Shown: positions 1 through 43,701 of the stretch, piece by piece
How the letters are laid out: every line of letters begins with the position of its first letter
How positions within the stretch are numbered: the stretch's first letter is position 1
Origin: Pseudomonadota bacterium
GTDB lineage: Bacteria > Bdellovibrionota > UBA1018 > CAIMNF01
DNA: 43,701 nt
Reading direction: 5' to 3'
Assembly (NCBI GenBank): GCA_027491115.1
Contig: JAIXWV010000025.1
Coordinates: 1-43,701, forward strand
The notes under the pieces: generated by a model
Told to the model about the DNA's origin: nothing
Databases searched by the model: none
What the model saw: the letters and a program-made list of their open reading frames with translations, nothing else
Program-made: the position numbers and the translations under genes

Positions 1-533
1 CGGATCAACGCGCGGACGAGATCGGCCGGGTGGCGGCTCTCGTAAAGCACATCACTGGCCAGGACGAAGTCGAACAGACCTTTGGATAACAGATTTTCAG
101 GAACCGGTGTGGTCCAATCCCAAGTCAGGTAATCCACTTTCACCTGGTTCAAGTCCGTGTTTTTCTCGAGCCAGTGTCCGGCATCCGGATGAAAATCCGC
201 CGCGGTCATGACCGCTCCAAGTTTTGCTCCCAGGATCGAGTTCAATCCCAATCCACAACCGACTTCGATGCCTCTTTTTTTCGAGAACAGGGATTTTTGC
301 TCACTCATGAAGAGCCCAAGCGCACGAGCGGAGGGCCAGACCGTGGCAAAGTAAGGGCAGAGATCGAGCAGACGCGTTTCTTCTTCCGGATTCGCCGGGG
401 GATAGGTTTTGCAGATTTCGTCGAGGGCCCGGTCCATGTCCCGGATCGACCAGAGATGGAGCGGAAACGTTCCGATCTTTTCGATCGTGGTGATCATATC
501 GTAGTCAATGAGGGGGACGGGAAGCGTTCTCAC
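1..533 (-). CDS. SAM-dependent methyltransferase, METTL21/Methyltransf_16-like (3' end outside window)
   Basis: I translated the reverse strand from the GTG at 533; the reading frame stays open to base 1, so the C-terminus is missing. Visible motifs are PYFATVWPSARALG (the entry to the Rossmann core in this family), EVGCGLGLNS (SAM-binding motif I), an acidic DFHPDAG strand end, a WDW segment, and FDFVLASDVLYE (post-motif II/III). This set is typical of small protein- or small-molecule methyltransferases related to METTL21 and ETF-beta lysine methyltransferases; the substrate cannot be read from sequence. The GTG start lies 6 nt after a good -10 box (540-545) and has no Shine-Dalgarno, which implies a leaderless mRNA. 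An in-frame ATG at 497 is an alternative start. Divergent from the EamA gene. Confidence 0.75.
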   Translation of the reverse strand, partial: MRTLPVPLIDYDMITTIEKIGTFPLHLWSIRDMDRALDEICKTYPPANPEEETRLLDLCPYFATVWPSARALGLFMSEQKSLFSKKRGIEVGCGLGLNSILGAKLGAVMTAADFHPDAGHWLEKNTDLNQVKVDYLTWDWTTPVPENLLSKGLFDFVLASDVLYESRHPADLVRALI

Positions 534-539
534 TCCGTC

Positions 540-568
540 ATTGTAATGGAAAGGGCCTCCCGATACAA
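540..568 (-). promoter_or_regulatory. sigma-70-type promoter for the methyltransferase gene
   Basis: Reverse strand TTGTAT (563-568), 17-bp spacer, TACAAT (540-545). The -10 is followed after 6 nt by the GTG start. It is interleaved with an oppositely directed promoter on the same segment. Confidence 0.6.
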
Positions 569-569
569 A
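541..569 (+). promoter_or_regulatory. sigma-70-type promoter for the EamA transporter gene
   Basis: TTGTAA (541-546), 17-bp spacer, TACAAA (564-569), then 6 nt to the ATG at 576. Each hexamer overlaps the opposite element of the divergent promoter, so the two promoters occupy the same 30 bp. Confidence 0.55.
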
Positions 570-575
570 TGGAGC

Positions 576-1457
576 ATGGGATCTTTCCTGGTGGTTCTTT
601 CGGCTCTTGGATTTGCGACGCTCGGTATTTTCGGCAAGTTCGCCTACGATGCGGGGTTCGGGCGGAATGAAGCCCTCTTCTGGCGATTCGGCCTGTCGCT
701 ACCTTTTTTGGCGGTGTTGTTGGCAATGACCCGGTCCTTTCCGAAACGAGCCTCTCCGTTCCTGAAGGCTGTCGCTCTCGGGATGGTCGGAATCGGGGTC
801 GAGTCTTCTGTCTTTTTTGTCACCCTCGAGCGGCTCGGTGCCGCCCTGACCGGGATCTTTCTTTATCTGTATCCGGCATTCGTCGCCTTGATTTCGCATT
901 TCTTCCTGGGTGAACGCCTCAGTCGCGGAAAAGGGTGGGGCGTTGTGCTCGCCCTGATCGGTAGTGTCCTCACCGCAGGCGTGGTGGGGGGAGCTGCATC
1001 GGGAATGGTTTCTCCGCTCGAAGATCCGGTCGGGCTTGTGTTCGGGATCATCACCGGCGGGTGGTATGCGCTCTACATCCTTGCCGGGAACCGCCTGACC
1101 CGGGACGAGAACCCTCTGACCGTGAGTGCCGGTGTGACCTTGGGGAGTTTCATCACTTTTGCAGGCCTGACCGCGATCGGTGTCGGGCAAGGGGTTCCCT
1201 TCAACGGTGTATCGGGTCGTGAGTCCTGGATCGCAGTCGCAGGGCTGGCTCTTTTTGCCACTGTGCTTCCTTTCACCACCTTGTATGCGGGGATGAAACG
1301 AACCGGAGCAGTGAAGGCCTCGTTGCTCTCGACCCTCGAGCTGGTCTTCACGGTGATCCTCGCCGCGGTCTTTCTCGGTGAGAAATTGACACCTTGGCAA
1401 GGGGCGGGAGCGGTATTGATCCTACTTTCCGTTTTACTCGCCTCGATCCTTCGTTGA
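576..1457 (+). CDS. EamA/DMT-family 10-TM transporter
   Basis: 293 residues, almost wholly hydrophobic, in two EamA repeats of about 5 TM helices each (first repeat about residues 1-130, second about 145-290). The second repeat ends with the family's ELVFTVILAAVFLGEKLTPWQ segment and the first contains YLYPAFVALISHFFLGERLS, the matching half. The role is probably export or uptake of a small metabolite across the inner membrane; the substrate is unknown. The frame is open far upstream, but that stretch overlaps the opposing methyltransferase. The ATG at 576 sits 6 nt after a -10 box and is preferred; ATG 546 would lie inside the promoter. No Shine-Dalgarno is seen. Confidence 0.8.
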   Translation: MGSFLVVLSALGFATLGIFGKFAYDAGFGRNEALFWRFGLSLPFLAVLLAMTRSFPKRASPFLKAVALGMVGIGVESSVFFVTLERLGAALTGIFLYLYPAFVALISHFFLGERLSRGKGWGVVLALIGSVLTAGVVGGAASGMVSPLEDPVGLVFGIITGGWYALYILAGNRLTRDENPLTVSAGVTLGSFITFAGLTAIGVGQGVPFNGVSGRESWIAVAGLALFATVLPFTTLYAGMKRTGAVKASLLSTLELVFTVILAAVFLGEKLTPWQGAGAVLILLSVLLASILR

Positions 1458-1467
1458 AACTAGTACC

Positions 1468-3186
1468 ATGATCATTGATCCGCGCACAGGGTCGCATCCC
1501 GCTGTACGCTTCGAGCACCACCCCGCAGTGAGGGGTGAAATCTACCGTTTGAACGAGCGGGATTACCGTGACTCGATCATCGAAGAGACCGTCCGCAGGA
1601 CCATGAAGGACATGTCCGCTTCGGATCCCCGAATGCTTCTCGAGGAGACCCTCTATCTCGAGCGGGTCCGGGTGAAAAAATCCAGAGCCTCCTGGTTGAC
1701 CGCTCCCTACCTGGCCAGCCGGAACGACCGGGACCGGCAGTTCCTTTCGAGCATCCAGTCGGGAATGAGACAATCCGTCGGCTTGGAAGATCACCGAGAA
1801 CTGCTCCGTTCGTTCTCGGATCATTTCGCGACCGAGATCTGCGGCCATTTCGAGCCCGCGGTGTACGACCTCGCAATCCGGATGGTTCCTTGGATGTTCT
1901 CCTGGCTTCTGAATGCGGCGAGTGTGAAACGTTTCATGCCGTTCGGGATGAGCGAGAGTCTCCAGACCCGGCTCCGGGTTGTGGGAGAGGTGGACCAACT
2001 CCAGAAGCTTTCCAGAAAAGGCACCATCCTTCTGGTGCCCACGCACCTGAGCAACATCGACAGTCTGCTGGTGGGGTACGTGATCCACCTGATGTCCCTG
2101 CCTCCCTTCTGTTACGGTGCCGGTTTGAACCTCTTCAGTAATGCTGCATTGAGTTTTTCACTGTCCCGACTCGGGGCCTACACGGTGGACCGGCAGAAGT
2201 CGAGTTTGCTGTACAAGACCGCTCTCAAGAACTATTCGACCTCGATCCTGAAGCGCGGGATTCACAGTATCTTCTTTCCGGCCGGAGGTCGGGTCCGTTC
2301 CGGCGCGATCGAAAGCCACCTGAAACTCGGCTTGCTCGGAACCGCACTCCAAGCCCAGCTCGAGCGGTACCAGGAAGGGCTCCCGAATCCAGAGATTTAC
2401 ATTGTCCCCATGGTGATGAGTTACCCATTCGTCTTTGAAGCGTCCTCATTGATCGAGGACTACCTCGAGGCCTCGGGTAAACACCGCTTCATGCCGAACG
2501 ACGGTGGTGAGGATGTTCCACTGATCAAGACCCTGCGCTTTTTCTGGAAGCTGTTCGCGACCCGTTCCGAGATGTGGGTGCGGATCGGTCGGCCTTTGGA
2601 TGTTTTCGGCAACTTCGTCGATGAGGACGGGCATTCCATCGGCCCGAACGGGACCCGGATCGATCCGAGACGACTCCTGATGACGGAGGGTGAGATCAAG
2701 GCCGTTCCGCAAAGGGACCGGGAATACACCGGGATGCTCGGGCAGAAAATCTCGGACCGTTATCATGCTGAAAACATCGTGCTCAGCTCCCATCTGGTGG
2801 CTTACTCGCTTTTTTCAGCGCTCCGGAAGAATTATCCGTCTCTCGACCTGTTCCGGTTTCTGAGACTCTCGCGTGCCCAACGGGCCATCACCAAGGAACG
2901 CTTTTACGAAGAGGCCGAGGCCTGCTTCAAAATGGTGAAACACGCGGCCGATCAGGGCCGGTTGTTTCTTTCCACTTCGCTCCAGTGCGGGGATGTCCGG
3001 ATCTGGGTCGAAGACGGGATCCGTCAGCTCGGGTTGTTCCATGATGCCAAGGTCGTCCGGATGGATGAAGGGGCGGTTTCCACGGATGACATGAATTTGC
3101 TTTATTACTACCGCAATCGTTTGACCGGATACGGCTTCGGTTGTGAGATCTCGGGAGAGACGGATGAAAAAGGCTTTTTGGTCTGA
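1468..3186 (+). CDS. PlsB-like glycerol-3-phosphate/lysophospholipid acyltransferase
   Basis: 572 residues. The acyltransferase core carries the HX4D catalytic motif (THLSNIDS, about residues 192-198) and a SIFFPAGGRVRSG block (about 265-278) in the place of the FPEGTRS substrate-binding motif. The long N-terminal region (about 180 residues) and C-terminal region (about 200 residues) around a PlsC-type core resemble PlsB rather than the short PlsC enzymes. It probably transfers fatty acyl groups onto glycerol-3-phosphate or a lysolipid at the inner membrane. The stop overlaps the gpsA start by 23 nt, and gpsA makes glycerol-3-phosphate, which supports the substrate guess. It follows the EamA gene after 10 bp. 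Confidence 0.75.
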   Translation: MIIDPRTGSHPAVRFEHHPAVRGEIYRLNERDYRDSIIEETVRRTMKDMSASDPRMLLEETLYLERVRVKKSRASWLTAPYLASRNDRDRQFLSSIQSGMRQSVGLEDHRELLRSFSDHFATEICGHFEPAVYDLAIRMVPWMFSWLLNAASVKRFMPFGMSESLQTRLRVVGEVDQLQKLSRKGTILLVPTHLSNIDSLLVGYVIHLMSLPPFCYGAGLNLFSNAALSFSLSRLGAYTVDRQKSSLLYKTALKNYSTSILKRGIHSIFFPAGGRVRSGAIESHLKLGLLGTALQAQLERYQEGLPNPEIYIVPMVMSYPFVFEASSLIEDYLEASGKHRFMPNDGGEDVPLIKTLRFFWKLFATRSEMWVRIGRPLDVFGNFVDEDGHSIGPNGTRIDPRRLLMTEGEIKAVPQRDREYTGMLGQKISDRYHAENIVLSSHLVAYSLFSALRKNYPSLDLFRFLRLSRAQRAITKERFYEEAEACFKMVKHAADQGRLFLSTSLQCGDVRIWVEDGIRQLGLFHDAKVVRMDEGAVSTDDMNLLYYYRNRLTGYGFGCEISGETDEKGFLV

Positions 3187-4186
3187 TTCGAAAGTCGTGA
3201 TCCTCGGTGGAGGGAGTTTCGGTACGGTTTTGGCCAACCTGGCCGCGGCGAACTGTTCGCAGGTCACGGTCTATGTCCGTGCCGAAGATCAGGCCCGGGC
3301 CATGAACTCGACCCGGATGAATCCGAACTACCTCAAAGATCTCGTCCTCGATCCGAAAATCCGCGCGGTGAGTTCTTTTGAGAAAGCCTTCGAGTTCGAT
3401 CAAGATCTGGTCATTTTCGCATTCCCCTCTCATGCCACCCGCGAGCAGGCCAAGCTCGTCGCTCCTTTTTTGAAGGGGAGTGAGATCGTCCTGCATGCGA
3501 CCAAGGGCATCGAAGAGCAGAGCTTGAAGCGGATCTCGCAAGTTCTCGCGGAAGAGCTTCCGATCTTGAGAATCGGCGCCATTTCGGGCCCCAATCTTGC
3601 CGGAGAGATCGCCAAAGGCGAACCCGCGGCGACAGTGGTGGCCTCCCGGTTCGATGATGTGATCCGGGCCGGAGAAGCGGTGCTCGCCACCAACCTGTTC
3701 CGGGTTTACACCACCCACGACATCACAGGTGTCGAGTGGGGCGGGACGCTCAAGAACATTTTTGCCATCGCGAGCGGGATCCTCGAGAGCAAGGGCCTCG
3801 GGTGGAACATCCGCTCGTTTATGCTCTCACGGGCCCTGGCAGAGATGGTCCGGTTCGGAGTCGCCATGGGTGCCGAACCCGAGACGTTCCTCGGTCTGGC
3901 AGGCATGGGGGATCTGATCGCCACTTGCAGTTCGAATCAATCGAGGAACTTCCGGGTTGGATTCCACTTGGCCAAAGGGGAGACCCTCGAGGATGTGCTC
4001 CGCGAGCTCGGCCAGGTCGCGGAAGGGGTCAGGACCACCCGCATTGTGCGCGAGTTTTCAAAAAGCCGTGGAGTGGAAATGCCGATCACCGAGACCGTTT
4101 TCAGGATTCTGGAAGGGGAGTGGTCGGCCGACGAGGGGCTCCGGCATTTGATGACCCGCCCTCTCGTACAGGATGAAAGGACGTGA
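3164..4186 (+). CDS. gpsA: glycerol-3-phosphate dehydrogenase [NAD(P)+]
   Basis: 340 residues, full family length. The dinucleotide-binding loop GGGSFGTVLA lies near the N-terminus (about residues 12-21); SGPNLAGEIAKGEPAATVVAS and EWGGTLKNIFAIASGILESKGLG are the conserved catalytic blocks (the Lys of GGTLKN is catalytic), and GLAGMGDLIATC is also conserved. It reduces dihydroxyacetone phosphate to sn-glycerol-3-phosphate in the cytosol for phospholipid synthesis. The ATG at 3164 is chosen because GGGAGAG lies 5-11 nt upstream; a start at 3143 would be further inside the upstream gene. The 23-nt overlap with the acyltransferase gene implies translational coupling. Confidence 0.95.
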   Translation: MKKAFWSDSKVVILGGGSFGTVLANLAAANCSQVTVYVRAEDQARAMNSTRMNPNYLKDLVLDPKIRAVSSFEKAFEFDQDLVIFAFPSHATREQAKLVAPFLKGSEIVLHATKGIEEQSLKRISQVLAEELPILRIGAISGPNLAGEIAKGEPAATVVASRFDDVIRAGEAVLATNLFRVYTTHDITGVEWGGTLKNIFAIASGILESKGLGWNIRSFMLSRALAEMVRFGVAMGAEPETFLGLAGMGDLIATCSSNQSRNFRVGFHLAKGETLEDVLRELGQVAEGVRTTRIVREFSKSRGVEMPITETVFRILEGEWSADEGLRHLMTRPLVQDERT

Positions 4187-4188
4187 AC

Positions 4189-5226
4189 ATGGAAGGAACG
4201 ATCCAGGAACGTCTTCAGAATCTGCTCGGCTTCGAACCTCTCGCCGTTTTGTCGGTTCTCGGTGTGGCCGCCTATGCCTTTTACCGGATGGGGCTCCGGA
4301 ATGTGAGGGCCTCCCGTCACGAGACTCTCGGACGCTTGTTCCGCGAGCTCCTTTCGACTTATGTCCTCTTCGTGGTCTGCTGGGGAATCCAGTATCTCGT
4401 CCTGCACTTCTGGACGGATGCGGAGCGCTTCTATCCTTATGTCGGAGTCGCAGCGGTGGCATTTGGTGCCGCAGTGTTCGTCAGATCGGTCAAGATCATC
4501 GTTTTCGAGTACCTGTTTTTCAAGAGCATGACGGCTGGTGTCCCGGTGCTGCTCGTGAATCTCGTCACGCTGATCCTTTCGATTTTCATCGCCGCTTGGC
4601 TCTCGACCTCCGTCTTCGGAGTTCGCTGGGCCCCCTTGCTCGCGACCTCGGCGATTGTGTCGGTCGTCCTCGGTCTTGCCCTGCAAGACACTCTCGGTAA
4701 CCTCTTTGCGGGAGTGGCACTCCAGTTCGACAAACCCTACGAAATCGGCGATTGGATCGAAGTGCACGGCTCCGGGGGGCAGACCTTTGTCGGAGAAGTG
4801 CATGAGATCACCTGGCGCGCGACCATTCTTTACGGAGTGTTCGACGAGGTCCTGACCCTTCCGAACCGTCTGGTTGCCCAGAGCGAGGTGGCCAACTTTT
4901 CAGCCCGTAAGAAACCCATTTATCGTGGATTGAACGTGCTGCTGGATCCTGAATCGGACGAAGAGCAGGTGAAGTCCATACTCCGGAAGGTTCTGAAAGA
5001 GACCCATGGCGTTCTCCAGGGGCTTGACCACCTGGTGATGCTCCGCGACCTGAGCGAGCGCGGGGCCTTGTACCGTTTGTTTTACCCGATCACTCACTAC
5101 AATCTGCAGTTCATCATCGTGGACGAAATCCTGATGCGAGCCCAAGCCGAGTTCAAGAAGGCGGGGATCTCGGTTTCCAGGCTCCGAGTCGAGGTCGGGG
5201 ATCAGGCCCAGTCCCGCGGCGTGTAG
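4189..5226 (+). CDS. small-conductance mechanosensitive channel, MscS family
   Basis: 345 residues: four to five predicted TM helices in the first 170 residues, then the MscS beta domain. The pore-lining TM3 and the following loop are recognisable (SVVLGLALQDTLGNLFAG, then FDKPYEIGDWIEV), and the LPNRLVAQSEVANFS segment is typical. It releases solutes during hypo-osmotic shock. The ATG at 4189 has AAGGA 7 nt upstream, whereas the GTG at 4183 is too close to it. The gene starts 2 nt after gpsA, so it is probably in the same operon. Its 3' end overlaps the convergent hemF by 25 bp. Confidence 0.85.
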   Translation: MEGTIQERLQNLLGFEPLAVLSVLGVAAYAFYRMGLRNVRASRHETLGRLFRELLSTYVLFVVCWGIQYLVLHFWTDAERFYPYVGVAAVAFGAAVFVRSVKIIVFEYLFFKSMTAGVPVLLVNLVTLILSIFIAAWLSTSVFGVRWAPLLATSAIVSVVLGLALQDTLGNLFAGVALQFDKPYEIGDWIEVHGSGGQTFVGEVHEITWRATILYGVFDEVLTLPNRLVAQSEVANFSARKKPIYRGLNVLLDPESDEEQVKSILRKVLKETHGVLQGLDHLVMLRDLSERGALYRLFYPITHYNLQFIIVDEILMRAQAEFKKAGISVSRLRVEVGDQAQSRGV

Positions 5227-6092
5227 TACTCCCACATCTTCTCATGAACCGAGCCCGGCGAGGGGCGGTAGCGGTAGGTGTATTTGCAGCGCGCTGGCAA
5301 AGAGATCAAGATGGAGTCGATGCGTCCGTTTGTCTTGAGGCCGAACAGGGTCCCCCGGTCGTGGAGGAGGTTGAATTCCACATACCGACCCCGGCGGTGG
5401 AGCATGAAGTCCTCGTCTTCGGGGGTGTAGGTCTCGTTCATTCTTTTTTGGACGATCGGAAAGTAGGATTCGATGAAATGTTCCGAGAGTCCCCTGACGA
5501 ACTCCAGATCGGCTGCCGGATCTCCGCTCGAGTAGTGATCGAAGAAGATCCCTCCGACCCCACGCATCTCGATTCCCCGATGGGCGTTGTTGAAATAATC
5601 ATCACAAGTCCGCTTCATTTCCGCATAGCGGTCTCCGGCGGCTTGCTTCCAGACTCCGTGAAAATGGCGAAAGTCCTCTTCGTGCGGATAGTAGGGAGTC
5701 AGATCCGCTCCACCTCCGAACCAGAATCGATCCCCCTGATGGATCATCCGGAAGTTGGCGTGGACTGTGGGAACTTTCGGGTTCCGTGGATGCAGGATCA
5801 GCGAGATTCCAGCTGCCCAAAGCTCGTCGCCTGATCCTTGGAGGGCCGTGGCGAAGCGTGGATCGATTTTGCCTTCCACGCAGGACGTATTCACGCCCGC
5901 GTTCTCGAAAAGACCGCCTTCAAAGGCGCGGGTCAGGCCACCCCCTCCCGGATTTCCGGAATGGTCCAGTCGGTCCCACGGGTCTTCGATGATCCGGATG
6001 CCCGGATCCACACGTTTCATTTCCTCGGTGATCCGGTCTTGGAGGGCCCGGACATGGGTATGGAATCCGGCCTTCAGTCCGTCGAGATTCAT
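5202..6092 (-). CDS. hemF: oxygen-dependent coproporphyrinogen III oxidase
   Basis: 296 residues, the usual length. Diagnostic blocks are GGGLTRAFEGGLFENAGVN, HANFRMI, FGGGADLTPYYPHEEDFRHFH, and the C-terminal RGRYVEFNLLHDRGTLFGL. It converts coproporphyrinogen III to protoporphyrinogen IX with O2 in the cytosol, so the organism makes haem aerobically. The start codon overlaps the greB stop (ATGA), indicating translational coupling in a two-gene operon. The 3' end overlaps the convergent mechanosensitive channel gene. Confidence 0.95.
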   Translation of the reverse strand: MNLDGLKAGFHTHVRALQDRITEEMKRVDPGIRIIEDPWDRLDHSGNPGGGGLTRAFEGGLFENAGVNTSCVEGKIDPRFATALQGSGDELWAAGISLILHPRNPKVPTVHANFRMIHQGDRFWFGGGADLTPYYPHEEDFRHFHGVWKQAAGDRYAEMKRTCDDYFNNAHRGIEMRGVGGIFFDHYSSGDPAADLEFVRGLSEHFIESYFPIVQKRMNETYTPEDEDFMLHRRGRYVEFNLLHDRGTLFGLKTNGRIDSILISLPARCKYTYRYRPSPGSVHEKMWEYYTPRDWA

Positions 6093-6643
6093 TCCCCGAT
6101 CTCCTTGAATTCGATTTGCTTGATCTCGAGTTCTTCTTCTCCTTTGGGAGAACGGAACAGGACCACATCACCCGTCCGTTGACCGAGAAGGGTCTTGGCC
6201 AATGGGGAGATCCAGGAGATCCGTCCCCGGGCGGGATCGATCTCGTCGATTCCGACAATGGCTACGGTTTTTCGGGCTCCGGCTTCGTTTTCAAACGTCA
6301 CGGTGGCTCCAAAGGCGATCGTCGGCGAGCGGACTTGTGCAGGGTCGATGACCTCGGCGATCTCGAGACGCTTGGTGAGGAAGCGGATCCGGCGGTCGAT
6401 CTCGCGCAGGCGCTTTTTACCGTAGATGTAGTCGGCATTCTCGGAACGGTCCCCGTTGGACGCAGCCCACGCCACCACCTGGGTGAGGTCAGGGCGCGTC
6501 TTGTTCAGGAGGAGGTGCAACTCGTCCTTCAGCTTTGCGTGCCCTTTCGGGGTGATGTAGTTTTTCCGGACGGGGAGGGACTGCAATTCTGCATCGGGGG
6601 CGTCGTCCGCCCCGTCGTCTTCCCGTGTGAATGCCTTGCTCAT
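6089..6643 (-). CDS. greB: transcription elongation factor GreB-type
   Basis: 184 residues. An N-terminal coiled coil (about residues 30-105) carries the family block ASNGDRSENADYIYGKKRLREIDRRI with acidic residues at the tip, followed by the C-terminal FKBP-like domain ending ISWISPLAKTLLGQRTGDVV. GreB enters the RNA polymerase secondary channel and stimulates cleavage of backtracked RNA. About 28 N-terminal residues precede the usual start of the family (acidic, low complexity). First gene of greB-hemF; a CAGGGA sequence and a -10 box both lie close upstream. Confidence 0.9.
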   Translation of the reverse strand: MSKAFTREDDGADDAPDAELQSLPVRKNYITPKGHAKLKDELHLLLNKTRPDLTQVVAWAASNGDRSENADYIYGKKRLREIDRRIRFLTKRLEIAEVIDPAQVRSPTIAFGATVTFENEAGARKTVAIVGIDEIDPARGRISWISPLAKTLLGQRTGDVVLFRSPKGEEELEIKQIEFKEIGE

Positions 6644-6651
6644 GGTCCCTG

Positions 6652-6680
6652 AAGTTACGGCATGGAACTCGCAGAATCAA
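6652..6680 (-). promoter_or_regulatory. candidate promoter for greB-hemF
   Basis: Reverse strand TTGATT (6675-6680), 17-bp spacer, TAACTT (6652-6657), 8 nt before the greB ATG. The -10 is weak (3 of 6). Confidence 0.35.
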
Positions 6681-7060
6681 GGCGCATGGCGAAGAGGAAT
6701 TGTACCTCCCGTGAGACCGGGGATTTCCATGAGGCCCTTGCGGCCTTGCACCTGAGAAGGCTCGGTTGGAGGATCCTGGCAAGTCAGGTCCGTTACCGGG
6801 TCGGAGAGATCGACCTGGTGGCCGAGGAACCGCTTCCGGGTCGAGGGTGGGCCCTGGTTTTTGTCGAGGTCCGGAGTCGGGGCGGAGGATTCTGGGTGAG
6901 TCCTGAAGAAAGCGTAAAGGGCGTGAAGCTCATGCGACTCAGGCGTGCAGTTGCCCTGTATCTCGCGGGTTACCGGGGTCGGGCCTGTGAGGTCCGGATC
7001 GATCTCATCTCCTTCCGGGACGGGGAAATGAGTCATCTGCGGAACATCCGATCCGAATGA
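6662..7060 (+). CDS. yraN: YraN/UPF0102 family nuclease-like protein
   Basis: 132 residues. The conserved core reads GDFHEALAALHLRRLGWRILASQVRYRVGEIDLVA...LVFVEVRSR; the E, D (GEIDL) and ExR (FVEVR) residues form the Holliday-junction-resolvase-like fold's active-site set. The cellular role is not firmly known. It commonly sits beside rsmI, and here rsmI follows after one inverted gene. ATG 6662 is used; ATG 6686 is an alternative with a partial AAGG nearby. Divergent from greB with an 18-bp gap. Confidence 0.85.
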   Translation: MELAESRRMAKRNCTSRETGDFHEALAALHLRRLGWRILASQVRYRVGEIDLVAEEPLPGRGWALVFVEVRSRGGGFWVSPEESVKGVKLMRLRRAVALYLAGYRGRACEVRIDLISFRDGEMSHLRNIRSE

Positions 7061-7062
7061 AT

Positions 7063-7093
7063 AAAAAAACCCGGCCTCGGGGGAGAGGCCGGG
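7063..7093 (-). terminator. Rho-independent terminator of the STAS gene
   Basis: Reverse-strand RNA folds CCCGGCCTC/GAGGCCGGG (7070-7078 with 7085-7093) around a 6-nt loop and is followed by seven U residues (7063-7069). The + strand side has no U-tract, so it does not obviously serve yraN. Confidence 0.85.
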
Positions 7094-7116
7094 TCGGGGG
7101 CATCAACCGTGATCGC

Positions 7117-7485
7117 TCACTGGTTGATGACAGGTTTTCCGTTACGACGGGTGAGGCGTTCATCATCGTAGAAGTCGAACTGGTTCTCTTCGTCAAAAGC
7201 TTTGATGATCTTCTGGAACTCAGAGCGAACGCCACAGTACTTGGGTGTGATGTCCGTGTCGTGATGGATGGCCTTCAGGTTCTGCACGAACTGAGTGATT
7301 CCGCTGGATCCGACGAACTCGAGATTCTTCAGATTGAGAACGATATTTTTGGCAGCTTGGTCTTTCTTGTTGCGTTCGATCGCGGTGTTGATGATCTCGC
7401 ACACCTCGTCCTGGGTTTCATAGTCCACTTTTCCGTCGAGTGAGATGATGATGGATTCGGCATTTGTGTTGATTCGAGCTTTCAT
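7117..7485 (-). CDS. STAS-domain protein (anti-sigma-factor-antagonist-like)
   Basis: 122 residues, a single STAS domain: alternating beta/alpha pattern with IVLNLKNLEFVGSSGITQFV around residues 48-67. Ser60/Ser61 occupy the site phosphorylated in SpoIIAA-type antagonists, but the usual preceding Asp (DSSG) is Gly. The protein could be a partner-switch component or a general STAS adaptor; no kinase or sigma factor is nearby. A strong AAGGAG lies 6 nt upstream of the ATG, and the gene has its own strong terminator, so it is a monocistronic and probably well-expressed gene. Confidence 0.8.
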   Translation of the reverse strand: MKARINTNAESIIISLDGKVDYETQDEVCEIINTAIERNKKDQAAKNIVLNLKNLEFVGSSGITQFVQNLKAIHHDTDITPKYCGVRSEFQKIIKAFDEENQFDFYDDERLTRRNGKPVINQ

Positions 7486-7517
7486 TTTTTCTCCTTAAAA
7501 AGTAACCTCCAAACAGG

Positions 7518-8468
7518 ATGCCAACGAACGGGAACGACGACAATCGGCAACATTTGCCGGAAAAAACGCATTACTCCACCCATCCGGGACAGCGCGCACG
7601 GATCTCGATGATCGCCACTCCGATCGGGAATCTCAGTGATATCGGGGAGCGGGCATTGAGGGCGCTGGAAGAGGTCGAAGAGCTCTGGTGCGAGGACACG
7701 CGTCATACACAAGCTTTATTGAATGCGCTGGGCATCGAACGGAAGCGCCTCAAGCGGGTGGATCAGCACACCCCGGATGCCGAGCTCAAATCGCTCTTGC
7801 GGCAAGTGGAAGAGTCAGGTCTGCGGGTCGGAGTGGTCACGGATGCCGGCACGCCGGGACTCAGTGATCCGGGAGCTCGACTGATTCAGCTCGGGGTGGG
7901 GTACCCGGGGATCCGTTTTGAACCGATTCCGGGGCCGTCCGCACTGTCCACCTTCGTATCGGTGGCCGGTTTGGTCGGGAACTCGTTCCTGTTTCTGGGA
8001 TTCTTTCCCCGAAACCCGACTGAAGCGCTTCAATTGTTAACGGAATTGAAAGAATCCCCAGCGACTCAGAACTTGATCTTCTTCGAGAGCCCGAACCGAA
8101 TCCTGGAGACCGTGGGTGTATTGAGGTCATTTTGTGAAGGCTTGGATATCTCTCCGGAATTTGTTCTGGCCAAGGAACTGACCAAGGTTCACGAGACCTT
8201 ATATCGCGGAGCGGGTGCCGGGTTTCTGTCGTGGATGGAGACCCAAGGATTCGATGAACGGGGTGAGTGGGTCTTGGCTGTGATTTTACCCAAAGACAGT
8301 TTAAAAAAAGAAAAAGATCAATCGGATTGGCGTCTTGTTCTCGAGTGCTTATTGGAAGCTGGAATTTCGGCCAAAACCGCGAGTCAGATTGTGGTGGGTC
8401 GGTTTTCTGTCGCGAAAAATTTGGCGTACAAGGCCGCTCTCGATTTTCAGAAATTTCAAAAAAAATAA
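7518..8468 (+). CDS. rsmI: 16S rRNA (cytidine1402-2'-O)-methyltransferase
   Basis: 316 residues, tetrapyrrole-methylase fold. Diagnostic blocks are ATPIGNLSDIGERAL, CEDTRHTQ, VTDAGTPGLSDPGARL, EPIPGPSAL and FFESPNRI. The enzyme methylates the ribose of C1402 in the ribosomal P site using SAM. The first 30 residues before the core are polar and could be shortened by starting at ATG 7608. The last about 60 residues (after AVILPK) form a Lys-rich tail. No clear Shine-Dalgarno precedes the ATG at 7518. Confidence 0.95.
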   Translation: MPTNGNDDNRQHLPEKTHYSTHPGQRARISMIATPIGNLSDIGERALRALEEVEELWCEDTRHTQALLNALGIERKRLKRVDQHTPDAELKSLLRQVEESGLRVGVVTDAGTPGLSDPGARLIQLGVGYPGIRFEPIPGPSALSTFVSVAGLVGNSFLFLGFFPRNPTEALQLLTELKESPATQNLIFFESPNRILETVGVLRSFCEGLDISPEFVLAKELTKVHETLYRGAGAGFLSWMETQGFDERGEWVLAVILPKDSLKKEKDQSDWRLVLECLLEAGISAKTASQIVVGRFSVAKNLAYKAALDFQKFQKK

Positions 8469-8477
8469 CTAAAGTGG

Positions 8478-8505
8478 TTGACCCACTTTCGAAGCCTTGT
8501 ATCCT
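8478..8505 (+). promoter_or_regulatory. promoter for a small transcript upstream of the HD-GYP gene
   Basis: TTGACC (8478-8483), 16-bp spacer, TATCCT (8500-8505). The -35 sits in the centre of an inverted repeat AAAGTGG...CCACTTT (8471-8489), which could be an operator. It starts just after the rsmI stop. Confidence 0.5.
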
Positions 8506-8511
8506 GTTGAT

Positions 8512-8645
8512 GTGTGGTTGTGGTTGAGTCCAAGGATGGATTCGCAGCGGGAGAAAACAAATTCTCTATAGTCGGCAAGGTCGACTGAAAAAGCTCCACT
8601 GCCCCGGTGAGATCAGGATGATTCCTCACCGGGGCACAGTTTTTT
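8512..8645 (+). ncRNA. candidate small RNA or attenuator leader with CsrA-type hairpins
   Basis: About 130 nt between a promoter and a strong terminator, with no ORF that has a ribosome binding site. Hairpin 1 is GAGTCC/GGATTC (8526-8543) with loop AAGGAT; a second is AGTCG/CGACT (8570-8586); an outer pairing GCAG..GGAG with CTCC..CTGC (8544-8602) would overlap the base of the terminator stem, allowing an either/or fold. The terminator loop also contains AGGAU. It matches no riboswitch class I can recognise. It may be a free sRNA or the attenuated leader of the HD-GYP gene starting at 8764. Confidence 0.45.
8600..8645 (+). terminator. Rho-independent terminator
   Basis: Perfect 12-bp stem (8600-8611 with 8625-8636, TGCCCCGGTGAG and its complement), 13-nt loop, then CAG and a run of T (8640-8645). 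It ends the small transcript and any read-through from rsmI. Confidence 0.9.
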
Positions 8646-8732
8646 CAAGGCTGCACTTTCTTCGATTCCGCTCCATTCCACTCCATTCGCTCCTCCGTCG
8701 CGGTACGTGAGTTGTTTTTCGGGAGGGAGTGT

Positions 8733-8749
8733 CCGTTCAGGATGAACGG
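8733..8749 (+). promoter_or_regulatory. AGGAU-loop hairpin next to the HD-GYP ribosome binding site
   Basis: CCGTTC/GAACGG stem with loop AGGAT, directly followed by the GGAGAGGG Shine-Dalgarno and the ATG at 8764. The loop carries the GGA core bound by CsrA/RsmA proteins in other bacteria; binding here would block translation. Inference from motif and position only. Confidence 0.4.
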
Positions 8750-8763
8750 GGAGAGGGATTCGC

Positions 8764-9372
8764 ATGGACGCGAAACTCCTGAATCAAACCCAAACGGTCG
8801 AGTTGACGAGGCTCGAGGAACGTTTGCTGGATCTCGTTGCCCGGAAGGATCTTTCAACTCTCGGGCATTCGAATCGCGTCGCCACGTTGACCCGTGAGTG
8901 GGCCGAATTCATGTTGAGCCGTGGACTTTGGATCGGGGTCAGTCCGACCCGGATCGGATCCGCTGCCCGTATGCATGACGTGGGAAAAGTCATGGTTCCG
9001 GATTCGGTCTTGCTCAAAGCGGGTCCGCTCGATGCTCTCGAACGGGAACTGATGAACGCACATGCGGAAGCCGGTTACGAGATGGTCAGGGATCAGGATG
9101 TTTCGGGCTATTTGGCCATGGCCGTCCGACACCACCATGAGCGCTGGGATGGGCAGGGGTATCCGCTCGGTCTCAAGGAGGATGAGATTCCCTTCCAGGC
9201 CCAAGTGGTTTCGATTGTGGATGCGTTCGATGCCATGACCGAGGACCGGGTTTACCGGAAGGGTCGCTCTCCGGAAGAAGCCTTGGCAGAAATCGAGCGT
9301 TGCGCAGGAAGTCATTTTAGTCCTAGTCGCGTTGCTGAATTCGTTCAATTTATCCATGCGCGGAACGGCTGA
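8764..9372 (+). CDS. HD-GYP domain phosphodiesterase (cyclic-di-GMP type)
   Basis: 202 residues, a stand-alone HD-GYP domain with no sensory domain. Motifs in order: GHSNRVA (about 34-40), MHDVGK with the metal-binding HD (about 71-72), HHHERWDGQGYPLGL containing the GYP signature (about 124-137), and IVDAFDAMTEDRVYRKG. Such enzymes hydrolyse c-di-GMP, which controls motility versus surface states. The strong GGGGAGAGGG ribosome binding site ends 6 nt before the ATG and abuts a hairpin. It is followed after 22 bp by accD, but an independent leader with hairpins and a terminator precedes it. Confidence 0.88.
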   Translation: MDAKLLNQTQTVELTRLEERLLDLVARKDLSTLGHSNRVATLTREWAEFMLSRGLWIGVSPTRIGSAARMHDVGKVMVPDSVLLKAGPLDALERELMNAHAEAGYEMVRDQDVSGYLAMAVRHHHERWDGQGYPLGLKEDEIPFQAQVVSIVDAFDAMTEDRVYRKGRSPEEALAEIERCAGSHFSPSRVAEFVQFIHARNG

Positions 9373-9394
9373 TCTGGGTTAACCTGAAGGCATC

Positions 9395-10261
9395 ATGTCC
9401 TCCTGGTTCGACGACCTCAAGACCCCGAAATTCAAAGGGGAACAGCAAGCCCGTATCGCCAAGATCCCGGAAGGTCTCTGGGGCAAGTGCCCTCAGTGTG
9501 GAGAGATCATCCAGACTCGGCAGCTGCAGGAGAATCTATCGGTTTGCTCCGAGTGCGGGCACCACCTCCGGGTCACTGCGGCCGAGCGGGTGGCCCAGTT
9601 GACGGACCCTGACTCATTCGTGCCTTATGGCGGCGACTTCAAGTCCAATGATCCACTCGAGTTTGACGACCAGAAGCCTTACAAGGGCCGACTCGAGCAG
9701 GCAATCCGCAATCACAAGCTGAACGATGCTTTTTTGTGCGGAAAAGCCACTCTCGAGGGAGTCCCGTTCCATATCGGAGTCTTTGAGTTCAAGTTTATGG
9801 GCGGAAGTATGGGCGTTGCGGTGGGCGAAAAGATCACCCTCACGCTCGAGAAAGCGCTCGAAGAGCGTGTCCCTGCAGTGGTGATCTCTGCGAGCGGCGG
9901 AGCCAGGATGCAAGAGGGGATCTTGTCTCTCATGCAGATGGCGAAAACTTCTGCGGTCATTCAAAAAATGCGGGATGCGGGCATTCCCTACATCTCGATT
10001 CTCACGGATCCCACCACAGGCGGTGTTGCCGCGTCTTTTGCCATGCTCGGAGACGTCATTTTGGCCGAACCGGGCGCCTTGATCGGCTTTGCGGGTCCTC
10101 GTGTGATTGAGCAGACCATTCGGCAAAAGCTTCCTGAAGGATTCCAGAGGAGCGAGTTTTTGCTTAAACACGGGTTTGTTGATCGGATCGTTCCCCGTAA
10201 GGAACTCCGTTCGGAGTTGCATCAGTTGTTCCTGCGTTTGGGAAGCCGGTGTTCGTTCTGA
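9395..10261 (+). CDS. accD: acetyl-CoA carboxylase carboxyltransferase subunit beta
   Basis: 288 residues. An N-terminal zinc ribbon is formed by Cys32/Cys35 (CPQC) and Cys51/Cys54 (CSEC). The crotonase-fold core shows FMGGSMGVAVGEKI, SASGGARMQEG, TDPTTGGVAASFAMLGD and GFAGPRVIEQTI, all diagnostic. With AccA it transfers the carboxyl group from biotin to acetyl-CoA, the first step of fatty acid synthesis. GAAGG precedes the ATG. The 3' end overlaps the lptD frame. Confidence 0.96.
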   Translation: MSSWFDDLKTPKFKGEQQARIAKIPEGLWGKCPQCGEIIQTRQLQENLSVCSECGHHLRVTAAERVAQLTDPDSFVPYGGDFKSNDPLEFDDQKPYKGRLEQAIRNHKLNDAFLCGKATLEGVPFHIGVFEFKFMGGSMGVAVGEKITLTLEKALEERVPAVVISASGGARMQEGILSLMQMAKTSAVIQKMRDAGIPYISILTDPTTGGVAASFAMLGDVILAEPGALIGFAGPRVIEQTIRQKLPEGFQRSEFLLKHGFVDRIVPRKELRSELHQLFLRLGSRCSF

Positions 10262-12540
10262 GCGGGATCCGGATGCTTTCCGTTCTGCTCCTCGTTCTGA
10301 CCCTCCTTTCGGGAGCGAGTGCTGAGGCGCAATCCAATCTGATGCAGTTCGGATCGGATCACACCCTCGTCAAGCGTAAGGAAGACCGGGTTGAATTGCG
10401 GGGAAACGCCTACGTTTACCGTGACAATGAGGTGATCAAGGCCGACGCGATCGATCTCGATCAAAAAAACGATTATGTGCGGGCCAGCGGACGGGTTTTG
10501 TATCAGTTCGGAGAGTATTCCGTCCGTGCCGATGCGATTGAAATGGACCTGAAGACCCACGTGGGGAGGATTCTGAACGGAAGTCTTTCCAACGGGCAGT
10601 TTTCGCTTCGCGGCTCGAGTTTTTTGACCGAAGGCCTCAAGCACTTCAAGATCAGTGACTACAATTATTCCACCTGTGTCGACTGTCCCAATTCTTGGGA
10701 GTTGACTGGTAAAGAGGTGGATTTCACGATCGAGGGGTATGCCTTCATCCACGACTTCATTTTCAAGGTGAAGGATGCGTCCGTCATGTGGCTTCCCTTC
10801 ATGGTGATCCCCGCGAAGACCAGACGGCAGAGCGGGCTCTTGTTTCCACGTTTCGGGGTGAATCAGGTCTACGGGGCCTTTGTAGTTCAGCCTTATTTCT
10901 GGGCGATCAACGACTGGTCCGACATGACTTTCGGTGCCGGAATCTATGCCAGTCGGGGTAGCCGGTTCGAGTGGGAGGGAAGGTATGTCCTCACTCCCGA
11001 GAGTCGGGGGACTTTCAACCTGTTCTGGACCCGGGATGATGCCGTGAGCGGGCTTCGCTATCGGTATGGAATCCGGAGCGAGGTCACCCAGGAGATGCCC
11101 TTCGGTTTCGACGCCAAATTGCGACTGAACGAGGTGAGTGATTCCGGTTATCCGGTGACCTATTCCGAAGACGTGCCCGGTCGTCTGGAGCCGGTGTTGG
11201 CCAGCGACCTGTTTTTTTCCCGGAACGATCCGTCCGTGAGTACAGTGCTTTCGTTCAGGCGCATCCGGAATCTCTTACGTTTCGATTCGAACAACCGGTT
11301 CGTCGGGGGCTTCGATCCCACCACGGTCCAGGATTCGCCCCGGATCGTGGTCAACTCCAATGATCAGTTCGTGTTCGGACAGAGTTTCGCAGCGGGAATC
11401 GAAGCGAGATTCAACCGGTTTTCCCGTGAGGCGGGACCCTTCGACCGCTTCACGGTCGGTTCGGGTCAGGTGGAGACCATCCGTGAGGCAAACCGCTTCA
11501 CCCTCATTCCGAACCTCTACACTACGCTCAATCCCAAGCCCTGGCTCTCACTGACTCCCTCGGTCCAATACCGATCGTTTTTTTACAACTTCAACGGCAT
11601 TTATCCGAACCTCGCGCGTGGATACCTCCTGGCCCAGGCCGATTTGAGCTTCCAGCTCGAGAAGGTGTTCCGTTCTGAGGATCCGGAGGTGAGTTACAAG
11701 CACACCATCCGTCCGACCCTCACTTATGCGAACATCCCGACCATCCAGCAATCCAGTCAGCATCCGTTCATCGACCAGGTCCAGAGTCAGGCGAGGCCCG
11801 GGCAGTACTTCGACAATTCGGACATCGTTCCCGAACGGACCACTCAGAACTTGAACAGTTACTTCACGCCGCTCGGAAACTCTTTGACTTATGGTCTGGT
11901 GACCCAGGTTTTCCGGAAGCAGGCGGGTAAAGATGGAGCTCCGGACCAGGTCGTCCGGCGTTTCGAGGCCGGATTGACCCAGACCCTCGACATCAAGGAG
12001 GCTAACCGGTTCCTCTCAGATCCTGGAAACGACGACCGGGTCCTCTTGTCGCCACTGTTCACCCATATGATGTACACGGGAGACAAGTTCAACGCCCGGA
12101 TGGAATACACCTACTATTCTTTCTTGGATCGTTACCGTGACGCTCAACTGCTCCCGTTCGCGAATCCGCACCGACTTAGTTCGACATTCTCTTGGATGTT
12201 CGAGCGTGCTGTGAAAGACGGGCTTCTGCGGTTTGAGCGGAGTCTCTCGGTGAATTACACCTTCTCGAAATTGACCGCGCGGGTGTCTTCCCTGCAGACC
12301 AGTTCCAACTTTTCATTGAACGACTACGTCATGCCCCGGGTCTCGCTTTCTTACAATCTGGTGAGCGGCAACTTTGCGCTTCTCGACAGTGCCTTCGGAG
12401 TGCTTTTTCAGAGCCCTTCCCGTTGTTGGCAGCTCGATCTCGGAGTGATCAACTCGATCGACCGGGGGACTGGCCCGGTCATCAATTTTTCGATGAACAT
12501 CTCAGGGAATTCTATGGGTCCCTTGGATCAAACGTTGTAA
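10249..12540 (+). CDS. lptD: LPS-assembly outer membrane protein LptD
   Basis: 763 residues. A signal peptide (hydrophobic SVLLLVLTLLSG then ASA) is followed by an OstA/LptA-like periplasmic N-domain (about residues 35-160, repeated beta-strand pattern such as VELRGNAYVYRDNEVIKADAIDLD) and a long aromatic-rich beta-barrel. A CVDC pair (about 141-144) may take part in disulfides. It inserts LPS into the outer leaflet of the outer membrane with LptE. GTG 10249 overlaps accD by 13 nt and gives an Arg in the signal n-region; ATG 10273 is the alternative start. Implies a full LPS outer membrane. Confidence 0.88.
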   Translation: MFVLSGIRMLSVLLLVLTLLSGASAEAQSNLMQFGSDHTLVKRKEDRVELRGNAYVYRDNEVIKADAIDLDQKNDYVRASGRVLYQFGEYSVRADAIEMDLKTHVGRILNGSLSNGQFSLRGSSFLTEGLKHFKISDYNYSTCVDCPNSWELTGKEVDFTIEGYAFIHDFIFKVKDASVMWLPFMVIPAKTRRQSGLLFPRFGVNQVYGAFVVQPYFWAINDWSDMTFGAGIYASRGSRFEWEGRYVLTPESRGTFNLFWTRDDAVSGLRYRYGIRSEVTQEMPFGFDAKLRLNEVSDSGYPVTYSEDVPGRLEPVLASDLFFSRNDPSVSTVLSFRRIRNLLRFDSNNRFVGGFDPTTVQDSPRIVVNSNDQFVFGQSFAAGIEARFNRFSREAGPFDRFTVGSGQVETIREANRFTLIPNLYTTLNPKPWLSLTPSVQYRSFFYNFNGIYPNLARGYLLAQADLSFQLEKVFRSEDPEVSYKHTIRPTLTYANIPTIQQSSQHPFIDQVQSQARPGQYFDNSDIVPERTTQNLNSYFTPLGNSLTYGLVTQVFRKQAGKDGAPDQVVRRFEAGLTQTLDIKEANRFLSDPGNDDRVLLSPLFTHMMYTGDKFNARMEYTYYSFLDRYRDAQLLPFANPHRLSSTFSWMFERAVKDGLLRFERSLSVNYTFSKLTARVSSLQTSSNFSLNDYVMPRVSLSYNLVSGNFALLDSAFGVLFQSPSRCWQLDLGVINSIDRGTGPVINFSMNISGNSMGPLDQTL

Positions 12541-12563
12541 AACTGATCCCCCGTCGGTACAAT
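12535..12563 (+). promoter_or_regulatory. promoter for surE
   Basis: TTGTAA (12535-12540, includes the lptD stop codon), 17-bp spacer, TACAAT (12558-12563), then 7 nt to the surE ATG. A near-consensus promoter that predicts a leaderless surE mRNA. Confidence 0.65.
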
Positions 12564-12570
12564 TTTCTTT

Positions 12571-13332
12571 ATGAAAATCCTGCTTTCCAATGACGACGGG
12601 GTGCATGCACCCGGCCTTCGAATCCTATACGAAGAGTTGAAGAAACTCGGTACGGTCAAAGTGGTGGCACCCTTGGAAGAGAAAAGCACGATGGGTCATT
12701 CCCTGACCCTTCACAAGCCTTTGCGCTTGCTTCCGATGGACAAGGACTTCTACGGGGTGAGTGGTTCTCCTGCAGACTGTGTCTATATTGGAATGAGACA
12801 AGTCATGAAATCCACGCCGGATATCGTGGTTTCCGGGATCAATCGCGGAGCAAACCTGGGGCAAGACGTTTACTATTCAGGGACCGTTTCTGCCGCCCGC
12901 GAGGGTTGCATGTTAGGGATTCCATCCTATGCAGTTAGCCTGGATGTCGATTTCAAGAATCGTAAGCCCGAGTCCAAGTTGCACTATGAGTCCGCCGCAA
13001 AAATGGCGGTCAAGGTGATCCGGGAGTTCCAGAAGCGCACTCTGCCGAAATTCACCTTGATGAACATCAATGTACCCGATCTTCCTCTGAAGCGGATCAA
13101 GGGAATTGTTGCGGCTCGTCAAGGATTTCGCTATTATTCCAGTGCTGTTTTGAAGCGCACGGACCACCGCGGCAAAGATTACTTCTGGGTGGGCGGTCAG
13201 TATCATGGTTTCGAGCCGGAATCCGATACGGATTGTGCGGTGGTACACAAGGGATTCGTCTCCCTGACGCCGCTCAAGCTGGATGTGACCGATATGGCCT
13301 ATCTGGATGAGATGAAGAGGTTGGCTGAGTAA
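12571..13332 (+). CDS. surE: 5'/3'-nucleotidase SurE
   Basis: 253 residues. The N-terminal MKILLSNDDGVHAPG contains the metal-binding NDDG motif; SGSPADCVYIG, VSGINRGANLGQDVYYSGTVSAAREG are the other family blocks. SurE dephosphorylates nucleoside monophosphates and is linked to survival in stationary phase. It is followed after 3 nt by an M23 lipoprotein gene, like the surE-nlpD neighbourhood of many proteobacteria. There is no Shine-Dalgarno; the ATG lies 7 nt after a strong -10. Confidence 0.95.
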   Translation: MKILLSNDDGVHAPGLRILYEELKKLGTVKVVAPLEEKSTMGHSLTLHKPLRLLPMDKDFYGVSGSPADCVYIGMRQVMKSTPDIVVSGINRGANLGQDVYYSGTVSAAREGCMLGIPSYAVSLDVDFKNRKPESKLHYESAAKMAVKVIREFQKRTLPKFTLMNINVPDLPLKRIKGIVAARQGFRYYSSAVLKRTDHRGKDYFWVGGQYHGFEPESDTDCAVVHKGFVSLTPLKLDVTDMAYLDEMKRLAE

Positions 13333-13335
13333 ACC

Positions 13336-14001
13336 ATGATGCTGAAAAGGCTCGGACAAGGGCTGTTTTTCTTTCTGCTTCTGACTGAGCTGTCTGCTTG
13401 CGCGGTCAGGCCGGTTCAGTCGTCTCGCCGTGGACTTCTGGAGCAGGAAGAACGCGTGGTGGCGACTCGCTCCAAAGGGGGCGAAAGCCGTTCCGTGGCC
13501 CGGAGAACCGCCAGTGTCGATTTCGGCAATCGAACCATGGGTTCAGTGCCTCTTCCCGGCAGGTGGCAGTGGCCCCTCAAGGAAGTGGAGATCTCTTCTT
13601 CTTACGGAGAACGCGGCGGCAAATTCCATCAAGGCGTGGATCTTCGTGCTAAGATCGGCACCCCTGTTCTCGCTGCCGCATCAGGCGAAGTGGTTTATGT
13701 GGGTTCGAAGATCCGGGGCTATGGACGGATGGTGGTCCTCAAGCACGAGAGTGGCTTCTACACCGTGTACGCCCATCACTCCAAAAATCTTGTGAAAATG
13801 GGGAACCGCGTTCATCAAGGGCAGGTCATCGCTTACTCGGGGAAGACCGGCAGGACCTTCGGAGCGCACCTTCATTTTGAACTCCGTCGGGGAGCCCAGA
13901 GTATCGATCCCGAGTACGCATTCAACGGCTACTTCAAGGTTCCTGCGAACCGGAAGATCGCCAGCAACAAGGATAAGCCCCAGGCTGAGTTCGAAGATTA
14001 A
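13336..14001 (+). CDS. M23-family peptidoglycan peptidase lipoprotein (NlpD/EnvC-like)
   Basis: 221 residues. A lipoprotein signal ends in the lipobox LSAC (Cys near residue 22). After a basic, low-complexity linker, the LytM/M23 domain spans about residues 80-210 with HxxxD (FHQGVDL) and HxH (GAHLHFELR) zinc ligands, so it is probably catalytically active, unlike degenerate NlpD proteins. There is no LysM domain. It probably cuts peptidoglycan cross-links at the outer-membrane face. Cotranscribed with surE. The last 4 nt overlap the convergent metallo-beta-lactamase-fold gene. Confidence 0.9.
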   Translation: MMLKRLGQGLFFFLLLTELSACAVRPVQSSRRGLLEQEERVVATRSKGGESRSVARRTASVDFGNRTMGSVPLPGRWQWPLKEVEISSSYGERGGKFHQGVDLRAKIGTPVLAAASGEVVYVGSKIRGYGRMVVLKHESGFYTVYAHHSKNLVKMGNRVHQGQVIAYSGKTGRTFGAHLHFELRRGAQSIDPEYAFNGYFKVPANRKIASNKDKPQAEFED

Positions 14002-14954
14002 GCTCCCGGGGCCGGAGTTTCGGCCGGATTTGCTGCAGGCATGATCTTCTTCAGGATTTTGATTTCCTCGTTCCGTTTCGGAACAAAGAAATTCGGAGAC
14101 GGCTCGTATGCTTTTTGCAGAAGCTCCCGGATTTCCCCGATCTGATTGCCCGGTAAGCGCATCTCTTCGAGCTGTTCGTGTTGGAGGAGGAAAAAGTCGA
14201 AGTGCAGGGGAACGACCATCGGCGCTTCGATCCGCTTCATGTTCTTGTCGACCAGGTCCTCGAGGCTCTTCTTGTTGGCGATTCCAACAAAGTAGGCATC
14301 GGTCTTCTTTGCGAATTCAGCATGAGGCTCGAAGAAGTGACTGCCCTGATCAACCAGTAGAGCCCCGTCCGGATGCTCGATCCGGAACGCCCAGACCTCG
14401 CCCTCATGATACTGATAGAAGCCGAATTTGAAGTCATCAGGGACTTCTCCCGGGAGGAATTTGATCGCTAATTTATGAAGGATTGGAGCATGCTGACGCC
14501 TGAACGGAATCACCTTGAATTTTCCGACCGAGAATTCCTTTTTGTCTTCCATGTCCTCGAACTTGGCCTTCTCTTGCGGATCCTTGAGTGCGATCCGTTT
14601 CAGGGATGGGCCTCCGCGAACCACCGCGCCGGTCGCCCCGGAGACCGCACCGATGTCTGAGACATGGTCGAAATGACAATGGCTTGCGAAGACGGCTTGG
14701 GCACTTTTGATCCCGGCTGCCTCGAGACCTGATTTTACCTTCTCAGGATTGGAGCGGAATTCTTCCCCAAGAATCCAATGCCTCCAGGTGGGCTTGGTGA
14801 AGACCGGATCGAACAGGAGGGTCGTTTCACCGTCCGTGATCGACAGTCCTGCCACTCCGAGCCAACGTGCAGTGAGCCCTTCGCCGAAACACAATTCAGG
14901 CAGCAGGAGCAAGAGCAGGATCGGAAAGCCAGTCATACGGTGAAAGGGGCGCAT
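13998..14954 (-). CDS. secreted metallo-beta-lactamase-fold hydrolase
   Basis: 318 residues. The signal peptide (residues 1-24, Leu-rich) is followed by an MBL fold with the zinc motif HCHFDH (92-97), later His residues in QHAPILH, an Asp in VDQGSHFF, and PLHFDFF near the end. The fold is of the UlaG/NAPE-PLD-like type (a short domain with LFDPVF TKP near the start). The substrate is unknown; the protein is probably periplasmic. It ends with a Pro/Ala-rich tail. A TGA-TAAACT extended -10 (14961-14969) ends 6 nt before the ATG. Confidence 0.8.
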   Translation of the reverse strand: MRPFHRMTGFPILLLLLLPELCFGEGLTARWLGVAGLSITDGETTLLFDPVFTKPTWRHWILGEEFRSNPEKVKSGLEAAGIKSAQAVFASHCHFDHVSDIGAVSGATGAVVRGGPSLKRIALKDPQEKAKFEDMEDKKEFSVGKFKVIPFRRQHAPILHKLAIKFLPGEVPDDFKFGFYQYHEGEVWAFRIEHPDGALLVDQGSHFFEPHAEFAKKTDAYFVGIANKKSLEDLVDKNMKRIEAPMVVPLHFDFFLLQHEQLEEMRLPGNQIGEIRELLQKAYEPSPNFFVPKRNEEIKILKKIMPAANPAETPAPGA

Positions 14955-14960
14955 GACGAA

Positions 14961-14969
14961 AGTTTATCA
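14961..14969 (-). promoter_or_regulatory. extended -10 for the metallo-beta-lactamase-fold gene
   Basis: TGA directly before TAAACT, 6 nt upstream of the ATG at 14954; the -35 region is only T-rich. Consistent with a leaderless start. Confidence 0.35.
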
Positions 14970-14983
14970 TGACTCTATGGGAA

Positions 14984-15017
14984 TAAAAAAACCCCTCCGG
15001 TCACGATCGGAGGGGTT
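14984..15017 (-). terminator. Rho-independent terminator of tRNA-Asp
   Basis: Reverse-strand RNA forms a 10-bp stem AACCCCTCCG/CGGAGGGGTT (14990-14999 with 15008-15017) and runs into a U-tract (14984-14991). Confidence 0.9.
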
Positions 15018-15024
15018 GAAAAAA

Positions 15025-15101
15025 TGGCGGGAGCGATGGGACTCGAACCCACGACCTTCGCCGTGACAGGGCGACATTGTAACCGACTCAACTACGCCCC
15101 C
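15025..15101 (-). tRNA. tRNA-Asp (anticodon GTC)
   Basis: 77 nt on the reverse strand. Acceptor arm GGGGGCG/CGCTCCC (one G-U), D-loop with GTTGAGTCGGTTA, anticodon loop CTGTCAC giving GTC, T-loop TTCGAGT, and a genomically encoded 3' CCA. A promoter lies just upstream and a terminator just downstream, so it is a single-gene unit. Confidence 0.96.
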
Positions 15102-15118
15102 GCATTGGAACAATAAGG

Positions 15119-15147
15119 AAGCTACCGGATGAGGGGGGCTTTGTCTA
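15119..15147 (-). promoter_or_regulatory. promoter for tRNA-Asp
   Basis: Reverse strand TAGACA (15142-15147), 17-bp spacer, TAGCTT (15119-15124), about 17 nt before the mature 5' end. Confidence 0.5.
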
Positions 15148-15155
15148 GGGTTTTA

Positions 15156-15947
15156 TCAAATTCCGAAACCGCATTTTTTGATCAAGAATTGACTGAATTC
15201 GGTGTCGGTTGGAAACAAAAATTCGACTTCGGAGGTCTTGTCTTGATTGAAGAGGAGCGACGACGACACTTTGCACGACTGTGTGCCTCGGGTGATGGTG
15301 GCGAGGGTCCCGAGACGGGGATCGCCACCTCTCTTGTCGACCCGGATCATCACGCCGTCTCCGCTGTAATGGAGACGTGCAAATTTGCGTTTGAAACGAT
15401 CGGTACCCAGATCGATCGGGGCGGTTTCCTTGAGTGCTCCGCCTAAGATCTCGTGGGTTGCGCCATCGAAGTCGACGGTTTCTCCCGTGGGAAGTGTGAC
15501 TCTCATCCGGGCTGCCTGGCCCGGACTCTCGATCCATTCCAATGCTGGCAGGACCTTTCTTGGAAAAAGGTAAATGTAGCTCTCCATCAGTTGAGAGAGG
15601 TATTCATTGGGTGCGTCTGTCACAGAAAAATAGATGTTCTGGCGAGCCCGGCTTTGGAAGCTGAACGAAAATGTCCGATCGGGACCTGCACCGGGTTCGG
15701 ACCTTCTTGGAACGATCCGGTTGGGTCCCTCATTGGTGAACTGGAATCCCACCAACGCTCCACCAGACTCCTCAACTGAAAGTGAATAGGATCCTCCCGT
15801 CGAGGGGGCAACGATCAAGGTGTCTCCAGGCCTTCCGGGAATCATGAGATCCCGATCGGGAGCTGTCACCCATGATTCGGGGGCGGGTGCTTGAGCATGG
15901 GATGCCATGGGAGATAGAGCGAGAATGAAAAGCAGATACGGGAGCAT
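15156..15947 (-). CDS. secreted protein of unknown function
   Basis: 263 residues. The signal peptide MLPYLLFILALSPMASHAQA is followed by a soluble, beta-rich, presumably periplasmic or cell-surface domain; I recognise no family. The only cysteines lie in the last about 50 residues, near the C-terminus (TQSCK and KKCGF). The frame is open to an ATG at 15986, but a near-consensus promoter (15958-15986) lies between, so the ATG at 15947 is the likely start, about 10 nt after the -10 and with no ribosome binding site. An operator-like palindrome in the promoter suggests tight control. Confidence 0.75.
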   Translation of the reverse strand: MLPYLLFILALSPMASHAQAPAPESWVTAPDRDLMIPGRPGDTLIVAPSTGGSYSLSVEESGGALVGFQFTNEGPNRIVPRRSEPGAGPDRTFSFSFQSRARQNIYFSVTDAPNEYLSQLMESYIYLFPRKVLPALEWIESPGQAARMRVTLPTGETVDFDGATHEILGGALKETAPIDLGTDRFKRKFARLHYSGDGVMIRVDKRGGDPRLGTLATITRGTQSCKVSSSLLFNQDKTSEVEFLFPTDTEFSQFLIKKCGFGI

Positions 15948-15957
15948 GATGGCGCCG

Positions 15958-15986
15958 ATTTTAACGCGCCGCGTTAAATGTGTCAA
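15958..15986 (-). promoter_or_regulatory. near-consensus promoter of the secreted protein
   Basis: TTGACA (15981-15986), 17-bp spacer, TAAAAT (15958-15963). The -35 is perfect and the -10 differs from consensus at one base. The spacer is filled by a 19-bp palindrome. Confidence 0.75.
15960..15978. promoter_or_regulatory. operator-like palindrome in promoter spacer
   Basis: TTTAACGCG-C-CGCGTTAAA: perfect 9-bp arms around one central base, lying exactly between -35 and -10 of the minus-strand promoter and about 20 bp from the divergent symporter promoter. Binding of a dimeric repressor here would exclude RNA polymerase. The regulator is not in the window. Confidence 0.65.
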
Positions 15987-15994
15987 GTTGAAGA

Positions 15995-16023
15995 TTGTCT
16001 CTCACTCCTCTTTCCGCTACGCT
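15995..16023 (+). promoter_or_regulatory. candidate promoter for the symporter gene
   Basis: TTGTCT (15995-16000), 17-bp spacer, TACGCT (16018-16023), then 6 nt to the ATG at 16030. Confidence 0.4.
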
Positions 16024-16029
16024 CCGCGC

Positions 16030-17250
16030 ATGTTCCGTAAAATCAAGCTGACGACCTGGATTTTCATCGCACTCATTCTCGGTTTTCTGGTGGGGCACTA
16101 CCTTCCGGGGTGGGCCCCGGCATTGAAGCCGTTCCGGACGCTGTTTTTGAACGGCGTGAAGTGCATCATCGCGCCACTGATCTTCGCTTCTATCGTGCTT
16201 GGGATCAGCTCCGCCGGTTCGGTCAAAGGACTCGGTAAGACAGGGGTTCGGGCCATCGTTTACTTCGAGTTGGCCACGACCCTGGCGCTCGCAGTCGGAC
16301 TTTTCATGGTGAACTGGCTCCGTCCCGGTGACGGGCTCTCACTCGGAAACGGAGTTTCCGAAATCGTGGACAAGGCCCGTCAGACGCCGCTCACATTTAG
16401 CGGTTTCTTCGAACACCTGTTGCCCACCAATTTCGCAGAAGCGATCGTGAAGGGCGACGTCCTCCAGATCGTCCTGTTTTCCTCATTGTTCGGAGTGGCA
16501 GTGTTGCTCTCCGGAGAAAAAGCAAAGCCCATTCTGCAATTTTGTGAGGGCTTGAACGAGGTGATGTTCAAGTTCACAGGCCTCATCATGTCCTTGGCTC
16601 CGATCGGTGTCGGTGCGGCAGCCGCGACCTCCGTGGCCGATCACGGGATCGGCGTGATGATTCCGATGCTGAAGCTCGTCGGCACCCTTTATCTGGCTCT
16701 CCTGATCTTCGTGGTGTTGGTGCTCGTGCCGGCCATGGTTTACGCGCGGGTGAAGATGAAGCCGTTCCTCAAAGAGATTCGCCCCTCGTTGCTCCTCGCG
16801 TTCGCCACCACATCCAGTGAAAGCGCCTATCCCTCGGCTCTCGAGTCGCTGGACAAAATGGGGGTCAAAAAGCGGATCTCGAGTTTTGTGTTGCCTCTCG
16901 GTTACTCGTTCAATCTCGACGGATCGACGCTTTATCTGGCCATCGCTTCGGTTTTTGTGGCTCAAGCGGCCGGGATCGAACTTTCGCTCGGAACCCAGTT
17001 GACGATGATGCTCACACTCATGCTGACCACCAAAGGCGTGGCAGCGGTGCCGCGGGCCTCCATTGTGGTGCTTTCCGGAACGCTCACCGCATTCGGACTT
17101 CCGCTCGAGGGCATCACGCTCATCCTCGGAGTGGATGAATTCATGGACATGGCCCGCACCACGGTCAATCTCTTCGGCAACTGTGTCGCCACTTTGGTGG
17201 TATCCCGTTGGGAAGGGGAGGCGCTCAGCGAGGGATTCGAGCAGGCTTGA
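16030..17250 (+). CDS. sodium/proton-dicarboxylate or glutamate symporter (DAACS family, GltP/DctA-like)
   Basis: 406 residues with about eight TM helices plus two re-entrant loops. Hairpin loop 1 reads TTSSESAYPSALESL (the Ser-rich motif), TM7 LPLGYSFNLDGSTLY, hairpin loop 2 GVAAVPRASIVVLSGTL, and TM8 DEFMDMARTTVNLFGNCVAT, where the Asp and Asn bind cation and substrate. The window cannot decide between C4-dicarboxylates and glutamate/aspartate. The start at 16030 fits the family N-terminus; the upstream open frame overlaps the divergent promoter region. It ends 2 nt before the convergent zinc-ribbon gene. Confidence 0.9.
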   Translation: MFRKIKLTTWIFIALILGFLVGHYLPGWAPALKPFRTLFLNGVKCIIAPLIFASIVLGISSAGSVKGLGKTGVRAIVYFELATTLALAVGLFMVNWLRPGDGLSLGNGVSEIVDKARQTPLTFSGFFEHLLPTNFAEAIVKGDVLQIVLFSSLFGVAVLLSGEKAKPILQFCEGLNEVMFKFTGLIMSLAPIGVGAAAATSVADHGIGVMIPMLKLVGTLYLALLIFVVLVLVPAMVYARVKMKPFLKEIRPSLLLAFATTSSESAYPSALESLDKMGVKKRISSFVLPLGYSFNLDGSTLYLAIASVFVAQAAGIELSLGTQLTMMLTLMLTTKGVAAVPRASIVVLSGTLTAFGLPLEGITLILGVDEFMDMARTTVNLFGNCVATLVVSRWEGEALSEGFEQA

Positions 17251-17252
17251 GT

Positions 17253-17723
17253 TCAGGCCGGCTTGCCGGCATGGATCAGGGTCTTGATGTCCATCTTGAA
17301 CAACACTTCGACCTTGTTCGGGAACACGAGCTTTTGGATGATGCCTTCACCGAAAACCGGGTGTTTGATGCGATCACCGGCCAGGAAAGCCTGATCCGCC
17401 CCGTATTCTTTCATGGCTGAGGTGGAAGCGTTCATCTGGCGCATCCACTCGAGCTCCACCGGTACGGTCTTCTCTTCCTTCACCTCGCGGGGAGCGCGGG
17501 CGGTCCGGGTGGTGCTTCCGGGGCTTCCGCGACTGGGAGCGATTCCGCCGGGTTCTTTGACCCCGCGCTTCGGCTTGAAATTGTGCTCGCTTTTGCAGGT
17601 CCTGCACATCACGCGGGCCGGAACAGATCCGACCATCGACATGATCATGTGTCCGAGATCCATTTTACAGCGGGTGCAGTAACAGACAGTATCCTTGCCA
17701 ACCGAGAGTGCCGGGGTGTTCAT
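17253..17723 (-). CDS. zinc-ribbon protein with C-terminal UvrD/PcrA-like Tudor module
   Basis: 156 residues, cytosolic. Residues 14-43 hold two CxxC knuckles (CTRC and CRTC), predicting one structural zinc. A basic, Gly/Ser/Pro-rich linker (about 48-85) follows, then a helical stretch, then residues 115-152: AGDRIKHPVFGEGIIQKLVFPNKVEVLF..IKTL. This last block matches the pattern of the Tudor-like module at the C-terminus of UvrD/PcrA helicases (GDRV.H..FGEG.V....KV.V.F....KTL), which contacts RNA polymerase and repair proteins. It is divergent from uvrC (34 bp apart). The function is not established; a repair or transcription accessory role is inferred. Confidence 0.7.
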   Translation of the reverse strand: MNTPALSVGKDTVCYCTRCKMDLGHMIMSMVGSVPARVMCRTCKSEHNFKPKRGVKEPGGIAPSRGSPGSTTRTARAPREVKEEKTVPVELEWMRQMNASTSAMKEYGADQAFLAGDRIKHPVFGEGIIQKLVFPNKVEVLFKMDIKTLIHAGKPA

Positions 17724-17757
17724 ATATTGGGATTTAGGATACCTTGAATCGGTCTGG

Positions 17758-19470
17758 ATGAGCACCGAAAAACGCCCCGAGAATAAATCGCGTCTCTTGC
17801 AGGAAGCCAAAAAACTGGCGACCTCGCCCGGCGTTTACCTGATGAAGAACGCCTCGGGAGACATCCTGTATGTTGGGAAGGCGAAAAGCCTGAAGGCGAG
17901 GGTCACCTCGTATTTCCAACCCGTGATCCACGAACATCCCCGGACCGAGTTGTTGTTGACCAACGTGGAAACCTTTGAGGTGATCCACACCGGAACCGAG
18001 AACGAAGCGCTTGTTCTCGAGTGCACGCTGATCAAGCGATACAAACCCAAATTCAACATCCGCCTCAAAGACGACAAGCACTACCCGTATCTGCGGGTAT
18101 CGATGGTGGAGCGGTTTCCACGGATCGAGTGGACCCGCAAGGTGAACGAGAGCAAGGCCCGCTATTTCGGTCCGTTTCCTTCGAGTTTCGCCGCACGGAT
18201 CACCTTGCGACTGCTGACCGAGTCTTTCAAGCTCCGGGATTGTTCCGACAACACCTTCTCTCACCGCTCGAGGGCGTGCATCCTGCATCAAATGGGACAA
18301 TGTTCGGCTCCCTGTGTGGGTGCGGTGAACGAGGAGGAATACAAAAATCAGGTGGACGAGGCCTTGCTGGTGCTGGAGGGAAAGGGCGCGGAATTCCTCG
18401 ATGCGCTCCGCGAGCGTATGGCAACTGCAGCGGCTGAAGAACGTTACGAAGAGGCCGCGATCATCCGGGACCAGATCCAGGCTGTCGAGATCGTCTCGCA
18501 GACCCAGTCGGTGATCGACGCCGATACCCGGCTCGACCAGGATGTGTTCGCATTCGAGCAAAAAGAGGGGATTGCTCATGGGGTCGTCCTCCAGGTCCGG
18601 AGTGGCAAACTCCTCAGCGTAAAACACTACGATGTGCAGAATTTCGACGGTTCTCTCGGGCCGGATTCGATTCTGTATGACTTCCTCTCGCAACATGTGA
18701 TCCTGATGCAAGAGGGGAGCGATCTCACGCAGGCGAAAGAGATTCTGGTCGCCCAGCTTCCGAGCGATCACGAACTGCTCGAAAGCGCACTCGGAGTCAG
18801 GATCCGTCTCCCCGAGTCAGAGGTCCAAAAACAACTCGTCAACGTGGCCCGGACCAATGCCAAACTCGCGGTCGAAAGCGCGAAGCGTGAAGGCGCCGGG
18901 CACGGAATCGGTGCTCTTGAAGAGGTCCAGGAAAAGCTCGGACTCGAGAAGCTTCCGAGACGGATCGAGTGCTATGACATTTCAAACACGCAGGGTGAGG
19001 ACTCAGTGGCCTCGCGGGTGGTGTTCATCGACGGAGCTCCGGACAAGAATCTCTACAGACGATACAAGATCAAGACAGTGAAGGGCGCGAACGACTTCGC
19101 ATCCATGCGCGAAATCTTCGACAGGCGTTTCTCGAAAATGGACCTCGGAGCCGGAAACGAAAAGCCCGATCTGGTCATCGTCGACGGGGGTAAGGGCCAG
19201 CTGGCCCAGGCCAAAGCGATCTTCGAGGATCTCGGGATCCAAGGAGTGGATCTGGTCGGTCTCGCCAAGGCCAGAACGGAACGAGATTTCAAGTCCAAGG
19301 AAGTGGTGAGCTCGCAAGAACGGATCTTCATCCCGAACCGGGTGAATCCCGTCCCGCTCTATCCCCATACGCGGGCCTACAAGCTCCTCACTCATGTGAG
19401 GGACGAGGCGCACCGTTTCGCCATCACCTTTCACCGGTCACTTCGCGACAAGCGGAGCATCCGGGGTTGA
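17758..19470 (+). CDS. uvrC: excinuclease ABC subunit C, lacking the C-terminal HhH domain
   Basis: 570 residues. GIY-YIG nuclease domain at the N-terminus (GVYLMKNASGDILYVGKAKSLKARV), Cys-rich centre (CILHQMGQCSAPC), UVR domain binding UvrB (about residues 205-240), and the RNase-H-like endonuclease domain (IECYDISNTQGEDSVAS, DLVIVDGGKGQL, HTRAYKLLTHVRDEAHRFAITFHRSLRDK). It makes the 3' and 5' incisions in nucleotide excision repair. The protein stops right after RDKRSIRG, where other UvrC proteins continue for about 50 residues with a tandem helix-hairpin-helix DNA-binding domain. No such sequence is found in the other frames downstream. ATG 17758 fits the family start. Confidence 0.93.
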   Translation: MSTEKRPENKSRLLQEAKKLATSPGVYLMKNASGDILYVGKAKSLKARVTSYFQPVIHEHPRTELLLTNVETFEVIHTGTENEALVLECTLIKRYKPKFNIRLKDDKHYPYLRVSMVERFPRIEWTRKVNESKARYFGPFPSSFAARITLRLLTESFKLRDCSDNTFSHRSRACILHQMGQCSAPCVGAVNEEEYKNQVDEALLVLEGKGAEFLDALRERMATAAAEERYEEAAIIRDQIQAVEIVSQTQSVIDADTRLDQDVFAFEQKEGIAHGVVLQVRSGKLLSVKHYDVQNFDGSLGPDSILYDFLSQHVILMQEGSDLTQAKEILVAQLPSDHELLESALGVRIRLPESEVQKQLVNVARTNAKLAVESAKREGAGHGIGALEEVQEKLGLEKLPRRIECYDISNTQGEDSVASRVVFIDGAPDKNLYRRYKIKTVKGANDFASMREIFDRRFSKMDLGAGNEKPDLVIVDGGKGQLAQAKAIFEDLGIQGVDLVGLAKARTERDFKSKEVVSSQERIFIPNRVNPVPLYPHTRAYKLLTHVRDEAHRFAITFHRSLRDKRSIRG

Positions 19471-19484
19471 AAGTGAGGATCGGA

Positions 19485-19550
19485 TCAGGCGAGCAGAATG
19501 CGGCCGTGACCGGCCAGCAGTTGCTGGATCAATTTCTTCAAATGACGCAT
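19485..19550 (-). CDS. candidate 21-residue basic peptide gene
   Basis: A short frame starting MRHLKKLIQQLL and ending GRILLA, amphipathic and basic, in the gap between uvrC and the cystathionine gene. It is preceded by TTGTAA, a 17-bp spacer and TGC-TAGTTT, ending 6 nt before the ATG, which is the same leaderless arrangement seen at several larger genes here. Codon choice is like the neighbours. There is no homologue I can name; it could also be a chance ORF. Confidence 0.35.
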   Translation of the reverse strand: MRHLKKLIQQLLAGHGRILLA

Positions 19551-19556
19551 GCCCCA

Positions 19557-19585
19557 AAACTAGCAGGGGTCCTGCTTCCTTACAA
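19557..19585 (-). promoter_or_regulatory. candidate promoter for the 21-residue peptide
   Basis: Reverse strand TTGTAA (19580-19585), 17-bp spacer, extended -10 TGC-TAGTTT (hexamer 19557-19562), 6 nt to the ATG. Confidence 0.4.
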
Positions 19586-19647
19586 GCGTTAACTGGGCAA
19601 AGTCCGACGATCTTTATGGGTTGCGCAGCGCGTCAGGGTCTTGGGGT

Positions 19648-20808
19648 TCAATCCAGAGCCTGCTTGAGGTCTTCCATCAGATCCTGGACGTCCTCGATTC
19701 CCACACTGATCCGGATCAGCGTATCCGCGATCCCGAGGGCCTTCCGGTTTTCCGCCGGCACTGAAGCATGGGTCATGATTGCGGGGTGTTCGATTAGGGA
19801 TTCAACTCCTCCGAGCGACTCGGCCAGAGTGAAGAGGCGGGTGCGTTCCATGACCCGCTTTGAATCCTCGAGGGTGCCCCGGATGACAAATGAGATCATT
19901 CCCCCGAAACCGCTCATCTGACGTTTCGCCAGCTCGTGCTGGGGGTGGGAGGGGAGTCCTGGATAAATCACTTTTTCCACCTTCGGATGCTTCTCCAGGA
20001 ACCGAGCGATCGCAAATGCGTTCTGTTCGTGTTCCTTCATGCGAACATGAAGGGTCTTCAGTCCCCGCATCACCAGGAAGCAATCCTGTGGGCCGGGGAT
20101 GGCGCCGACCGCATTCTGCAGGTATTTGAGTTCTTTGTAGAGCGCATCGTGGTTCGTGACGAGCACCCCGCCGACGACATCGCTGTGTCCGTTCATGTAC
20201 TTGGTCACAGAATGGATCACCACATCGGCTCCCAGGTCCAAGGGACGCTGGAAGTAGGGGCTCATGAAGGTGTTGTCCACGATACTGAGCAAACCGCGGG
20301 AGCGGGCAAGTTTGGCCAGGGCGGCAATGTCGAAAATCTTCAACATGGGGTTGGTGGGGCTCTCGATCCAGAGCATCTTGGTCTCGGGCAGGATCGCAGC
20401 CTCGACTTTGGAGAGATCGCCCAGATCCATGAAGGTGAACCGTATGCCGAAGCGGGTGAGGACCTTGTCGAATAGGCGGAAGGTTCCTCCGTACACGTCA
20501 TCCGAGCAGATCACGTGATCTCCCGACTTGAGGCTGTGCAGGAGGGTATCGATGGTTGCCAGACCGGAAGAAAAAGCCAGGGCGTACTTACCGTTCTCGA
20601 GAGCGGCGACGCACTCCTGGTAGGCGGTCCGGGTGGGGTTGTCGGTCCGGGCGTACTCGTACCCGGTGTGTTGTCCCGGAGAAGTTTGCGCGAAGGTGCT
20701 CGTCTGATAAATGGGGACCATCACCGCGCCTGTACGGGGATCAGGGGCCTGACCCGCATGAATGGCTTTGGTTCCGAAACCGGCTGCTTTCGACTCTGTT
20801 GATTTCAT
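19648..20808 (-). CDS. cystathionine gamma-synthase/gamma-lyase, PLP-dependent
   Basis: 386 residues. Cys/Met-metabolism PLP family: GFGTKAIHAGQ start, YEYARTDNPTRTAYQECVAALE, FSSGLATIDTLL, IESPTNPMLKIFDI, DNTFMSPYFQRPLDLGADVVIHSVTKYMNGHSD (the Lys binds PLP), and SLGGVESLIEHPA. Family members either make cystathionine from an acylated homoserine (MetB) or cleave it to cysteine (gamma-lyase); the motifs do not separate these. The start overlaps the gshA stop by 4 nt (ATGA), so cysteine supply to glutathione synthesis, i.e. gamma-lyase activity, is the better guess. Confidence 0.9.
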   Translation of the reverse strand: MKSTESKAAGFGTKAIHAGQAPDPRTGAVMVPIYQTSTFAQTSPGQHTGYEYARTDNPTRTAYQECVAALENGKYALAFSSGLATIDTLLHSLKSGDHVICSDDVYGGTFRLFDKVLTRFGIRFTFMDLGDLSKVEAAILPETKMLWIESPTNPMLKIFDIAALAKLARSRGLLSIVDNTFMSPYFQRPLDLGADVVIHSVTKYMNGHSDVVGGVLVTNHDALYKELKYLQNAVGAIPGPQDCFLVMRGLKTLHVRMKEHEQNAFAIARFLEKHPKVEKVIYPGLPSHPQHELAKRQMSGFGGMISFVIRGTLEDSKRVMERTRLFTLAESLGGVESLIEHPAIMTHASVPAENRKALGIADTLIRISVGIEDVQDLMEDLKQALD

Positions 20809-22094
20809 TTGCCCTGAGTATCCCTGAGTTCCCGTGCCGCCGCAAGGGCCGAGAGCTTGCCGATCACCCCGTACACCGCCTCGAGGTGGGGAAATTCCTC
20901 GGAATTCCCGTCGTTCAAGCTGTCGCTTAGATCTTTGAAGCACAGCTTCTTGAAGAACATGCCTTGGCTGTTCAGATTGTCCATGTCGTCCCGCTCGGAA
21001 TTGGCGCGGATGAACCCGCCGATGAGTTCGCTCCCCATCATGTACACCACCGGCTCCGAGGTCGAGCCGTCCGTGGTCAGGGTCGTCGGGATGCCTTCCT
21101 GGATCAGCACCCGGTCGATGCGGCTTTTGTTTTTCCCCATGCTCATCTTGTTCCGGGTCCGGCGGTTCATGGTCTTCAATTCTTCGATCGAATGGATCAC
21201 CATGATCCCCATTCCGTAAGTACCGGAATCGTTCTTGATGAACAGGGCGGGTTTCCGTTCCATTCCCCGTTTGGCGTATTCGGCTTTGACTGAATCGAGC
21301 ATGCGCTCCGACTCGGAAATGACCCGGTCCAGACCCGCATCCGTTCCGAAGTCGACACCGTCGATCGGACTGCTCCCGATCTGGATGCGCCAAGGATCGA
21401 TGCCGATCATTTGGGCGAATTCACCTGCAAGAAGATTGTAGTGCTTGAAGTGATCGCTTTTTTTCCGTTTGAACCAACCCAGTTCGGGAGAAGGCATCAC
21501 CGGCTGAGACAGCCCGAACAGTCCGTCGGGGCGACCCGCGGAGAAATCGTTGTTGAGGAGGATCCAATCGGGGTTGAATCCGTTCGAGAGTGTGGCTCTT
21601 CCGTTCACAATCAACAGCGGATATTCATGGATGGTCTGTTCGCTCGCCGACTTGAGCGTGTACTCCTGTGGGTCCGAACCGTAGCGTCCGAATGCGGTCT
21701 CGAATCCGGCCTCCTCGAGAATCCGTGCCAGGTGATGGAGATTCTCGAGATAGAACCGGTTTTCGGTGTGGTTCTCGGGAACGATCAGGATCTTCTCCGG
21801 AACCGTGCTCCCGAGGATTCCCGCTATTTTACCGATCTGGTCTTTGAAGATGGCCGGAGCACAACCGAGATCGATCTCGCAAATGTTGTTGAAACCGGCC
21901 GGAAAAAGATTGCAGTCGACCGGGGCGATCTTGTCTCCTGAGTCCCGGAGATCGACCGAACAGTAAAACGCTGGAGGGGTCTCGCGGAAGCGGGACTCGA
22001 ACCAATCCGAGACCTCACGCCTTTTTTCGAATACGGCGTGAGCGATTTGATTTTTTAGGCTGGTAGGGCCGGTAGCACTTTTCGAGTTCGACAT
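20805..22094 (-). CDS. gshA: glutamate-cysteine ligase, ATP-grasp-like GshA type
   Basis: 429 residues. The sequence fits the non-classical GshA family known from Acidithiobacillus and other proteobacteria: VDLRDSGDKIAPVDCNLFPAGFNNICEIDLG near the N-terminus, LLNNDFSAG, FIKNDSGTYGMGIMVI, VLIQEGIPT, and GGFIRAN. It forms gamma-glutamylcysteine from glutamate and cysteine with ATP, the first step of glutathione synthesis. The glutathione-using grxD also lies in this window. The 5' end overlaps the upstream TPR gene by 80 nt in another frame, which is unusual; the conserved part begins too early for a much later start. Confidence 0.85.
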   Translation of the reverse strand: MSNSKSATGPTSLKNQIAHAVFEKRREVSDWFESRFRETPPAFYCSVDLRDSGDKIAPVDCNLFPAGFNNICEIDLGCAPAIFKDQIGKIAGILGSTVPEKILIVPENHTENRFYLENLHHLARILEEAGFETAFGRYGSDPQEYTLKSASEQTIHEYPLLIVNGRATLSNGFNPDWILLNNDFSAGRPDGLFGLSQPVMPSPELGWFKRKKSDHFKHYNLLAGEFAQMIGIDPWRIQIGSSPIDGVDFGTDAGLDRVISESERMLDSVKAEYAKRGMERKPALFIKNDSGTYGMGIMVIHSIEELKTMNRRTRNKMSMGKNKSRIDRVLIQEGIPTTLTTDGSTSEPVVYMMGSELIGGFIRANSERDDMDNLNSQGMFFKKLCFKDLSDSLNDGNSEEFPHLEAVYGVIGKLSALAAARELRDTQGK

Positions 22095-22956
22095 GGATTC
22101 CTTTGGAGAACTCGAAGGTGGCCTTCAAGTCTTTCCGGATCTTCTCTTTCAAAAAAGAATCGATCCTCATTTTTTCAATCTCATGGTTCAAGCCCGTGAA
22201 GGACTCGCACCATTCTTTCAGTATGGCGGTATCGGCAACCTGCAGGGCTTCGGTGAGAGCTGACTTGAAGCACAGGTTTTTCTGGCCGAAGTAATCGAGG
22301 AGTTCACTTTCGTCGAATGCCTTGTCTTTCAGCAGATGGGTGAGGGTGCAGTGTCTCAATGAAAACACCATCCTGTAGCCCGGTAATTGTGCTGAAAGAG
22401 CGGTATCAGGGGCGGACTTCAAGTGTTCTTCCAGTCGATCGAGTTCCTCTTCGGCGGACTGGAACTGTTTGTCTTCGAGGAGGCTTTGGAACCGGATGGA
22501 GCGTGCCAGGCCGGTTTGTTTGGGATCGGGTTTTGATTTGAGCAATTCGTCTGCCAAAACCCGTGCGTGCAAATGATCCTTCAGTTTCAGTTTGGCTTCT
22601 GCTGCATAGGATCGCATCCGGTTCAAATCGATGGATTCCCAAGGTTGATTCAGGCATTCCCCCGCGTGCCGGTAAGCCTCGGCGGTTCGTCCCTCTGCCA
22701 TCAATGCGGATACTAGTTGGAAATAAGCGTCCTTCAGGCCGGAATGGGAGGGGTAACGTTCCACGAAGCGCGATAAGGACCGGATCGCAGCCGGACGATC
22801 GTGCTTTTCCAGAGCGGTTTTTCCCTCCTTGAGAAGGAATGCGGCCTCTTCTCCGTTCCTCGGACCCGGATCGGGGTTTCCAGTTTCGCCCCTTGCCGGA
22901 CTCATCGGGGTCAGCAGCACTAAAGCCCAGAAAAGGAGTGGAATTTTGGATCCCAT
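22015..22956 (-). CDS. secreted TPR-like repeat protein of unknown function
   Basis: 313 residues. N-terminal signal peptide (about residues 1-23, ending PARGETG), then helical repeats: AAFLLKEGKTALEKHDRPAAIRSLSRFVERYP and AYFQLVSALMAEGRTAEAYRHAGECL look like TPR units. Cysteines are scattered in the C-terminal half (HCTLT, NLCFKS, EWCESF, EKCYRP). The tail is very basic (KKSNRSRRIRKKA). Presumably periplasmic scaffolding. It shares 80 nt with gshA and is divergent from the glycosyltransferase gene with a 19-bp gap. Confidence 0.75.
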   Translation of the reverse strand: MGSKIPLLFWALVLLTPMSPARGETGNPDPGPRNGEEAAFLLKEGKTALEKHDRPAAIRSLSRFVERYPSHSGLKDAYFQLVSALMAEGRTAEAYRHAGECLNQPWESIDLNRMRSYAAEAKLKLKDHLHARVLADELLKSKPDPKQTGLARSIRFQSLLEDKQFQSAEEELDRLEEHLKSAPDTALSAQLPGYRMVFSLRHCTLTHLLKDKAFDESELLDYFGQKNLCFKSALTEALQVADTAILKEWCESFTGLNHEIEKMRIDSFLKEKIRKDLKATFEFSKGIHVELEKCYRPYQPKKSNRSRRIRKKA

Positions 22957-22975
22957 AGTTTAGCTTGAGCCTAAC

Positions 22976-24223
22976 ATGAAGGCGAAAGGTCCAGCACTGA
23001 TTTTCAGCACCGTTTTCCCTGAGCCATCGTCCTCGGCTGCCGGAGTGCGGCAAATGCAGTGGATCCGGATGTTGCTCGAATTCACCGACCGTGTGGTTCT
23101 CGTTTCTCCCTCCGCACTAAAGTCCGAGCGGGATTGGGGATTCCATCCCATGCCCCCCGGTGTGGAGTTGGTATCTTTGTCACTCAATGACTGGACCCAG
23201 GTGGGCTGGATCTGTGAGCTCGCTCCATCCATCGTCCTCTTCGACCGCTTCATCACCGAAGAACAATTCGGTCCCTTGGTTCGGGACGCTGTGCCCGGTG
23301 CTCTCCGATTGCTGGAAACTCAGGATCTTCATTTCTTGCGGAGGTCCCGTGGAGAAGGATTGAAAGGATCGGTCTCGGACCAGTCCGAAACTGCGATCCG
23401 GGAAACCGCATCTATCCTTCGATCAGATCATTCCTTTGTCGTGAGTTCTTACGAGGCACAACTGTTGAATCGCGAGTTCGGGATCGGTCCTGATGTGGTG
23501 GATTGGATTCCCTTCGCTTATTCCGGGACGCGCGAGGAGGGGAGCTTCGAATCCCGTTCCGGATTCCAATTCATCGGGAACTTTCGCCACGCTCCCAACC
23601 TCGACGGAATCCGTTGGTTCAGAAGTGAGATCTGGCCCGGTGTGCGCAAGCGTCTGCCGGGGGTGGAGTGGAAGATTCACGGCTCTTACCCCTCTGCTGA
23701 AGTCATGCAGTGGCATCGACCCAAAGAAGACGGGATCCGTGTGGTCGGCGGGGTGAAAAACCTTTCTGATGCTTTCAGGGGGGTGCGGGTGAACCTTGCT
23801 CCGCTCCGGTTCGGTGCCGGGGTGAAAGGAAAATTGCTCGATGGATTCCATCACGGGGTTCCCGCAGTGAGCACTTCGGTCGGTGCGGAGGGTTTGATGC
23901 CCACTGAAAGACCGGATGCCTTCCCCGGACTGGTGGTCGAGACGGTTCAAGATTGGGTGGACGCATGTGTACGCCTCCATGAGGAGCGAGATCTTTGGAT
24001 CGAGTCTCAGTCACGGGCACGCACCCTGATGCTCGAGGTCTACTCATCGAACCAAGTGGACGGGCAGTTCCGGAAGCGGCTGACGGAAATCCTCGCCAGG
24101 CACGATCGGGGCGAGACGCCACGGTGGATTTCGAGGATTCTCCGGGACGAGTTCCAGACAGGGCGTAAGTACTTCTCGAAGTGGATCGAGGCCAAAAGTT
24201 CGGGCTCAGTCCAGAAGGGGTAG
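22976..24223 (+). CDS. glycosyltransferase, GT4/GT1-like (GT-B fold)
   Basis: 415 residues. N-terminal Rossmann half with ESETQDLHFLRR-like acceptor region; C-terminal donor half contains FIGNFRHAPNLDGIRWF, the IHGSYPSAEVMQW strand, VRVNLAPLRFGAGVKGKLLDGFHHGVPAVSTSVGAEGL, the typical sugar-nucleotide-binding block of this superfamily with a Gly-rich E/K-containing loop. It transfers a sugar to an unknown acceptor such as LPS, capsule or protein. No other glycan gene is adjacent. The 3' end overlaps the opposite small membrane-protein gene by 18 bp. Confidence 0.8.
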   Translation: MKAKGPALIFSTVFPEPSSSAAGVRQMQWIRMLLEFTDRVVLVSPSALKSERDWGFHPMPPGVELVSLSLNDWTQVGWICELAPSIVLFDRFITEEQFGPLVRDAVPGALRLLETQDLHFLRRSRGEGLKGSVSDQSETAIRETASILRSDHSFVVSSYEAQLLNREFGIGPDVVDWIPFAYSGTREEGSFESRSGFQFIGNFRHAPNLDGIRWFRSEIWPGVRKRLPGVEWKIHGSYPSAEVMQWHRPKEDGIRVVGGVKNLSDAFRGVRVNLAPLRFGAGVKGKLLDGFHHGVPAVSTSVGAEGLMPTERPDAFPGLVVETVQDWVDACVRLHEERDLWIESQSRARTLMLEVYSSNQVDGQFRKRLTEILARHDRGETPRWISRILRDEFQTGRKYFSKWIEAKSSGSVQKG

Positions 24224-24403
24224 GGCGGTTCTCGCATCCACGACGGGAGTCTCAGGCGAGGCTTTCTTCATGGAGGCCGGACTCCGGTCAGGGGCGTTCC
24301 AGTAGCCGAGAGAGATCACCAGGGCGCAGATTCCACCCAGGATGGCGAATCCGGTGTGGGTGAGGCGAGGGTGTCTCGAGCTGAAGGATCCCATACGAAA
24401 CAC
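24206..24403 (-). CDS. small single-pass membrane protein
   Basis: 65 residues from GTG 24403 (ATG 24394 is an alternative). A basic N-terminus is followed by one TM segment GFAILGGICALVISLGYW (about 18-35) and a Pro/Ser/Ala-rich tail of about 28 residues. Third-position G/C preference matches the neighbouring genes, which supports a real gene. It follows trmB by 40 bp on the same strand and probably shares its mRNA. No homologue recognised. Confidence 0.5.
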   Translation of the reverse strand: MFRMGSFSSRHPRLTHTGFAILGGICALVISLGYWNAPDRSPASMKKASPETPVVDARTALPLLD

Positions 24404-24443
24404 GCATCGGTTTCCACGGCCAATACTTGAGTGAATTCGTCAG

Positions 24444-25181
24444 TTATCGACGGGGGCGGAGGCGGATCGAATGGATCGGGAGCCCGTCTTTGATGAACAG
24501 GCGCTCGAACAGGGTCACCTCGGGGATGGTGAGCTTCTTGGCATCCGGGTTACCAGCGTGGAGGTCGCGGGTCATCTCGAGGACTTCCCAGACGTCGCCC
24601 AAGCGCTCGATTTCGCCGAGGATGAACTCGAAGTATTCCGCATGATCGGTCTTCAGGTGGAAGACGCCACGCGAGGAGAGCAAAGGAGCGATGGACCGGA
24701 GCCAGGCTTCGTCAGCGGTACGGTTTTTCTTCTGGGCCTTCTTCGGCCAAGGATCGGGGAAGAACATGTGCAGGAAGTCGATCTCTCCCGGAGCGAACAT
24801 GAAGGGGAGTCGTTCGGCGTTGGCCCGGAAGGCGAGGAGGTTCTTCACCTTGAATTTGGCGGCCTTCTCGGCCATCCGGTAAATCTGTTTGAATTTCCAG
24901 TCGATCCCGATGTAGAGGGAGTCCGGATTCCGCTTGGCCCACTCGAGGCTCACGTGGCCAGCGTTGCAGCCGACTTCCACATGCAGGGGGATGGTGGCGC
25001 CGGGATTTTTTCCGGCACTGGCGAGAAACTGCGCTCTCCAGTTCCCCCGATGGGTTTCGGTATCATGATCGGTCAGCGCGAGCCCCCTGAGAGTCTCAGG
25101 AAGGTTCTTCAGCTTGCCCCAGTAGATGTTCTTGGCGGGGGCATATTGGAATTCAGGGCTGGACACCGAGCGCGAAATCAT
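24444..25181 (-). CDS. trmB: tRNA (guanine-N7-)-methyltransferase
   Basis: 245 residues from ATG 25181. Motifs: HVEVGCNAGHVSLEWAKRNPDSLYIGIDWK (SAM site), FFPDPWPKKAQKKNR (the family signature), and HLKTDHAEYFEF. It methylates G46 of tRNAs. The frame is open further upstream to 25247, but the extra residues are not family-like and would overlap a promoter (25192-25220). There is no Shine-Dalgarno at 25181. Confidence 0.93.
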   Translation of the reverse strand: MISRSVSSPEFQYAPAKNIYWGKLKNLPETLRGLALTDHDTETHRGNWRAQFLASAGKNPGATIPLHVEVGCNAGHVSLEWAKRNPDSLYIGIDWKFKQIYRMAEKAAKFKVKNLLAFRANAERLPFMFAPGEIDFLHMFFPDPWPKKAQKKNRTADEAWLRSIAPLLSSRGVFHLKTDHAEYFEFILGEIERLGDVWEVLEMTRDLHAGNPDAKKLTIPEVTLFERLFIKDGLPIHSIRLRPRR

Positions 25182-25191
25182 TAGGAGATGG

Positions 25192-25220
25192 GGGATAACT
25201 CGATTGCACACGCTTGTAAA
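25192..25220 (-). promoter_or_regulatory. candidate promoter for trmB
   Basis: Reverse strand TTTACA (25215-25220), 17-bp spacer, TATCCC (25192-25197), 10 nt before the trmB ATG. Confidence 0.4.
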
Positions 25221-25237
25221 GCTTTCACCTGACAAAC

Positions 25238-25266
25238 GGGGTGGCACTCGAGGGAGTGCACACCCC
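25238..25266 (-). terminator. strong hairpin after flagellin, probable terminator
   Basis: Reverse-strand RNA: GGGGTG-U-GCACUC, loop CCUC, GAGUGC-CACCCC, a 12-bp stem with one bulge, followed by the U-poor GUUUGUC. Its 5' arm also pairs with an alternative upstream hairpin (GCACACC/GGTGTGC, 25258-25282), so two folds compete. Termination efficiency is uncertain because of the weak U-tract. Confidence 0.5.
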
Positions 25267-25334
25267 GCTCATCGAGGTGTGCGTATCATGAGTCATCCGG
25301 ACTCATTTCCCTATGAAGTCGAGCGCTCGGGTCC

Positions 25335-26168
25335 TTAGCCGAGAAGTTTGAGGACCTGTTGCGGATTCTGGTTCGCTTGCGAGAGGACCGAGATTCCCGC
25401 CTGGGCCAGGATGTTGGACTTCGTCAATTCGGAAGTCTCAGCAGCCATGTCGGTGTCCCGGATCCGGGAGCGGGCGGCATCGAGGTTCTCTTTGTAGGTC
25501 CCGATATTGTTGATGGTCGACTGGAGGCGGTTCTGGAGGGCGCCGAGTGCGGAACGGTTCTCGTTCAGCTTGGTCAGGGCGTCGTCGAGTTTCGCCAGGT
25601 TGTTCTGGGCGTCAGCTTTGGAGCCGGTGGTGATTCCTTCGATTCCGAGGCTTCCGACTGTGATGTTCTGCTGGTCGGAATCGATTACCAGGCGGTCTTC
25701 CATCGGATTGTTGTTCAATCCGACCTGAAGCTCGAGCTTCGGCGCGGAGCCATTCAGGAGCTTGGTTCCGTTGAATTCGGTGGTGGTGGCAATCCGGTCG
25801 ATTTCGGCGCGGAGTTGCTGAACTTCTTTGTCGATGAAGCTGCGTTCTTTGTCACCGATGGTGTCAGAAGCGGCTTGGATCGACAGTTCGCGCATCCGGA
25901 CGAGGATGTTGGAAACTTCGTTGGTGGCACCTTCTGCCACTTGGATCAGAGAGATCCCGTCCTGGGCGTTCCGGTTGGCCTGGCCGAGGGAGCGGGTGTT
26001 GGCGCGAATCCGTTCGGAAATCGCGAGCCCCGCCGCATCGTCACCGGCGCGGTTGATCCGGGTTCCGGAAGAGAGACGCTCGAGTGAGCTCTCTTGGGAT
26101 CGTCTGTTTTGGTCGAGGTTGCGCTGGGCAACCATGGCTTGGATATTGGTATTGATACGCAGACCCAT
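25335..26168 (-). CDS. fliC: flagellin
   Basis: 277 residues: only the conserved D0/D1 helices, with a very short central part and no D2/D3 domain. N-terminus [52 protein letters not shown] and C-terminus [47 protein letters not shown] are textbook flagellin (written here in separate conserved blocks). It is exported and forms the filament. Driven by a sigma-28 promoter at 26261-26287, with an 85-nt leader holding an AAGGAT-loop hairpin and a strong AAGGAG ribosome binding site 7 nt from the ATG. No chaperone or cap gene is adjacent. Confidence 0.96.
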
Positions 26169-26211
26169 GGAATTTCTCCTTGATACGCAGGTTTATTCAT
26201 CCATGAGTTTT

Positions 26212-26227
26212 TCGTGATCCTTCACGA
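26212..26227 (-). promoter_or_regulatory. AAGGAT-loop hairpin in the flagellin leader (CsrA-type site)
   Basis: Reverse-strand RNA TCGTG-AAGGAT-CACGA: 5-bp stem with the GGA core in the loop, 44 nt upstream of the start codon. The ribosome binding site AAGGAG is a possible second site. CsrA represses flagellin (hag) in Bacillus through two such leader sites; the same control is inferred here. Confidence 0.45.
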
Positions 26228-26260
26228 GGCCGAGCATTCCAAGAATCGCCCGACACCCTC

Positions 26261-26287
26261 CTATCGTCAGTGGAGTTTTTGACTTGA
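26261..26287 (-). promoter_or_regulatory. sigma-28 (FliA) promoter of flagellin
   Basis: Reverse strand TCAAGTCA (26280-26287), 11-bp spacer, GACGATAG (26261-26268), compared with the consensus TAAAGTTT-N11-GCCGATAA: exact spacing and 11 of 16 positions matched. Placed about 93 nt upstream of the ATG. Confidence 0.75.
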
Positions 26288-26455
26288 GGAAAAAAGTGCA
26301 GGTATTTCAAGCACTTATACCTTACTAAAGTGGTCGGGAATTTTAAATGATTGAAATTCCAGCAAAAAATACATTCTTCAGTGACCCAGGTGCGTTGAAG
26401 AAAAATGAAGAGGGGTGTTTTTTTCCGCTCAAGTCGCGCTATTTTCGGGGGAAAG

Positions 26456-26485
26456 TTGCCACTTTTTTTGCGGATCTGGTAGAAA
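26456..26485 (+). promoter_or_regulatory. candidate promoter for bolA-grxD
   Basis: TTGCCA (26456-26461), 18-bp T-rich spacer, TAGAAA (26480-26485), 7 nt before the bolA ATG. Confidence 0.4.
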
Positions 26486-26492
26486 TTCGGGC

Positions 26493-26747
26493 ATGACTCC
26501 AGATCAATTGAAGGCTCGGATCGAGCAATTGCACCCGGAAACGCGCGTACAGGTCACCGATCTGACCGGCACCATGGACCATTATCAGGTCACCGTGGTG
26601 AGCCCCGTTTTCCAGGGCAAAATGATGGTCGAACAACACCAGATGATCATGGGTCTCTTGAAGGCCGAAATCGACACCGAAGAAGTCCACGCTCTGTCGA
26701 TGAAAACCTTCACGCCTGAACAATTCGCCAAATTCGGAGGAAAATGA
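26493..26747 (+). CDS. bolA: BolA-family protein
   Basis: 84 residues, single BolA domain: MTPDQLKARIEQLHPETRVQVTDL, then HYQVTVVSPVFQGKMMVEQHQMI and VHALSMKTFTPEQFAK. The His in HALS is the Fe-S-cluster ligand in BolA-Grx complexes. It overlaps grxD by 4 nt, and BolA with a CGFS glutaredoxin forms a [2Fe-2S]-binding heterocomplex for iron-sulfur trafficking. There is no ribosome binding site; a promoter ends 7 nt upstream of the ATG. Confidence 0.93.
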   Translation: MTPDQLKARIEQLHPETRVQVTDLTGTMDHYQVTVVSPVFQGKMMVEQHQMIMGLLKAEIDTEEVHALSMKTFTPEQFAKFGGK

Positions 26748-27064
26748 ACATGGCACACACACTGGTTCCTGAAGTCGAAAAGCTCGTGAAGAACAACGAA
26801 GTGGTGATCTACATGAAGGGATCTCCGGATTTCCCCATGTGTGGTTTCTCCGCGCGTGCAGTGGCAGTATTGAAAGCCGCCGGCGCTTCGAAGCTCGCTT
26901 CGTTCGACGTCCTCTCCGACGATGACATGTGGACGGCACTCGAAGAGTACACCCAATGGCCGACCGTTCCCCAGATCTTCATCAAAGGGAAGTTCGTCGG
27001 CGGATGTGACATCGTGAGCGAAATGTTCGAACGCGGTGAACTCCAGGACGTCCTGAAGGCCTGA
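26744..27064 (+). CDS. grxD: monothiol glutaredoxin, CGFS type (Grx4)
   Basis: 106 residues from ATG 26744. The signature is YMKGSPDFPMCGFSARAV with a single active Cys, plus WPTVPQIFIKGKFVGGCDIV, the glutathione-binding cis-Pro and GG motifs. It carries and transfers [2Fe-2S] clusters bound with glutathione, partnered by BolA from the overlapping gene. GGAGGAAA lies just before; ATG 26750 has the better spacing to it and is an equally possible start. Glutathione supply fits the gshA gene at 20.8-22.1 kb. Confidence 0.96.
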   Translation: MNMAHTLVPEVEKLVKNNEVVIYMKGSPDFPMCGFSARAVAVLKAAGASKLASFDVLSDDDMWTALEEYTQWPTVPQIFIKGKFVGGCDIVSEMFERGELQDVLKA

Positions 27065-27070
27065 GCTTTT

Positions 27071-28069
27071 TCACCAACGGCTTTTGAGTGGAATGACCTC
27101 GTCGATGTGACTTGCATCGAGGAGGAGCATGCACAGGCGGTCCACTCCCATGGCGATTCCGGAGACCGGGGGCATTTTCCCTACGGCCTCGAGGAATTCT
27201 TCGTCCATGGGTGACTCGGGCATCGTGTCTCCGTATGTCTCCCGTCGGATTCTTTGATCCTTCTCGAAGTTCATTCTCTGTTTTTGTGGATCGCGGAGTT
27301 CGTCGAAGGCGTTACCCAACTCCATCCTGCCCGCATAGGCCTCGAAACGATTTGCCCAGAGGAACCCGGTTTCATCTGCAACCGGATTACAAAGCGAAGA
27401 CTGGCTCAAAGGATAGTGGGTGACGAAAAACAATTCGTCAGTCGGGAGACGGGGTTCGACGCAGTTCAGCCAGAGCTTGAAATAGAGGTCATCCCAGGAC
27501 TCGGTCGGGTCGGAGAGGATTCCCGACCTCCGACAGACCTGATGGAGAGATTCGGAAGTGAGGTGGGTTCGCAGGTCGATTCCAACATGTTCCAGAAATG
27601 CATCCACCACCCGGATCCGACGCCAGGGGCCTCGGGTCGAAAAGACTTTTCCTGCGTAGGTGAACCGGTCCGTTCCGTGGAGGTGCAGGCAAAGGTGACT
27701 GACCAGGGCTTCGACCCGCTCTTGGAGTCCCCCGAGCGGAAGATCCGCTTCGTAAAATTCGAGCATCGTGAATTCAGGATGATGCTCGGGAGATTCTGGC
27801 TCATCCCGAAAAGAGGAGCAGATTTGAAAGATCCTCTGCATTCCCTCGGCCAGCAGCTTTTTCATCGCGAACTCAGGCGAAGTCGGAAGAAAGACCAAAG
27901 GCTTTCCGGACTCACGGCTGATTTGAACCGGCCTCAGGTGAGGTTCCATCCCGGGACTGGTGACGAGGAGAGGGGTGCGGGTTTCGGTGTAGTCTAAGCG
28001 CCAGAAATACTCCCGGATCGCCCGCTCGATCTTGAACCGTTCTTTCCATTTCTCTGTTGTAGTGGTCAT
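27071..28069 (-). CDS. epmA: elongation factor P lysine(34) lysyltransferase-like (EpmA/GenX)
   Basis: 332 residues, a class-II LysRS catalytic core without the anticodon domain. Motif 1/2 region TRTPLLVTSPGMEPHL, LPTSPEFAMKKLLAEGMQRIFQICSSFRDEPESPEHHPEFTMLEFYEAD, and motif 3 PPVSGIAMGVDRLCMLLLDA are clear. EpmA attaches beta-lysine to EF-P; the partner EpmB is not in the window. The ATG at 28069 is preferred (AGAGGA about 9 nt upstream); an open frame extends 16 residues more. Convergent with grxD, 6 bp apart. Confidence 0.9.
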   Translation of the reverse strand: MTTTTEKWKERFKIERAIREYFWRLDYTETRTPLLVTSPGMEPHLRPVQISRESGKPLVFLPTSPEFAMKKLLAEGMQRIFQICSSFRDEPESPEHHPEFTMLEFYEADLPLGGLQERVEALVSHLCLHLHGTDRFTYAGKVFSTRGPWRRIRVVDAFLEHVGIDLRTHLTSESLHQVCRRSGILSDPTESWDDLYFKLWLNCVEPRLPTDELFFVTHYPLSQSSLCNPVADETGFLWANRFEAYAGRMELGNAFDELRDPQKQRMNFEKDQRIRRETYGDTMPESPMDEEFLEAVGKMPPVSGIAMGVDRLCMLLLDASHIDEVIPLKSRW

Positions 28070-28253
28070 GTTTTTTATCCTCTCGGAGTCGCTCTCTACA
28101 ACACCCTGTTGAAGCATTCTGCAACACCGACGGTGCGAGACAGGGGCGATCGTCCTCTAATGCGCAGTTGAAGCCTGGCATGCTTCCTGCCTTCTATGGC
28201 TTCAGGGGAATTCAAAGTTCCTTATCCACATCAACCCTAGTCAGGAGACTACC

Positions 28254-28454
28254 ATGAAACTGCTTTCCGTGATCGCTCTCGTCCTGTTCACTTCCGTGTC
28301 CGCATTTGCAGACGACGCCGCACCGGCCGCGGCCCCTGCAGGTGAAGCCGCTGCGGCCGCACCGGCTGCCGAAGCTCAGGCAGCCCCGGCTGAGAAAGCC
28401 GGAAAAAAAGCCAAGAAATCGAAGCGGGTCCGCAAGCAAAAGAAGGCTCACTGA
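28254..28454 (+). CDS. small secreted Ala/Pro-rich protein with Lys/Arg tail
   Basis: 66 residues: a clean signal peptide (MKLLSVIALVLFTSVSAFA), then an acidic-to-neutral Ala/Pro repeat-like middle (AAPAAAPAGEAAAAAPAAEAQ), then a strongly basic tail (KAGKKAKKSKRVRKQKKAH). CAGGAG precedes the ATG by 6 nt and a strong terminator follows, so it is an independent gene and possibly highly expressed. The mature part is probably disordered and may bind LPS, nucleic acid or cell wall. No family recognised. Confidence 0.75.
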   Translation: MKLLSVIALVLFTSVSAFADDAAPAAAPAGEAAAAAPAAEAQAAPAEKAGKKAKKSKRVRKQKKAH

Positions 28455-28478
28455 GTTCGCTCTGAGTGACGCAATGAG

Positions 28479-28510
28479 GCGGGCTCCGGTGACGGAGCCC
28501 GCTTTTTTTT
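28479..28510 (+). terminator. Rho-independent terminator
   Basis: 10-bp stem GCGGGCTCCG/CGGAGCCCGC with a GTGA tetraloop (28479-28502), followed by eight T. It ends the small secreted protein's transcript. Confidence 0.95.
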
Positions 28511-28537
28511 GGTGTGATCCCGGGAGTGTGATAGCGT
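28509..28537 (+). promoter_or_regulatory. candidate promoter for the two-component/envelope operon
   Basis: TTGGTG (28509-28514), 17-bp spacer, extended -10 TGA-TAGCGT (hexamer 28532-28537), 7 nt before ATG 28545. Overlaps the end of the preceding terminator. Confidence 0.35.
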
Positions 28538-28544
28538 TTGCATG

Positions 28545-29963
28545 ATGGGTTGGCGGGCTATTCTGAAATATTTCAACCACTTGGAGTTGCAGGGGAAGGT
28601 CAGTCTCATTCTGATCTCCGTGATTTTTCCGGTTTCGATTCTCCTCGGGCTTGCCCAGTCGAGTGTTGTGGAGCCTTTGCTTCAGGAAGAGATCCGTCAG
28701 GTCGGAGTTTCCTTTGCACAGAATCTCGCTTCGCAAATCGAGTCACAAAAACTGTTAAGCAAGCCGAACTCCGCCCAATCCATCAGCGACAAGATCCAGA
28801 GCATGGTTTATTCGCAACCGGGGATCATCCGGGTCGATGTGATCGGGAAGAAGCCCGGCACCGGTGATCTCTATTTCATCGCTTCGAACGTCGAGGACTC
28901 CGAGAATCAGGCTCCTACGGACGTTCTAGTCGGTGATCAGACCACCGCACGGTTGGAAGAAGAGGATGAGCTTCCAGTTTGGAACATCCTCCATCCGGTG
29001 AAGTCCGGAGCCGAGCGCGCCATGATCCGGGTCCTGGTTTCGCTCCGGTTTGTGAGCGGGATCCAGGCGCTCATCCACCGGATCAATCTGATCGCGGCGA
29101 TTTTGAGTACGGTTCTGTTGATTCTCATCCTGTCGTTCCTATTGAAGCGGACGATCGAGAATGAGCGACAACTCAAGGTGGCCCAAGAGAGCAATGCCGC
29201 TCTTTCCGGACGCTTGCAGGAAACCCAGCAGGCACTGATCCAAACCGAGAAGCTTGCGGCGATGGGCCAGCTCACGGCCAGTTTTGCGCATGAAATCGGC
29301 ACTCCCTTGAATGCGATCGGGGGACATTTACAACTTCTGGAGATGGGACTCGACAAGCAGGTTGCCGAAGAAATCAAAGGTGGGATCCGTGAGCGGATGG
29401 GGATCATCACGGGGCAGCTCCGCAAAATCGAGGACATCGTGAAAGGCTTTCTTCAGACAACCAAGAAGCCGATCGCCCGTCAATTGTCTACGGTGGCGGT
29501 CCGCGAGCTGGTTCAGAATGTTCTCGCCCTCGTCGAGCCCACAGTCTCGCGACACGGGATCCAATGTCAGACCGGATTCGGTGCCACTTCGGAGACGGTG
29601 GCAGTCGTTCCGCTTGAAATTGAACAGGTGATCCTGAATTTGATCAACAATGCGATCGACTCGATGAGAGATCGGGGGTCCGGCTCCGCTCTCAATCTTG
29701 GGATCCGGACCTGGAACGACAAGGGCCCCGGAAGAGTGGTCCTCGAGATCTCTGACACCGGTACAGGCATTCCACCAGAGAATTTGAAACAGGTATTCAA
29801 ACCGTTTTTTACTACGAAAACGGACGGGGCGGGTCATGGGCTGGGGCTTTCGATCTGCCAACAGATCATCCGCTCCTACGGAGGCGAGGTGACAGTTGAT
29901 TCCGAGTGGGGAGCGGGAACCAAGGTTCGGGTATCGATCCCGGTCGCGGAGAGGATAACATGA
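28545..29963 (+). CDS. membrane sensor histidine kinase (NtrB/AtoS-like)
   Basis: 472 residues (one more if ATG 28542 is used). TM1 about 18-37, a periplasmic sensor of about 140 residues, TM2 about 181-200, a short coiled coil, HisKA with phospho-acceptor His249 (SFAHEIGTPLN), then HATPase_c with N-box (LNLINNAIDSM), G1 (EISDTGTGIPPENL), F and G2 (GAGHGLGLSICQQII). The sensor domain is not one I recognise. It overlaps the NtrC-type regulator by 4 nt and is its obvious partner. No Shine-Dalgarno; a leaderless start is possible. Confidence 0.93.
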   Translation: MGWRAILKYFNHLELQGKVSLILISVIFPVSILLGLAQSSVVEPLLQEEIRQVGVSFAQNLASQIESQKLLSKPNSAQSISDKIQSMVYSQPGIIRVDVIGKKPGTGDLYFIASNVEDSENQAPTDVLVGDQTTARLEEEDELPVWNILHPVKSGAERAMIRVLVSLRFVSGIQALIHRINLIAAILSTVLLILILSFLLKRTIENERQLKVAQESNAALSGRLQETQQALIQTEKLAAMGQLTASFAHEIGTPLNAIGGHLQLLEMGLDKQVAEEIKGGIRERMGIITGQLRKIEDIVKGFLQTTKKPIARQLSTVAVRELVQNVLALVEPTVSRHGIQCQTGFGATSETVAVVPLEIEQVILNLINNAIDSMRDRGSGSALNLGIRTWNDKGPGRVVLEISDTGTGIPPENLKQVFKPFFTTKTDGAGHGLGLSICQQIIRSYGGEVTVDSEWGAGTKVRVSIPVAERIT

Positions 29964-31309
29964 AGATTCTGGTGGTCGATGATGATCAGGTGACCTTGAA
30001 CATGCTGAGGGAGTTTCTCGAGTCGCACAGATTCGAGGTTTCTCTTGCTTCTAGTCCGGCCGAGGCGATGGCGCACCAGGCACGATCGCCCGTTCCACTG
30101 GTCTTGAGTGACATCAAGATGGGCGAGGCCGACGGTTTGTCACTCTTGTCGGAGCTCAAAAAAACTTCTCCATCCGTGGTCATGATCTTGATGACCGGAT
30201 TCGGGAGCATGGAAGGGGCCATCGAGGCGATCCAAAAAGGGGCCTTCGACTACATCTCGAAGCCCTTCGATCTGAACCGTCTCCTGGTGCTCCTGAACAA
30301 GGCAGTGGCGCATATCCGGAATCTGGAATCCGATCCGGGAAAGACGATGCAAGCGGAGGGGGTTCTCGAGACCCCGCGCCTGCTGATCGGCAGTTCCCCC
30401 GGGATTGTCGAAGTCTACAAAACCACCGCTCGTGCGACTCTTTCCTCGAGCACCGTGCTCATTCACGGAGAAAGCGGTACGGGTAAGGAACTGGTCTCGC
30501 GTGCGATTCATCAAAACAGCGCACGGAAGAGCGGTCAATTCGTCGCCGTCAATTGTGGAGCTCTCACGGAATCCTTGCTCGAGAGTGAACTCTTCGGTCA
30601 TGTCAAAGGCGCCTTTACGGGAGCTCAGACCGATAAAATCGGTCTGTTCGAGGAAGCCGACCAAGGCACGCTTTTCTTGGACGAGGTCGGGGACATTTCC
30701 CCCGGACTTCAGGTGAAGTTGCTTCGCGTCCTTCAAGAGGGCGAGATCAAGCCGGTCGGATCCCAAAAATCGGTGAAAGTGGACGTCCGGATCGTGGCTG
30801 CTACCCACCGTGACCTTGAAGATATGGTCCGGTCCGGGAAGTTCCGTGAGGATTTGTACTATCGCTTGAAAGTGATCGAGATCGAAATTCCTCCACTCCG
30901 GGAACGGAAAGAAGACATTCCGGAACTGGCGAGGGTGTTTCTGAAGAAGTACGCCATGAAGCTCGGAAAGAACGTTCGGGACATCTCTCGCAGCGCGATG
31001 GATCGTTTGATGAGTCACTCCTGGCCCGGGAATGTCCGGGAGCTTGAGCACCAGATCGAGCGAGCGGTGGCGATGACCGGATCCGGAATTCTCTCTGAGG
31101 ACGATTTTGATTTCATGGAGACCGCTCAGCCCGTTCATGTCGAGATCGGGGACGCGAAGTCTCTTGAGTCCATGGAACGCGAACACATCCTCCGCGTTCT
31201 GAAGGAGACTGATTACAATAAGTCGAAAGCGAGCGAGATTCTCGGAATTGACCGCGCGACCTTGTACCGCAAGGCACAGAAATACGGGATTGCATTGAAA
31301 AGTGAGTGA
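29960..31309 (+). CDS. sigma-54-dependent NtrC-family response regulator
   Basis: 449 residues. Receiver domain with acceptor Asp51 (VLSDIKM) and Lys101; AAA+ domain with Walker A GESGTGKE (170-177), GAFTGA (217-222, contacts sigma-54), Walker B LFLDEVGD; C-terminal Fis-type helix-turn-helix (YNKSKASEILGIDRATLYRKAQKY). It activates sigma-54 promoters after phosphorylation by the upstream kinase. The start overlaps the kinase stop (ATGA) and has GGAGAGGA upstream. Its 3' end overlaps the Nudix gene by 8 nt, so the envelope genes downstream are in the same operon and might be feedback targets. Confidence 0.96.
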   Translation: MKILVVDDDQVTLNMLREFLESHRFEVSLASSPAEAMAHQARSPVPLVLSDIKMGEADGLSLLSELKKTSPSVVMILMTGFGSMEGAIEAIQKGAFDYISKPFDLNRLLVLLNKAVAHIRNLESDPGKTMQAEGVLETPRLLIGSSPGIVEVYKTTARATLSSSTVLIHGESGTGKELVSRAIHQNSARKSGQFVAVNCGALTESLLESELFGHVKGAFTGAQTDKIGLFEEADQGTLFLDEVGDISPGLQVKLLRVLQEGEIKPVGSQKSVKVDVRIVAATHRDLEDMVRSGKFREDLYYRLKVIEIEIPPLRERKEDIPELARVFLKKYAMKLGKNVRDISRSAMDRLMSHSWPGNVRELEHQIERAVAMTGSGILSEDDFDFMETAQPVHVEIGDAKSLESMEREHILRVLKETDYNKSKASEILGIDRATLYRKAQKYGIALKSE

Positions 31310-31886
31310 CTCGAGGGACCGTCTGCATTCCGATCTCAAGAGTATCCTGCAAGGGCTGGACCCCGCCCCGGGTGAGTTCCATGCGTCGGTGCTGGCACTT
31401 TTCAGAGGTCGAGACTTCGAAACTTCCGAGATTCTGCTGACTAAGCGGTCCCAAACCGTAGTGACCCATGTGGGCCAAGTGGCGTTTCCCGGAGGTCGGA
31501 TCGAAGAGGAGGATCTCTTCGATCCTGTGAAGACCGCTATCCGAGAGGCGCAAGAGGAGACCGGAATTCCGGGCACCTGCATTCAGCCCGCCGGATTCAT
31601 GCCGCAGGTTCCCACTGTCACGAGCGGGTTCTTTGTGATTCCTGTGCTGGCTGCGCTCGATCCGGGTGATCGAGAGATCGCCCTCATGCCCTGTCCGAAA
31701 GAGGTGGAGCGTGCGGGTTGGGTGAAGGTGAGTTCACTTCGGGAGAGTCGTCGTGAAGAGCCGTACGCATTCAAGGGAAGGGAGGTCCTGCTGCCCGTTT
31801 TTCATTGGGAAGGGGAGCGGGTCTGGGGTTTGACCGCTTTGATTTTTGACTCCATTTTGCGCCGTTATGATAGTCTAGGGGCATGA
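31302..31886 (+). CDS. Nudix hydrolase, CoA-pyrophosphatase NudL/YeaB-like
   Basis: 194 residues from GTG 31302. The Nudix box spans FPGGRIEEEDLFDPVKTAIREAQEETG, with REAQEET giving the REUXEE metal-binding core; the preceding HVGQVAFPGG and following PQVPTVTSGFFVIPVLA match the NudL/YeaB subfamily, which hydrolyses CoA and derivatives. Translationally coupled to the regulator gene upstream and, through ATGA, to the outer-membrane-like gene downstream. Its role in an otherwise envelope-related operon is unclear. Confidence 0.88.
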   Translation: MSDSRDRLHSDLKSILQGLDPAPGEFHASVLALFRGRDFETSEILLTKRSQTVVTHVGQVAFPGGRIEEEDLFDPVKTAIREAQEETGIPGTCIQPAGFMPQVPTVTSGFFVIPVLAALDPGDREIALMPCPKEVERAGWVKVSSLRESRREEPYAFKGREVLLPVFHWEGERVWGLTALIFDSILRRYDSLGA

Positions 31887-32395
31887 TTCTCAACCGGAAA
31901 TGCATCGTATGGATCACCCTTCTCTTGGCTCACTTCTCGGCTCAAGCCGCAGAACCCTGGAAGGGAAATACAGTGGCCCGACCTGTCGAGGCGGTGCTCA
32001 TGTCGGGTCTTTCGATTTACGGCAATGAAGCCGCTTTCGGTGTGTTGACCGGCGGAGCCTACTTGCTGAAGGACCGGCATTTCGTCGGAGAGATTGACAA
32101 CCGGGTTTGGGCCGAAGTCCTGCTCGGACCTGCCTTTTTTTCGACCACCAACAGCACCCTGACCGGATTCCAGTATTCCGCTCATGCCCGTTGGGATGTC
32201 AATTACAACGAAGTTTGGACGGCTTACGCCCTAGCAGGTCTCTCGGGCTATCAGCTTCCGGATCGCATGGGTGGGTCTTTCACCATCCATCCGCGGGTGG
32301 GTCTCGGGGTCAAGTACCAGACCAAGTCCGCTCTTTTGTTGAGGGGTGAGATCTCTGCCGAGTTCATCGGAGCAGGGGTGGCGCTCAACTTTTGA
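31883..32395 (+). CDS. small outer-membrane beta-barrel-like protein
   Basis: 170 residues. Signal peptide (about 1-23, ending AQA), then alternating hydrophobic/polar beta strands with many Gly, Tyr and Trp residues (FQYSAHARWDVNYNEVWTAYALAGLSGY) and a C-terminal Phe (GVALNF), as in small 8-stranded barrels. No specific family recognised. Start overlaps the Nudix stop (ATGA). It may be a sensor or anchor for the envelope enzymes encoded next. Confidence 0.7.
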   Translation: MILNRKCIVWITLLLAHFSAQAAEPWKGNTVARPVEAVLMSGLSIYGNEAAFGVLTGGAYLLKDRHFVGEIDNRVWAEVLLGPAFFSTTNSTLTGFQYSAHARWDVNYNEVWTAYALAGLSGYQLPDRMGGSFTIHPRVGLGVKYQTKSALLLRGEISAEFIGAGVALNF

Positions 32396-32397
32396 AC

Positions 32398-32988
32398 ATG
32401 CAGCTCGTCAATCTCATTCCTTTTCCCGGGTTGCACCAAGACCACTCTCGAAGCTACAAGGTGTTCGCCGGTGCGCAGATGCAGGCGGGGAGTCTGACAC
32501 TCGGGTGGAAGATCACCTCGGCGAGTGCGGCGGCACTCGATGAGATCGTGTTGCCGGAGCCCAAAGAACGAGGCATCCGAAGGGATGAACTTTGGAAAGA
32601 AACCTGTTTTGAGGCGTTTCTTCCACATGCTTCCTCGGACGCTTACCTTGAGTTCAACGGGGCTCCATCGGGAGATTGGAATTGCTACTCCTTCAGGGGA
32701 TACCGTGAAGGCATGAACCCCGTACCGGTCAACGGTGCCACGCCTCCGAAAATCCTCTCTTTGACCCGGTCGCCGAAAGAGATCGAGATCCGCTACGCTC
32801 TGCCGATGGCGGTGGTCAAGCAAGGGTTTTTCTCGCTTGGACTCGGGTCGATCGACCTGGATCCGATCGGACTCACTCTGGTGATGAGTTGCCGGAGCGC
32901 GACCACCTATTGGGCCCTTTCCCACGACGGGGTCAAACCTGATTTCCATCTGAGGTCCAGCCACCATTATGATTCATTTCGGAATTGA
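32398..32988 (+). CDS. DOMON-like domain protein
   Basis: 196 residues from ATG 32398 (TTG 32392 possible). The block RDELWKETCFEAFLPH...AYLEFNGAPSGDWNCYSFRGYREGM and the end YWALSHDGVKPDFHLRSSHHY match the single-domain 'DOMON-like (MurB-associated)' bacterial family, a beta sandwich thought to bind sugar or haem. It has no signal peptide. It lies between an outer-membrane-like gene and NamZ, overlapping the latter by 20 nt, so a carbohydrate ligand such as a muropeptide sugar is plausible but unproven. Confidence 0.8.
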   Translation: MQLVNLIPFPGLHQDHSRSYKVFAGAQMQAGSLTLGWKITSASAAALDEIVLPEPKERGIRRDELWKETCFEAFLPHASSDAYLEFNGAPSGDWNCYSFRGYREGMNPVPVNGATPPKILSLTRSPKEIEIRYALPMAVVKQGFFSLGLGSIDLDPIGLTLVMSCRSATTYWALSHDGVKPDFHLRSSHHYDSFRN

Positions 32989-34177
32989 CCGCCTACTCGA
33001 AGAGTCCGCAATCCGTAAACCCCTGGCCGGGAAGCGCCTCGGGCTGCTCGCCCATCCAGCATCGGTGACCCGGGATCTCCGGCACAGCATGGATGCGATC
33101 CGGGAGTGTGGCGATCTGACGCTCACCTGTGCTTTCGGTCCGCAACACGGGATGAGGGGGGAGAAACAGTACAACATGGTCGAGTCCGAGGACTACCTCG
33201 ATCCGGTCCACCGCATTCCGGTGTTCAGTCTCTACGGAACCACCCGCAAGCCGACTCCCGAGATGCTTTCCAACTGCGATGTGGTGCTCGTCGATTTGCA
33301 GGACCTCGGCTGCCGAATTTACACCTACCTGACCACCCTCGTTTACATGATGGAAGCTTGTGCCACCCTCGGGAAAAAGGTGGTCGTACTCGATCGTCCG
33401 AATCCTGCAGGGAGGATGATGGAGGGAAGCATCCTGAAACCCGGCAATGAGAGTTTTGTCGGTGTGAAGCCGGTGCTGATGCGGCACGGATTGACGCTCG
33501 GGGAGTTCGCCGAATTCGCCAAGCGCGAGTACAAAATCGATGTCGAACTCGAAGTGATCCGGATGACCGGCTACCGGATGGATCAAGGGCCGGGCTTCGG
33601 CTGGCCTCTCGAAGAGCGGGCGTGGGTGAATCCGAGTCCCAATGCTCCGACGCTTTCGATGGCGCGTTGTTATGCCGGAACCGTGATGCTGGAAGGCACC
33701 CATCTTTCGGAGGGGCGTGGAACCACCCGGCCGCTCGAAGGATTCGGAGCGCCTGATCTGGATGGCCTTCAAATCCTGAGGGGAATGGAGGCTCTGGCTC
33801 CCGAGTGGCTCAACGGCTGCAGATTGCGGCCTTTTTATTTCGAGCCCACTTTCTACAAGCATCAGGGCAAACTGTGCAGTGGTGTTCAGATCCACACCGA
33901 TGTCTCGGCTTATGAACCCATGAATTTCCGCCCGTACCGGATCATGGCCCTCGCTTTCAAGGTCATCCGGAACCTGCATCCGGAATACCCGATTTGGCGC
34001 GACTTTCCGTACGAGTATGTCTTCGATCGTCTGGCGATCGATGTGATCACCGGTTGTGAGACGCTCCGACTCTGGGTGGACGACCCTTCCGCACGCCCGG
34101 CTGATCTCGAAGCGTTTTTGTCCCGCGATGAGTCGATCTGGAAAGAAAAGGTGCGCGATGCGACGTTTTATCCGTGA
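32969..34177 (+). CDS. namZ: exo-beta-N-acetylmuramidase NamZ-like (DUF1343, GH171)
   Basis: 402 residues. DUF1343 hallmarks: GKRLGLLAHPASVTRD, AFGPQHGMRGE, VDLQDLGCRIYTYLTTLVYMM, VLDRPNPAGRMMEGSIL, NAPTLSMARCYAGTVMLEGTHLSEGRGTTRPLEGFGAP, and HTDVSAYEPMNFRPYR. NamZ of Bacillus removes MurNAc from the non-reducing ends of peptidoglycan fragments. This copy has no evident signal peptide, so it is probably cytosolic and acts in recycling. It overlaps both the DOMON-like gene and the PBP4 gene by 20 nt. Confidence 0.92.
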   Translation: MIHFGIDRLLEESAIRKPLAGKRLGLLAHPASVTRDLRHSMDAIRECGDLTLTCAFGPQHGMRGEKQYNMVESEDYLDPVHRIPVFSLYGTTRKPTPEMLSNCDVVLVDLQDLGCRIYTYLTTLVYMMEACATLGKKVVVLDRPNPAGRMMEGSILKPGNESFVGVKPVLMRHGLTLGEFAEFAKREYKIDVELEVIRMTGYRMDQGPGFGWPLEERAWVNPSPNAPTLSMARCYAGTVMLEGTHLSEGRGTTRPLEGFGAPDLDGLQILRGMEALAPEWLNGCRLRPFYFEPTFYKHQGKLCSGVQIHTDVSAYEPMNFRPYRIMALAFKVIRNLHPEYPIWRDFPYEYVFDRLAIDVITGCETLRLWVDDPSARPADLEAFLSRDESIWKEKVRDATFYP

Positions 34178-35546
34178 ATGTTGCTTTCTGATCTCTGTTG
34201 CGATCGGCTTGATGCCGGCCCAGCCGTCATGGGCCAAGGGCAAGGATCCCGGTCTCGAGAAGGCTCTCCGGGCTCTCGAAAAAAAGGGAGCCCGGGTCTC
34301 TGCCCAGATCGTGAATCTCACGAACACCCGGACCCTGCTGTCAGTGGATGCGGATGAACCCTTGAATCCGGCCTCCAGCGTGAAACTCTTCACGGCCTAT
34401 TCTGCGATCGAACGGCTCGGAATCAACTACAGCTTCAAGACCGCATTCCATGTCGGTGCGGACGGTGGAGTGTGCGTGAAGGGCGGGGGGGATCCCTCGT
34501 TTGTGATGGAGGATCTGTTTCTGGTGGTCCGTGCCCTGAAACGGAAGGGACTGGATCAGTATTCGGGCGCCATCCGTTTGGATGCGACCGTCTTTGATGA
34601 CGAACACTATCCTGAAGACCGGTCCGATCAGGATTCCGAGCGCGCCTACAATGCTCCGATCTCGGGACTGAATTTCAACTACAACACCATTTCCGTGTTT
34701 GTGAATCCCGGAAAGAAGGACGGCGCTGCGATCACCGGACTCGATTTTCCATTCGACTTCGTCAAGATTGAGGGAACCGTCAAGACCGGTGGAAAAACTG
34801 ATGTGACCTGGGACAAGCGCGGCAAAGGTGATCTTGAGATCGTCCATCTCGGGGGTCGGATCGCAGACGACGCGGAAGAATGGCGGAAACCTTTCCGGAT
34901 CCGGAAGCCCGTGCAAGCGTTCGGAGAGGCGTTGGCCACCATGCTCGAACAAGGTGGAATCCCTCCCAAAGGAAAAGTGCGGGTCACCGAAGGGTCCTGC
35001 ACCGGTGAGGCGTATTATGTTCATCAGAGTCGTCCCTTGCCGTTCATTGTCAGTCTCATGGACAAGTACTCCAACAATTTCATCGCCGATGCCTTGGTGA
35101 AGGCGATTGACCATGAGGTGGCGAAACATCCCGGGACCGCCAGCGGGGGACTCCGCTACATCCGCACCGAATTGATGAAAATCGGAATCCCGGCCGAGTC
35201 GAAGGGGCGCAAAGTGGTCTCAGGGTCCGGGCTGACGGACGGGAACCGGGTGTCGGCTTCCGACTTCACCGCTCTCCTGAAGCACATTCACCGCGAGAAG
35301 GCGTTTTTGCCCGAGATCTTCGCTTCCTTACCAATAGCTGGCGTGGACGGCACGCTCAAGCGCAAGTATCACGGAAGCGATGTGATGGAACGCTTGAGGG
35401 GAAAGACCGGGACCTTGAGCAATGTCCAATCCTTGGTCGGAGTGTATCCCAATTCCGAGGGCGAGTGGCTCTCAGTGTCCATCATCATCAACGGTGGGCA
35501 CGGGATTCCTGAGGGGGAGCTCGCCCGCTTTCTCGCCGCTCACTGA
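34158..35546 (+). CDS. dacB: D-alanyl-D-alanine carboxypeptidase/endopeptidase PBP4-like
   Basis: 462 residues with a signal peptide (MRRFIRECCFLISVAIGLMP..., cleavage near SWA). Class-C low-molecular-weight PBP: SxxK at Ser73-Lys76 (PASSVKLF), SxN (DKYSNNF, about 304), and KTG (RGKTGTLSN, about 415), with the large insert between motifs 1 and 2 typical of the family. It trims or cuts peptide cross-links in periplasmic peptidoglycan. ATG 34158 is preceded by AAAAGG. The 3' end overlaps the convergent rmuC by 75 bp. Confidence 0.95.
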   Translation: MRRFIRECCFLISVAIGLMPAQPSWAKGKDPGLEKALRALEKKGARVSAQIVNLTNTRTLLSVDADEPLNPASSVKLFTAYSAIERLGINYSFKTAFHVGADGGVCVKGGGDPSFVMEDLFLVVRALKRKGLDQYSGAIRLDATVFDDEHYPEDRSDQDSERAYNAPISGLNFNYNTISVFVNPGKKDGAAITGLDFPFDFVKIEGTVKTGGKTDVTWDKRGKGDLEIVHLGGRIADDAEEWRKPFRIRKPVQAFGEALATMLEQGGIPPKGKVRVTEGSCTGEAYYVHQSRPLPFIVSLMDKYSNNFIADALVKAIDHEVAKHPGTASGGLRYIRTELMKIGIPAESKGRKVVSGSGLTDGNRVSASDFTALLKHIHREKAFLPEIFASLPIAGVDGTLKRKYHGSDVMERLRGKTGTLSNVQSLVGVYPNSEGEWLSVSIIINGGHGIPEGELARFLAAH

Positions 35547-36554
35547 GCGCACCGATTGGTCGATGGGGGTGAGTTCATGGCCCCGACCGAGATCAGCTCC
35601 GAGCTCTTTTGCCCGATCCAGACTCCGGACTACTCCCTGGGTCCCGTTCCACGATTTGTCGACAGTTTCGTTCCAGGCTTTCACGGCCTGGTCCAGTCCA
35701 GACTGCACCCTGTGTAAACGTTTCATCAAAGTTTCCATCCGGTCCCCGAGTTGACCGACCACTTTGAACAACTCTTGGGCGCGCTCGGATACGCGTTGTT
35801 CACGCCAGGACTGACCGATGAGCAGGATGAGGGGCAGAAGCGTGGCAGGGGACGCGATGAAGATCTTCCGTTCCATGGCCCAAGAGAACAGTGTGGCGTC
35901 CGAGTCGAATGCGGCACGGATCGCTGCCTCCGACGGGATGAACAGGATCACGTAGGGTAAGGATTCACTCAGGTGCTTCTGGTACTCACGACCCGAGAGC
36001 TCCTGGATCCGGGTTTTGAGTTTTTTGACGAAATCGCCGTGGAACTTGGCCCGTGCGGTCTCGTCCGTCGCGGTTTCAGATTCGATGTAGCTTTCAAACA
36101 GGCTCGCTTTCGAGTCGATCACCAGGTGTTGCCCGGTCCGAGGCAGGCGGACCACAAAATCAGGACGGAGAGTCTGTCCCTCTTCGCCGCTGAGTTCTTT
36201 CTGTTCCTCGAAATCGATCCCGTCGACGAGATCACCCTGACGGAGGATGTTCCGAAGAACCAGTTCTCCCCAACGTCCTCGGACACTCTGGGATGTGGTG
36301 AGAGCCGACTTGAGTCTTCCGGTTTCCTCGATCAGTTTCAATTCTTGCTCGGCGATCGACTCGATTTGTTTCTCGATTCTGCCGTATTGGTTCATCCGTT
36401 CCCGCTCGAAGTCCCGGATCTGTTCGCGGGTGTGTCGGAGATCATTCTTCAGTTCTTCCAGTTCTACGGATTTGTGGGGACGCCAACCGCGAATCAATAC
36501 CCCCAGGAGGATTCCAGTGATCAGACCGACGAAGAGTGCGATTGCGATTTCCAT
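35472..36554 (-). CDS. rmuC: DNA recombination protein RmuC
   Basis: 360 residues. N-terminal TM (IALFVGLITGILLGVLI), coiled coil (about 30-80), then the RmuC nuclease-like domain: RGRWGELVLRNILRQGDLVDGIDFEEQ, RPDFVVRLP, LVIDSKASLFESYIES, PYVILFIPSEAAI, and FIASPATLLPLI. It limits inversions and recombination at inverted repeats in E. coli. GAAAGGAT precedes the ATG. Last gene of a minus-strand run (antiporter, C45 protein, rmuC). Confidence 0.93.
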   Translation of the reverse strand: MEIAIALFVGLITGILLGVLIRGWRPHKSVELEELKNDLRHTREQIRDFERERMNQYGRIEKQIESIAEQELKLIEETGRLKSALTTSQSVRGRWGELVLRNILRQGDLVDGIDFEEQKELSGEEGQTLRPDFVVRLPRTGQHLVIDSKASLFESYIESETATDETARAKFHGDFVKKLKTRIQELSGREYQKHLSESLPYVILFIPSEAAIRAAFDSDATLFSWAMERKIFIASPATLLPLILLIGQSWREQRVSERAQELFKVVGQLGDRMETLMKRLHRVQSGLDQAVKAWNETVDKSWNGTQGVVRSLDRAKELGADLGRGHELTPIDQSVRSVSGEKAGELPLRNPVPTVDDDGH

Positions 36555-36569
36555 GTGGATCCTTTCGGG

Positions 36570-38258
36570 TCAGGGGTAGTTTAGGGGTTCTACAAATTGC
36601 AAGTCAGGTTCGATCCTGAGAGCGAGGGAGCGGGTAAACGGACGGTTGAGTCTTCTTTTTGCTTTTTTGAGCAAAGACGGCACCACATCGGCCCGTCCGG
36701 TGATGCTCTGGTAAGCACGGATGGCTTCTTCACGGTTTCCGAGAATGTCGAGAGCCGCACCTTTGAAATAATGGCAGAGATCACGGTGGTGGGATCCAAG
36801 TCCACTGATCGACAAGCACTGATCGAAATGTTGCTGTGCCTCTCGGGTTTGACCTGCAATGAGTTCAAAGTATCCGAGTTGCATCAGCACATGAGGATCC
36901 CGCGGCCAAGATTCCACCGCTTGGATCAGGAAAGCATGTGCAACATCAGGTTGGTCTCCTCGCACTTGCCACGACACATATGCTTGGTGAAAGTGATGGA
37001 GGGCTTTCATGAAGGCCTCGGGATGCGGTCTACCCAAATCGAGAACCTTGGGCCCACCGCTCGTGCTGAGGTTTTCCGGATCCCTCGGAAGGACCAGGTA
37101 AGGGCCATGTGTGACTGGAGTCTCCTCACGGATCGAAAGATAGATTGAATCGGTCGCGGGATCGAACCCGACTGTCTGGATGGTGGTAATCACACTGGAT
37201 GTGTTTCCGAAGACCCTGAACTCTCCATGACCGGATTCCCGATGGTTCGAAAGCTCGAGAAGTGCTCGCTTCCAGTCAAAATCGGTCGAACAGTGTTCAG
37301 CCAAGGTCTCCAGAGCTGATTTTCGTGCGGTACAGTCGTGTTGGAAGTCGGCGCAGAACTCGAGTTCATCCCGTCTGAATTCTGGGTTCTGAAAGTGATT
37401 GGAGTGGGCGATTCCGGTGGTGCGATCGGCTTCGCGAACATGGATCTTGCCGCCGACCATTTCGACCGTGACATGACGGTTTTCATTGAAAGAGCTCAGG
37501 TTGAGCGCCCAGGATCCCATGGTCTTGAAGAGTTTACAGAGTTGGATCGCCTCATCGAGTGTACGAGCGGTTTCAAGGATGTCTTCGCCCAGGAAAAAAA
37601 TCGGAACTCCCTTGAAGGATACGCGCTTCGAGAAGTGAGCATGAAGGGAGAGTGCGATTCCTGCCTCATTCCAGCCAGTGAGTCCTGATGACGGGATCCC
37701 CAGGCTAGTGATGGCCACATGCTTGAGAAATCCGGGTTCGGTCGGTTCGTGGTAACAGACAGTCGGGTAGCGCTCCCAGTAAGAGGCTGCTGGGTAATCG
37801 AGATTGCGGATGAACTTGGCTCCTTCTGAAGTGAACACCCGGACGGTGGAACATCCGGGGAGTCCCTGGAGAAAGTGGTTCCGGGTTCGAGGTGATGCGG
37901 TCGCAGCCAAGACCATCAGCATATCCGGCTGGAACAGTGCGAGCCAGAGACGCTTCTTTGAAATTCCAGAATGCCTGACAAAAGGCTCTAGCCGTTTACG
38001 ATACTGTGACGGCAAACGAAGGAACCGTTCCCAGACAAGGGCTTCGTACAATCCGCGCATCAAGCGGCCTCCCCCCGGAATCCGGGTGCTCGCCCGGTCG
38101 ATCAGGATCTGGTTCTTTTGCGCCAAGGGTGTGAGAGCGAGGTTTTCCCTTTCTTTCGGGTCGAGTGCTGCAACAGCCTCGGCATGTTGCCTCGCACGAG
38201 CTTCGCGAGTGCCCTTCAGCCTTAATATTCTGACGTTTCGTGGAATCAATGGATCCAA
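36570..38258 (-). CDS. C45-type Ntn-hydrolase/acyltransferase fused to a TPR region
   Basis: 562 residues. Residues about 1-135 would be a propeptide; GCSTVRVFTSEGAKFIRNLDYP starts with Cys136, the expected autocatalytic nucleophile of the penicillin acyltransferase/choloylglycine hydrolase superfamily, followed by the typical NxD strand. SGLTGWNEAGIALSLHAH and AHSNHFQNPEF further support the fold. After about residue 420, HFHQAYVSWQVRGDQPDVAHAF and YFELIAGQTREAQQHFDQCLSI look like TPR units. It has no signal peptide. The substrate (an amide such as an acylated amino acid or signal molecule) is unknown. It starts inside the last 13 bp of the antiporter gene. Confidence 0.72.
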   Translation of the reverse strand: MDPLIPRNVRILRLKGTREARARQHAEAVAALDPKERENLALTPLAQKNQILIDRASTRIPGGGRLMRGLYEALVWERFLRLPSQYRKRLEPFVRHSGISKKRLWLALFQPDMLMVLAATASPRTRNHFLQGLPGCSTVRVFTSEGAKFIRNLDYPAASYWERYPTVCYHEPTEPGFLKHVAITSLGIPSSGLTGWNEAGIALSLHAHFSKRVSFKGVPIFFLGEDILETARTLDEAIQLCKLFKTMGSWALNLSSFNENRHVTVEMVGGKIHVREADRTTGIAHSNHFQNPEFRRDELEFCADFQHDCTARKSALETLAEHCSTDFDWKRALLELSNHRESGHGEFRVFGNTSSVITTIQTVGFDPATDSIYLSIREETPVTHGPYLVLPRDPENLSTSGGPKVLDLGRPHPEAFMKALHHFHQAYVSWQVRGDQPDVAHAFLIQAVESWPRDPHVLMQLGYFELIAGQTREAQQHFDQCLSISGLGSHHRDLCHYFKGAALDILGNREEAIRAYQSITGRADVVPSLLKKAKRRLNRPFTRSLALRIEPDLQFVEPLNYP

Positions 38259-39538
38259 AATAGGCCTCCTGCGATCAGTGTGGGGATCAAAGCGTATTGA
38301 ATCAGAGTCAGAGGGTGAAATCCCTCTTTCTGGAAGCGGTGCTTGAAAATAGCGAATCCCGCTGGATTCGGTGCATTTGCAATCAGTGTGAGTCCACCGC
38401 CAGTGACGGCACCAGCGACTACGAGGTAGCGACTGCTCATTGAAAGGCCTTCAACCTGGGCAGCCAGTGAGGTCAGGGCCGCATTGTCAGTGATGGCGGT
38501 GAGCAGGCTCGCACCCACGAACAGAGTGCCTCCATTCAGGCTCTGCAACAAGGGGCTCAGCCACCAGTCCTGCTCGGCGGTCAGAACCATGAGTCCAGCC
38601 AGGAAGAAGCCGACGAGAAGGCCCTGCCCCGGGTTGAACTCACCCTGCTCTTCGCGGGTCAGCCAAAGGTAGGGAAGAAACAGCCCGATTCCCCAGGCCA
38701 AACCCACCGGGCTTGTCAGAGCCATCACGAAGAAGATGAGAAAAGCCGAGTTGATGAAAAACAGAATCGGGTTGGTGAGGTTGGTACGTTTTTTTTTATC
38801 CGAATCGATTCCTGCCCAGTTCAACAATTCCCCTCGGTTGATCCAGCAGGTCAGCGCCGCATTCAAAAGGACGGCACACAGTGCCTTCCATCCGAAGTGT
38901 TGCATCATAAAGAGTGTGTCCCACTCCCAGATTCGCGCCACCACCAGGACCGGCGGTGCTGCGAATGCCGTGAGCACACCCCCGATCGATACATTCACCA
39001 ACAATGTGCCCAGGACCGAATACAGTAAACGTCGACTCGGAGCATTTCCGAAAATACGTTTTTGGATGAGCAAGGCTCCCACCGTCATTGCGGCCGGTTC
39101 GGTGATCAAGGAGCCCGAAAGAGGGGCCAAAAAAAGGATACTGAACAAGAGCGGTATCCGGCTCTCCTTGAGTGGCAAGGGTAGTGGCAGGGATCCAGCA
39201 AATCCCTCGATTACCACGCGCGCAGCCTCTAGAACCGGTCGAGTCGAGGCCAGGATCATGGCGACTGCCACAAAAACGAACTCCGAAAAATGCAAACTCC
39301 GAAGCAGAGACCCGGTGGACTCCAGCGAAGTAAAGGGAATGCGGAGCGCCAGGAAGGTCAGGGCCCAGAAGCCAAAAATGAATTCGACCTCAGAAAGGAG
39401 ATGTAAGCCTTGGGCAAGTCGGGGGTGGCGATTCGTCCAGCGTTTGGAGAGGTTGCCGAGCCGGCCGGCTGAAAAGGTGTGTATCAAGGTGAGCAGAAGA
39501 CAGAGTGCGGCCAGACGTTCCTGAGAGGCAGACTCCAT
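38246..39538 (-). CDS. putative Na+/H+ antiporter (Na_H_antiport_2 type)
   Basis: 430 residues, about 11-12 TM helices. It fits the putative Na+/H+ antiporter family that is distantly related to NhaD/arsenite-type ion transporters: APLSGSLITEPAAMTVGALLI, VSIGGVLTAFAAPPVLVVA, GASLLTAITDNAALTSLA, and GGGLTLIANAPNPAGFAIF are conserved blocks with polar residues inside helices. The start at ATG 39538 is chosen over 39598 because it sits 8 nt behind an extended -10 and avoids overlap with the divergent gene. Confidence 0.82.
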   Translation of the reverse strand: MESASQERLAALCLLLTLIHTFSAGRLGNLSKRWTNRHPRLAQGLHLLSEVEFIFGFWALTFLALRIPFTSLESTGSLLRSLHFSEFVFVAVAMILASTRPVLEAARVVIEGFAGSLPLPLPLKESRIPLLFSILFLAPLSGSLITEPAAMTVGALLIQKRIFGNAPSRRLLYSVLGTLLVNVSIGGVLTAFAAPPVLVVARIWEWDTLFMMQHFGWKALCAVLLNAALTCWINRGELLNWAGIDSDKKKRTNLTNPILFFINSAFLIFFVMALTSPVGLAWGIGLFLPYLWLTREEQGEFNPGQGLLVGFFLAGLMVLTAEQDWWLSPLLQSLNGGTLFVGASLLTAITDNAALTSLAAQVEGLSMSSRYLVVAGAVTGGGLTLIANAPNPAGFAIFKHRFQKEGFHPLTLIQYALIPTLIAGGLFWIH

Positions 39539-39546
39539 ATGGTCCA

Positions 39547-39555
39547 AGTATGGCA
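39547..39555 (-). promoter_or_regulatory. extended -10 for the antiporter-C45-rmuC run
   Basis: TGC directly before CATACT (hexamer 39547-39552 on the reverse strand), 8 nt from the ATG at 39538; no clear -35. Confidence 0.35.
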
Positions 39556-39563
39556 AATATTCC

Positions 39564-39592
39564 TTGGTGGATCGAGAACAAAGCTCTAAAAT
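39564..39592 (+). promoter_or_regulatory. promoter for the histidine-phosphatase-like gene
   Basis: TTGGTG (39564-39569), 17-bp spacer, TAAAAT (39587-39592), then 7 nt to ATG 39600. Confidence 0.55.
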
Positions 39593-39599
39593 CAACACG

Positions 39600-40187
39600 A
39601 TGGGTTCTCGACTTGATCTAAAAAACCTCCGGGATCAGCACCGGCAGTTTTACCTCGTAGTGTACTCTCCTTTGGAGTCGGATTCCGCCCGAACCCACTG
39701 TGGGGGAGGCTTGCCTGACGAGGGTCTGAGTGAGCTGGGTAAGGAAGAGGCCCGGAAACTTTCCGCCCGGTTGAAAAAGAACCCTTTCAAGATCAAACGA
39801 TTTTACACCGGGGCCGAGCTCCGAACGGTCCAGTGGGCCGATTTCATGCACGATGTGATCAAGGTTCAGATGAAAGCACTCCTGGTCCTCAATGACCAGA
39901 ATCTCGGTGAGGTGGAGGGGTGTCCGATGGCGTCGGGTGAGGACGCCTTCAGTGTCCTGCCCCATCCTCGAGGCGGTGAAAGCGACGAGGTGTTCTCGAT
40001 CCGGGTCAGACAGGGGATGGAGGTGCTTCTCGCCGATCCGGAAAGATCCTTGCTGATCGCCCACCCGAGGGTGGCTAAAAAAATGCTCGAGTGGCTCGGC
40101 TTGAAAGGGGAATCGTTGAATCGATCCACCCTGTATTCCATCGATCTTCCCGCAGGCCAAGGCTTGCCTCATCTCCGCGAGATCTAG
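39600..40187 (+). CDS. degenerate histidine phosphatase (SixA/PGAM-like) lacking the RHG motif
   Basis: 195 residues. The fold is suggested by GLSELGKEEARKLSARLKKNPFKIKRFYTGAELRTVQWADFM, the counterpart of 'LTxxGxxQA...L...SxLxRAxQTA', and by LLIAHPRVAKKMLEWLGL with the second catalytic His. At the N-terminus FYLVVYSPLES stands where family members have LxRHGE, so the nucleophilic His and the Arg are absent. It is therefore probably not a phosphatase, perhaps a phospho-ligand-binding protein. Leaderless-type start; the frame is open upstream to GTG 39564, inside the promoter. Confidence 0.65.
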   Translation: MGSRLDLKNLRDQHRQFYLVVYSPLESDSARTHCGGGLPDEGLSELGKEEARKLSARLKKNPFKIKRFYTGAELRTVQWADFMHDVIKVQMKALLVLNDQNLGEVEGCPMASGEDAFSVLPHPRGGESDEVFSIRVRQGMEVLLADPERSLLIAHPRVAKKMLEWLGLKGESLNRSTLYSIDLPAGQGLPHLREI

Positions 40188-40202
40188 TCGGTTTTTTAGG
40201 GT

Positions 40203-40232
40203 TTGCCAGACTCGGGGTGGGCGTGTCATGAT
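40203..40232 (+). promoter_or_regulatory. candidate promoter for the HEARH protein gene
   Basis: TTGCCA (40203-40208), 18-bp spacer, extended -10 TGT-CATGAT (hexamer 40227-40232), 7 nt to ATG 40240. Confidence 0.4.
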
Positions 40233-40239
40233 CCCGCCG

Positions 40240-40947
40240 ATGAAACTTGTGACCCAATCCTTCTTGTTTCTTTGTGCCCTCGCCACCACCGTGTCAGCGT
40301 CTCCGATTCGCAGTCAGGTTAAATTCGATGCCGATGTCGAGCCGGCTCTTCGCCAGCAGATGCTCGGAGACCTTGATTTCATCGCTCAGGTGAAAGGATC
40401 CCGGACCACGCCCTTGCATCAACAGGTGTTCGGCAAGCTCGAAGGCGCCAACTATTCCAAATGGTTCGATTCGAGAATTTTTTCGATCGGTAAGAACGCG
40501 TGTGGAGGCGGGAACGCCGTCGCTTGCGTGATCCCGTTCTATGACAACAACAAGATGTGGGTCACCAAGAACTACACCCAGTTCAGCCACCCGCAGATTT
40601 CGCGCGTTTCGGTGATCTTCCACGAAGCCCGCCACTCCGAGCGCCAGAACGGGAACTGGAGCCACGCCAACTGTCCGACGCCGTTCAAAGATGCGGCCGG
40701 TAACGACATTCGCAGCATCTGGACCGGCGCCCTCCTTCAGGGGCAGGCCGCTTGTGATGTGACTCCGTTCGGCTCCTACGGAAGCGCCACCATCCTGCTC
40801 AAGAACATCGCGCTCAATTGTGAAACCTGCAACTCCAAGGTCCGCGCCGATGCGGACCTGTACGCCAACGACCAGCTCGGTCGGGTGATCGATCCAAAAG
40901 CCAAGACCGCGATGAAGGCCGACTTCGGCATGATCCGGAAGAGGTGA
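40240..40947 (+). CDS. secreted HExxH zincin-like protein
   Basis: 235 residues from ATG 40240. Signal peptide MKLVTQSFLFLCALATTVSA, then a compact domain with VSVIFHEARHSE: HEARH (128-132) is an HExxH zinc site. Cysteines come as CGGG/CVIPF, NCPT, ACD and NCETC, suggesting disulfides. It probably is a small secreted metalloprotease or a zincin-fold lipid/peptidoglycan enzyme of no named family that I can assign. Followed after 3 bp by a membrane-anchored protein gene, likely cotranscribed. Confidence 0.72.
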   Translation: MKLVTQSFLFLCALATTVSASPIRSQVKFDADVEPALRQQMLGDLDFIAQVKGSRTTPLHQQVFGKLEGANYSKWFDSRIFSIGKNACGGGNAVACVIPFYDNNKMWVTKNYTQFSHPQISRVSVIFHEARHSERQNGNWSHANCPTPFKDAAGNDIRSIWTGALLQGQAACDVTPFGSYGSATILLKNIALNCETCNSKVRADADLYANDQLGRVIDPKAKTAMKADFGMIRKR

Positions 40948-40950
40948 GCC

Positions 40951-41712
40951 ATGTTCCGGGGCAGGGTTGCGATTCTCCTCGCGGTATTGATCGTTTCAGC
41001 AGGAATCGCGGTGCTTCTTTTTCAAGGAGCGCCTCGTTCCGCATCGGTAGGCCCGGCTGTTCCTGGAATTCCACTCGACTCAGCCCAAAAAGAAGGCACA
41101 AAAGGTACTGGACGGGCTCCGGACCCCGCATTGCTGCCGATGCCAGCCGAAGGGGGGACCAGTAAAGGTCCGATCCCGGGCTTGATGCCCGAAGAGCAGA
41201 AGAAGTGGCTCCTGCTCGAGCAGATCCTGGCCAGCAAGAACGACAACGATCCCCGGATCGACACCGAGCTGAAGGGTTTGAGCCCTTTGTTCAAATCCAC
41301 TTTGTCGCTCTATTATGCGGAGTTGAAGCCGGAGCGTTTCAATGACCGCGGAACCCTGGTGTTCCTGGTGGGTCGCGAAATCGTGAATCCAGCTGATGTG
41401 GATTTCATGAGAACGGTCCTGACAGAAAAGCCCTGCATGAGTGTTTCGGACTGCTCCCGGCCACCGGCCGCCCATGCGGGCGAGGACGACCACCGCGAGA
41501 TGGTGAACGAAACCACCACCCGTTATCCGCAGCTCATGGCATTGAGGGCGCTCAAGCAGAAATGGCGTGAGCTCCAAAAAGACCCCTCAGGTCAGACCGA
41601 CCTGATCCGCCAGATCCGCGAGACCTTGGAAGAAGCAGCACGTTCGCCGGATCAGAGGATCGCCGATGAGGCAAAAGCGATCTTGAAGTCCAAAGGATCT
41701 CCGGCGCCTTGA
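40951..41712 (+). CDS. membrane-anchored periplasmic protein of unknown function
   Basis: 253 residues. One N-terminal TM (VAILLAVLIVSAGIAVLLF, about 6-24), a Gly/Pro/Ala-rich linker to about residue 70, then a helical domain rich in charged residues with two cysteines (KPCMSVSDCSRPP, about 160-170) and a C-terminal stretch ARSPDQRIADEAKAILKSKG reminiscent of a HEAT-like helix pair. GAGGTGAGCC precedes the ATG. It probably works with the upstream secreted zincin-like protein. It ends directly against the convergent papain-like protease gene. Confidence 0.65.
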   Translation: MFRGRVAILLAVLIVSAGIAVLLFQGAPRSASVGPAVPGIPLDSAQKEGTKGTGRAPDPALLPMPAEGGTSKGPIPGLMPEEQKKWLLLEQILASKNDNDPRIDTELKGLSPLFKSTLSLYYAELKPERFNDRGTLVFLVGREIVNPADVDFMRTVLTEKPCMSVSDCSRPPAAHAGEDDHREMVNETTTRYPQLMALRALKQKWRELQKDPSGQTDLIRQIRETLEEAARSPDQRIADEAKAILKSKGSPAP

Positions 41713-42768
41713 TCAGAGCGTGGTGATCTTGTAGAGGTTCCCCAACATGCTCTTCTTGGAGAACCAGCATCCGACCACCTCTTTCGCCTCAGAGAAGTCC
41801 GAGCAAATCTCCTCGTAGCGGCCATCTGCTCTGAAGCAGGCGCAGTCTTGACCCTTCGCCCGCCAGTCAGAGCCCCACGAGTTGCGGATGAGGTACTTAC
41901 ACTCGCCCTTCAAGGTTTTCATGCCGGTCATCACCACGGCATGGCGGCCACATTCATCAGAGTTGAGCGCTTCACGCGTAGGTCCGGGTTTCAGGCCAAT
42001 GTAGGTCGGATCATAAAATAAATTGGAACAAAGTGAGACAGCAGCTGGGTCCCCGTTTTTCATCGTTTTTGCCAAGATTCCGTGGAACTCAGAATCTGTT
42101 CCCTGCCGGACTCTCGAGGGTTCGGGCATTTGTGAGACGGCTTCAAATGGCTCACACTTCGAAAAAAAATTCTGTAGGATCTGATTCGAGTTCAAGGTCG
42201 GAAGAGACTTCAGAAATCGGGTGACTTTTTGATTGAGTTCGCAGGATGTGGTCTCATTGCTACCAGACTCTAATCTACCCAAGTAGCCCGATATCCAAGA
42301 CGAAGCATGAGCGCTCACCCGTTGAACACTCGATCCACTCGAGCTCTCAATCAGAGAAAGAACATCTGCGTAAGGGAGTCCATGAATGGACCAATTCCGA
42401 ACCATTTCGTCCACTCGGTTGGACGGGCAATTCCCGGTGTCCCTGAGTCGATTTAACGCAGTCGAAACGTCTCCGCCAGAAGTGTCCTTTCGATCTTCCA
42501 CCCGGCTGTAGGTCCCGGCCACATAGAGTGGATGAAACCCCTTTTTGACATCTCCCCCTCGCTTCAACTGCCAATGATTGGCGAGGGTCGATGCAGCGTA
42601 GGCATAGCAGATTCCAGCACCGTCCTGGTCTTCGACCGGGATTTTTCTAAGCGGAGAGTCAGCGCTTGAGTTCAGGTCGACTTCGGCACAGGGCTCTTCA
42701 ACCGGATCCCCGCTGGCGAAAGAGATCAGGGGAAAGTGGAGAAGGATCAACAGGAGTGAGGTTTTCAT
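41713..42768 (-). CDS. secreted papain-like cysteine protease (C1 fold)
   Basis: 351 residues. Signal peptide (MKTSLLLILLHFPLISFASG), then the catalytic set in C1 order: Gln48 and Cys54 in VEDQDGAGICYAYAAS, His276 in CGRHAVVMTG, and Asn296 in YLIRNSWGSDWR. The propeptide is very short. A long insert (about 90-270) separates Cys and His, with several Cys pairs. Probably exported and active on protein, as expected for a predatory or saprophytic lifestyle. The start overlaps the upstream DUF333-like gene by 4 nt (ATGA), so the two are made together. Confidence 0.85.
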   Translation of the reverse strand: MKTSLLLILLHFPLISFASGDPVEEPCAEVDLNSSADSPLRKIPVEDQDGAGICYAYAASTLANHWQLKRGGDVKKGFHPLYVAGTYSRVEDRKDTSGGDVSTALNRLRDTGNCPSNRVDEMVRNWSIHGLPYADVLSLIESSSGSSVQRVSAHASSWISGYLGRLESGSNETTSCELNQKVTRFLKSLPTLNSNQILQNFFSKCEPFEAVSQMPEPSRVRQGTDSEFHGILAKTMKNGDPAAVSLCSNLFYDPTYIGLKPGPTREALNSDECGRHAVVMTGMKTLKGECKYLIRNSWGSDWRAKGQDCACFRADGRYEEICSDFSEAKEVVGCWFSKKSMLGNLYKITTL

Positions 42769-43169
42769 CGTGTCGCTCCTCCATAAGCCCGTTGTAAGAA
42801 AGAGCTAGGAATCAGGCTTCCATCTCCGGCCTGGCAGAAGCTGGTTCTTCCACCTCCGGCCTTCGGGGCTCCGAAGATCACTTTCCCTGATAGCTTCCGG
42901 CACAGGACCGACCCTGGATTCTTACCCCCCTCCAATTCGACGGGCTTCAGAATGAGATTTGCCTTCTGGATCAGGGGGAGAAGGCGGAGAGCTTCGCACT
43001 TTTCTTCCGTGTGGCAGCCCGAGCTGACCCAACCTTCTTGCAGACTATTCCACTCCAGAGGGATTGATTTTGACTCGAACAGAAATTCCCTGGTCTTGGC
43101 GGCTCGTGCCTGAATCGGAACCATCAACAGGATGCAGATGGCCATTCTCAAACAAATCGAGGAGTTCAC
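42765..43169 (-). CDS. small secreted protein with DUF333-like domain
   Basis: 134 residues from GTG 43169 (ATG 43145 possible). Signal peptide MAICILLMVPIQARA-type after a short basic start. The C-terminal part NPGSVLCRKLSGKVI...RTSFCQAGDGSLIPSSF resembles DUF333 (NPAS.YC..xGG......C.FPDGS). The mature region has about four Cys. Translationally coupled to a papain-like protease, so it may be its partner, chaperone or inhibitor; this is inference. AAAGGAG touches the GTG, and TGC-TATCCT lies 6 nt upstream. Confidence 0.65.
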   Translation of the reverse strand: MNSSICLRMAICILLMVPIQARAAKTREFLFESKSIPLEWNSLQEGWVSSGCHTEEKCEALRLLPLIQKANLILKPVELEGGKNPGSVLCRKLSGKVIFGAPKAGGGRTSFCQAGDGSLIPSSFLQRAYGGATR

Positions 43170-43175
43170 TCCTTT

Positions 43176-43184
43176 AGGATAGCA
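43176..43184 (-). promoter_or_regulatory. extended -10 for the DUF333-protease operon
   Basis: TGC-TATCCT on the reverse strand (hexamer 43176-43181), 6 nt before GTG 43169; no convincing -35. Confidence 0.4.
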
Positions 43185-43240
43185 CTAAATCCCCATGCAT
43201 TTTGCGGTTGTTTTTGCCAGTGATTCCCGGTCGATAACTG

Positions 43241-43249
43241 TGTTATACT
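43241..43249 (+). promoter_or_regulatory. extended -10 promoter of tmRNA
   Basis: TGT-TATACT (hexamer 43244-43249), placed 9 nt before the mature tmRNA 5' end. Confidence 0.6.
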
Positions 43250-43258
43250 GGTTGAAGT

Positions 43259-43604
43259 GGGGCCGTCACGGTTTCGACGGGAGACGTGAAGTCCTTCAGG
43301 CATGCAGAGGTGCGGTCAGGCCTCTTTAAACAGATCGCAATTCGTAATTGCAAACGATTACGCACTTGCCGCTTAATTAAAAGCGACACGTTTTCAGGGT
43401 TCAGGCCCTCGGGGCCCTGAAAACGCCATTAGAGGGCTGGCTTCCACTTTCTCACAGGCGGAGTGGGGGTAAGACAAGGTCTGTGGAGGGTTCCGGTAGC
43501 CGGTTACGGGGCGCCCGGGGCTCAATCTAAATCTGTGACTAAGCATGTAGAATGGGGCGATGGATCTCTTTCGGACGTGGGTTCAATTCCCACCGGCTCC
43601 ACCA
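43259..43604 (+). ncRNA. ssrA: transfer-messenger RNA (tmRNA)
   Basis: 346 nt. The 5' GGGGCCG and 3' CGGCTCC-A-CCA ends form the alanine-tRNA-like acceptor arm; the T-arm shows GTGGGTTCAATTCCCAC. The tag frame starts at GCA 43350 and reads ANDYALAA then TAA (43374-43376), preceded by the usual upstream TAATTG context, and followed by pseudoknot-like GC-rich stems (for example TTTTCAGGG...CCCTGAAAA at 43391-43425). tmRNA rescues stalled ribosomes with SmpB and marks the peptide for proteolysis. CCA is encoded and followed by a T-run. Confidence 0.97.
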
Positions 43605-43620
43605 TTTTTTCTTTCAACCC

Positions 43621-43687
43621 GCCCCGGTGGATCCGGGCGGGGACTCCCGGGGACTTTGAAGTCGTCCCCGCTCGGATCCACAGGGGC
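43621..43687. repeat. large inverted repeat downstream of tmRNA
   Basis: Two 24-nt arms (43621-43644 and 43664-43687) are complementary at 22 of 24 positions; one mismatch is a G-U wobble in RNA. The 19-nt loop contains a further short palindrome (GACTTTGAAGTC). No U-tract follows before the window ends. It may be a processing/termination structure for tmRNA or a REP-like element. Confidence 0.75.
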
Positions 43688-43701
43688 GCGTGAATCAGAA
43701 G

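What the first reader, a model, noticed from the sequence alone, without database searches (positions are those of the whole stretch)
17253..17757. Zinc-ribbon protein with a UvrD-like Tudor module divergent from uvrC
The 156-residue protein combines a CxxC/CxxC zinc ribbon with a C-terminal block patterned like the Tudor module of UvrD/PcrA (GDRI.HPVFGEG...KVEVLF...IKTL). That module contacts RNA polymerase and repair proteins in helicases. Being next to uvrC suggests an undescribed accessory factor tying transcription to excision repair, or a stand-alone adaptor.
Basis: partly seen in the sequence, partly recalled or inferred. Interest (0 to 1): 0.6.

Follow-up and report, generated by a model that had tools for sequence, protein, structure and literature searches.

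The report
Zinc-ribbon/Tudor protein paired with uvrC
A small, undescribed protein that joins a zinc-binding knot to a docking module like the one that ties the repair helicase UvrD to RNA polymerase has stayed next to the DNA-repair gene uvrC across most of a bacterial phylum, which suggests an unknown helper that links transcription and DNA repair.

Summary
It is a real gene: 13/13 genomes of its family, 229/290 of the phylum sample, and no Pfam, NCBIfam or PHROG assignment. Every full-length homologue has a C2-C2 ribbon, a basic linker and a C-terminal SH3-like barrel. Profile-profile comparison matches the barrel to the UvrD Tudor of sister families (94% probability; CarD/Mfd RID 9%; shuffled controls at most 22%). 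The four PcrA residues needed for RNA polymerase binding (H681, W684, K712, L714) map to H121, F124, K147 and L149, conserved in 108-109 of 109 homologues (W as F; K as K/R). The divergent pairing with uvrC recurs in 45 of 60 loci over about nine families, while the other window neighbours do not recur outside the own family. In the Bdellovibrio-type family f13 the gene instead sits directly upstream of a Tudor-less Rep/PcrA-like helicase (35/35). Best reading: a stand-alone Tudor adaptor for transcription/repair proteins, accessory because uvrC also occurs without it. Binding partners and the link to transcription-coupled repair are inferred, not shown. New variant of a known kind.

The parts
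17253..17723 (-). CDS of the 156-aa zinc-ribbon/Tudor protein (includes stop codon)
   Evidence: homologues
17574..17687 (-). N-terminal zinc ribbon, residues 13-50 (C16-x2-C19 ... C40-x2-C43, H25)
   Evidence: four Cys conserved in 106-108 of about 109 homologues; weak Elf1-like ribbon matches in 15/45 members; the ribbon is poorly modelled
17466..17573 (-). variable basic/Ser-Pro-rich linker, residues about 51-86
   Evidence: length and sequence vary among homologues; pLDDT below 50
17427..17459 (-). short helix, residues 89-99
17271..17414 (-). C-terminal Tudor/SH3-like domain, residues 104-151; H121, F124, G125, G127, F142, K147, L149
   Evidence: hhalign with UvrD Tudor; residue conservation; five strands, mean pLDDT 85
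17724..17757 (.). 34-bp divergent intergenic region with conserved TTAGGATA, a possible shared symmetric -10 element (17735-17741)
   Evidence: TAGGATA/TAGTATA in all five aligned sequences; the sigma-70 scan itself found no site, so the promoter is an inference
17758..19470 (+). uvrC, divergent partner gene

Best explanation
The gene encodes a stand-alone adaptor of the nucleotide-excision-repair/transcription interface. The C-terminal Tudor domain, of the PcrA/UvrD/DUF3553 type, docks on a protein partner, most likely a beta-sheet edge or loop of RNA polymerase beta as in PcrA. The N-terminal zinc ribbon, on a flexible basic linker, contacts nucleic acid or a second partner. It is made alongside UvrC from a tight divergent promoter region, or in other lineages in an operon with a UvrD-family helicase. 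It would help bring excision repair or helicase activity to stalled transcription complexes, or clear them. Shown here: architecture, Tudor homology, conservation of the RNAP-contact residues and the genomic linkage. Inferred: zinc binding, RNAP binding, the role of the ribbon and action in repair.
For: (1) The Tudor profile matches UvrD but not RID domains. (2) The four PcrA residues whose mutation severely reduces RNAP binding (H681, W684, K712, L714; PMC5397179; PcrA sequence) align with H121, F124, K147 and L149, conserved in 108-109 of 109 homologues, with F in place of W. (3) Divergent uvrC pairing in 45/60 diverse loci, 43 of them with a start-to-start distance under 250 bp, plus 13/13 own-family loci and 18/18 best f2 loci; other window neighbours do not recur outside the own family, with one exception. 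(4) uvrB within a few genes in 11 loci, and a UDG-superfamily-like gene (below Pfam cut-off) downstream of uvrC in many f15 loci. (5) In f13, 35/35 loci have the gene upstream on the same strand of a Rep/PcrA-like helicase without a Tudor, usually within 60 bp. (6) Precedent: the DUF3553 Tudor of DinX was linked to PcrA's Tudor and to a possible role in transcription-coupled repair (PMC6511836); 7/45 family members hit DUF3553, best E 9e-5.
Against: No interaction data exist. Genomes without the gene keep uvrC, so it is not required for NER. The TGE docking motif is absent from the UvrB proteins examined. H-x2-F-G-x-G residues may be conserved for the fold rather than for RNAP binding. The linkage to uvrC is absent in families f10, f13, f14 and f16. 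The uvrC block also carries other conserved genes in f15, so part of the synteny may be general. Fold search gave only weak SH3/Tudor-type hits, none with E below 0.3. RpoB could not be examined.
Confidence: 0.5

Rival explanations
1. It is an RNA-polymerase-binding transcription regulator (CarD/CdnL-like in role) that happens to share a bidirectional promoter with uvrC and has no direct part in repair.
For: Conserved PcrA-type RNAP-contact residues. Weak Elf1-like ribbon matches. A second paralogue with a Lys/Ala-rich N-terminus and the same Tudor sits next to IF-1 and the transcription-accessory protein Tex. Several lineages keep the gene away from uvrC.
Against: Linkage to uvrC, to uvrB and independently to a UvrD-family helicase is hard to explain without repair. 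The genomes of the order already carry CarD-RID-type proteins.
Confidence: 0.27
2. It supplies a Tudor in trans to Tudor-less SF1 helicases: in f13 to the adjacent Rep-like helicase, in f1 to a UvrD that has lost its own Tudor.
For: f1 UvrD orthologues end right after the core (...RDFSKNAGRF) and none of 13 genomes has PF21196, whereas 30/32 other genomes of the order do. The f13 helicase downstream of the gene also lacks a Tudor.
Against: Most lineages have both a Tudor-bearing UvrD and this protein, so it did not arise as a replacement; the f1 loss could be incidental. No fused form was seen.
Confidence: 0.13
3. It is a nucleic-acid-binding protein (ribbon and Tudor both contacting DNA or RNA) or a local regulator of uvrC expression, with no RNAP contact.
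For: The E. coli UvrD Tudor binds DNA weakly (PMC7585439). The linker is basic. Divergent genes are often regulator-target pairs (general knowledge).
Against: A local uvrC regulator would not be expected to move next to a helicase in f13. There is no HTH or other specific DNA-binding domain hit. The isolated PcrA Tudor was reported not to bind DNA (PMC5397179).
Confidence: 0.1

Closest known systems
PcrA/UvrD C-terminal Tudor domain (PF21196; PDB 5DMA)
   Same: GDR-x2-H-x2-[FW]-G-x-G ... F ... I-K-x-L pattern, five-stranded barrel, the four RNAP-contact positions
   Different: Stand-alone 156-aa protein rather than a helicase tail; shorter loop before the F142 strand (3 residues fewer) and a different C-terminal end; below the Pfam cut-off; fused to a zinc ribbon
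DUF3553 / DinX Tudor-like domain (PF12073)
   Same: PcrA-like Tudor on another DNA-repair protein, proposed link to transcription-coupled repair (PMC6511836); 7/45 members match weakly
   Different: DinX is a Y-family polymerase; no zinc ribbon reported
CarD/CdnL/Mfd RID (PF02559)
   Same: Small RNAP-binding Tudor-like domain
   Different: Profile similarity only 9%
Elf1/ELOF1 zinc ribbon (PF05129)
   Same: C2-C2 ribbon with about 20 residues between the pairs; ELOF1 is a eukaryotic transcription-coupled-repair factor
   Different: Only sub-threshold matches (best E 8e-4); the Tudor here has no known counterpart in ELOF1 (own knowledge); homology not shown

Membership tests
PcrA/UvrD Tudor (PF21196) | score above Pfam gathering cut-off | tested here: not met
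   7/45 members hit, best E 0.027; the window protein has no hit
PcrA/UvrD Tudor (PF21196) | profile homology to the UvrD Tudor | tested here: met
   HH probability 87-94%, shuffled-column controls at most 22%
PcrA/UvrD Tudor (PF21196) | RNAP-contact residues H, W/F, K, L | tested here: met
   H121, F124 and L149 in 109/109; K147 is K/R in 108/109
PcrA/UvrD Tudor (PF21196) | carried at the C-terminus of an SF1 helicase | tested here: not met
   156-aa protein with no helicase core
PcrA/UvrD Tudor (PF21196) | five-stranded Tudor barrel | tested here: met
   AlphaFold2 model, mean pLDDT 85, five strands; fold search hits weak
PcrA/UvrD Tudor (PF21196) | binds RNA polymerase | not testable with these tools
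   needs pull-down
CarD_TRCF_RID (PF02559) | RID sequence profile | tested here: not met
   HH probability 9%; weak hmmscan hits in 6/45 members
Elf1 zinc ribbon (PF05129) | score above gathering cut-off | tested here: not met
   15/45 members, best E 8e-4; the f13 member scored 14.6 bits against a 29.8 cut-off
Elf1 zinc ribbon (PF05129) | CxxC-x20-CxxC ribbon | tested here: met
   spacing C16/C19 and C40/C43
DUF3553 (PF12073) | sequence profile | tested here: inconclusive
   7/45 members, best E 9e-5

The most novel reading that the evidence does not exclude
A dedicated transcription-repair coupling factor of Bdellovibrionota, unrelated to Mfd: a zinc-ribbon/Tudor protein that rides on RNA polymerase and recruits or licenses UvrC-dependent incision or a Tudor-less helicase, functionally analogous to eukaryotic ELOF1.
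Probability: 0.18. Interest if true: 0.85.

Novelty: new variant of a known kind. Interest (0 to 1): 0.58.

Why it matters
How excision repair is coupled to transcription without Mfd, and whether the UvrD Tudor-RNAP contact matters, is disputed (PMC8318588). A free-standing Tudor with the same contact residues, linked to uvrC across a phylum, gives a natural dissection of that module. It can be tested in a genetically tractable predator (Bdellovibrio). It also gives a name and a hypothesis to a protein kept by most genomes of a phylum that no family library describes.

Tried and rejected
CarD/Mfd RID: rejected by profile comparison. FAD_binding_3 hit (E 0.0065): spans linker and Tudor edge, below cut-off, taken as chance. 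Mobile or phage origin: no match of the protein in plasmids, phages or viral contigs. UvrB TGE docking: motif absent in five full-length UvrB proteins. Obligate NER subunit: rejected, uvrC occurs without it. Replacement of a lost UvrD Tudor as the origin: rejected, since both coexist in most lineages. First structure model: ribbon unreliable because only seven sequences could be used. Whole-family profile could not be used for a viral scan because no block was conserved enough. Distribution outside the phylum could not be tested: the one genome-contig scan finds close relatives only and the genome searches reach only the phylum.

Full report
What is there. The minus-strand ORF 17253-17723 codes for 156 residues. 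The single protein hits no family in Pfam, NCBIfam or PHROGs above a cut-off. The weak best hits in NCBIfam are two UvrD models (E 0.02 and 0.1) over residues 78-132, and the only PDB match at E up to 10 is a UvrD.

It is a gene. All 13 genomes of the taxonomic family carry it, relatives at 55-98% identity. With a profile, 229 of 290 genomes of the phylum have a match; public titles of close relatives name Bdellovibrionales/Oligoflexia MAGs. With a wider profile, 95 of 99 genomes of another class match, although some of those hits are a C-terminal-only paralogue or UvrD itself. Full-length homologues have the same order: C2-C2 ribbon, variable basic linker, aromatic-bearing helix, barrel.

The C-terminal domain is UvrD-like. 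A profile of the family C-terminus aligns to the Tudor of UvrD from sister families with 94% HH probability. Against the Mfd/CarD RID it scores 9%, the family's own ribbon profile scores 0.2% against the UvrD Tudor, and 40 column-shuffled UvrD profiles reach at most 22% (first pass). In six-frame genome searches with the family profile, the weak extra hits are often ORFs of 700-770 aa matched only over the Tudor part. AlphaFold2 on the domain (seven sequences) gives five strands after a helix, mean pLDDT 85. Foldseek returns mainly Tudor and ribosomal folds, none with E below 0.3, so the fold class is supported but UvrD is not singled out by structure.

Contact residues. In G. stearothermophilus PcrA, alanine at H681, W684, K712 or L714 severely reduces RNAP binding (PMC5397179). 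Using the PcrA sequence printed, WKVGDRANHRKWGIG...IAFPSPIGIKRLLAKF aligns with AGDRIKHPVFGEG...VLFKMDIKTLIH. The four residues become H121, F124, K147 and L149. Over 109 homologues H121, F124 and L149 never vary and K147 is K or R in 108. This is what an RNAP-binding surface would predict; structural conservation could also produce part of it.

The uvrC link. In 60 loci drawn roughly one per genus, uvrC lies divergently beside the gene in 45: all 21 of L051-L071, L073, and all 23 of L074-L096; 43 of the 45 have start-to-start distances below 250 bp, overall median 69 bp. All 13 own-family loci and the 18 best f2 loci agree. None of the other ten window neighbours recurs outside the own family except one dctA. 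This is a pair kept while its surroundings changed. In some lineages the block is wider: uvrB is within a few genes in 11 loci, and a UDG-superfamily-like gene follows uvrC in 21 f15 loci.

Where the link is broken. Families f10, f13, f14 and f16 and two f15 genera do not have uvrC there. In f13 (Bdellovibrio-type, identification by inference), all 35 loci examined place the gene upstream, same strand, of a Rep/PcrA-like helicase of about 670 aa, usually within 60 bp. That helicase lacks a Tudor. Thus two separate arrangements tie the gene to excision-repair or UvrD-family genes.

UvrD in the own family. All 13 f1 genomes lack PF21196, and their UvrD orthologues (57% identical to f2 UvrD over the shared part) stop right after the helicase core. 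In the rest of the order 30 of 32 genomes have the Tudor. The protein here may therefore be the only UvrD-type Tudor left in the window's genome. Since most lineages have both, it did not arise as a replacement.

Limits. Genomes lacking the gene keep uvrC, so the protein is accessory. The ribbon resembles Elf1 only below threshold; the ELOF1 parallel is a lead, not a test. A conserved TAGGATA/TAGTATA sits between the start codons in the own family. It could serve as a symmetric -10 for both genes, as in described bidirectional promoters, but the consensus scan found no promoter.

Verdict. The function (adaptor between transcription and repair) is the best-supported reading at about one half. 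Novelty: the Tudor module on repair proteins is known (UvrD; DinX/DUF3553, PMC6511836). A free-standing zinc-ribbon/Tudor protein paired with uvrC was not found in the libraries or papers searched.

Noticed in passing
L237, L239, L240, L243-L251 (e.g. L240:5782-6294): Bdellovibrionia carry a second paralogue: Lys/Ala-rich histone-like N-terminus without the ribbon, plus the same Tudor. It is typically encoded beside IF-1 (72 aa) and the transcription-accessory protein Tex, in L240 also near topA.
   Followed up: partly
L173, L178, L179, L183, L191-L195 and others (f1 UvrD): UvrD orthologues of the window's family have lost the C-terminal Tudor domain that nearly all relatives keep.
   Followed up: partly
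L077:8397-8606 (-) and equivalents in about 20 loci: A conserved small CxxC protein (about 70 aa, weak Lar-like/zinc-ribbon hits) converges on uvrC; another undescribed zinc protein in the same neighbourhood.
   Followed up: no
L077:8770-9630 (+): UDG-superfamily-like protein (E 5e-4, below cut-off) downstream of uvrC in f15: possible divergent uracil-DNA glycosylase.
   Followed up: no
L260:5113-5976, L268:6467-7396: About 300-aa protein without any Pfam or NCBIfam family, near fumC and directly upstream of the Tudor gene across Bdellovibrionia.
   Followed up: no
L057:6398-7081 and 11 other loci: Recurrent putative lipoprotein (weak DUF3280/DUF2380 hit) directly downstream of the Tudor gene in f2 and f5.
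   Followed up: no
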